Source of the DNA: Pirellulales bacterium
GTDB lineage: Bacteria; Planctomycetota; Planctomycetia; Pirellulales; Thermoguttaceae
Assembly: GCA_016931995.1 (NCBI GenBank)
Contig: JAFGDS010000055.1
Span: forward strand, 1 to 35,460
Direction: 5' to 3'
DNA length: 35,460 nucleotides
Shown: in pieces, positions 1 through 35,460 of the stretch
How positions within the stretch are numbered: position 1 is the stretch's first letter
How the letters are laid out: each line of letters starts with the position of its first letter
The notes under the pieces: model-generated
The model's input: only the letters and a program-made list of their open reading frames with translations
Database searches by the model: none
What the model was told of the DNA's origin: nothing
Made by a program: the position numbers and the translations under genes

Positions 1-82
1 CTTCCATCGCACAAACAAAATCGGCGTTGGCTTGGGGCGGGATCACCCATTGTTCTTTCAACCAAGGCTTAAGCTCGTTTTT
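1..82 (-). CDS. IS630 transposase, catalytic frame (ORF B), partial
   Basis: After a -1 shift in the A run at 78-84 the reading frame stays open to the window edge. It reads KNELKPWLKEQWVIPP followed by QANADFVCAME. The WVIPP...ADFV..ME pattern is the characteristic entry into the DDE domain of IS630 transposases. The catalytic aspartates and glutamate lie beyond base 1 and cannot be checked. It has no separate start codon or ribosome binding site, so it is expected to be made only as a fusion with the upstream frame. Confidence 0.75.
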
Positions 83-522
83 TTAAGTGTTCGTCGGACG
101 GTTTCGGTCCCGATGCTCTCCACGATTTCCAGTTCCACCAGCTTGTCCGCCAGGAGTTTCAGCGTCCAACGGCTTCGCCCACGAGGAGGAGCACTGCAAG
201 CCACGGCGATCAAATGGGCTTCCTGGCGGCCGTCCAACTTGCGATACTGCCGTCCGGTCGGTCTTTTTCGATGCAAGGCGGCCTCAAGTCCCTCCTCGAC
301 AAAGGTTTGCCGCACGCGATATGCCGTCGATTGGCTCACGTCCAATGCCTCGACAATCTTCGCGTCGGTCCATCCTGGTCCATGCTGGCCCACGTCGGCC
401 TTCAACAGAATCCTCGCTCGTCGCAAGACAGCAGCCGCTCCTCGGCCCTTGGATACCAACGCAGTTAGTCGTTCCCATTCCTCCGACTCCAAACGCACAA
501 CATACTTTGCTTCCTTGCCCAT
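58..522 (-). CDS. IS630 transposase, N-terminal frame (ORF A)
   Basis: The frame encodes 154 residues. It starts with MGKEAKYVVRL and contains a helix-turn-helix/winged-helix region (about residues 50-75, WTDAKIVEALDVSQSTAYRV) followed by an arginine-rich linker (HRKRPTG). This is the DNA-binding half of an IS630-type transposase. It ends soon after a run of seven A on the coding strand (plus-strand T run at 78-84). In the -1 frame after that run the protein continues as KNELKPWLKEQWVIPP, the usual start of the DDE catalytic half. A GGAAGGAGAG-type ribosome binding site lies just upstream of the ATG. The split could be programmed slippage, known in this IS family, or a real mutation. Confidence 0.85.
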   Translation of the reverse strand: MGKEAKYVVRLESEEWERLTALVSKGRGAAAVLRRARILLKADVGQHGPGWTDAKIVEALDVSQSTAYRVRQTFVEEGLEAALHRKRPTGRQYRKLDGRQEAHLIAVACSAPPRGRSRWTLKLLADKLVELEIVESIGTETVRRTLKKTSLSLG

Positions 523-624
523 ATTGACTCTCCTTCCTGAAGATGTTCAGAAAGGAGTGTCTATACCCAGAATCAAAAAACACGTCAACTCAAGTGGGAT
601 GAGCCAGTAGGGTAGCGGCGTGGG

Positions 625-812
625 CACCGCAACCCCGGGCTAACCCACGAAGTCCCTTCGGGACAGAGAATCCGAGCCAATGGGCAAACGGTCGGCGACG
701 GGAGTCGCCTCCCACGGATTCCCCCTGTGGCACGGCCGCCCTCGGCTGTGGCGGGCAATAATCACAACCGAGGGCGGTTTTCACAGCCGAGGGCGGCCGT
801 GCCACAGGGGGC
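625..812. repeat. cluster of palindromic intergenic repeats
   Basis: Three palindromes sit in the gap between the insertion sequence and the next gene. A small one at about 649-664 has the form GTCCC-TTC-GGGAC. The segment 691-716 (GGCGACGGGAGTCGCC) is shared with the repeat at 22730-22797. A long inverted repeat has arms at about 725-750 and 784-810, both containing GGCACGGCCGCCCTCGGCTG or its complement, separated by about 33 bases. The long hairpin ends about 10 bases from the stop codon of the minus-strand gene ending at 820, so it could act as a transcript end. Confidence 0.7.
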
Positions 813-819
813 CGAGACG

Positions 820-3555
820 TTATTCCGGCAGGACTGGCCCGGGGGCAATCGGCTCGGGGCGTTCGGCGGGGGTGAGGGTGATAGCAAGCGGGTTGGCTGC
901 GGCGCCGTCGGCGCGGACGACGATCAGTTCGGCGTCGGTCGGGCCGGCCAGGGGAAGCTGGGGCATCGCCAGGCGAACGCCCAGGTCGTACCAGCCGAGG
1001 ATCTCGGCTTCCATCTCGATCCCGCCCAAGTGCAGGAGCACCTTGCCCGGCGCGGGCCCAAAACCTTCGCCGGCCAGGAGCACTTCGCCGCCCGTCGCGG
1101 CCTGCTTGGGATCGAGCTCGAACGCGGCGGGATCGACCGGCAGCACGACCTCGGCGGCCAAGCGGGTGCCGTTGTTCTCCTCGGAGATCTCGTCGATCTC
1201 GCGATTGGCGTCTATCAGCACGTGCAGCGTGGAAAACGGGATGGGCTCGCCCTGCGCTTCGCGGCCCATTCGCGCGACCTCGAACGGCAGCCGCACGTCG
1301 ACCGACTGCGTTTCGCCCGGCTCCATCGAGGCCACGCGGACGCCGGCCCGCGGCAGCTCGGCGGCGAGTTGCTCGTCATTGCCGGCCAGGAGCAGCACGT
1401 CGAACGGCTGTTGGATCGGCTCGTCGCCGTTGTTGCGGAACCAGACACGGTAGCGCGGCCCGAGCTTCTCGTCCGGATGGCCCGGATCGACGAACCGCAC
1501 GGCCAACAGTTGCAGGTCGGACCGCTTCGGCTCGACGATCACGCGACCGACGTCCACCCACGTGCCGCTGGCCACCACCGGCAACGGGCTCCAGACCGGC
1601 GCATCCCAATAGACCCAGCCCGCGCACGGGGCGTAGACGATCGGGCGGCAGTACAACGGACGCGGGTCCCAATCCGGGCCGCAGTCGAAATACCACGACC
1701 ACCGCACCCAAGGCGACCAGCGGGGATACCAGTAGTAAGGCGTTGGCCCCGCGTAGAGCGAAACGTAGTAGCCCGGGCCATGGTACCAGAAGCGGAAACA
1801 CGAACTCGTGTAGTGCGGACTGACCCAGCCGCGCCAGTAGTGGGGCGCGCGGTGCGGCGGGCCGCCGTGGTCGGGTCGCGGATGGATGGCCGCGTGCGGA
1901 CCGCGGGGCTTGCCGTCGTAGAGGGCCATCCGCCGGGCGACGTCGCCGTGCTTGTGATGGCGGTATTGATCGTCCAGTCGCAACTCGCGAGCGACGGGGC
2001 CCTTGGTCAAATGGTTGAAATCGCCCCGGACATGGCGGTCGTCGAACCGCATCGGGTTCTTCGGACCGCCGGGGCCATGCTTGCCGACGCCCGGGCCGTG
2101 ATCGCCGCCGAGCGGACCCTTCACGCCGGGACCGCGGCCGCCGGGACCGCGGTTGATGGGCGATCCGGGCCCGCCGTGCTCGGAGCGGACCAGCATCGTC
2201 GGCCGACGCGCCGGCCCTTCCGGCGCGCGGGCATCGAGCTGTTTGGGACCCACCAGACCGCGATGCTCGGCAGGCCGCACCTCGCCGCGGACCAGCGGCT
2301 TGCCCTGGCCGTCGATGAGCTTGGGCCCGTCACCGGCCGGCGCGGAGGGACCGCCGGGCCCGGCCACGTGCGAGGCGGTACCCCGACGGACCGTCTCGCC
2401 CTGGCCGGGTTGACCGGACGGAGTATGGCGGGCTGGCCCTTGGGCGGCGGGACGAGTCTCGGCAATCCGGCGCCGGATGTCCGCCAGGCTCGGTCGAGCG
2501 GCGCCGGCGGCCGGTCCCGGAGACCCGGCCGGATGCGGCGAACGCGTGACGGCCGGCAACGCGCCCGATGCGGGACCCGACGCGGTCGTCGGAATGGTGA
2601 CGGGCCCGTGGCGCTGGGGCAGCGATGGGGTGACGCCGCTGGGCCGTTCGATCCGCGCCGGCGGCTGCGCGCCGGCTGGGCCGGTCGTCTCGCGCGACGG
2701 GAGCTCCAGCCGCGGACGCGGGGAGCCCGTTCGCTGGCGGATCTCCGCGAACGATGGGCGCGCCGGCGCGGACGATTGCCCCGTCGTCTGCTGAAACGTG
2801 GTCGCGGGCGGCGACGTCTCGCTGGGCGAACGCCCGACGCGGCCCACGGGCCGAGGCGCTTCGGCCGACGCGCCAGAGCGCGGCGACGACTCGATCCGCG
2901 CGGGCGCGGGCGAGCGGGTGATCGGCTTCGGGCCGGAAAGCGTCATGGGGCTTCGGGTGATCGGCGTCGACGGGCGCTCGATCCGCGGCGACGAAGGCGA
3001 GACCGCGCGCGGCGGCGCGGACTCGCGGACGGTCGTGCCGACAGGGCCTCGCGGCGCGGTTGCCGGACTCGACGACGGCCGCGGGGCGGACTGAAGCGTC
3101 CGCGGCGGACCGCTGGAGGACGACATCTGCCGCGGGCCGACGAACCCTCGCGGCTCCGCGCCGATCCGCGTCGAAGGACCCGACGCCGAGGGCGCGGAAC
3201 GGCCCACCGACGGACCGGACGCGGGCCGGGACGACGATCGGCTGACCGCCGGCGGTCGGGAGACGGAGCGCGATTCGGATCGGCTTGCCGCTGGAGGGCC
3301 GGAGCGACGCGCCGGCGAGGCAGCAGCCTCGACGCGCCGGGGCGCGGCGGGGGCCGATCGTTCCGCCGCCGGGCGAGGGCCGGCCTCGCGCGCGGGCGCG
3401 GCGCCGCGGTTGGACTTCGCGTTGGCATCGGACGGCCGCGCGGCCCAGGCGCAGGTGGCCAGCAGCCCGGCAACCATGGCCACCGTCGCCAGGCGAACCG
3501 TGGATCGACATGTCCCTGCGAGGACAGGACTTCGTTGGATGTGGAACACGGCCAT
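820..3555 (-). CDS. large secreted CARDB/TIG-domain protein with disordered Pro/Ser/Arg-rich region
   Basis: The product is 911 residues. The ATG at 3555 is chosen because AAGGGGGGAG lies just upstream and because it gives a good signal peptide (basic start, then a hydrophobic stretch ending in CAWAARP); an in-frame ATG 47 codons earlier has neither. Residues about 45-590 are low-complexity, rich in Pro, Ser, Arg, Ala and later Gly/His, and are probably disordered. Residues about 595-652 are rich in Tyr and Trp. Residues about 678-797 look like a CARDB fold, with VRFVDPG, RVWFRNNGDEP and EISEENNGTRL. Residues about 805-890 resemble an IPT/TIG immunoglobulin-like domain (GEVLLAGEGFGP). No catalytic motif is seen. 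A cell-surface or envelope structural role is inferred; the exact function is unknown. Confidence 0.8.
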   Translation of the reverse strand: MAVFHIQRSPVLAGTCRSTVRLATVAMVAGLLATCAWAARPSDANAKSNRGAAPAREAGPRPAAERSAPAAPRRVEAAASPARRSGPPAASRSESRSVSRPPAVSRSSSRPASGPSVGRSAPSASGPSTRIGAEPRGFVGPRQMSSSSGPPRTLQSAPRPSSSPATAPRGPVGTTVRESAPPRAVSPSSPRIERPSTPITRSPMTLSGPKPITRSPAPARIESSPRSGASAEAPRPVGRVGRSPSETSPPATTFQQTTGQSSAPARPSFAEIRQRTGSPRPRLELPSRETTGPAGAQPPARIERPSGVTPSLPQRHGPVTIPTTASGPASGALPAVTRSPHPAGSPGPAAGAARPSLADIRRRIAETRPAAQGPARHTPSGQPGQGETVRRGTASHVAGPGGPSAPAGDGPKLIDGQGKPLVRGEVRPAEHRGLVGPKQLDARAPEGPARRPTMLVRSEHGGPGSPINRGPGGRGPGVKGPLGGDHGPGVGKHGPGGPKNPMRFDDRHVRGDFNHLTKGPVARELRLDDQYRHHKHGDVARRMALYDGKPRGPHAAIHPRPDHGGPPHRAPHYWRGWVSPHYTSSCFRFWYHGPGYYVSLYAGPTPYYWYPRWSPWVRWSWYFDCGPDWDPRPLYCRPIVYAPCAGWVYWDAPVWSPLPVVASGTWVDVGRVIVEPKRSDLQLLAVRFVDPGHPDEKLGPRYRVWFRNNGDEPIQQPFDVLLLAGNDEQLAAELPRAGVRVASMEPGETQSVDVRLPFEVARMGREAQGEPIPFSTLHVLIDANREIDEISEENNGTRLAAEVVLPVDPAAFELDPKQAATGGEVLLAGEGFGPAPGKVLLHLGGIEMEAEILGWYDLGVRLAMPQLPLAGPTDAELIVVRADGAAANPLAITLTPAERPEPIAPGPVLPE

Positions 3556-3819
3556 GGCCTGCTCCCCCCTTGTGCGTTGTTGAACCGCCGGGACTCGCCC
3601 CTCACCGTGCGACCCTTCTCCCGCGCGGCGGGAGAGGGAAGCGGATGGACAGATCCCTACGCAAAGGGTGCGCCGAAGCGCCCCTGGCGCGAGCACGTCG
3701 TCGGCGGACGTTGTAACGTGTTCTCCAGCAAGGAGTTGGAGACTCGAAATCGACGAGGGGCTCCATCGCGATCGCCCACCGCGCCGCCCGGGCCAGATGT
3801 CATTCTGACCACGATGTCA

Positions 3820-5247
3820 TCATTTTGACTCGGGCAAGTCGAACCCGAAATAGCCGGCGGCGTTGCGGTAGCAGATGTCCTGGACCATGGCGCCGACCAG
3901 GGCCATGTCGCGGGGTATCAGGCCGCGCTCGATCTCCATGCCCAGCAGGTTGCACAGGATGCGGCGGAAGTACTCGTGCCGGGTGTAGGAGAGGAAGGAG
4001 CGGCTGTCGGTCAACATGCCGACGAACCGGCTCAACAGCCCGTGGTTGGAGAGGGCCTCGATCTGCCGCTGGATGCCGTCCTTCTGATCGAGGAACCACC
4101 AGCCGCTTCCGAACTGCATTTTGCCCGGCGTGCCGCCGTCCTGGAAGTTGCCGATCATCGTGGCCACCAGATCGTTGTGTACCGGGTTGAGGTTGTACAC
4201 GATCGTCCTGGTCAGCCGGTTGTCGCGGTCCAGGCGGTCGAAGAATCGCGACATGGGTCGGGCGACGGCGGGATCGGCCATCGAGTCGAAGCCCGTGTCG
4301 GGCCCGAGCTTGGCCAGCATCCGCGTGTTGTTGTTGCGAATCGCCCCGAAGTGGAACTGTTGGGTCCAGCCGCGCTCGTGGTCCAAGAGGGCGAATTCAT
4401 AGAGCATGGCGGATTTGAACGCGGCGATTTCCTCCGCACGAAGCTCGTTGCCCCGGCGGATGCGGCGGAAGATGGCATGAACGTCCGACTCGACGTAGTC
4501 GTCCGCGTAGAAGGTCTCGATCCCGTGGTCCGAGAGCCGGCAGCCCATCTCGTGGAAGAAGGCGTGGCGACGGCGAATCGCCTCCAGGAGCGACGCGAAG
4601 TCGAGGATCTCCAGGTTGCAAACCTCGGCCAGGCGGTCCACCCAAGCGTTGAATGGCTTGGGCTGTTCGACGGCCATGGCCTTGTCGGGGCGGAAGGTGG
4701 GCAGCACGCGGATGGGAAACGACGCGTCGGCGCGGATCGCGGCGTGGTGTTCGAGCGTGTCGGCGGGGTCGTCGGTCGTGCAAACGAGCACCACGTTCAT
4801 TTGCCGCATGATTCCCCGGGCGGAGAAGCCGTCCTCGGCCAGCTTGGCGGCGCAGTGGTCCCAGATACCCCGCGCCGTGTCGGGGGCAAGCAGCCGGTCG
4901 CTGATGCCGAAGGGCCGCTTCAGCTCGAGATGGGTCCAATGATAGAGGGGATTGCGGAGCGTCTGGGGCACCGTGGCGGCCCAACGCTCGAACTTCTCCC
5001 AATCCGTGGCGTCGCCCGTGCAATACCGCTCCTCGACCCCCGCGGCGCGCATCGCCCGCCATTTGTAATGGTCGCCGTAAAGCCAGATCCGTGTCAGGTT
5101 TTCGAATCGATGGTCCTCGGCGATTTGCTCGGGCGGGAGATGGCAATGGTAGTCGATGATGGGCAGATCGCGGGCGAACTGATGATACAATTCGACGGCC
5201 GCGTTGTTGTCGAGCAGGAAGTTATCCGTAATGAAGACGTCGTTCAC
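3820..5247 (-). CDS. uxaC: glucuronate (uronate) isomerase
   Basis: The product is 475 residues, the usual length for UxaC. The enzyme interconverts D-glucuronate and D-fructuronate, and D-galacturonate and D-tagaturonate, at the entry to uronate catabolism in the cytoplasm. It belongs to the amidohydrolase fold. The metal-binding motif DYHCHLPP is visible (His34 and His36 from the chosen start), and the family segments LYGDHYKWRAMR, CTTDDPADTL, LPTFRPDKA, FHFGAIRNNN and GSGWWFLDQKDG are present. A GTG start at 5247 is preferred because GGAAAGGAG lies about 6 bases upstream; the open frame extends further only through a hairpin and T run. No other uronate pathway gene is adjacent. Confidence 0.95.
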   Translation of the reverse strand: MNDVFITDNFLLDNNAAVELYHQFARDLPIIDYHCHLPPEQIAEDHRFENLTRIWLYGDHYKWRAMRAAGVEERYCTGDATDWEKFERWAATVPQTLRNPLYHWTHLELKRPFGISDRLLAPDTARGIWDHCAAKLAEDGFSARGIMRQMNVVLVCTTDDPADTLEHHAAIRADASFPIRVLPTFRPDKAMAVEQPKPFNAWVDRLAEVCNLEILDFASLLEAIRRRHAFFHEMGCRLSDHGIETFYADDYVESDVHAIFRRIRRGNELRAEEIAAFKSAMLYEFALLDHERGWTQQFHFGAIRNNNTRMLAKLGPDTGFDSMADPAVARPMSRFFDRLDRDNRLTRTIVYNLNPVHNDLVATMIGNFQDGGTPGKMQFGSGWWFLDQKDGIQRQIEALSNHGLLSRFVGMLTDSRSFLSYTRHEYFRRILCNLLGMEIERGLIPRDMALVGAMVQDICYRNAAGYFGFDLPESK

Positions 5248-5261
5248 GCCGACTCCTTTCC

Positions 5262-5304
5262 AAAAAAAAACCCCGCCGCTCGCAGCCAAGGCGAAACGGC
5301 GGGG
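5262..5304 (-). terminator. intrinsic terminator-like hairpin in the uxaC leader
   Basis: On the minus strand the RNA would read CCCCGCCG, a loop with its own CGC/GCG mini-stem, then CGGCGGGG followed by nine U. The stem is eight perfect GC pairs. The U run ends one base before the GGAAAGGAG ribosome binding site of uxaC. The only minus-strand coding upstream is a short degraded stretch, so there is no obvious gene for it to terminate. It could attenuate uxaC expression or protect uxaC from read-through. Confidence 0.75.
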
Positions 5305-5341
5305 CCGGAACAGAGAAGAGGCCAATAGCAGCGAAACCTGA

Positions 5342-5560
5342 TTATGAAAAAGTATTAGGAATAACCACTGCCGTTGATGACGTCGCTTGCGGCCTCGCTA
5401 ACTCATCGACCTCATGCGCCAGTTCAATCCCGATCATACCAACTCTTGCCCCGTTGTCCAGAGTCTCGATGCGACGAAAACCAATTTTCCCAGAGATTTT
5501 TCTGAAATAGCCCCCGAATATGTGGATAGGTTTCCCTAATTTAACATTTGCATGGACCCT
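5342..5560 (-). pseudogene. AT-richer orphan coding fragment
   Basis: This gap of about 350 bases between two divergent genes has clearly lower GC than its surroundings. On the minus strand about 68 codons read with protein-like composition (GKPIHIFGGYFRKISGKIGF, then ETLDNGARVGMIGIELAHEV) to a TAA at 5342. The frame uses codons rare in the neighbours (ATA, TTA, AGA). No start codon with a ribosome binding site is visible, and upstream the frame runs into the antisense of the next gene. I read it as the 3' remnant of a foreign gene. The family is not recognised. Confidence 0.4.
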
Positions 5561-5599
5561 CCCTCGGCAACACCAGCAAGGCGAGTGTATGATATCGGG

Positions 5600-6388
5600 A
5601 TGAACGTAAAACGCGAATTCGTAACCATTTGCGAAGCGGCGTGCCGGGCCGGGGCGGCCGTCCTGCGCGAAATGTTCGGCCGCGTCTCCGTGCGGGAGAA
5701 GGGGCCCGCCGATCTTGTGACCGAAGCCGATCTGGCCTCGCAAGAGGCCATCCGCCGGGTTGTGCTCGATGTGTTTCCCGACCACGGATTCCTCGGCGAG
5801 GAGGCCGGCGGCCACGTGGCCGGGGCTTCGGCCGATGGCTTTCGCTGGATCGTCGATCCCTTGGACGGCACGACGAACTTCGCCCACGGCGTGCCGTTCT
5901 TCTCCGTTTCCGTGGCCCTGGAAGCCCAAGGCCACCTGCACGCCGCGGCGGTTTTCAACCCGATTGCCGATGAAATGTTCGCGGCCGCCGCCGGACAGGG
6001 GGCGCGGCTCAACGGACGACCCATCCGAACCAGCGGGGTCGCCCGCGCGGCCGAGGCGCTGGCCGCCATAGGGTTTCCCCCTGGGGTGAATGGGGAGACG
6101 GAGGACCTGCGGGCGTTCCTGGCGGCATTGCCGCGGTTTCAGGCCCTGCGGCGGACCGGCTCGGCCGCGCTCAACCTGGCCTACGTGGCGGCGGGCCGCT
6201 TCGACGCCGCCTGGTCGTTCGCCGCGCGGAGCTGGGACATGGCCGCCGGCGTTTTGCTCGTGGCCGAGGCCGGCGGCGTGGCCACCGGCCCCCGGGGCGA
6301 ACCCTTGGACGTCAACCGCGGCCATTTCCTTGTCGCCGCCAACGAGCCGCTTCACGCCGAAGTGAAAGGAATCCTCGCCAGCGCATGA
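5600..6388 (+). CDS. suhB: inositol monophosphatase family protein (SuhB-like)
   Basis: The product is 262 residues, typical for the family. These are Mg2+-dependent cytoplasmic phosphatases acting on inositol-1-phosphate and related sugar or nucleotide phosphates. The metal site is complete: E67 in FLGEEAG, D86 and D89 in DPLDGTTNFAHG, and D213 in SWDMAAG. The ATG at 5600 is favoured because it leaves the usual short N-terminus; an upstream in-frame ATG at 5552 has no ribosome binding site. A TATGAT hexamer ends only a few bases before this ATG, so transcription could start almost at the start codon, but no convincing -35 accompanies it. The ECF sigma gene follows after 43 bases and may be co-transcribed. 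The precise substrate cannot be told from sequence. Confidence 0.9.
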   Translation: MNVKREFVTICEAACRAGAAVLREMFGRVSVREKGPADLVTEADLASQEAIRRVVLDVFPDHGFLGEEAGGHVAGASADGFRWIVDPLDGTTNFAHGVPFFSVSVALEAQGHLHAAAVFNPIADEMFAAAAGQGARLNGRPIRTSGVARAAEALAAIGFPPGVNGETEDLRAFLAALPRFQALRRTGSAALNLAYVAAGRFDAAWSFAARSWDMAAGVLLVAEAGGVATGPRGEPLDVNRGHFLVAANEPLHAEVKGILASA

Positions 6389-6431
6389 ACTTCTTGCCCT
6401 CCGGCGCAACTCTACTTGTGGAGCAGGTCCC

Positions 6432-6995
6432 GTGGGCGGTCGGATGGGCGACGAGACGAACCGGATCCGCGAGCAGGTGCTGGCGTTGCGGTGCCAGGCG
6501 GGCGACGACCGGGCGTTCGAGGAACTCGTCGGCGCGTTTCACGAGCGGCTGCGGAGCTACGTCGCCCGGGTGCTCGGCCTGGCCGACGCGGCCGACGACG
6601 TGCTCCAGGACGTTTGGCTGGACGTGTACCGCGGCATCCCGCGGCTGCGGAACGTCCGTGGTTTGAGGAGTTGGCTCTACCGCATCGCCCGGGGCAGGGC
6701 CGCGCTACACCTGCGCCGGCGGAAGGCGTGGAGCTTCGAGCCACTGGCGGCCGAGGACGCGATTGACGACGCGCACGGGGAGCCCGCGTGCTCGCCCGAG
6801 GAGATTGAGCGCCTTAACCGGTGCCTGGACGCGCTTGCGCCGCCGCACCGCGAGGCGCTCGTCTTGCGGTTTATGGAAGACATGACCTACGAGGAGATCG
6901 CCACGGCCACCGGCTGTGAACTGGGCACCGTGCGATCGCGCCTCCATTACGCCAAACGCGCGCTGCGCGAAATCATCGAAAGGTCCGAGCCATGA
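6432..6995 (+). CDS. ECF-type RNA polymerase sigma factor
   Basis: The product is 187 residues. Region 2 spans about residues 25-95 (EELVGAFHERLRSYVARVLG, then DAADDVLQDVWLDVYRGIP and RSWLYRIARGRA). Region 4 spans about residues 130-180 (LDALAPPHREALVLRFMEDM, then TYEEIA and LGTVRSRLHYAKRAL). These are the hallmarks of extracytoplasmic-function sigma factors, which direct RNA polymerase to a small regulon on an envelope signal. The GTG at 6432 is chosen because GGAG lies about 10 bases upstream; ATG at 6444 is the alternative. The stop codon overlaps the start of the next gene (ATGA), a sign of translational coupling and a likely functional pair. Confidence 0.92.
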   Translation: MGGRMGDETNRIREQVLALRCQAGDDRAFEELVGAFHERLRSYVARVLGLADAADDVLQDVWLDVYRGIPRLRNVRGLRSWLYRIARGRAALHLRRRKAWSFEPLAAEDAIDDAHGEPACSPEEIERLNRCLDALAPPHREALVLRFMEDMTYEEIATATGCELGTVRSRLHYAKRALREIIERSEP

Positions 6996-7438
6996 TCGAA
7001 GACTCAAACGCCGTCGGCCAACGAAACTCCGCCAAGCAGATCGCCGAATCGACCGTGCGCAAAGCTCGGCGCCGCGGCACGATTCTCGGCTGGGCCACCG
7101 CCGTGCTCTGGGCCGCCGTCGCCGCGGGACACGTTGTCTTCTATCTTGTGTTGTACATAAAATTCTTCCCCGTGGTGGAGAAGATCATCCATGATGCGTA
7201 CGAGACGGAGGGCGGTCGCCCCGTGCCGTACGAAACGGTGTCCTACGTTTTGGGCTACTTCCAATGGTTCGCGATGACGTCGGCCTACGTCTGGGCGGGC
7301 CTCATCGCGGCGGCGGCGGCATGCACCATTCTGTACGTCATGGCCTCGCGCCGGGCAACGCTGCACCAGCTCCACGCCGGCCTGGCGGAGATCTCCGACC
7401 AGCTTCGCGCCCTGTCCGCGCGGCAAGACGCGTCCTGA
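6992..7438 (+). CDS. two-helix membrane protein coupled to the sigma factor
   Basis: The product is 148 residues. It has a basic N-terminal segment (about 1-28), a hydrophobic helix at about 30-60 (GTILGWATAVLWAAVAAGHV onward), a roughly 35-residue extracytoplasmic loop, a second helix at about 90-116 (FAMTSAYVWAGLIAAAAACT), and a C-terminal tail predicted as a coiled coil (HQLHAGLAEISDQLRALSAR). The ATG overlaps the sigma factor stop. Position and topology suggest a partner of the sigma factor, possibly an unconventional anti-sigma, but no ZAS or RskA-type anti-sigma motif is seen. The family is not recognised. Confidence 0.75.
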   Translation: MIEDSNAVGQRNSAKQIAESTVRKARRRGTILGWATAVLWAAVAAGHVVFYLVLYIKFFPVVEKIIHDAYETEGGRPVPYETVSYVLGYFQWFAMTSAYVWAGLIAAAAACTILYVMASRRATLHQLHAGLAEISDQLRALSARQDAS

Positions 7439-7458
7439 CGCGGGAGTTTGGCCAATCG

Positions 7459-7487
7459 TTGCCCCGGGCGCGCGACCGTGATAAAAT
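7459..7487 (+). promoter_or_regulatory. candidate sigma-70-type promoter for the metalloprotease gene
   Basis: TTGCCC (7459-7464) and TAAAAT (7482-7487) are separated by 17 bases in the gap after the membrane-protein gene. Transcription would begin near 7494, leaving a leader of about 50 bases before the ATG at 7544. This supports separate expression of the protease gene from the sigma factor pair. Confidence 0.45.
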
Positions 7488-7543
7488 GGGGTTGGCCCGG
7501 GGCGCCCCACGCCTGCCGAATTCCCGCCCGAAGGAGTCTTCCC

Positions 7544-9517
7544 ATGTTCCACGCCGTGGTCGCGGCATGTGCGGTTTGCCTCGCGGCGGGAGTCCAGCGC
7601 GACGTGCCCTCGCGCGTGGTCCAGGGCGAGTTCCGCTGCCGCGTGTTGCTGATCGACTTCGAGGGCCGAGAGCACGTGCATTCGCGGGAGTCGTTCGAGG
7701 CGCTGTTTTTTGGCGATCACTTGCGGGTGACGCCCGGCCCCTTCCCCGAACCCACCCGCGGGTCGGCCCGCGACTTCTTCCGCGAGATTTCCGACGGACG
7801 AGTGCTCCTCAAGGGCGAAGTGATGCCGTGGGTCCGCTCGAGGCTGAAGCCCGAGGAGCTGCCGCACTGGTCGACGACGCGCGACGGCGATCGGGACTGG
7901 TGGCAGCCGGTCGCGGCCGACGCGATGAGCCTGAACAACATCCCCAAGGACGACCGGATCGACGGCAAGCCGGTCGATTTCTACGCGATCGTCTACGCCG
8001 GGCCGGACCGCGGCTACTTCAAGTGTCTGGACAAGAGCGTGTTCATGGGGGCGGGAAGAAGGTCATTGTCCACCCGCGTGTTTGGCAAGACAAAGGTCCC
8101 CTACTGGGAAGACCGCTGGAACGGCAAGCAGGTGACGTTCAGCCCGGAGCGGTGGCGTCAGGAACCAAGCGGCATGTACGGCGTGGGCCTGCACTGCCAC
8201 GAGTTTGGGCACATGCTCTGCGGGTTTCGGGACCTCTACGGCGCGGCCAACGGCGATTTCGGCAACTACGCCGTGATGGCCTACGGCGAGAAGACCCATT
8301 TCCCCACGGGCCCCATCGCGTACCACCGCTACGCGGCCGGATGGCTTGCGTACGACGTCCCGGAGCGGCGCGGCCGACATCCGTTGAAGTTGCCGCCGCT
8401 GGAATTGCAGCGGGCCGTGAAGCTCGTCAACGGGCCGATGCCCTGGGCCGACGCCCTGATCGTGGAACACCGCGCGCGTTGGAGCCCGCACGATCGCGAG
8501 CTGCCCGCCGAGGGCTTGCTCGTGTACGAGACCTACGGCAAGCGTCAGGTGCGGACGGTGCGTTGGGACGCGGCGAAGGGGCGACCGGTCATGCAAGGAC
8601 AGTGGATACGGCTGCTTCGCGCGGATGGATCGCCTCGGAACGAGGCGGGCGACGTCTTCCGCGAGGGGAATCTGTCGCTTTTTGGAGCTCCCTCCGCCGC
8701 GTCGTCGGCCACCGGTTGCGGCTTTTGGGAGCTGGAGGATATCACCCTGCCGGCCGGCGCGAATCGTCAGCCCGCGACGGGCCGATCGCGCGGCATCGCC
8801 ACGTTCCACGCCGTGTATTGTCCGAAACGCGTCGTCACGCGAGGGCGGACGTTCGTGGACCTGACTTCACAAATTCCGCCCGGCGATCATCGCGTTTTCG
8901 TTCAAGTGGCCGGCGGCCCGTGCGCGATCAGAAGCGGCGACGACGCGCTGCTGGAGATGCCCGCGCCAACTGGCGCGGAGCCCGTCTGGGGTCTCTTGGA
9001 CGTTCAGGCGACGGCCGCGCGGCGGCCGCTGCGGATCGTGCCGGGGACGGGCGCCCGGATCGAGGACGTCCAGATCGCGCCCCGCGCGCCGGTATTGCTG
9101 AATCTGCTGGCCGAGCCGCACGCCGCGCGGCTCGCGGCGAGTCTCGGCGGCCGCGTCGCGCCCGGCGCGATCTTGGCGGACAACGTTTGCGCGGGCGGCG
9201 CGATCGAAGTCCCCTTGGGCGCGGCCAAGGGGTCTCCCACGGCCCTGCCCGTCGCGTGCCCCGGCGGCACGTTGCGGCTTGCGCTAAGGGCCTTTGCCTC
9301 CAAGGGCGCGTCGCCGCCCAAGATATCGCTCGTCGTCGCGGCCGACGGCAAGAAGCAGAAGTTGCTCGGCAACGTCGCCCTGCGCGCGGATCAACCGGAG
9401 TTCTTCCTGATCGACTGCCGGCATCCGCGCGACAAGGCGGTCCAGGTTGAACTCTCGTTCAAGGGACCGGAAGGGAGTCGCGTCGCGCTGTGGGAGGCGG
9501 GATTTGCGGGTTTGTGA
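7544..9517 (+). CDS. secreted M6-like zinc metalloprotease
   Basis: The product is 657 residues. The ATG at 7544 is set by AAGGAG seven bases upstream and gives a short signal peptide (MFHAVVAACAVCLAAGVQRD). The zinc-binding motif HEFGH is at residues 219-223 within a pattern like that of immune-inhibitor-A (peptidase family M6) enzymes: an N-terminal CRVLLIDFEG segment, SARDFFREIS, then HEFGHMLCGFRDLYG and GNYAVMAYGE after the zinc site. The C-terminal half is beta-rich with no obvious named domain and could be an adhesive or sugar-binding region. The likely role is extracellular protein degradation. M6 assignment rests on the arrangement of motifs, not on an alignment. Confidence 0.82.
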   Translation: MFHAVVAACAVCLAAGVQRDVPSRVVQGEFRCRVLLIDFEGREHVHSRESFEALFFGDHLRVTPGPFPEPTRGSARDFFREISDGRVLLKGEVMPWVRSRLKPEELPHWSTTRDGDRDWWQPVAADAMSLNNIPKDDRIDGKPVDFYAIVYAGPDRGYFKCLDKSVFMGAGRRSLSTRVFGKTKVPYWEDRWNGKQVTFSPERWRQEPSGMYGVGLHCHEFGHMLCGFRDLYGAANGDFGNYAVMAYGEKTHFPTGPIAYHRYAAGWLAYDVPERRGRHPLKLPPLELQRAVKLVNGPMPWADALIVEHRARWSPHDRELPAEGLLVYETYGKRQVRTVRWDAAKGRPVMQGQWIRLLRADGSPRNEAGDVFREGNLSLFGAPSAASSATGCGFWELEDITLPAGANRQPATGRSRGIATFHAVYCPKRVVTRGRTFVDLTSQIPPGDHRVFVQVAGGPCAIRSGDDALLEMPAPTGAEPVWGLLDVQATAARRPLRIVPGTGARIEDVQIAPRAPVLLNLLAEPHAARLAASLGGRVAPGAILADNVCAGGAIEVPLGAAKGSPTALPVACPGGTLRLALRAFASKGASPPKISLVVAADGKKQKLLGNVALRADQPEFFLIDCRHPRDKAVQVELSFKGPEGSRVALWEAGFAGL

Positions 9518-9526
9518 GGGAGCACC

Positions 9527-9748
9527 GTCATGCTGAGCGAAGCGAAGCATCCAAGATCGTCGGCGCCAACGAGATCCTTCGCTGCGCTCAGGATGACAAG
9601 TCAGAGTTGCGCCGGTTCTGGCGTAGCCTCCAAGACCCGCTGGCAGAACATCGGGATTGACATGGCCGAAAGCCCAGGTTCTACTCGACAAAGGAAGGTC
9701 CCGCAAAGCGATCCTGTCGCCGAAGCACTGGCGGAGCCAGTGGCACAC
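9527..9748. repeat. two palindromic repeat elements after the protease gene
   Basis: The segment 9527-9600 is an interrupted inverted repeat: GCTGAGCGAAGCGAAGCATC on the left and GATCCTTCGCTGCGCTCAGG on the right. A close relative lies at 14645-14712 and half of one at 24047-24077. The segment 9725-9748 is a copy of the CACTGGC-GGA-GCCAGTG palindrome that recurs at least eight times in this window. No gene is supported between 9518 and 9787. Confidence 0.75.
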
Positions 9749-9787
9749 GCGCGCTGACGGAGAACGGCAAACGCGGGAAACGGTGTT

Positions 9788-10384
9788 ATGACGAGGGCGG
9801 CAATCCAGGGGTTTTCTTGGGAAAGGATGGTGGCGGCCGTGCAGGACGTTCGCGCCCGGGCATGCCGGGCCGCCGAGGCGCTTCGCCGAGCGGGTATCCC
9901 CTACATGATCGTCGGCGGCAACGCCGTGGCCGCGTGGGTCGCGCGGGTTGACCAGGAGGCGGTCCGCAACACCAAGGACGTGGACGTTCTCATCCGGCGC
10001 GAGGACTTCGCCCGCGTCGTCACGGAGCTGCAGTCCGTCGGGTTCGTTCACCAGAACGTGGCAGGCGTGGACCTGTTTTTGGACGGAACGCAAGGCTCGG
10101 TCCGCAGCGCGATCCATATCCTCTTTGCCGGCGAAAAGGTCCGGCCCGGCCACCCGCTGCCGGCCCCCGACGTGGACGAATCGGAGCCCGGCTCGGACTT
10201 CCCCGTGCCGACGCTGGACGCCTTGGTTCGCATGAAGCTAACGTCGTTCCGTCTACAAGATCAACTGCATCTTGTTGACTTGCTTGAAGTCGGTCTGATC
10301 GACGAGACCTGGCGCGCCCGCTTGCCCGAGCCGCTGGCCGATCGGCTCGTGGAGCTGATCGAGAGACGCCGCCGGGAAGTGTGA
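9788..10384 (+). CDS. nucleotidyltransferase-fold protein
   Basis: The product is 198 residues. The core pattern is that of the DNA polymerase beta-type nucleotidyltransferase superfamily: IVGGNAVAAW at about residues 41-50 (nucleotide-binding GG helix) followed by NTKDVDVLIRRED at about 61-73, whose aspartates would bind metal. Related stand-alone proteins transfer nucleotides to small molecules, RNA or proteins, and some are antitoxins or toxins. A second conserved-looking block (PVPTLDALVRMKLTSFRLQD) is typical of AbiEii-like and related families. No partner gene is adjacent. The gene stands alone between two copies of the CACTGGC palindrome. The substrate is unknown. Confidence 0.75.
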   Translation: MTRAAIQGFSWERMVAAVQDVRARACRAAEALRRAGIPYMIVGGNAVAAWVARVDQEAVRNTKDVDVLIRREDFARVVTELQSVGFVHQNVAGVDLFLDGTQGSVRSAIHILFAGEKVRPGHPLPAPDVDESEPGSDFPVPTLDALVRMKLTSFRLQDQLHLVDLLEVGLIDETWRARLPEPLADRLVELIERRRREV

Positions 10385-10389
10385 CGCTC

Positions 10390-10497
10390 GTGTGCCACTG
10401 GCTCTGCCAGTGCCTTCGCACAGGCGAACGCCGCACTGGCAAAGCCAGTGGCACACAGCAAAGCCAGTGGCATACAGCAAAGCCAGTGGCATACACG
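10390..10497. repeat. array of CACTGGC-type palindromes between convergent genes
   Basis: Two full copies of the palindrome (10390-10414 and 10433-10456) are followed by two partial copies with AAAGCCAGTGGCATACAGC spacing up to 10497. The array lies between the stop of a plus-strand gene (10384) and the stop of a minus-strand gene (10505), so it could end transcription from both sides. It carries the same sequence as single copies at 9725, 16936, 28385, 29454, 29495, 30671 and 30712. Confidence 0.8.
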
Positions 10498-10504
10498 CGG
10501 GTTA

Positions 10505-13039
10505 TCACTGCCCCAGCGGCACGACGTCCTCGCCTTGGGAAACCACGTCCACCACGCGCTGGCCATCCACGACGATCTGGTATTTCACACTGGCCTCGGC
10601 GCGGATGTGCGCGGAATTGCCGCGGATCTCGACGGGAAACGGGGCGACGACGCGATGGCCGTCGCCCGTGGCCGCGGCCAGACTGTCCAGGCGGCCGCGG
10701 AGGACCCATTCAAGGCTCACCAGGGCGCACGGATTGATGTCCGGCGGACGGCGGGTTTGACCGGCCAGGGCGAACGAGTCGGGCAGCAAGCCCGCGTGCG
10801 GGCCGTCCGGGTATTGCTGTTGCTGGGCGGAGATCAGGATCCCCCGGGCCAAATGGTTCCAGTCGAGCGTCTGATCGTACGGGGCCAGCTTCGTTAGGGC
10901 ATAGGCGTACACGCCGCCGACCCATTGGACGGGCAGGCCGATCCAATTCGGCGCACGCCAGTTGGTCGCCCCCAAGACAGGCACGGTCGCGTAACGCATC
11001 ACCGGGCGGTCGCTCCAAAGGTAGACAAACGGCACGCCGGAGAGGGCCCAACGCCGCGCCTCGGCCAGGTAGTCCTCCCGACCGGTCAGCTCGTGGCCCA
11101 GCACGTAGGCCCAAACCAGATAGGCCGAGGCCAGTTGGTCCGGCGTGTGCATCGAGAGTTCCCAGGTTTGCGCGCCGCGGGGCGTGTCGAATCGCTTCAT
11201 GTAGTCGAGCGTCCGCAGACCCGCGGCCAAGGCTCGCTCGTCCCCGGTCCACTGGGCGATCTGGAGCAGATCGAAGGCCGGCCGGGCGCAGACGCCGCTG
11301 GCCGTGTCCTCATGGTGGCCGCGGCGGTACGGGCCGTGATACTCAAACGCGCCGTCGGGCTTCTGCTGGGCCAGAAGCCCCTCCACGTGCGCCCGTTTTG
11401 CCGCGAGCCACTGGTCCGCGCGGCCCGTGACGAAGTAGATGGCGTCGTTGCCCACGTGCGCTCCGCCGGGCACAATCCGCGGCAGCTCGGGCGGCTCGCC
11501 GGTCAGACGCCACAGGGTCGAGGCCACGTCGGCGTAGGGTTGCCGCGGCCAGTTCGCCTCGCCGCAGTGACCCCAGCCGTCCTGGTTCTTGATCGGCCCG
11601 TTGATCGCGGCCAGCACGAGGGCCTTTTGCGCGGCTTCGTCGCGGGGCGGCTCGGGCAACGGCGGCAGGCCCCGGCGCTTCACCGCCCAGAGGACCATCT
11701 CCTCGATCGGCCCCTTTCGGTCCACGCGGATGGTCGCCCGGACGTTCGTTCCCCGCAGGGCCATCAGGTGGTCCGGCGTTCGGTCCACGAAGTTCGGCGC
11801 GGCGAAGATCGGCTGCGTCTTCATGTCGTCCCAGGCGAGCGCGACGGATGCGCGATCGGTCACCACGGCCATCAGCGGCATGGTCACCTGGAGTGGATCG
11901 GGGGCGTAGCGCAGGTGTTCGGCGGTTTCGATGTCGAGCTTCGAGGAACTCGATTCCCCGGCGCCGAGGTATTCCTGCCCGGCGAAGATGCCTTGCGCGA
12001 GGTCGCCCGGCACGCGGACGGTTGGCCCTTGGCAGGGCTCGCGGCTGGCGATGGCCACGTCGATCTCTTGCCCCCGCGCCGCGAGCGTCACCCGGACGCC
12101 GTCGCCCTCGAAGACGAGCCGCGCACCCTTCTCAACCATCTTCATCGCCGGCACGCGACCCTCCGGCCCAACCACCAGCGGACCCAGATACGCCACGTCA
12201 ACGCCGCCCCGCGTTATTCGCGCCACGGTCCCGTCGGGCGACACGTCGAGCGATCCGCCGTCCATCGGCAGCGCGATCCACGCCGTTTTCACTTCCGGGC
12301 GCAGCAGGAACACGGTTCTCGCGAGCGTGGGCGTCGGGCGTTCGGCCAGTTGCAGTTCGAGACGGATCGGCTCCAACAACGCCGTGCCCTCGATGGGTCG
12401 ATCAAGCGTCGTGCTCGCGCCGGCCTCAAGCGTGTGCCGGCCGCCCGCGGCGGTGAACGCGACCGGCGCGTCGGCGTGGTTCGTCACGGTGAACCGGACC
12501 GCCCCGGGCACGGACGTCACGCAGTCGATGGCGAGCGGGAAGAGCGTTTCGCGTTCGAGGCGGATGGAGTCGATCTCCAATTCGCCCGCCGACTGGCCCG
12601 GATCGAGCCGCAGCCCGCGAAGGCGTCCCTCCGCCGCGAACCGGACCGACAGCTCCCGCCACTGGTCGCTGGCCGGCAGGGAGAACGCCACGGCCTTGCC
12701 CTCGCCCCAGCCGGGCGAGCGATCGGTGATCCAATAGAACTCCCCGCCGCCGGCCGGGCGACCCCGCGCGCGAAGCGTCACGACGAGCGGTCCGCCGGGC
12801 AGGTCGATCGCGGGGCCGTGGATGTACGGATCGTCGCCGGTGGCCACCACCCGCAAGGCGCCCGACGCGGACGAGACCGTACACGCCCTCGCGGCGGTCC
12901 AGCCCTCGGCGTCTTCGTCGAACGACCATTGAACGACCGTCTCGGTCGCAAGCACGGGCCGAGGCAGCGGGTCGATGGACACGGGTTCCGCTGCCAGACT
13001 CATGATAAGAACAAGAACCGACGCGACAAGTGCGTTCAT
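10505..13039 (-). CDS. secreted protein with carbohydrate-binding-like N-terminus and helical C-terminus
   Basis: The product is 844 residues. The ATG at 13039 has GGAG about 10 bases upstream and is followed by a signal peptide (MNALVASVLVLIMSLAAEPV). Residues about 25-185 form a beta-rich segment (VVQWSFDEDAEGW, GPAIDLPGGPLVVTLRARG, GLRLDP) resembling carbohydrate-binding or galactose-binding-like domains. A second beta-rich stretch follows. Residues about 480-780 are helical with repeated aromatic motifs (DGWGHCGEANWPRQPYADVA, then QQKPDGAFEYHGPYRRGHHE) that suggest an alpha/alpha toroid of the type found in polysaccharide lyases and family-88/105-like hydrolases. No catalytic residues can be named with confidence. 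Polysaccharide degradation is an inference. Confidence 0.7.
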   Translation of the reverse strand: MNALVASVLVLIMSLAAEPVSIDPLPRPVLATETVVQWSFDEDAEGWTAARACTVSSASGALRVVATGDDPYIHGPAIDLPGGPLVVTLRARGRPAGGGEFYWITDRSPGWGEGKAVAFSLPASDQWRELSVRFAAEGRLRGLRLDPGQSAGELEIDSIRLERETLFPLAIDCVTSVPGAVRFTVTNHADAPVAFTAAGGRHTLEAGASTTLDRPIEGTALLEPIRLELQLAERPTPTLARTVFLLRPEVKTAWIALPMDGGSLDVSPDGTVARITRGGVDVAYLGPLVVGPEGRVPAMKMVEKGARLVFEGDGVRVTLAARGQEIDVAIASREPCQGPTVRVPGDLAQGIFAGQEYLGAGESSSSKLDIETAEHLRYAPDPLQVTMPLMAVVTDRASVALAWDDMKTQPIFAAPNFVDRTPDHLMALRGTNVRATIRVDRKGPIEEMVLWAVKRRGLPPLPEPPRDEAAQKALVLAAINGPIKNQDGWGHCGEANWPRQPYADVASTLWRLTGEPPELPRIVPGGAHVGNDAIYFVTGRADQWLAAKRAHVEGLLAQQKPDGAFEYHGPYRRGHHEDTASGVCARPAFDLLQIAQWTGDERALAAGLRTLDYMKRFDTPRGAQTWELSMHTPDQLASAYLVWAYVLGHELTGREDYLAEARRWALSGVPFVYLWSDRPVMRYATVPVLGATNWRAPNWIGLPVQWVGGVYAYALTKLAPYDQTLDWNHLARGILISAQQQQYPDGPHAGLLPDSFALAGQTRRPPDINPCALVSLEWVLRGRLDSLAAATGDGHRVVAPFPVEIRGNSAHIRAEASVKYQIVVDGQRVVDVVSQGEDVVPLGQ

Positions 13040-13250
13040 GGCGGGACTCCGTGATGGGGAGCGAAACGGTGGGATGCCGGCGCGTCCTCCGCGAGGTCGA
13101 GCGCTGCAAAGCCGCTTGCGGCTTCGCAACGACGAACCCGCCGAGGACGCCAGCAGCGATCATTGTACCCAGACGCCACGGCGAAGGGGACAGTCCCCTT
13201 TTCGCTGGCGCGAAAATCGGGACAGTCCCCAGAGCAGCCGCGTCCACTCG
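13040..13250. repeat. intergenic palindromes between divergent genes
   Basis: The region between two divergent genes holds GCAAAGCC-GCTT-GCGGCTTCGC at about 13105-13127, whose core CCGCTTGCGGCTTCGCA also appears at 24008-24024. It also holds two copies of GGGACAGTCCC at 13186-13199 and 13219-13230, separated by a TTTTCGCTGGCGCGAAAA palindrome. No gene is supported here. The divergent promoters should lie in or beside this region. Confidence 0.65.
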
Positions 13251-13252
13251 CC

Positions 13253-13281
13253 TTGCACTTTGGGGGGCCAAACCGTACCAT
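13253..13281 (+). promoter_or_regulatory. candidate sigma-70-type promoter for the CtpA-type protease gene
   Basis: TTGCAC (13253-13258) and TACCAT (13276-13281) are spaced by exactly 17 bases and lie just beyond the GGGACAGTCCC palindromes. A start near 13289 would give a leader of about 40 bases to the ATG at 13329. Confidence 0.4.
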
Positions 13282-13328
13282 GAAGGGTATAAGCCTTGCC
13301 GGTTCCACTTCCCGCGGAGCACTTGCTC

Positions 13329-14618
13329 ATGCCGCGTCGAAATCTCCTGTTGTTGTGCGTGATCGCGGTCGTGGCCCTGGCCTGTCACGGTCGGGTGGAC
13401 CGTTACGGCCGGCATCTGGCCTACGCCATGCGGCAGATCGACCGGCGGTATCTCCGGGACGTGGACGAGCAGGACCTGTTCGAGGGCGCGGTCGAGGGCA
13501 TGGTCCGCCGGCTCGATGAGCGGTATGACGACGAGTACTCCAACTACGTCCCGCCGAAGGAAGTCCAGCCGTTCGAGGAAGAACTGAACCAGGAGTTCGG
13601 CGGCATCGGAATCGAGGTTGGATTGCCCGACGAAACCCGGCAATTGACCGTCACCAGTCCACTGCATGGCAGTCCCGCGTACGAGGCGGGCGTGTTGGCC
13701 GGCGACCGGATCCTCAAGATCGACGGCCAATCCACGCAGGGTCTTTTGCTGCACGACGCGATCGAGCGGATGCGCGGTCCGCTGGGCGCCCCCGTCCGGC
13801 TCACGCTTCTGCACGAAGGCGCAAAAGACCCGGTCGAGGTCACCATCGTCCGCGCGACCATCCACATCGACACCGTGCTGGGCGACCGCCGCCGCGCCGA
13901 CGGCACGTGGGACTTCCTGCTTGAAGGCCGTGACCGCATCGGGTACGTCCGCATCACCTCGTTCACGGACAACACGGCCGACGCCCTGCGCCGCGCGGTC
14001 GACGAGCTGGTCCGGCACGACGTCCGAGGGCTCATCCTCGATCTGCGGGGTAATCCCGGCGGCTATCTTCAAAGCGCGGTCGACGTCTGCGACATGTTCG
14101 TCGACTCCGGCGTTATCGTCACCACGCGGATCCGCGGGGGCGAGGTTTTCCAGCAATTCGACGCCACGGCCGACGGCACGTTTCCGGACTTCCCCATGGC
14201 CGTGCTCGTCGATAAAGGTAGCGCGAGCGCCAGCGAGATCGTCGCCGCGTGTCTGCAAGATCACGATCGCGCCGCGATCGTCGGCCGGCGAAGCTACGGG
14301 AAGGGCACCGTGCAAGAGATCATTCCGCTCCAGCCGGGCTACGGCAAGCTCAAGCTGACCACGGCCGAATACCGCCGGCCCAGCGGCAAGAACATCCACC
14401 GCGGCAAGCGGTCCGAGGACGACGCGGACTGGGGCGTGCGGCCGGACGCCGGCTACGACGTGGCGATTGCGTCCGACCAACTCGTCAAGCTCCTCCAAGC
14501 CCGCCGCCGCCGCGACTCCTTCCGTCCGGCCAATACCGTCGCGTCCAATCACGACGAACCGCCGGTCGATCCGCAGTTGGATAAAGCCGTCGAGTACGTC
14601 GAGAAACACAAACGGTAG
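13329..14618 (+). CDS. ctpA: C-terminal processing peptidase (S41 family, CtpA/Prc type)
   Basis: The product is 429 residues. These serine proteases act in the periplasm and degrade or trim proteins from their C-terminus. An N-terminal hydrophobic segment ends in VVALAC, which could be a signal peptide or a weak lipobox. The PDZ domain lies at about residues 90-170 (FGGIGIEVGLPD, GSPAYEAGVLAGDRILKIDG). The protease domain has GYVRITSFTD, GLILDLRGNPGG and the catalytic dyad S300 (KGSASASEIVA) and K325 (GRRSYGKGTVQ), exactly 25 residues apart as in the family. The ATG at 13329 is preferred to a TTG further upstream because GCGGAG lies before it. The gene converges on the next one across a long palindrome. 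Confidence 0.94.
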   Translation: MPRRNLLLLCVIAVVALACHGRVDRYGRHLAYAMRQIDRRYLRDVDEQDLFEGAVEGMVRRLDERYDDEYSNYVPPKEVQPFEEELNQEFGGIGIEVGLPDETRQLTVTSPLHGSPAYEAGVLAGDRILKIDGQSTQGLLLHDAIERMRGPLGAPVRLTLLHEGAKDPVEVTIVRATIHIDTVLGDRRRADGTWDFLLEGRDRIGYVRITSFTDNTADALRRAVDELVRHDVRGLILDLRGNPGGYLQSAVDVCDMFVDSGVIVTTRIRGGEVFQQFDATADGTFPDFPMAVLVDKGSASASEIVAACLQDHDRAAIVGRRSYGKGTVQEIIPLQPGYGKLKLTTAEYRRPSGKNIHRGKRSEDDADWGVRPDAGYDVAIASDQLVKLLQARRRRDSFRPANTVASNHDEPPVDPQLDKAVEYVEKHKR

Positions 14619-14644
14619 TTCCAAATCTCGGAGACAATCGATAC

Positions 14645-14712
14645 CGTCATTCTGAGCGAAGCGAAGAATCTCCCTCGCCACGGAGATCCTTCGCTGCGCT
14701 CAGGATGACTTG
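14645..14712. repeat. long inverted repeat between convergent genes
   Basis: The arms are TCATTCTGAGCGAAGCGAAG and its near complement CTTCGCTGCGCTCAGGATGA, with about 20 bases between them. The element sits between the ctpA stop (14618) and the stop of the minus-strand gene at 14745. It belongs to a repeat family known to be scattered in many bacterial genomes; another full copy is at 9527-9600. A role as a bidirectional terminator is plausible. Confidence 0.8.
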
Positions 14713-14744
14713 CGGGGACAAATTGGGAACTACTGACTCTGTGT

Positions 14745-16490
14745 CTACCGACCGTCGTTTTCCGCCTTCGGTTGTCCCTCCCCCTCCCGTTTCACCGCCG
14801 GGATGACCGCCGGCCGCAGCATGGGCCAGGCGTCTTGGGAGCGCAAGATCGCGGTCAGTTCCTCCCGCGCCGCGCGGAAGACCTCCTCGCGGCCCTGGCC
14901 CAGCGTGTTGCGGTACATCTCCTGGTCGATCGCCGCGCGGATCCGCACGAGCCGCCATCGCCACGACTGCCGGACCTGGGGCGTGAGCTTCGGCTCGATC
15001 CGGTCGAGCAACTCGACGGCCGTCGCCGCGCTCGGGCCAATCTGGTTGCGCCAGTGGTTCTTCTCGAAAATCTCGACCACCGTGGTCACGTCGTCGGCCA
15101 CGTCGGGACCAAACTCGAACGCCGCGTAGTCGCGAACCGTCTCGATCGCCGGGCGATCCGGGTCCCAATAGAGCCGGGCGACGATCACCTTGTTGATGTC
15201 CTCGTAGATTCCTTCGGAATACGGGAACCCGCCGGAGAGCTTGTGCTTCGTTTCATCCCAGCGGGCTTGCAGACGCCCCGGGTGCGGGTTGGCGCCGTAG
15301 CCGCCCCAGGGATCTTGCCCCCACATGCTGATGTCGGGGAAGTTCAACATGGGCAGCCCGCCGGGCACGCCCTTGTCGAGCGGATAGCGCGGGTACTCCT
15401 CGAAATTGTCGGCCATGATGTAGTCCACCCAGTCGGGCTTCTTCTCGGCGAACTTGGCCGCGATCCCGTCCCATTCGCCGACGCCCCAGCGATCGAAATA
15501 CCACGTGCCCAGGATGACCTTGCCGCCGGGAAACGCCTGGCGATACGCCCGCGCCAGCGGCTCGGCCATGCGGAGATAGCCGTTGGCGCCCCAGGGGGCG
15601 CACTTCGGGCAGGTGCAGCCTCCGTTGTCGTAGGGCCAGATGAACCAATAGTCGAGGCCGATGTCCTTAAACGCGCCAAATTTCTCCTGGCAAAACTGCA
15701 TCTCGAGCTCCGGCACGCCCGGCTTGCTCGGGCAAAGCTCGTTGCCAAGATTGTAGATGCGGGGGCCGTTGTTGGTGTGATAGCCGGCATGGTCCACCGT
15801 GCTCGAGTCCGCGCGAAGCTCGGCCGGGCTGTTCTTGTAGCCGTCGTTGCCGATGCAGCCCAGGCTGGCATCGAGGCCCAGGTCCTTGACGATCTTCAGC
15901 AACACCCGCAGCCGGGTGATCATCGCCTGGGCCTTGGGATCGTCGAAGCCGTTGAATTCCTCCATGCCGTACCAGACCAGAAGGCTGTTCGTGCCCCACA
16001 AGGACAGGTCCTCGAAATACCGGGTCACGTCCTCGATCGGGGCAACCTGGTAGTAGTTCTGGAAGTGCGTGGCGAAGTAGACGCCCCGCACGGGCATCTT
16101 GGGCACGGACGCGCCGCGCCACGCGCCGGGCGTGAAGCCGTCGGCGTCGAAGCGGGACGCGTGCAGGAGCTTGCCCACCCCGTAGAGCAACCCCCGGCGG
16201 TCGTTGCCGACGACGCGGATGCGCCCGGCTCCGCCGTCCTCGATCCGGAAGCCCTCGGCCCCGATGCCCGGCGCGACGACCAGCTCGACCACGAGCGGGG
16301 CCTCGCCGTCGGGCGTCACTTTCGCGTCGCAGCGGCTCTCGATCTGCCGCACGAACACGCGGCCGATGTTCTCGATCACGGCGTCGCGCTCGGGCGGAAG
16401 CGCAAGGCGAATGGACTTCACGGCCTCGCCGCGGGCGTTGGCGGCAGCGCAGGCCAGCGTGACAAAGACGATCCACCAGTGCATGGGCAT
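14745..16490 (-). CDS. secreted glycoside-hydrolase-like protein (GH20/GH67-type architecture)
   Basis: The product is 581 residues with a signal peptide (MPMHWWIVFVTLACAAANAR). Residues about 25-115 resemble the small alpha/beta domain that precedes the barrel in family 20 and 67 glycosidases (GFRIEDGGAGRIRVVGNDRR, then GLLYGVGKLL). Residues about 130-430 look like a (beta/alpha)8 barrel: MPVRGVYFATHFQNYY, WGTNSLLVWYGMEEFNG, LDYWFIWPYDNGGCTCPKC, VILGTWYFDRWG, and WVDYIMADNFEEYPRY with acidic pairs that could be catalytic. A helical tail follows. The CTCPKC pair could bind metal or form a disulfide. The assignment is to architecture only; an alpha-glucuronidase-like role would fit uxaC in the same region but is not shown. 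A second ATG two codons in is an alternative start. Confidence 0.65.
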   Translation of the reverse strand: MPMHWWIVFVTLACAAANARGEAVKSIRLALPPERDAVIENIGRVFVRQIESRCDAKVTPDGEAPLVVELVVAPGIGAEGFRIEDGGAGRIRVVGNDRRGLLYGVGKLLHASRFDADGFTPGAWRGASVPKMPVRGVYFATHFQNYYQVAPIEDVTRYFEDLSLWGTNSLLVWYGMEEFNGFDDPKAQAMITRLRVLLKIVKDLGLDASLGCIGNDGYKNSPAELRADSSTVDHAGYHTNNGPRIYNLGNELCPSKPGVPELEMQFCQEKFGAFKDIGLDYWFIWPYDNGGCTCPKCAPWGANGYLRMAEPLARAYRQAFPGGKVILGTWYFDRWGVGEWDGIAAKFAEKKPDWVDYIMADNFEEYPRYPLDKGVPGGLPMLNFPDISMWGQDPWGGYGANPHPGRLQARWDETKHKLSGGFPYSEGIYEDINKVIVARLYWDPDRPAIETVRDYAAFEFGPDVADDVTTVVEIFEKNHWRNQIGPSAATAVELLDRIEPKLTPQVRQSWRWRLVRIRAAIDQEMYRNTLGQGREEVFRAAREELTAILRSQDAWPMLRPAVIPAVKREGEGQPKAENDGR

Positions 16491-16674
16491 TCCGTTCGCG
16501 GGTTAGGTTGTCGTAGGCCCGTGGTTGGCCTCTAATTTGATGACACGGTCTGAACCCCATTGTCGCCTGCGCGTGCGGGAGTGCCAAGAGGCAATGGGCT
16601 GGAATCTGTATGGAAACGTGCATGGAAATGGGCGCCGCTGCTGGTTGGTGAGGATGCTCGCGACGAGCCCGCGC

Positions 16675-16857
16675 GAGTCGACTCCGACGAGGCTGGCCGA
16701 GGGCATGGTCGCCGATCCGGACAAGCAGCGGGAGTACTTCCACGCATTGCGGGCGGAGGCGGCGCGGCTGACCCATCTGGTGGAAAACGTGCTGGCGTTT
16801 GCCCGGCTCGACTTCGACCAGCGCGCCGGCGAAGGCGCCTGCTTCGTGCTGACGCTG
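16675..16857 (+). pseudogene. relic of a sensor histidine kinase
   Basis: Sixty-one codons read as the second helix of a histidine-kinase dimerisation domain (LAEGMVADPDKQREYFHALR, then AEAARLTHLVENVLAFARLD). They are joined directly to a segment like the last strand of the HATPase domain (GEGACFVLTL). The phosphoacceptor His helix and the ATP-binding N, G1 and G2 boxes are missing, so most of the gene has been deleted from both the front and the middle. The remaining frame is still open. It lies at the left boundary of the phage-like module. Confidence 0.6.
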
Positions 16858-16935
16858 ACGGCGGCCCCGACCCCTTTTCCCAAAGGGAGAGGGGAGAGTC
16901 TGAACCGCGGCGCACTTTGATTGCATGGCGCACAG

Positions 16936-16960
16936 GCACTGGCGGAGCCAGTGGCACACA
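16936..16960. repeat. CACTGGC-type palindrome at the end of the portal gene
   Basis: One copy of the CACTGGC-GGA-GCCAGTG palindrome flanked by GGCACACA. It ends ten bases from the portal gene stop codon at 16970-16972 and marks the left edge of the phage-like module. Confidence 0.8.
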
Positions 16961-16969
16961 CGAGGGACG

Positions 16970-18355
16970 TCATTGTTCGCTCAAAAGCCGCCGCTCTTCC
17001 TCGGGGTCGAGCTCGTGGCGCAGGGCCATGGTCTGGCGGGAGAGGACGCCGTTGCGCAGAAGGATCTGGTCCGCTTGGGTCTCCTTGAGGCGGTCGCGCA
17101 CGGCCAGCGTCGGCGGGATCGCTTGGATGGAGACGGATGCCAGGGCCTCGCGCGGCAGCCGGCCGGCGGCCACGGCGTGGGTGAGCACGCGGTCCAGCAG
17201 TTCCAGGTCGTCCTCGATCATGTCGTGCTGCAGCCGGGCGAACATCTTCACGGCGGGTCCCTCGGCCACCATGGTCGAGGCGTAGTTGGCGTTGCTCGCG
17301 TCGCTGGTGAGCATGAATTCCGGCATGACCAACCGCGCGGCGATCGCGCGGAGTTCGGCCTGGAGCACGGCCACGTACCGGCTCACGTCCAGACCGATCG
17401 CCGGGAACTCGTACTCCGTGCCGCCCAGCGCGTCGAGGATCGTGCCGGGGGCGTAGCGGCGAACGTGGCTCGCGCGGCCGGTTCGGGGATCGGCGGCCGT
17501 GGCGTCGGCCTGATGCTGGACGAACTGCTCGATGCTGGCGCGGGTACCGGCGTGGTGTTTTCGGATCAGGGCGATGGCCGATTGGATTTCGGCGACGACG
17601 CTCATGTTGCGAAGGAGTTTTTCCGCCCGGCGGAGGTTTTTGCGGACGGGATAGAAGAGCGGCAGGCCGCGGCGGACGTTGGCGTCGACGTTGGCCTTGC
17701 GGTGCTGAATCTCCGCGGCGTCGACGAGGCGGCCGTCGAGGAAGTAGCCCAGCACGGTTTCGACGTCGTCGGGCTCGGTGAACACGCCGAAACGCGCGGC
17801 CGGGTCGCCGGCCCGCTCGGGCGGCGCGGCCACTTGCGAGGGCTCGACGAACCGCACCCGGGCGACGCCGTCGTCGGCCCCGAAGAGCCGGAGGAAGACC
17901 TCGCCGTCGCGGTCGCGGCGGCGGACGATCTCCTGCTGGCGGTTGTGCCAGCGATTGACGCGGACGAAGTCGTCCAGTAGGGCTTGAACGGCGTCCACCA
18001 TTTCCGCGGAGGGCTGGTGTCCCTTGCGCACGGCGGCGCGGTAGCGGTGGCCGGCGCCGACGATGTAGCTCACGCGGTTCTCGTGGCCGTTGATGGCGAA
18101 CTCGTTTTCGGCGGCCAGGGCGCGGCACTGGGCGCGGATCGCATCGAGCTGCGTCTCGTCGGCCGGCAACGATTCGCTCCCGCCGGGCGAGCCGTCTCGG
18201 CCCAAGAGCCGCCAGCGCGTGCCGTCGTCGTCCAGCAGGGGTTCGGCCGGATCGACGAACGTGTCCCAAAGCTCGTCGAAGGCCTCCATCAGTCGGCGCT
18301 CCCAGCGGGCGGGGCGGCGGGGAGCGTGGTTTTGGCGTTTGGAGGGGGTGGACAT
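16970..18355 (-). CDS. phage portal protein (lambda-type)
   Basis: The product is 461 residues. The ATG at 18355 (MSTPSKRQ) has GAAAGG about 8 bases upstream; the frame is open further but only through AATGACCAA repeats. Portal proteins form the dodecameric ring at one capsid vertex through which DNA is pumped by the terminase. The diagnostic stretch is IQHRKANVDANVRRGLPLFY (about residues 216-235), then PVRKNLRRAEKLLRN and VVAEIQSAIALIRKH. This matches the HxR...RGvP...L...RxL..aE pattern of lambda-family portals. The gene directly follows the large terminase in transcription order, the usual phage arrangement, but nothing phage-like follows it. The prohead protease and capsid expected next are absent. 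Confidence 0.82.
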   Translation of the reverse strand: MSTPSKRQNHAPRRPARWERRLMEAFDELWDTFVDPAEPLLDDDGTRWRLLGRDGSPGGSESLPADETQLDAIRAQCRALAAENEFAINGHENRVSYIVGAGHRYRAAVRKGHQPSAEMVDAVQALLDDFVRVNRWHNRQQEIVRRRDRDGEVFLRLFGADDGVARVRFVEPSQVAAPPERAGDPAARFGVFTEPDDVETVLGYFLDGRLVDAAEIQHRKANVDANVRRGLPLFYPVRKNLRRAEKLLRNMSVVAEIQSAIALIRKHHAGTRASIEQFVQHQADATAADPRTGRASHVRRYAPGTILDALGGTEYEFPAIGLDVSRYVAVLQAELRAIAARLVMPEFMLTSDASNANYASTMVAEGPAVKMFARLQHDMIEDDLELLDRVLTHAVAAGRLPREALASVSIQAIPPTLAVRDRLKETQADQILLRNGVLSRQTMALRHELDPEEERRLLSEQ

Positions 18356-18394
18356 GGTGGGGGCCTTTCGTGTTGGTGGCGTGAACGGTGAAAT

Positions 18395-18567
18395 CACAAT
18401 GACCAAGTCCCAATGACCAAAGAAGGACCAATGTCTTAATGACCAAAGAAGGACCAATGTCTTAATGACCAAAGGACGAGGCCACACTTCTCGGCGATGG
18501 AATACCTCCCTTGAGCATTAGTGCTTTGGACATTCCTTGGTCATTGTGGTTTGGTCATTGGTCATTC
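18395..18567. repeat. inverted pair of AATGACCAA short-period arrays
   Basis: The left half (about 18395-18478) is a run of AATGACCAA-like units including two near-identical copies of AAAGAAGGACCAATGTCTTA. The right half (about 18513-18567) reads in the opposite sense (TTGGTCATT units). Transcribed, the two halves can pair into a long imperfect hairpin. The right end touches the TGA of the large terminase gene at 18570. No gene is supported here. Confidence 0.8.
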
Positions 18568-18569
18568 AT

Positions 18570-20192
18570 TCACCCCACGGCGAGCCGCTGACCGAGGCCG
18601 TCGTCGATGGGCAAGCGGGTGATTTCCAGGGCCAGACGCAGGGCCATTTCGGCGGCATCGGGGCCGTCGTCGTGGTCGGCCAGGGGGAATTCGCGAAGCT
18701 GTTCGACCAGAAGCCGCGTGGAGGGCGAATCGCTCTTGAACCGCACGCGGCCTTGGGCAAGATACGGCCCCAGCCGGCGGATCCGGACGTGTTTGTGGAC
18801 GTGGTTGTCGATCATCCACGGGTGGACGCCCAGGAGGTCCCGCCGGCGGAACGCGTCGTGGAACTGGCCGGCCAGAAGCTCCTGGAACTGATTGGCTTCA
18901 ACCCCGAAGGCGTCGGGCCGGAAGCGGCGGTAGAACTCCACTCCGGCGGCGACCATTTCGGGCGTACCCCGTCGGGCCAGGTCCGCTTCGAAGTGCAGGA
19001 TCCCCTGCCGGTCCACCCCCAGCGCCACCAGGGCGGAGAAGTCGCCCCGCCGCGCGTCCGCGCCCTTGCTTGGGTCCAGGGCCAGCGTTTTCACCTGTAA
19101 GTGCTCGGGCCACTGGTCAAACCAAACGGTTTCGTCGAAGTACGATTCGGGCCATTCGCACTCGTCGGGGTCGATCGGTTCGTTCTGCTTTTCGCGGGCG
19201 AAGGCGGTCGTGCCGCTTTCGGCTCTCATGCACATCAGCGCGTACAGGTTCTCCGCTTCGGGCCAGAGCACGACCGCGCCGGCGTGCATGGCCTGGCGGT
19301 TGCGCACGTAGAACGCGCGGGCGTCCTCGACCGCGCGGGGATTGCCCGGATCGGCATAGAGCGCGCCCCACGCCTGCCAGAGCGTTTCATTGACCGGCCA
19401 GCGTGGGATCGAGCGGAAGACGCGGGAGATCCAGCCGGGCGTGCGGGCAAGCTCCATGGCCAGGGCGTCGCGGTGCAGGGCGGTGGCCAGGTTGACGACG
19501 TTCGTCTCGGGGGTGCCGGCCTTCAGGAGCGTGCCGTGGAACCATTCCCGGGCCCTTTGCCGGGCAAGCCGCGAGTGGATGTGCCGATCGTTCTGCAGGT
19601 CGTCGCAGATAATGAGCGAAGGCCGCCGGGCGCCGCGGCGCCGCCCGCGGACGGCCTGGCCCGTGCCAAACGCCTCGATCGTCGCGCCGTTACCCAGCAC
19701 GATGCCCCCACGGCGCCACGTGCGCCCACGGCCGACCGCCTCGGGATAGTCGGCCGCGAGGCGCGGGTTGTCGGCCAACTCGGTCTTGACGTTTTCCAGA
19801 TGCGCTCGGGCTTGATCTTGCGTGTCGGAGACGATCCAGATGTACGGTTCGCGGGCTTCGACGGCGGCGCGGAGCGGAAAGGCGAGCGCGGCCAGCGTCG
19901 ATTTGGCGCTGCCGCGCGGGCCGAGCACGTTGAGCTTCACGCCCGCGTCACGGGGCATCCGGTCGAGATGATGGGCCAGCCAGCGGTGCATTGCCGAGGC
20001 GGGGCGGGAGAAATGGTCTGGAAGGTAATGACGCCCCCACGAGAGAAGATCGCGGCAGCCGCCGCACACCCGCAGCCGGCGGCGGACGCAGGCGTGCCGC
20101 TGGGCCAACTCGGCGTAAACCATTGCCGCGAGACTGCCCACCTGCACGGAACTCAACTCACATTCGGCGAAATCCACGTCAATTTTCGGCAT
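18570..20192 (-). CDS. phage terminase large subunit
   Basis: The product is 540 residues. It is the ATPase-nuclease motor that cuts and packages phage DNA. Visible motifs are a Walker A-type GPRGSAKST (91-99), Walker B LIICDD (193-198), and the C-terminal RNase-H-like nuclease with D373 (LALDPSKG), GDFSALVALG, E432 (GVEANQ) and the DHDDGPDAAEMA block (507-518). All three nuclease acidic positions appear to be present, so the protein may be active. N-terminal C35, C43 and C46 could form a small metal site. The ATG overlaps the end of the small terminase-like gene by 14 bases, indicating translational coupling. Confidence 0.93.
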   Translation of the reverse strand: MPKIDVDFAECELSSVQVGSLAAMVYAELAQRHACVRRRLRVCGGCRDLLSWGRHYLPDHFSRPASAMHRWLAHHLDRMPRDAGVKLNVLGPRGSAKSTLAALAFPLRAAVEAREPYIWIVSDTQDQARAHLENVKTELADNPRLAADYPEAVGRGRTWRRGGIVLGNGATIEAFGTGQAVRGRRRGARRPSLIICDDLQNDRHIHSRLARQRAREWFHGTLLKAGTPETNVVNLATALHRDALAMELARTPGWISRVFRSIPRWPVNETLWQAWGALYADPGNPRAVEDARAFYVRNRQAMHAGAVVLWPEAENLYALMCMRAESGTTAFAREKQNEPIDPDECEWPESYFDETVWFDQWPEHLQVKTLALDPSKGADARRGDFSALVALGVDRQGILHFEADLARRGTPEMVAAGVEFYRRFRPDAFGVEANQFQELLAGQFHDAFRRRDLLGVHPWMIDNHVHKHVRIRRLGPYLAQGRVRFKSDSPSTRLLVEQLREFPLADHDDGPDAAEMALRLALEITRLPIDDGLGQRLAVG

Positions 20193-20676
20193 CGTCGGGC
20201 TCCTGCTCTTCGACCTCGGGAGGTTCTTCCACCAGGGGCGACCGGAGCTTCGTGGTCAGATTGCGAAACTGCCGCAGCACGGCCTTGCGGTACTTGGGCA
20301 CGGGGACCTCCTCGGAGACGATCTGGGCGAAGCGGTTCAGGAGGGCCCGGATCTGGTCGATCGAGATGGCCCCCGCCCGGCCGGAGCCGTAGCGGCTTGG
20401 GTGGCACCGCTCCAGCGCCCAGGCGGCGGCCCGCCAGTACTTCGGCTCCATGGCCGCCTGGCGGATGTGCTGCATGAGGGTGATTTCAGAGGCTTGCTCG
20501 GCACGGTCGATTTGGGCGGCGAATTCCGGGTCGCGCCGGGCGGTGTAGCCGATCGTGCTCGGCGCGCAGCCGACGTACAACGCGGCGGTCCGCCGGCTGC
20601 AGCCGACCGACAAGATCGCCAGGATCTCCCGCTTCTTGAATGCGTCCAGCACCGGACGCCTGCCGCATTGGGCCAC
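20179..20676 (-). CDS. small terminase-like DNA-binding protein
   Basis: The product is 165 residues. Residues about 14-52 form a helix-turn-helix (KKREILAILSVGCSRRTAAL, then VGCAPSTIGYTARRDPEF) like that of many small terminase subunits, which recognise the packaging site. A helical middle (ITLMQHIRQAAMEPKYWRAA) and an acidic C-terminal tail follow. The GTG at 20676 is chosen because GAGGAG lies seven bases upstream. The 14-base overlap with the large terminase gene supports the role. The alternative is a general phage transcription regulator. Confidence 0.72.
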   Translation of the reverse strand: MAQCGRRPVLDAFKKREILAILSVGCSRRTAALYVGCAPSTIGYTARRDPEFAAQIDRAEQASEITLMQHIRQAAMEPKYWRAAAWALERCHPSRYGSGRAGAISIDQIRALLNRFAQIVSEEVPVPKYRKAVLRQFRNLTTKLRSPLVEEPPEVEEQEPDDAEN

Positions 20677-20701
20677 GGGGGGCTCCTCATGTCAAATGAC
20701 G

Positions 20702-20818
20702 AATGACGAAATCAGAATGACGAAGGAAGGACGAAGCACGAATGACGAAGGAATGCTCAAGGACCAAGCACCAATGACCAAGGATGTTCCAATCCCTAAT
20801 CCCCAATCCCTAATCCCT
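20702..20818. repeat. direct repeat copy 1 (AATGACGAA array with CCCTAATCCC tail)
   Basis: About 117 bases: AATGACGAA-type units, then GGAATGCTCAAGGACCAAGC, then a tail of CCCTAATCCC units. A closely matching copy is at 22029-22138 in the same orientation. The two bracket the ABC-GNAT gene, whose stop codon (TAG at 20810) lies inside this copy. Confidence 0.85.
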
Positions 20819-22018
20819 CCCTCCCACGTACTCGAACGACACGACGGCGCGGCCGGGGGAGCCGCGGTAGTTGTGGATGAATCGCCGGGTGTTTTGCGAA
20901 CCGGTCTTACGGACGCCGATGGCCCGCCAATCGGGCGAGCGACGGCAGTGGGCCAACAAGGCGGGGTGGCTGGCCGTGACGTTCACGCGCTTGCCCGCAT
21001 CGCGGTACATTTGGGCGATCGTTTCGAGCACGCGCATGCCGATGCCGACGCCCTGGAAGTCGGGGAGCGTCACGATCCGGCTCACACGCCAGCGTCCGCG
21101 GCGGCCAATGAGCGATACCATCGCGCAGAAGGCCACCGGCGCGTCGTTCCACACGGTCAGGTAGCACTGCGCGCCGGTGCTCAGCGAGCCGGCTAGATAG
21201 TGATGACGCGCAAAGCGGGCCCACGCGTTTCGGCCGCAACGGTAGATTTCCAATCGGATGGGCGGTCGCCAAAGACGCCTCCTTGTGAACCGTCCCGTGG
21301 CCACGTCGAGCACCCAATCGGGCGCGAGCCACTCGGTCACGTCGTAGTGGCACGTCACGGCCACGAACTGGCAGGGGATCCGGCCCGAACGAATCGCCCT
21401 GGCCACCGCCGCCGACCCGACCCGCGCCACCGTCCGATCGACCACGCTGGTGAATTCGTCGAAGGCGACCAGGGGGACGAGGACGGAAGTGGGAGGTCGG
21501 AGGTCGGAGGTTGGAACGCGGCGGTCGGAATGTGTCGGCTGATCCGACCCCCCAATTCCGACTTCCGACTTGTCGTTTCCGACTTCCGACTTCCGACCTC
21601 CGACCTCCGTCGCTTCGGCCAGCGCTCGGGCCAGATCGCAGCGGAACCGTTCGCCGCCGGAGAGGACGTGGTACGGCTTGATCCAGCTCGGGGGCGAGCT
21701 GAAGCCCACGGCGGTCAAGAGGCCCGTGATCTGCTTGATCGGCAGGTCTCCGAGGCAGTCAATCACGGCGCGGTCTTCGGGCCAGGATTGCCGCTCGACC
21801 AGCCGCGGGCCGAAGAGCTTCCGCGCGAGCGTGCTCTTGCCGCTGCCCGACGGACCGACGACGAGACCGATCTGCCACGGCTCGTCCAACTCGGGCATTT
21901 CGACGCAAAAGCGCTCGGTGGCTCGCTCCTGGATCGGCACGTCGAACAATCCGGCGACCTGGCGGACGCGGAACGAGTCGAACACGGGGCAGGAGACAGT
22001 GGTTTCGAGGGTTCGCAT
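20810..22018 (-). CDS. ABC-type ATPase fused to a GNAT acetyltransferase (Mom-like?)
   Basis: The product is 402 residues. The N-terminal ABC ATPase has Walker [10 protein letters not shown] (55-63), signature LSGGERFR (119-126), Walker B LVAFDEF (183-189, E188 catalytic) and H224 (switch histidine). The C-terminal half (about 255-402) is a GNAT fold with HHYLAGSL (272-279) and the acetyl-CoA loop [11 protein letters not shown] (317-327). There is no membrane domain, so it is not a transporter. Phage Mu Mom, which modifies adenine in DNA, is a GNAT-fold protein; similarity of the HYL and FQGVGIG segments makes a DNA-modification role a reasonable guess only. Residues about 137-179 are translated repeat DNA inserted between signature and Walker B. 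The last codons and the stop also come from repeat DNA. The start ATG at 22018 lacks a clear ribosome binding site. Confidence 0.8.
21485..21610. repeat. GGAGGTCGG / CCGACTTCC repeats inside the ABC-GNAT gene
   Basis: Short-period units GGAGGTCGGAGGTCGG (about 21491-21510) and their inverse CCGACTTCCGACTTCCGACC (about 21560-21610) form an inverted pair within the coding region. Translated in frame they give [11 protein letters not shown] and [10 protein letters not shown], which are unlike the conserved ATPase around them. Confidence 0.8.
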
Positions 22019-22028
22019 CGCGGGGAGG

Positions 22029-22138
22029 AATGACGAAGCCAGAATGACGAAGGAAGCCCAAAGCACGAATGACGAAGGAATGTTCAAGGACCAAGCACTA
22101 ATGACCAGGAACTCCCCAATCCCCAATCCCTAATCCCT
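22029..22138. repeat. direct repeat copy 2 (AATGACGAA array with CCCTAATCCC tail)
   Basis: About 110 bases, matching 20702-20818 almost throughout (GCACGAATGACGAAGGAATG, then CAAGGACCAAGCA, then CCCCAATCCCTAATCCCT). It lies between the start of the ABC-GNAT gene and the stop of the ParB-like gene at 22146. Confidence 0.85.
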
Positions 22139-22145
22139 TTCCCCC

Positions 22146-22703
22146 TCACAGCGTCAACAGCCGGCAGGCGAGTCCTTCGGCGGTGAAGCGATCAAACAAC
22201 GCGCGCTGTTGGCTTTCGTCGTCGCATTCAATCACCACCTGGAAGCTTTCGGGCACATCGATCTCGGGGGGCAGCGGGTAAGGGGCCAGGGGCGGGATCG
22301 GGGGCTCGGACAGGAGGTTGTCGAGGACGCGCCGGGCGGCGTCGTTGTGAATCTCGAGATTCGCCGCCAGATCGGCCAGCACGTCGCGATCGGTCCCGGC
22401 CAACGCGGCAAGCGGATCCAAGAGGGCCAGCAGCTTGGCGGCTTCCTGGTCGTCCAGGTCGAGCACCAACACGGGCACGTCGGCCTCGGGCGTGGTCTCG
22501 GCGCGAAGGTGGCCGTCGATCAGTTCGAGCGACCCGTCGGGCAACTCGCGGGCCAACAGGGCGTCGGCGTAGCCGATCTCGGCCAAGAGACCCCGCAGGG
22601 CGTCGCGTTGGCCCGGCGGGTGCGTCCGCCAGTTTCTCGGATGCGGGCGAAGCGTCGCCGCCTTGACGCGGCGGAGTTCCTTGATGCGGTCGCGGATGTT
22701 CAT
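22146..22703 (-). CDS. ParB-like (ParB/Srx fold) protein
   Basis: The product is 185 residues. The first 75 residues carry the ParB-like nuclease domain pattern: VKAATLRPHPRNWRTH, then GYADALLARELPDG and LIDGHLRAET (61-70), where the GHLRAE box corresponds to the nucleotide/phosphate loop of the fold. Phages often encode such proteins beside terminase or DNA-modification genes, where members act as nucleases, CTPases or DNA-binding partners. The second half (about 85-185) is helical then beta and is not recognised; it ends in a possible small domain (FQVVIECDDESQQRALFDRF). The start has only a weak ribosome binding site. Position next to the ABC-GNAT gene suggests a shared function. Confidence 0.78.
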   Translation of the reverse strand: MNIRDRIKELRRVKAATLRPHPRNWRTHPPGQRDALRGLLAEIGYADALLARELPDGSLELIDGHLRAETTPEADVPVLVLDLDDQEAAKLLALLDPLAALAGTDRDVLADLAANLEIHNDAARRVLDNLLSEPPIPPLAPYPLPPEIDVPESFQVVIECDDESQQRALFDRFTAEGLACRLLTL

Positions 22704-22729
22704 TGCGGCTGTTCCGGGGTTGCATGTTG

Positions 22730-22797
22730 GATGTAGGAGGCGACTCCTGTCGCCGATGGCTCGGATTGCGGTCGGCGACGGGAGTCGCCTCCTACAG
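22730..22797. repeat. palindromic repeat (GGCGACTCC / GGAGTCGCC)
   Basis: The inverted repeat has arms TAGGAGGCGACTCCTGTCGC and GGCGACGGGAGTCGCCTCCT about 15 bases apart. The right arm matches 691-716 near the left end of the window. It fills the gap between the ParB-like gene and the stop of the small membrane protein gene at 22809. Confidence 0.85.
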
Positions 22798-22808
22798 TTT
22801 GGGGCGTC

Positions 22809-23066
22809 TCACCCCATCAGGTCCCTGAGTCGCTCCCCGATCTGCGCGATCTCGACGTTGTGGGTTTCGAGCTTGGCCTCGTGCTGGGCGTGGACGGCCC
22901 AGAGGCGGTCGTGGATTTCGGACGTCTTATCCACCTTCCTGCAAAGCGCGGTCACCTGGCTGGCCAGCACGGCCAGCTTGGCGTGGACCATGAACATCCA
23001 CGGCCCCAGCGCCAGCACGCCGGAGACGCAGACGCCCACGAGGAGGCTCCATTCGGAGACGGACAT
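22809..23066 (-). CDS. small membrane/coiled-coil protein of the phage module
   Basis: The product is 85 residues. One hydrophobic helix (about 6-28, WSLLVGVCVSGVLALGPWMF) is followed by a long amphipathic coiled-coil (LAVLASQVTALCRKVDKTSE, then HEAKLETHNVEIAQIGERL). GGAG lies about 14 bases before the ATG. Many phages carry a small single-helix protein of this shape (holin-like, or an Rz-like spanin component), but no specific motif supports either. The family is not recognised. Confidence 0.65.
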   Translation of the reverse strand: MSVSEWSLLVGVCVSGVLALGPWMFMVHAKLAVLASQVTALCRKVDKTSEIHDRLWAVHAQHEAKLETHNVEIAQIGERLRDLMG

Positions 23067-23112
23067 GGTCGCGCATCTCCATTACGGTGGCGGGTGTATC
23101 TTGTGGGAAAGC

Positions 23113-23235
23113 TCCAATGACCAAGTTACAATGACCAATGACCAAGGAATGCGCCAAGCACCAATGATTTGTCATTGCGTCCTTGGCACTTCTTTGGTCA
23201 TTGGTGCTTGGTCATTGGTCCTTACTCATTACTCT
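23113..23235. repeat. inverted pair of AATGACCAA / TTGGTCATT arrays
   Basis: The left half holds AATGACCAATGACCAAGG; the right half holds TTGGTCATTGGTGCTTGGTC and TTACTCATTACTC. The right end contains the TAA stop of the next minus-strand gene (23229-23231), so that gene's stop codon comes from the repeat. Confidence 0.8.
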
Positions 23236-23900
23236 TTCGTTATGGCCACCGACCGTTCCCGGTTCGGGCTGGCCGCGACGCCTTGGGGCTCCTCGGAGGG
23301 GCGGACGCCGTGGACGATGGGCACGCGCTTCGCGTCGCCGCCGAAGCTGGCGCACATGTCCCACATCTCGCAGAGCGACCCGTAGAGCATCAGCGACTCG
23401 CGCGGCGTGATCCGGTACGTGGCGAACCGGCTATCCAGCCGCGTGGCCTCGACGATGTGCTGGTCCAGGGCGGTGACGAACATCCGCGCGTCGACGTTGC
23501 GCAGGTCGATCGCCTCAAGAGCCGGGATGTTCGGGTCCGTGCCGTCGAGCTTGTAGGGCAGGTCGAACTCGCGGCCGGTGGGCCGGGCCACCTCGTCGCC
23601 CGCCGGACTTTGCGCGTTCACGTCGTCCGGCAACGTCACGCTCAAATCCTTCGCCCGATCGACGAGCGTTTGGATGTCCACGTTCTGCGGGTTGTGGGTG
23701 ATCTTGCGGCGCAAGAGGTCCAGCCGCAGCAGGTGCTCCATGATGAACTGGTTGGTGGCCGTGTCCCAGCCGCTCTGGACGCCGAACTCGCCGTCCTGGA
23801 GGATCTGGCCGCGGAATGTCAGCGCGTGGCCCACGTACGTGTGGACCGACCGGTTGCGGAACCGCGTGATCGCGTCTTGGAAGGTGTCGATGCCTGGCAT
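23229..23900 (-). CDS. unrecognised 223-residue protein of the phage module
   Basis: The ATG at 23900 has AAGGAG nine bases upstream; the frame is open further but only through the CCCCAAAT tandem repeat. The product is soluble, mixed alpha/beta, without signal peptide or membrane segment. Recognisable features are few: MPGIDTFQDAITRFRNRSVH at the start, a stretch rich in Asn/Asp in the middle (DVNAQSPAGDEVARPTGREF), and MLYGSLCEMWDMCASFGGDA near the C-terminus. No family is recognised. In a phage packaging cluster it could be a head-completion or connector-like protein, but the sequence does not show this. Confidence 0.6.
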   Translation of the reverse strand: MPGIDTFQDAITRFRNRSVHTYVGHALTFRGQILQDGEFGVQSGWDTATNQFIMEHLLRLDLLRRKITHNPQNVDIQTLVDRAKDLSVTLPDDVNAQSPAGDEVARPTGREFDLPYKLDGTDPNIPALEAIDLRNVDARMFVTALDQHIVEATRLDSRFATYRITPRESLMLYGSLCEMWDMCASFGGDAKRVPIVHGVRPSEEPQGVAASPNRERSVAITKE

Positions 23901-23932
23901 GAGGGGGCTCCTTGGGGAAAGGGGGGGAAGGG

Positions 23933-23998
23933 GATTTAAGGATTTGGGGATTGAGGGATTTGGGGATTTGGGGATTTGGGGATTTGGGGATTTGGGAC
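23933..23998 (+). repeat. GGGGATTT tandem repeat with G-quadruplex potential
   Basis: Six or more tandem units of GGGGATTT, with a few variants at the left end. At least five tracts of four G separated by ATTT meet the standard G-quadruplex pattern on the plus strand, and the unit resembles ciliate telomere repeats. It lies 33-98 bases upstream of the ATG of the 223-residue protein, on its template strand. Confidence 0.85.
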
Positions 23999-24007
23999 GC
24001 GGGGGGC

Positions 24008-24105
24008 CGCTTGCGGCTTCGCACTTCCGAATTCCGTGCAACGCTCAACGGATTCTCCGCTTCGCTCAGAATGACAGTGCTCCTAATCTCGAAATCCCTA
24101 AATCC
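24008..24105. repeat. mixed repeat fragments before the trypsin-like gene's stop
   Basis: CCGCTTGCGGCTTCGCA (also at 13105-13127), then half of the GAGCGAAGCGAAG element (complement at 24047-24077), then AAATCCCTAAATCCCTA at 24092-24108. The TAG stop of the next gene (24106-24108) is inside the last unit. No gene is supported here. Confidence 0.7.
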
Positions 24106-25587
24106 CTACTCTCTCTTCTCAATGGGCTCCGCCGGCGTGGGCGCGGCGTCGTGGATGCGGTGGAAGCGGTCGGCCACGCGGCGGCGGAGGTCGCGGGCCC
24201 AGCGGGCCAGCGCGCCGTCGCTGCTTTGTTCCGCCCGGCGCAGCTCCTCGTCGTATTCCCGCCCCAGCGTCACGTCGCCCAGCGGACTGCGGCCCGACAG
24301 GGCGTACACCTCGGCCAACTGCCGGGCGTAATCGTCGTTCAGCGGCGCCGCGGAGAGCGGAGGATCGTTGGTCGCGTTGGGCACTTCGTGTTCTGGCTTC
24401 CGCTTTCCGCTTTCGGCTTTCCGCTTTCGGATCACCCGACGAAGGATCCACGCGGCTGCCAGCACGGCCAGCGAGGGTGGGGTGGTCCAACCCAGGGCCA
24501 CCAGCACGCCGGGCAGGATCGCCTCGGCGGCCTTTCGGCCCACGGCCACGGCCGCCGCGGGCACGCCGCGCTGGGCCAGCGCCGCGGCCAGGTCGGCTTT
24601 CAGGTCCGCCTTCAGGCGATCGGCCAGACGCTGCTCGAGCCGTTCGTTCGCCGACACAAGCCGCTGGCTCACTCGCGCGGCAAGCGATTCTTCATCCACT
24701 TCGCGGGCAGGCGGGGGCTCTTCGATCTTGTCAAGGACCGTTTCGATCGCATCGAGCCGGCGGGCAAGCGCGGCGAGCTTTCCGGAAGAGGCGTCCTCGG
24801 GCGTCACGGGCGGCGCCGCGGGCGACTCGCCCACTGGTCCACCGCTTTCCGCGTTCGGCTTTCCACTTTGCCCGTCCGGGGCGACGGGCGCCAGTCGCCG
24901 CCCCGGCCGTATCGCGCCGAGAATCGCGGCCAGAAACTGCCGGATCCGGCCGCAGTACGTGCCGTTGACCCTCCGTCCGTCGGTTCCCCAGACGACGGCG
25001 ACCAGTTCGCCGCGGGCGTTGAGGACGGGCCCGCCGGAATCGCCGGGCCGGGCCGCGCCGGAAAGCTCCAGCGTCTCGCGACCCCCGGCGCCGCCCGCCT
25101 GAACGTAACCCCGCGCGGCGCCTTCGTTACAGCGATACCGACCATCGGGTCCCCAGCCGCAACTGCGAAGCGGTTCGCCCGGCCGGGGCGCATCCCGCGC
25201 GATGGTTACCGGCTGGGCGGACACGGGCGCGATCGCCAGGGCGGCCAGGTCCCATGTCGGGTCGGTCGCCAAAAGTTTGGCCTCGAACGCTTGCCCATCG
25301 GCAAAGGCCACGCGGATCGCGCCCGCGCCTTCGCGGAACAGGTGCGCGCAGGTGAGCACGACGGAGCGTCGGTCGTCGGTGGCCACGAGCGTGCCCGAGC
25401 CAAGATTGGCGCCGGGCGGCACGGCGTTTTCAATCCGGACGACGGCCGGATGGGCGGGCTCGTACACGGGGCAACCGCCGCCGAGGCACTGCGCGGTGGT
25501 CGATCGGGTCGCCATCGTCGCGGCGATAACCACCGCGGCACAGGCGAGCGTGGCGAGGGCGTGTGGGGAGGGGTGAGGGTGGGGCAT
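24106..25587 (-). CDS. membrane-anchored trypsin-like serine protease
   Basis: The product is 493 residues. A signal peptide (about 9-33) precedes a chymotrypsin-fold domain with the complete triad H82 (LTCAHLF), D113 (TWDLAAL) and S184 (GDSGGPV). A helical region at about 268-345 is likely a coiled coil (LAALARRLDAIETVLDKIEE, then ERLEQRLADRLKADLKADLA). A hydrophobic segment at about 355-383 ends in a basic anchor (ILRRVIRKRK), and the C-terminal 90 residues would be cytoplasmic. An extracytoplasmic protease attached to the membrane is inferred. Two low-complexity patches (about 238-251 and 388-400) are translated short-period repeats. A chymotrypsin-fold protease is unusual in a packaging cluster. 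The start lacks a clear ribosome binding site but is required for the signal peptide. Confidence 0.82.
   Translation of the reverse strand: MPHPHPSPHALATLACAAVVIAATMATRSTTAQCLGGGCPVYEPAHPAVVRIENAVPPGANLGSGTLVATDDRRSVVLTCAHLFREGAGAIRVAFADGQAFEAKLLATDPTWDLAALAIAPVSAQPVTIARDAPRPGEPLRSCGWGPDGRYRCNEGAARGYVQAGGAGGRETLELSGAARPGDSGGPVLNARGELVAVVWGTDGRRVNGTYCGRIRQFLAAILGAIRPGRRLAPVAPDGQSGKPNAESGGPVGESPAAPPVTPEDASSGKLAALARRLDAIETVLDKIEEPPPAREVDEESLAARVSQRLVSANERLEQRLADRLKADLKADLAAALAQRGVPAAAVAVGRKAAEAILPGVLVALGWTTPPSLAVLAAAWILRRVIRKRKAESGKRKPEHEVPNATNDPPLSAAPLNDDYARQLAEVYALSGRSPLGDVTLGREYDEELRRAEQSSDGALARWARDLRRRVADRFHRIHDAAPTPAEPIEKRE
24402..24438. repeat. CTTTCCGCTTTCGG repeat inside the protease gene (site 1)
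   Basis: Units of CTTCCGCTTTCCGCTTTCGG encode KRKAESGKRKPEH on the minus strand, directly after the predicted membrane helix. Confidence 0.7.
24838..24878. repeat. CTTTCCGCGTTCGG repeat inside the protease gene (site 2)
   Basis: The same kind of unit as at 24402-24438 (CGCTTTCCGCGTTCGGC, then TTTCCACTTTGCCC), encoding QSGKPNAESGG in the linker after the protease domain. Confidence 0.6.
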
Positions 25588-25627
25588 GGGGTGGGTGTGG
25601 GTCGATGGTGATGGGAGGGTCGGTTGG

Positions 25628-25772
25628 AAATGACGAAGGTCGAAATCCGAATGTCGAAGGAATGACGAATGACGAAGCTCGAAGCACGAGAGGACTTCGG
25701 GCGCGCGGTTGGTCATTCGTGCTTTGACATTCGTGCTTCCTTGGTCATTGTGGTTTGGTCATTCTGGTTTCC
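25628..25772. repeat. inverted pair of AATGACGAA / TTCGTCATT-type arrays
   Basis: The left half holds GGAATGACGAATGACGAAGC; the right half holds TTGGTCATTCGTGCTTTGAC and TTGGTCATTGTGGTTTGGTC. It ends six bases from the stop codon (25778-25780) of the papain-fold gene. Confidence 0.8.
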
Positions 25773-25777
25773 TTCCC

Positions 25778-26362
25778 TCACGGTTCCAGCGTGAATCGGT
25801 ATCGGTAAAACGGCGAGCGGGCGAGGTCGGCGGGCTCGGTCAGGCGGTCGGCCAGATGGGGCACGGGGTCCACGCCGCCGCCGACCCGCTCGGCCATGGC
25901 CACCGCCTGCGAACAAAACGGCGGCCGGCGGTTGTATGTCTCGTCGTTGGTCGCCGCGCGGATCCAAAGCCGGATCCACGGCAAGTGCACCAGCGCGGCG
26001 GCGGCCAGGTTGACCCAGCCGTATTGGCAGCCGGCCAGACGGCGCATGAATCGCGACGCGGCGGCGCGGTCGTAGTGCCGCCAACGGTTCTGCGGATTCA
26101 CTTGAAAGACGTCAATCCGTGCGGGAAAGCGATCGACCTGGCTGGAGAGCGTCACGGCCCGGCCGCCGACCCACTCGCGGATCTCCAGGCAGAACAAATC
26201 GCCTTCCCACCACGCGGCCTTCGCGGCGTGGCTATGGACGCCGCGCCCCGCCGCCGCGATGAGCCCTCGCCGGCGAAACAACAGCAGATCGCCCTCGGCG
26301 ATCCGCCCGCGGGCTTTCGCGTAGGGGAGGACACGTTCGGGCGGGGCGTGGGGTTCGGACAT
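25778..26362 (-). CDS. YiiX-like permuted papain-fold cysteine peptidase
   Basis: The product is 194 residues. The pattern is that of the YiiX/YebB (permuted NlpC/P60) group: RIAEGDLLLFR (20-30) leads into GVHSHAAKAAWW with H45 as the likely catalytic His, and PPFCSQAVAMA (148-158) carries C150 as the likely nucleophile; the circular permutation explains His before Cys. Relatives cleave amide bonds in lipids or cell-wall peptides. No signal peptide is seen. In a phage-like module a lysis or cell-entry role is possible but not shown. The start ATG has no good ribosome binding site. Confidence 0.72.
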   Translation of the reverse strand: MSEPHAPPERVLPYAKARGRIAEGDLLLFRRRGLIAAAGRGVHSHAAKAAWWEGDLFCLEIREWVGGRAVTLSSQVDRFPARIDVFQVNPQNRWRHYDRAAASRFMRRLAGCQYGWVNLAAAALVHLPWIRLWIRAATNDETYNRRPPFCSQAVAMAERVGGGVDPVPHLADRLTEPADLARSPFYRYRFTLEP

Positions 26363-26401
26363 GGAGGGGTTTGGGGTCGGTGGTGATGCGAGGGTTGTGG
26401 G

Positions 26402-26540
26402 AAATGTCGAAATCCGAACGTCGAAGGAATGACCTAATGACGAAACTCGAAGGACGAAAGGACTACGAACGCGATTTTCGTTATTCGTGCCTCGACATTC
26501 GTGCTTTTTTCGTCATTCTGGTTTCGTCGTTTTGGTTTGT
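26402..26540. repeat. inverted pair of short-period arrays reading into the HTH gene
   Basis: The left half holds AATGTCGAAATCCGAACGTC and ATGACGAAACTCGAAGGACG; the right half holds TCGTCATTCTGGTTTCGTCG and ATTCGTGCCTCGACATTCGT. The right half lies inside the 3' end of the minus-strand HTH/zinc gene and supplies its last 20 or so codons and stop. Confidence 0.75.
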
Positions 26541-26966
26541 GCTCGCGTCCCCAGGCGGCTGGCCGCCGGTCGCGTGCCATTCGCCGTCGCGCACGCGCCG
26601 GGCGTGGATCGCCTGGTAGCGACGCAGGTGTTCGCCGCGGAGTTCCAGGCGGATCGGTTCGGCGAGACAGGGCGCGAGGTGCAATCGTTGGTGCAGTCGC
26701 CGTCGGGCGATGCGCCGCCGCGCGCGGCAGAGTTGGCAGGGCATGCGGACCCAGCCTCCGCATTGCGGGCAGCGTCCGATGGGACCGCGCGGCACGAGGG
26801 CATCGTCTTCGTCGGGCAGATTCGGTTTCGGATCGCGGCGCCGTCCGTTGGACACGGCGGCCACCGTGCCGCGGCTTACCTTCAGCAACGCCGCGATCCG
26901 CCGCTGGCTCAGCGTGTCCTCGGCCAGGAGCTGGCGAATCCGGTCGATGACGCCTTGAGAAAGCAT
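26481..26966 (-). CDS. helix-turn-helix / zinc-ribbon protein, first gene of the phage module
   Basis: The product is 161 residues. Residues about 3-43 form a resolvase/Fis-like helix-turn-helix (VIDRIRQLLAEDTLSQRRIA, then LLKVSRGTVAAVSNGRR). A CPQCGGWVRMPCQLCR zinc ribbon follows at about 66-81. An arginine/histidine-rich region lies after it. The last 20 residues or so (TNQNDETRMTKKARMSRHE) are a translation of the AATGACGAA repeat, so the original C-terminus was probably shorter. It is likely a DNA-binding regulator of the module. It starts just after the pdxA terminator. Confidence 0.72.
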   Translation of the reverse strand: MLSQGVIDRIRQLLAEDTLSQRRIAALLKVSRGTVAAVSNGRRRDPKPNLPDEDDALVPRGPIGRCPQCGGWVRMPCQLCRARRRIARRRLHQRLHLAPCLAEPIRLELRGEHLRRYQAIHARRVRDGEWHATGGQPPGDASTNQNDETRMTKKARMSRHE

Positions 26967-26989
26967 GGCCGATTCGATCGTTGTGAAAA

Positions 26990-27033
26990 CAAAAAAAGCC
27001 CGCCACGGGACCGCGAAGGTCCCATGACGGGCT
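26990..27033 (-). terminator. intrinsic terminator of pdxA
   Basis: On the minus strand AGCCCGUCAUGGGACC pairs along its whole length (two G-U pairs) with GGUCCCGUGGCGGGCU around a UUCGC loop, then seven U. It lies about 80 bases after the pdxA stop and 24 bases before the ATG of the HTH/zinc gene, so it separates the two transcription units. Confidence 0.92.
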
Positions 27034-27112
27034 CTTGGGATACCTGAAGGATCAGGCTCGGGGGATACTCGTCGGGTTCGGAAACGTCCTCAGCTTAGAC
27101 GATCGGCGGGCC

Positions 27113-28138
27113 TCATTTCAAGGGCGTTTTTTGGGCCAATTTCAGGGCGACCTGGACGGCCCGGACGAGGCTGCTGGCCTGGGCGCGGCCGGTCCAGGCG
27201 ATGTCGAACGCCGTGCCGTGATCGACCGACGTGCGGACGATCGGCAGGCCGAGCGTCACGTTCACCGCGTCGCCAAACGAGAGCATCTTGAGCGGAATCA
27301 ACCCTTGATCGTGGTACATGCAGATGTACGCGTCGGTCTCGCGTCGCCGGGCGGGGACGAAAGCCGTATCGGGCGAGAGGGGGCCGATCACGTCGAGCCC
27401 GCGCGAGCGGGCCTGCTCCACGGCCGGCGCAAGGATCGTCTCCTCTTCGCCTTGACCAAAGAGTCCGTGCTCGCCGGCGTGCGGATTGAGCCCGCAGACC
27501 ACCAGCCGCGCCGGCCGGGCGCGGAGCCGCGACATCGCCTCGGCGGTGAGCTCCATCACGTCGAGCACCCGCGGGATGGACAGCCCGCCGCACGCCTCGC
27601 GATAGCCGACGTGCGTGGTGACGAGGCTCACGGTGATTTCGTCGGCGGTGAGCATCATGCAGATCCGCCGGGCGCTGGTCTTTTTGGCGAAGATTTCCGT
27701 GTGGCCAGGAAAGCACAACCCCGCGGCGCGGAGGGCTTCTTTGTGGAGCGGGGCGGTGGCTACGGCCACCACCTGGCCGGCCAGCGCCGCGGCGATCGCC
27801 CGGTCGATGTACGCGAACGCCGCGCGTCCGCACTCGCCGGAGATTTTGCCCGGCTCGACCGCGGCCGCGTCGATCGCCTGGCAGTCGACGATCGTCGGCC
27901 GGTTGATCTGGCCGGCCCGGGCGGGGAACGCGTCGGCGGGCAGGACGGATTCGGGGATGGGCAGGTTGCACGCCTGGCCAACGCGGCCCAGCACGCCGGC
28001 GTCGCCGAAAACCACGGGCGCGCAGGCGGCGCGGACCGCCGTGTCGGCCAGCACGCGCAGGCACAGCTCCGGCCCGATCCCGGCGGGATCGCCCATCGTG
28101 ATGGCGACGCGTGGGAGGGGTTTGTTCATGAAAGACAT
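27113..28138 (-). CDS. pdxA: 4-hydroxythreonine-4-phosphate dehydrogenase
   Basis: The product is 341 residues, the usual length. PdxA oxidises 4-phosphohydroxy-L-threonine in the deoxyxylulose-5-phosphate-dependent route to pyridoxal phosphate, in the cytoplasm. Family motifs are MGDPAGIGPE near the start, CFPGHTEIFA with the metal-binding His, TTHVGYREA, GLNPHAGEHGLFGQGEEE and ICMYHDQGLIPLKM. The His of the last motif is also a metal ligand. ATG at 28138 or 28129 could be the start; neither has a strong ribosome binding site. No other vitamin B6 gene is nearby, though the next gene upstream encodes a PLP enzyme. Confidence 0.95.
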   Translation of the reverse strand: MSFMNKPLPRVAITMGDPAGIGPELCLRVLADTAVRAACAPVVFGDAGVLGRVGQACNLPIPESVLPADAFPARAGQINRPTIVDCQAIDAAAVEPGKISGECGRAAFAYIDRAIAAALAGQVVAVATAPLHKEALRAAGLCFPGHTEIFAKKTSARRICMMLTADEITVSLVTTHVGYREACGGLSIPRVLDVMELTAEAMSRLRARPARLVVCGLNPHAGEHGLFGQGEEETILAPAVEQARSRGLDVIGPLSPDTAFVPARRRETDAYICMYHDQGLIPLKMLSFGDAVNVTLGLPIVRTSVDHGTAFDIAWTGRAQASSLVRAVQVALKLAQKTPLK

Positions 28139-28171
28139 GATGACGTTATCTCGCGTAGCCCGCAAGCTGTA

Positions 28172-28406
28172 GGGAACGCCCTCCGTGGCGTTCCCGCGGC
28201 GGTCGAAACGGCCGTTTGCCCCGAAGGGGTAACGGCCTGCGAAACCGGCCTTGCGGCGGGCGGCGCCGATTGCTTGTCAATCGGTGTCGCGTACGCGTCG
28301 AGAGGGTTACCCCAAAAACACTGTTCCTCTCGGGCCTATGGCCTCTCGATAGCAGAGCTATCGGGGCTATCCGCCGCTACCCGCGCACTGGCGGAGCCAG
28401 TGGCAC
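28172..28406. repeat. cluster of short palindromes between pdxA and the aminotransferase gene
   Basis: GGGAACGCC-CTCCGT-GGCGTTCCC (28172-28195), GCCCC-GAA-GGGGT (about 28216-28230), CGATAGC-AGA-GCTATCG (28347-28363) and one CACTGGC palindrome (28385-28406). No gene is supported in this gap. The last one lies about 18 bases from the stop codon of the aminotransferase gene. Confidence 0.75.
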
Positions 28407-28424
28407 TCGGATTATGGATCCGTT

Positions 28425-29360
28425 CTACGATTGGCTGGCGAGCCTTGCTCCGTCCTCAATCTGTTTCACGATATCCAAACCGACCTCGGCGTTCCAGGCT
28501 TCCATCAGGCGGCGAAAGACCGGGCCGGGCTGGCCCTGGCCGATGGGGCGGCCGTTGATCCGCACGGCGCTCATGAGGCAATAGGGCGTGCTCGTCAGAA
28601 GGGCTTCGTCGGCGGCGGCCACGTCGTCGGGCGCGATCGGCCGCTCTTCCATGGGGATGCCGAGCTTCGCGGCCAGCTCGGCGACCACGTCGCGGGAGAT
28701 GCCCGGCAGAACGCGCTCCACCGGCGGCGAGACCAACGTCCTCTGCCGGACCATCAAGAAATTCGCCGTGTTCGTTTCGGTGACGTAGCCGTCGAGATCC
28801 AAAAGCAAAGGCACGGCCTGGGGATCGACCAGCCGGGCCTCGCGGTCGGCGAGATAATAGTGCAGGCGGCTGCGGTGTTTCACGTTCGGATCGACGCACG
28901 CGGCCGGCAGGTTCCTGGTGCGCGGGGTGACCAGATGCGCGCCGTGGCGGAGCCGCTCAACCCAATCGGCATAGGGCAGCGGAAACGTGTGGGCGCAGAC
29001 GGTCGGCTCGAGCCGGGCGGGCCTGCCCGCGCCGCGGGCGTAGACGCGGCTCTCGCCGGCCGTGAGGAAGATCACCAGGGCGAGCTCCTGCCACGGCGGA
29101 ACCAGCCGCGCGTTGTGCTCGACCAGCGCGGTCGCCGCGTCGGCCAACTCGGCCAGGTTGATGCTCAGGGGGAAGTGGACGTATTCCAGTGATCGGGCGA
29201 GCCGGCTCAGGTGACCATCGAGCCGGTACAGACGCTGATGAAACGTCCGCACCATCTCGGTAACGGTTGCCCCGAGCACGACGCCCAGGTCGTAAATGTT
29301 CAGGCTCGCCTCGCTTGCCGGGATCATGCGGCCGTTGAGGAAGACGTTGGGGTTGGGCAT
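28425..29360 (-). CDS. class IV PLP-dependent aminotransferase
   Basis: The product is 311 residues. The family includes branched-chain aminotransferase (IlvE), D-amino-acid aminotransferase and aminodeoxychorismate lyase. Key positions are the start MPNPNVFLNGRMIP, K161 in DPNVKHRSRLHYYL (PLP Schiff-base lysine), and GYVTETNTANFLMV (191-204) with E195 and the NTANF turn that binds PLP. The substrate cannot be decided from sequence alone. The gene stands alone between copies of the CACTGGC palindrome, and no ribosome binding site of note precedes the ATG. Confidence 0.9.
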   Translation of the reverse strand: MPNPNVFLNGRMIPASEASLNIYDLGVVLGATVTEMVRTFHQRLYRLDGHLSRLARSLEYVHFPLSINLAELADAATALVEHNARLVPPWQELALVIFLTAGESRVYARGAGRPARLEPTVCAHTFPLPYADWVERLRHGAHLVTPRTRNLPAACVDPNVKHRSRLHYYLADREARLVDPQAVPLLLDLDGYVTETNTANFLMVRQRTLVSPPVERVLPGISRDVVAELAAKLGIPMEERPIAPDDVAAADEALLTSTPYCLMSAVRINGRPIGQGQPGPVFRRLMEAWNAEVGLDIVKQIEDGARLASQS

Positions 29361-29394
29361 GGGGTTGACGTCTTAATGTCGTTTTCCGTTGCCG

Positions 29395-29520
29395 AGTGCC
29401 ACTGGCTTGATTCAGAATACTGCGCCCCGGTCCTGTGTGAAAGCCCTCGGCGCGTGCCACTGGCTCCGCCAGTGCCGTCTTCCGTGGGATGGGCGGGCAC
29501 TGGCGGAGCCAGTGGCACAC
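29395..29520. repeat. CACTGGC-type palindromes (one partial, two full)
   Basis: A partial copy at 29395-29407, then full copies at 29454-29476 and 29495-29520 in opposite orientation, about 18 bases apart. The pair forms a larger inverted repeat ending about 30 bases from the stop codon of the HD-domain gene. Confidence 0.85.
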
Positions 29521-29552
29521 GGGGTTTGGCCCGTGACACACGCCCTCGCGCG

Positions 29553-30659
29553 TTACTCGCCGTAGAGCCGGGCCATCTCGCGGAGGTAGTCGATCGCTTC
29601 GTCCACGTCTGGCGCGGCCACGCCCACGGCGCGGCCGTCGCGGTCGCACTCGGCCAGTAGGAGCAGCTCTTCGTAGTCTTCGTGCGCGGCCAGACGCCGC
29701 CGGGCGCGGACGCCCAGCGTGCCGTCGGCCAGCCGTTGGGCCTCCATGTGGTGCTCGATGAGCCACGCGGTCCGCGGCGTGACGTACCCATCGAGCGCCT
29801 CCAGGGCCGCGGCAACGTGTTCCTGGCGGTCGATCCCCTTGCCCACGTCGTGCAAGAGCGCCGCCAAGAGGAATTCTTCATCGTGGGGGCGCTCGTCGCG
29901 GGCGAGGTCGAAGACCTGGAGGCTGTGGTACAGCACGTCGCCTTCGGGATGGTGTTCGGGCCCTTCGTGGACCTTCTCCAAGGGCACCAAAAGCATCCGG
30001 TAGATCTCGAAGCGGTCGATGCGGTTTTCGGCTTCGAGCACGGCCTGGTCCAAGGGCATGTCGGGATACTCGCGGGCGAGAAACTGCTCCAGTTCGGCGA
30101 TGCTCGCCCGCTCGATTGCCCGGCCGGTGATCGAGCTTTTGAAGACGAAATGCGCCCTATTGGCCGCGTAGAGGGTCAGCTCGAAGGGAAACTCGTCGAC
30201 GAGGTGGATATGGGTGAAGACGCGCTCCTCGCCGTGTTTTCGGACGCGTTTGTGCTCGACGTGGCAGGCGAGTCCTTCGGCTTCGAGGGCGGCCACCACG
30301 GCCTCGGCGCTGTCGGAGAAGACGTGCAGGTCGATGTCGGACCCGCGGCGGACGTGGCCGGTGAGCGTGCTGCCGATCAGCCGCGGGCGGAACGGCCGCA
30401 ACAGCCGCATGACGCGCAGCGCGGCGACGCGCATCTGGCGGAGGTTTTCGGTTCGCCGGTCGCCCTCGTGCAGCCGGGCAAGCGACTGGATCTGGTCGCG
30501 GATCTCCCGATTGCTGGGCAAGTCGCTGGGCTTCACGTCGCCGCCGACGATTCGCCGTGCGGCCTTGAGCTTGGCGCGAAAGTACTCGGATTCGTCCCGA
30601 TCGTACATCAGCCGGGCCGCCTCGAAGGCGATCCGGCGCCGCAACTTGTCGCTGGCCAT
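29553..30659 (-). CDS. nucleotidyltransferase-HD domain fusion protein
   Basis: The product is 368 residues. Residues about 90-165 form a polymerase-beta-type nucleotidyltransferase with GSTLTGHVRRGSDIDLHVF (96-114): the GS pair and aspartates D108 and D110 are present. Residues about 235-340 form an HD phosphohydrolase domain with H245, H270-D271 (LLHDVGKGID) and H281. The order resembles GlnD and some tRNA-nucleotidyltransferase-related proteins but lacks ACT domains, so it is not GlnD. A nucleotide or protein-modifying role with opposing transfer and removal activities is possible. Substrate unknown. Confidence 0.85.
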   Translation of the reverse strand: MASDKLRRRIAFEAARLMYDRDESEYFRAKLKAARRIVGGDVKPSDLPSNREIRDQIQSLARLHEGDRRTENLRQMRVAALRVMRLLRPFRPRLIGSTLTGHVRRGSDIDLHVFSDSAEAVVAALEAEGLACHVEHKRVRKHGEERVFTHIHLVDEFPFELTLYAANRAHFVFKSSITGRAIERASIAELEQFLAREYPDMPLDQAVLEAENRIDRFEIYRMLLVPLEKVHEGPEHHPEGDVLYHSLQVFDLARDERPHDEEFLLAALLHDVGKGIDRQEHVAAALEALDGYVTPRTAWLIEHHMEAQRLADGTLGVRARRRLAAHEDYEELLLLAECDRDGRAVGVAAPDVDEAIDYLREMARLYGE

Positions 30660-30668
30660 TGCCGCTTG

Positions 30669-30733
30669 AGTGCCACTGGCTTTGCCAGTGCTGTACGAGG
30701 CCGCGATTCACGCACTGGCGAAGCCAGTGACAC
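30669..30733. repeat. two CACTGGC-type palindromes upstream of the HD-domain gene
   Basis: Full copies at 30671-30690 (with TTT in the loop) and 30712-30733 (with GAA), in opposite orientation. They lie between the HD-domain gene start and the rpsU stop. Confidence 0.85.
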
Positions 30734-30809
30734 ACGCTATATCAGGCCCAGAGATTGACCACGGCGGGTCACATCAAAGGAAAAGACGAAGGCCGTCGCA
30801 GGGCGCGGA

Positions 30810-31007
30810 TCAGAGGCCCTGCAACATGCGGTTGCGGCGTCCCCGCCGTTCGGCGCGGAGGCGCGCCCGGCGTTTGGTCTCGCTCGGCTTCTCGTAATAC
30901 TCGCGGCGCCGCATCTCTTTCTTCAGTCCGCTCCGTTCGACGAGCTTGCGGAAACGACGGACGGCTTCTTGAATGGATTCCTTCTCGCGCAACGTCAGTT
31001 TGACCAC
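30810..31007 (-). CDS. rpsU: 30S ribosomal protein S21
   Basis: The product is 65 residues. It is a small basic protein of the 30S subunit, near the mRNA exit region where the Shine-Dalgarno duplex forms. The family sequence is clear: [38 protein letters not shown] and a basic C-terminal tail. The GTG at 31007 is chosen because AGGAG lies six bases upstream and it gives the standard length. A TATACT hexamer on the minus strand at 31113-31118 could be the -10 of its promoter, with no good -35. Confidence 0.93.
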
Positions 31008-31434
31008 ACAGCACTCCTGTTGATTCGAGTTTGGGAAACGCGCACCCCCGCCGCGCCACGCCACGATCCGCCGCGGGGCGAGCGCCCGACTAGCCAGTCA
31101 GACGGGACAAACAGTATACTCTAGCCGCATCGGGATGGCGTGTCTAGGGTTGTATCGCCGGCCGGTGAGGGCATTTGGGTGGATGCCCTTGCCCACGCCC
31201 CCTCTCCCGAAGGGAGAGACGAGGACGGGGGAATCTGGGCGGCGGTGACGCTGTGGATGTGCCAGCTCATGGTGTCATGCGTATTGGCGTCAAGACACCA
31301 CTAATGCGGGGTATCGGTGGCTTGTAAGGGCCTTCATCCCGTGTTAGGGTTGAAAATAGGATGAGTTGACATTGACGCGACCGCCGAAAGACTGATAGAG
31401 GATTGGCGTTGTGCCCGCGAGGGAGGGACATCGA
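31008..31434. other. 427-base intergenic region between divergent genes
   Basis: Holds a possible rpsU -10 (31113-31118, minus strand), a GGGCAT-N8-ATGCCC hairpin at about 31168-31187, and a CTCTCCC-GAA-GGGAGAG hairpin at about 31203-31220. Two TTGAC hexamers (TTGACA near 31365, TTGACG near 31371) lie upstream of the next gene; the second with TGATAG is spaced by 15 bases. No gene is supported. Confidence 0.5.
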
Positions 31435-31773
31435 ATGCCACAAGATGGTCAAACGGACGAGGGGAAGCGCGCGGTAAAGCTTCTGCCAATCAAATGGCCC
31501 GAAGGCGTGCATGCTGTCTACGCGAACAATCTCCTGGTTCAGCATGACGCGGGCGTGCTCATCTTCTCGTTTTTTCAGGTCAATCCGCCGTATCTCCTGG
31601 GCCCCTCAGCCAAAGACCAACTTGAGGGACTAACCGAAGTGGGCGCCCTTCCGGTGGCCAAGATCGTGATACCGCTCTCGGGCATCCCGCCCGCGATAAA
31701 GGCCATACAAGAACAGTTCGACGAAGCCAACAAAAAGAAGGGTGAGCCCGCAGATGCCACCAATGACGATTGA
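31435..31773 (+). CDS. DUF3467-like protein
   Basis: The product is 112 residues. The ATG at 31435 has GGAGGG about 8 bases upstream. The core resembles the DUF3467 family: IKWPEGVHAVYANNLLVQHD, then LIFSFFQVNPP and VAKIVIPLSGIPPAIKAIQE. Members are small soluble proteins of unknown function. A lysine-rich tail (ANKKKGEPADA) ends it. It overlaps the next gene by 20 bases, indicating coupling. Its GC is lower than that of the chromosomal genes around it. Confidence 0.75.
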   Translation: MPQDGQTDEGKRAVKLLPIKWPEGVHAVYANNLLVQHDAGVLIFSFFQVNPPYLLGPSAKDQLEGLTEVGALPVAKIVIPLSGIPPAIKAIQEQFDEANKKKGEPADATNDD

Positions 31774-32101
31774 ACTTCCGTCTCGCCCAGCGTCAACGTC
31801 GGACAGCGTGAGGGTTGCCACGTCCAACCTCCGCGAAACGAACTGGGAGGTGTCTGTTATGGCTCCAGGCGAGGCTCCAAGGGTGGGCATTCTCTTGAGC
31901 GATGGTAGCTTCGTGCCTCTCGACCGCGATACGTTATCGTCCCTCGAATTCGAGGCCGCACGTCGCGATATGTCGCTTGAGGACGTGTTTATTGCGGAAG
32001 AAGCCGCCGCCCGGGAACTGCGGAGTATAACGCCCACAAACGCAGAGCTTCTACAGCTAGCGGATCGGTTTCCTGCCCCGCAGGAATGGTACGACGAATA
32101 G
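31754..32101 (+). CDS. antitoxin-like small protein
   Basis: The product is 115 residues. The ATG at 31754 has GGTGAG about 8 bases upstream and overlaps the DUF3467-like gene; an in-frame ATG three codons later is an alternative. No DNA-binding motif is obvious at the N-terminus. The C-terminus has an acidic helix (LEDVFIAEEAAARELR) and a final FPAPQEWYDE segment of the kind found in small proteins next to MazF-type toxins, where the tail wraps the toxin. The MazF/PemK-like gene follows after 40 bases. An antitoxin role is inferred from position and this tail. Confidence 0.6.
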   Translation: MPPMTIELPSRPASTSDSVRVATSNLRETNWEVSVMAPGEAPRVGILLSDGSFVPLDRDTLSSLEFEAARRDMSLEDVFIAEEAAARELRSITPTNAELLQLADRFPAPQEWYDE

Positions 32102-32141
32102 TGTCACGCATCAGGCCACGAGATGACACGGGGTATGTGGC

Positions 32142-32498
32142 GTGGAGCAATACACAAAAGGGGACGTCGTCCAGATACTCACCGTAGACCCAAATGGATT
32201 GAACGAAAAAAAGCGGCCCGCTGTCGTTCTCTCCGACACCTTCGAGCTAGAGGCTGAAGACGCCTTCCTTGTTGTTGCGGTCTCAGGTCAATTCCGAGAA
32301 CCGTTGTCTGACGATTACGTGTTGTTGCCATGGGCTCGTGGCGGACGCACGAAGAGCGGATTAACCAAGCCCTGCGTGGCGAAGTGCCGCTGGTTGGTAA
32401 GAGTCACTCGCAAGGACGTGTTTGACAAACTCGGGCACCTGCCAGACCTTGTGACGTGCGACATCATGCGGACCGTGAATCGCTTTCGGGCGGAATAG
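32142..32498 (+). CDS. MazF/PemK-like mRNA interferase
   Basis: The product is 118 residues. These toxins cut single-stranded RNA at short sites. The fold pattern is visible: KGDVVQILTVDP (6-17), KKRPAVVLSD (23-32) with the loop Arg, FLVVAVSGQFREPLSDDYVL, and a C-terminal helix CDIMRTVNRFR. The start is a GTG with GGGG about 9 bases upstream. It would act on cellular RNA when freed from the upstream small protein. The three-gene group is likely one transcript. Activity is inferred from fold only. Confidence 0.78.
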   Translation: MEQYTKGDVVQILTVDPNGLNEKKRPAVVLSDTFELEAEDAFLVVAVSGQFREPLSDDYVLLPWARGGRTKSGLTKPCVAKCRWLVRVTRKDVFDKLGHLPDLVTCDIMRTVNRFRAE

Positions 32499-32615
32499 CG
32501 ATTGGGCCGCTCTACCCCCCGTGTGAACCAGCCTGAACATCGGATTGAACCGGGAGGTGGGTTCGGGCCGATGTGGTGGTGGTGCGGCGCGTGAGGTTCA
32601 CCTGGGAGAAACACC

Positions 32616-32810
32616 ATGGCACGGCCACCGCTTGTCGAGACGCTTGCCCGGCTTGAGGCCTTGCAGGACGATCTTTTTGAGAAGATAGATGCTTTGGATA
32701 AGCGCGTGAAGGCGGTGATCGACGAGTTGGCGCCGCAGAGCCTAGCGCCGCAGGGTGGGGTATCGCCGGCCGGGGTTACTCCCGCCGGTCCAGATGGCCC
32801 GACTTGTTGA
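32616..32810 (+). CDS. small coiled-coil protein
   Basis: The product is 64 residues. GGGAG lies eight bases before the ATG. The first 38 residues form a heptad-patterned helix (LVETLARLEALQDDLFEKID, then ALDKRVKAVIDEL) and the rest is Pro/Gly-rich. It overlaps the 3' end of the convergent AarF gene by 35 bases. The family is not recognised; the good ribosome binding site and heptads are the reasons for keeping it. Confidence 0.5.
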   Translation: MARPPLVETLARLEALQDDLFEKIDALDKRVKAVIDELAPQSLAPQGGVSPAGVTPAGPDGPTC

Positions 32811-34437
32811 TCGCCCGAAGCACGCGCCATCCCAGCCAGATGCTGCCGGCCAGGGCCATGACGCCCGGGACGGAGTATCCACCCAGAATGGGGTGGACCT
32901 CGCGGCTGAGCATTAGCGTGGCGCCGAGGAACAGGGCGCTGGTGATCATGCCGAGCACGAGGCGGTTGACCGACGGCTCCAGTCCACGGTGGTCGAGGTG
33001 GACGTCGAACTTGCCCGTCTCGACCTGTTCGAGAATATCGACGATCCCGCGGGGTAGCACTTCGGCCAGGTGTTCCAGTTCGCGAAAGAGCCGACGGAGC
33101 TTCCGCAGGCGTCGGCCGGGCGAGAACTGCCGCCAGAGCAGCTTCTTCTGGTAGGGTTGCATCACCTCGACGAGGCTGAAGCCCGGGCTCAACATGCGGG
33201 ACGTTCCTTCCAGCGTGATGAGCACCTTGATGAGCATGGCCACGGCCGCCGGCAGCATGATGTTGTACCGGCGGATCATCTCGGTCATTTCCGACAGGGC
33301 GCCGCTTAAGTCGAACTCGTCGAGCGACTGGCTGCCGTAGTGGCTGACGAAATCGGCCACGTCCAGGCCGAAGGCCGGGCGATCGAGTTCGGGCGGCGCG
33401 CTGGCCACGCGCGTGATGAGTGTCGTCAGGTGGTCGGCGTCCTGGTTGGCGATGGCCAGGAGCATTTCGCCCATGGTCTCTTGCGTGTTTTCGTCGATCC
33501 GGCCGACCATGCCGAAATCCAAGAGGCCAATGACGTTGCCGTCCATCAGCACGACGTTGCCGGGGTGCGGATCGGCGTGGTAGAAACCGTGGGAGAAGAT
33601 CATTTCGAGGTACAGTCCGGCGCCGTGCCGGGCGAGCAGTTGCCGGTCGAACCCATCCGCGGCGATCCGCTCCGTCTCGGAGAGCTTCACGCCCTCGATC
33701 CGCTCCATGGTGAGCACGCGGGCGGTCGTGTATTGCGCGTAGGGCCGGGGGATGCGGACGTTCGGGTTGTCGCGGAACAGATTGGCGAACAGCCGCATGT
33801 TCCGCTCCTCGCGGGCGAAGTCCAGCTCGCGGCGCATGGCCCTTTGGAACTCGGCCGTGGTGGCCCGAGGACGGTAGTTGCGGAATTCCGGGATCCGCTG
33901 CGCGAGCAAGGCCAGCCCGGCGAGGATTTCGAGGTCCACCTCGACCTTCTTCTCGATTTTGGCGTGTTGGACCTTGACGACGACCAATTCGCCGGTGCGG
34001 AGGGTGGCGCGGTGGACCTGCCCGATGGAGGCGGAGGCCATGGCCTCGTCTTCGAACTCGGCAAACACTTCCTCGACCGGCCGGCCCAGCTCCGACTGGA
34101 TCAACGCCCGAACGACCTCCGGCGGATCGGCGGGGACGTTGGCCTGAAGGTGTTGCAGCTCGCCGGCCAGGGCGATGCCCACCAGGTCGGGCCGGGTGCT
34201 GAGGATCTGGCCCAGCTTGATGAACGTGGGCCCCAGTTCGACCAGCGCGAGGCGGATGCGGGTTTCCCAGCTCGCCCGGGCGATAGCCGTCCCGCCGGGC
34301 GCCTTGAGCACGTCCTTGGCGAAGTCCGGCCCCAGCCGCCCGATCCAGTTGGCCAGTCCGTACTTGCTCAGCACCGAGAGGATCTCTCCCCAGCGGTTGA
34401 GGTTTCGGTAGATCTGCGGGATGGAGGAGATTTTCAT
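32776..34437 (-). CDS. ABC1/UbiB/AarF-family kinase-like protein
   Basis: The product is 553 residues, typical of UbiB. These atypical protein-kinase-like ATPases support quinone biosynthesis or lipid homeostasis at the membrane. Family motifs are ALVELGPTFIKLGQILSTRP (the KxGQ motif), SASIGQVHRATL (Ala-rich loop), VVVKVQHAKIEKKVEVDLEI, GFYHADPHPGNVVLM (catalytic loop) and GLLDFGMVGRI. Two C-terminal membrane helices are visible (LGMITSALFLGATLMLS and VPGVMALAGSIWLGWRVL). The ATG at 34437 gives the standard N-terminus (MKISSIPQIYRNLNRW). No quinone genes are adjacent. Confidence 0.92.
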   Translation of the reverse strand: MKISSIPQIYRNLNRWGEILSVLSKYGLANWIGRLGPDFAKDVLKAPGGTAIARASWETRIRLALVELGPTFIKLGQILSTRPDLVGIALAGELQHLQANVPADPPEVVRALIQSELGRPVEEVFAEFEDEAMASASIGQVHRATLRTGELVVVKVQHAKIEKKVEVDLEILAGLALLAQRIPEFRNYRPRATTAEFQRAMRRELDFAREERNMRLFANLFRDNPNVRIPRPYAQYTTARVLTMERIEGVKLSETERIAADGFDRQLLARHGAGLYLEMIFSHGFYHADPHPGNVVLMDGNVIGLLDFGMVGRIDENTQETMGEMLLAIANQDADHLTTLITRVASAPPELDRPAFGLDVADFVSHYGSQSLDEFDLSGALSEMTEMIRRYNIMLPAAVAMLIKVLITLEGTSRMLSPGFSLVEVMQPYQKKLLWRQFSPGRRLRKLRRLFRELEHLAEVLPRGIVDILEQVETGKFDVHLDHRGLEPSVNRLVLGMITSALFLGATLMLSREVHPILGGYSVPGVMALAGSIWLGWRVLRAINKSGHLDRRE

Positions 34438-34848
34438 TGGGGCGATTCGCGGGGCGCGGCGCGGGCACGAGCCGACGTGCATTCTCTTCCTTCCATGATA
34501 CGTCGGAGTCGGGGGCAATGCGATGGTCTGAAGCAGGCCAAAGCGGGCGGCCGAAGTGGTCCCCCTCCCGCCCGGCGCGGCTCCCGCCTTGTACCGCCGC
34601 TTGCGCTCCACCAGCAGGTGCAGCCTCCATGCTCGTCTTCGCGCGACGTCGGTAGTCCCGCCGGCGGTTTGGTCCATCGATCCGATGAGCGCCAGGCGGA
34701 GTCTGCCTATCATTCACGAGGTCGCGTGACAAACCAACAACCACCGGCTATAATTCGACCCACAGCAATCAACCGCCTGCGCGTTCGGCGGCAACTCCGC
34801 TGCCTACAGGTTTTGGGCAGGGACTTCCTGTAGACAAGTTAGACGGCT
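34438..34848. other. 411-base intergenic region between divergent genes
   Basis: No gene, palindrome or tandem repeat stands out. It should hold the promoters of the AarF-family gene (minus) and the next plus-strand gene, but I cannot pick a convincing pair of hexamers for either. Confidence 0.5.
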
Positions 34849-35295
34849 ATGACCAGTCGCCGTGTCATCCCGGGCGTGTTACATAATTTTCTCGGAACAT
34901 TTACGAGCCGCTATTCCGATTTGGACGGCTATTGGGTGTTCGGGTTTTTGGTCGACAGCATGGACACGGTGAGGTTTGATTTACTGGGCGAGGTTGCGGA
35001 GAGCGCCGACTCCACACCATCGGGTTTCGCCCGTCGACTGGCTGCGCAGAAGTTCAGCGAGCAGATTCACAAGGCTGGTCTTTCGAGAGAGAGGTTTCGT
35101 GAGGCATACCTTGACATCTCGAAGTCAGCATTGAGCAAGATTGGCGTCATCAACGGTCAGACTTGTTCTGGCCACGACGTGAGATTTCAGGCACACGTAG
35201 TTACTGATTTGGGCAGAGCTTATGACAGCACAGCATCCATTTTCGTCGCACCGCACGACCCGAAGATTGAGTCGCGGAGCGCACGAGCCGTCTAA
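34849..35295 (+). CDS. unrecognised 148-residue protein
   Basis: The product begins MTSRRVIPGVLHNFLGTFTS, followed by RYSDLDGYWVFGFLVD, a motif-rich start that looks conserved. The middle is helical (SGFARRLAAQKFSEQIHKAG, then RERFREAYLDISKSALSKIG). The end has AHVVTDLGRAYDSTASIFVA. There is no signal peptide or membrane helix. GC is lower than that of most neighbours, which hints at transfer. No ribosome binding site is seen before the ATG. No family is recognised. Confidence 0.6.
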   Translation: MTSRRVIPGVLHNFLGTFTSRYSDLDGYWVFGFLVDSMDTVRFDLLGEVAESADSTPSGFARRLAAQKFSEQIHKAGLSRERFREAYLDISKSALSKIGVINGQTCSGHDVRFQAHVVTDLGRAYDSTASIFVAPHDPKIESRSARAV

Positions 35296-35448
35296 CCGGG
35301 GCGATGCAGCAAACCGCCGCCCTGTTGGGCCGCTCGATGCTGGGCGGGGACTCTTGTGTGCCCCCCGCACCTCGCCGTGTCCTGCCCCAGTCGGAATTGG
35401 AATTCTCGTTGTTGCGGGTTAGTATAACCCGAAGCGAAGGAGGATTCC

Positions 35449-35460
35449 ATGAGTGGCAAG
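35449..35460 (+). CDS. start of a gene running off the right edge
   Basis: AAGGAGG lies six bases before an ATG at 35449, and the first four codons read MSGK. TATAAC at about 35423-35428 could be a -10. Nothing can be said about the product. Confidence 0.5.

Follow-up and report, generated by a model that had tools for sequence, protein, structure and literature searches.

A phage-derived packaging module in a Pirellulales genome as part of a candidate order-wide gene transfer agent

The window, a stretch of 35,460 nucleotides from a Pirellulales genome, contains ten genes at positions 16970–26966 that, as the first-pass annotation had reported, are all intact and encoded on the minus strand. 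Profile matches bear out the predicted identities of a lambda-family portal protein (16970..18355; Pfam PF05136, E 6e-22), the large terminase subunit TerL (18570..20192; phrog_38, E 2e-78), the small terminase subunit TerS (20179..20676; phrog_4102, E 3e-15), an ABC ATPase–GNAT fusion (20810..22018; phrog_11143, E 8e-97) and a ParB-like protein (22146..22703; phrog_620, E 1e-9). A search of the same genome with the profile of the viral-type portal family PF05133 yielded nothing; the portal in the window belongs to PF05136. The catalytic motifs of TerL are preserved, as had been claimed, with the key Walker A residues identical in 27 of 27 aligned copies and the Walker B aspartates and acidic nuclease residues in 29 of 29.

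The remaining genes lie upstream of the ParB-like gene and include two peptidases of different folds, in agreement with the original prediction. One is a trypsin-like protease with a signal-like N-terminus (24106..25587), the Trypsin_2 domain of which matches PF13365 (E 5e-21). The other is a protein of 194 aa (25778..26362) that had no match in the Pfam profile search; in a Foldseek search, its predicted structure (mean pLDDT 67.8) resembled permuted, YiiX-like NlpC/P60 cysteine peptidases (3kw0, E 2e-4, TM 0.64), and the His, Glu and Cys residues are kept in 10 of 10 aligned copies. Neither an 85-aa protein (22809..23066), the N-terminus of which looks by eye like a membrane anchor, nor a 223-aa accessory protein (23229..23900) produced a usable Pfam or PHROG match, and a protein with two CxxC pairs (26481..26966) produced only weak matches to helix-turn-helix (HTH) profiles. 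The latter is a candidate regulator of the cluster. Judging from its structural model, the 194-aa hydrolase is a candidate release or lysis enzyme and, together with the small membrane-like protein, could form a putative lysis pair, which casts doubt on the earlier statement that lysis genes are missing. The listed open reading frames (ORFs) of the portal (to 18487), ABC-GNAT (to 22126), 223-aa (to 24041, 270 aa) and trypsin-like (to 25716) genes are probably overlong at the 5′ end, with starts more probably at 18355, 22018, 23900 and 25587, respectively.

The window showed no capsid, tail or integrase gene, and Pfam and PHROG profiles recognized no integration, replication or transposase gene among the ten. 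Of 10 ORFs scanned in the flanks of the module, three have Pfam matches, all to host proteins (PdxA, a class IV aminotransferase and HD); thus, neither the module nor these flanking ORFs encode recognizable integration/excision, replication or lysogeny functions.

The apparent lack of virion genes holds for the window and not for the genome. An intact capsid gene (E 1.6e-226) is present on another contig, C32, with protease/scaffold-like and cement-like neighbours; C32 also encodes LamG and tail-completion proteins, and one further conserved tail-region gene of the cluster is located on contig C53. The cluster in this genome is therefore broken after the portal, and its parts are spread over three contigs (C96, C32 and C53). 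The capsid assignment relies on the Pfam match of its orthologue (Phage_capsid_4, E 1e-13), given that the predicted capsid structure (mean pLDDT 42.7) was set aside; the tail gene matches Tail_completion_gp17 (E 5e-9). The small tail genes t71, t177 and t139 were absent from C32 and C53 in our search, profile searches with t139, t286 and the large fibre-like genes returned no match, and no tape-measure-like gene was seen in the cluster, as judged by gene sizes only. The reconstructed order of the complete cluster is HTH regulator, permuted NlpC/P60 hydrolase, protease, small membrane-like protein, ParB, ABC-GNAT, TerS, TerL, portal, small protein, protease/scaffold, cement protein, major capsid, (LamG protein), and head-tail and tail genes. 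The presence of an intact capsid block in the same genome speaks against both explanations that the first-pass annotation had offered for the missing virion genes, namely, a recent truncation and the use of packaging functions without a virion. The 223-aa protein, which had been suggested as a possible capsid, was rejected in this role: C32 carries the conserved capsid gene, and the gene for the 223-aa protein is an accessory one, with 78% identical copies in loci L045 and L067 and clustering in 4 of 43 regions.

Of 99 genomes of the order, 74 carry the portal and 75 the capsid, mostly as a single copy. Among the 70 genomes that carry both, the capsid directly follows the portal in 30; in the others, the capsid and portal halves are apart, separated by ~62 kb in the closed chromosome G065. 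In Aeoliella straminimaris ICT_H6.2 (locus L196) and Botrimarina colliarenosi Pla108 (locus L190), the genes from ParB through the capsid form a single continuous series. The possibility raised earlier, that capsid and tail genes would adjoin the module within a contiguous prophage, is thus realized in these 30 relatives as far as adjacency goes, but the element there is more GTA (gene transfer agent)-like than prophage-like. Neither portal nor capsid is present in 20 of the 99 genomes, so the cluster is dispensable. The ten-gene order proposed as a marker in relatives is complete in only one of 32 portal-bearing loci (L067), with nine genes in L034 and L046, whereas the core ParB–ABC-GNAT–TerL–portal is shared by 22. 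Relatives of the ParB-like protein are near full length in 22 of these loci, with two more partial, and the ABC-GNAT relatives are 43–68% identical. The front genes are sparser (HTH in 7/32, 194-aa hydrolase in 10/32, trypsin in 7/32 and 85-aa protein in 6/32), and a subtilase occupies the place of the trypsin in seven other loci. On either side, the genes flanking the cluster recur in six families. In a scan of the phylum, the best match outside the order (E 4e-79) was on a par with the most distant matches within it (E 1e-77 to 5e-83).

The distances among portal, TerL and capsid sequences track those of the host RpoB (Mantel r 0.74, 0.63 and 0.75, respectively; 0 of 1000 permutations as high), and those of ParB and the scaffold follow RpoB less well (r 0.40 and 0.43). 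The cluster-gene trees have only 8 and 13 of 26 splits in common with the RpoB tree, far above the values for shuffled labels. The RpoB set retains the incomplete sequences of G068 (frameshifted) and G088 (390 aa) and excludes the distant copies of G075 and G091; the trees include 29 of the 30 RpoB genomes, G033 having no portal in the loci given. Taken together with the recurring flanks, the Mantel correlations and common splits indicate that the cluster is inherited mostly vertically and co-diversifies with the host, with imperfect congruence. The dN/dS values are low and not near 1, in contrast to the relaxed selection that had been named as a refuting outcome; for the genome of the window, the sole estimate is by NG86 (0.13–0.34). 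YN00 failed to converge for many pairs, and NG86 is invalid for TerS in G078/G094. The suggestion of a maintained element is thus upheld by the order-wide occurrence of the core, by purifying selection and by joint inheritance with the host.

The nearest phage relatives of the TerL in the window, at ~35% identity, are found in 190 records, 122 of them from phages of Pseudomonas, and we take these to be Mu/B3-like transposable phages. Unlike such phages, the ten genes include no transposase or replication gene; a search of 50,697 phage records (threshold E 1e-5) yielded no match to the capsid, and the portal had one weak match in the phage collection. By contrast with the cluster, TerL of a Mu-like prophage residing in the same genome matches only 3 of the 99 genomes, one of them weakly. 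IMG/VR lists 261 contigs with a related capsid; among the 80 that were retained, many bear parts of this cluster. Some IMG/VR contigs, with capsids ~46–53% identical, could be true viruses.

GTAs, as characterized in PMC9662315, are particles built from tailed-phage proteins that package mostly random host DNA, are endogenized, often in several loci, have heads too small to package all of their own genes, are mostly vertically inherited and co-diversify with their hosts, and deliver DNA to other cells. In Pirellulales, homology to tailed-phage proteins extends to the portal, TerL, TerS, capsid and tail completion protein, which would make up phage-like particles. Endogenization in several loci is apparent from the three contigs, the host genes around the window and the split in the closed chromosome, and vertical inheritance from the RpoB comparison and the recurring flanks. 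In split genomes, joint packaging of all cluster genes is unlikely because the genes are dispersed. The ten genes are probably best read as the packaging part of a phage-particle cluster that has been domesticated by the host, a Pirellulales GTA candidate. An order-wide, mainly vertically inherited GTA candidate that is split in this genome appears to be the best explanation of the data, with direct support from the gene identities, intact frames, conservation, purifying selection, co-inheritance and dispersal.

From these observations, we infer how particle formation, packaged content, regulation, lysis and delivery might be connected. A host signal, perhaps acting via the HTH protein, would trigger joint expression of the separated genes; scaffold, capsid and portal would assemble into a head that TerS and TerL would load with pieces of the host chromosome; a tail bearing LamG adhesins would be joined to the head; the protease and the cysteine hydrolase could aid in opening the envelope; and the particles would bring DNA into related cells. 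We lean slightly towards the more specific proposal that Pirellulales carry a working, independently domesticated GTA that would predate most family divergences. In this proposal, the envelope would be opened by a dedicated set of a trypsin or subtilase and the permuted NlpC/P60 hydrolase, the tail would probably be short, and in many members the genes would be dispersed among several chromosomal sites.

Alternatively, the cluster could belong to ordinary temperate phages specific to Pirellulales, one of which was broken and scattered by rearrangement in this genome. Every recognized part is phage-derived, the capsid occurs on the IMG/VR contigs, a LamG protein encoded on C32 is 71% identical to that of the co-resident Mu-like prophage, and host-specific phages could also co-diversify with their hosts. 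We nevertheless consider this scenario unlikely: the cluster is usually single-copy and occurs in three quarters of the order, in contrast to the narrow distribution of the prophage control (3/99), both separated halves are intact, the flanking genes are common across families, and the ten genes include none for integration or replication. Still less probable, in our assessment, is a retained particle with a use other than DNA transfer, such as protein delivery, killing of rivals, or formation of a defective particle only at cell death. Conservation and selection attest to retention and not to its purpose, and the secreted-type protease and the cysteine hydrolase are unusual companions, but the terminase motifs and the portal are conserved, and a particle without DNA would have no use for them. 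A packaging-only element or a PICI-like phage satellite without its own capsid would account for the lack of virion genes after the portal in the window. This reading was rejected as highly improbable because the same genome encodes a capsid block, which lies next to the portal in 30 of the 70 genomes with both, and no integrase or satellite-type regulator was recognized in the module.

The GTA candidate shares several features with known systems. As described in PMC9662315, the alphaproteobacterial type I GTAs (RcGTA, Rhodogtaviriformidae) similarly consist of phage-derived head, packaging and tail genes that are co-inherited at the order level and kept intact, often in several loci. The Pirellulales cluster differs from RcGTA in residing in another phylum, in being known from genes, and in its own set of ABC-GNAT, ParB, trypsin or subtilase, and permuted NlpC/P60 proteins. 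FpGTA of Faecalibacterium, described as podovirus-like in PMC12946183, is likewise encoded in two separate operons, near-ubiquitous in its host group and found outside Alphaproteobacteria; it is a genus-level system of Gram-positive gut bacteria for which packaged host DNA was observed, whereas the Pirellulales cluster is an order-level one identified by sequence. A predicted prophage of Zavarzinella formosa is another planctomycete phage element placed in a GTA context, with an RcGTA-like TerL; that element comes from one genome and is termed an intact prophage in PMC7947584.

Characterized GTAs are known from few groups, and those formally classified are mainly from Alphaproteobacteria and Brachyspira, according to PMC12946183. 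Among the matches listed from the open-access literature other than bioRxiv, titles and abstract openings mention no Pirellulales GTA, although prior publication is possible. If confirmed, an order-wide GTA in Planctomycetota would mean that a phage particle was tamed independently once more, in a phylum with unusual envelopes, and would provide a concrete route of gene exchange testable in cultured strains. The LamG protein common to the cluster and the Mu-like prophage would then represent a natural example of phage–GTA exchange. Furthermore, viral databases hold host-inherited particle genes, as exemplified by the IMG/VR contigs with relatives of this capsid, and some of the "planctomycete viruses" they contain would then be this element.

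All ten minus-strand genes of the module (window 16970-26966) are intact and open, in agreement with the first-pass annotation. The portal, the small and large terminase subunits (TerS and TerL), the ABC-GNAT fusion, the ParB-like protein and the trypsin were identified by profile matches, and the 194-aa protein is, judging by the predicted fold (mean pLDDT 67.8), a permuted NlpC/P60 hydrolase, its model resembling 3kw0 (E 2e-4, TM 0.64) and, more weakly, 2if6. Profile scans recognized no replication or integration genes among the ten. Pfam matches were obtained for three of ten flanking ORFs scanned, all of them host genes (PdxA, class IV aminotransferase and an HD protein). The window is an entire contig (C96), one of 153 in this 5.43 Mb genome, and the absence of capsid genes, previously taken to signify either recent truncation or a maintained element with another use, holds for its full length.

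The same genome, however, encodes one intact copy of the capsid protein on another contig, C32 (E 1.6e-226, capsid profile search). C32, which is 10,038 bases long, stops after a block of genes for protease/scaffold, cement, capsid, LamG and tail completion. Contig C53 (3.2 kb) contributes one more conserved gene of the tail region, and neither contig gave a match to the small tail genes t71, t177 or t139. Because about 17 kb of the window beyond the portal lack the capsid block, and more than 3 kb ahead of that block on C32 have no portal or terminase match, the separation of the two halves is more than a contig break. Among the 70 genomes with both portal and capsid, the two are adjacent in 30, on the same contig but apart or rearranged in 5, and on separate contigs in 35, some of the latter surely because the assemblies are fragmented. 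In G065, whose chromosome is closed, about 62 kb lie between the two genes. The portal alone was found in four genomes, the capsid alone in five, and neither in 20.

A degenerate, mostly intergenic repeat with the core TTCGTCATTC occurs in both halves (window 20701-26518; C32 4820-6772), with nine copies in the module, none elsewhere in the window and five around the capsid block. Just 50 copies exist genome-wide, 36 of them outside the module and capsid block; the binomial estimate for this clustering is very small, with the core and boundaries chosen post hoc from data already seen.

Portal matches were found in 74 of the 99 genomes of the order, this one included, mostly as a single copy, with identities of 50-79% for close relatives and 30-36% for a few (G075, G091 and G076). 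In G015 (L107 and L108, G015:C4:46000-85999), the portal match consists of two segments separated by about 10 kb, and this copy may be interrupted. We fetched 40 stretches of relatives' DNA, 32 of which contain the portal. The ten-gene order is complete in one of these 32 loci (L067) and nine genes are retained in two (L034 and L046); the order ParB, ABC-GNAT, TerL and portal on a single strand recurs in 22 of 32. The front genes are variable (hydrolase in 10 of 32, trypsin and HTH protein in 7 each), and seven further loci, distinct from those with trypsin, have a subtilase gene upstream. In several families the subtilase precedes ParB (for example, L042:13608-14633), the place of the trypsin in the present genome. 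ORF clustering identified protease/scaffold-like (20 of 32), cement-like (16) and capsid-like (18) companions of the portal, followed by small tail genes; in L036, the capsid block is positioned before TerL. A capsid orthologue matches Pfam Phage_capsid_4 (E 1e-13) and one tail gene Tail_completion_gp17 (E 5e-9); for the cement protein, profile matching gave nothing better than a weak match. Cultured carriers of the capsid include Aeoliella straminimaris, with ParB through capsid in a single run including TerS, Botrimarina colliarenosi, with the same run but without a TerS match, and Bythopirellula polymerisocia, with the two halves oppositely oriented.

Relaxed selection, which would have spoken against the first-pass interpretation, is not apparent: across thirteen pairs from the same or nearby genera, no dN/dS value was near 1. 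Converged YN00 estimates span 0.02-0.27 (portal 0.05-0.10, TerL 0.02-0.12, capsid 0.02-0.06), the top value being for protease/scaffold in one pair; NG86 values reach 0.43 in one distant pair, and the window genome compared with G027 gives 0.13-0.34 by NG86 only. Stops in the best-match frame are rare (portal, 4 of 74; capsid, 1 of 75) and may precede the true start. Pairwise identities correlate with those of RpoB (Mantel r 0.739 for portal, 0.633 TerL, 0.745 capsid, 0.689 cement, 0.613 ABC-GNAT and 0.396 ParB, none of these values being reached in 1000 permutations; 0.429 for protease/scaffold, reached in 1 of 1000; 19 to 30 genomes per gene). Of 26 splits, the packaging tree has 8 and the capsid tree 13 in common with RpoB (null maxima 3 and 4), and the two trees share 10. 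Co-inheritance with the host is clear though imperfect, with some exchange likely. An endonuclease/exonuclease/phosphatase gene lies upstream of the cluster in seven loci from six families, and an opposite-strand Cro/CI-type HTH gene, a candidate host neighbor or regulator, lies mostly downstream in ten loci (including L100:12139-12693), also from six families, accompanied in four by a PolB-type exonuclease gene. These recurring flank genes may point to one ancestral site, the flank being long enough in some regions but not in all.

A phylum scan matched the capsid in 9 of 199 genomes, six of them outside Pirellulales, at E 7e-49 or weaker save for G290 (4e-79), which is as close as the most distant copies within the order, and G139 (1e-50). 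Four genomes from another family of the class (L326, L327, L328 and L331) contain protease/scaffold, cement and capsid relatives, about 30-50% identical and in the same order, possibly representing a sister element. Capsid-encoding stretches from named genomes number 143, the best 80 being all planctomycete by name, many Pirellulales or Thermoguttaceae. Among phages, TerL matches 190 records (best about 35% identity), 122 from Pseudomonas phages, and many of these phages are transposable (Mu/B3-like); ABC-GNAT reaches 39% identity, the portal has a single weak match and the capsid none in the phage collection. IMG/VR holds 261 contigs with a capsid relative; many of the best 80 bear a piece of this cluster, and more distant ones (capsid about 46-53% identical) could include true viruses. 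The genome also harbors a separate Mu-like prophage region on contig C51 (L333 and L336, about 2.6-24 kb), which encodes a portal, a TerL and a ParB of its own (Portal_Mu, E 3e-22; TerL phrog_2) along with PAPS reductase, methyltransferase and IstB-like ATPase. In contrast to the cluster, its TerL is matched in 3 of 99 genomes, namely its own, one at 50% identity and one weakly. The LamG proteins of this prophage and of the capsid block on C32 share 71% identity, suggestive of exchange between prophage and cluster.

The retained set of TerS, TerL, portal, scaffold, capsid and tail completion corresponds to what a DNA-filled head would need. In the split genomes, the element is unable to move in one piece, and hence the packaged DNA would be mainly something else, most simply the host chromosome. 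Judged by size, none of the tail genes looks like a tape-measure gene, which suggests a short tail. Grouped at the cluster front are a protease with a signal-like N-terminus, the permuted NlpC/P60 hydrolase and a small membrane-like protein, which might open the envelope; the LamG proteins could serve as adhesins, and the HTH protein may act as the switch. Among the six features that define gene transfer agents (GTAs) in the consulted portion of PMC9662315, endogenization at several loci and co-inheritance with the host are found here by sequence; of a third, a particle built of phage proteins, the homology part is seen and the particle itself is predicted. Joint packaging of the cluster's own genes is improbable in the split genomes, and the two remaining features, mostly random host DNA as cargo and its delivery to other cells, are predictions. 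The cluster is therefore no proven member but a GTA candidate, one that would work like a GTA.
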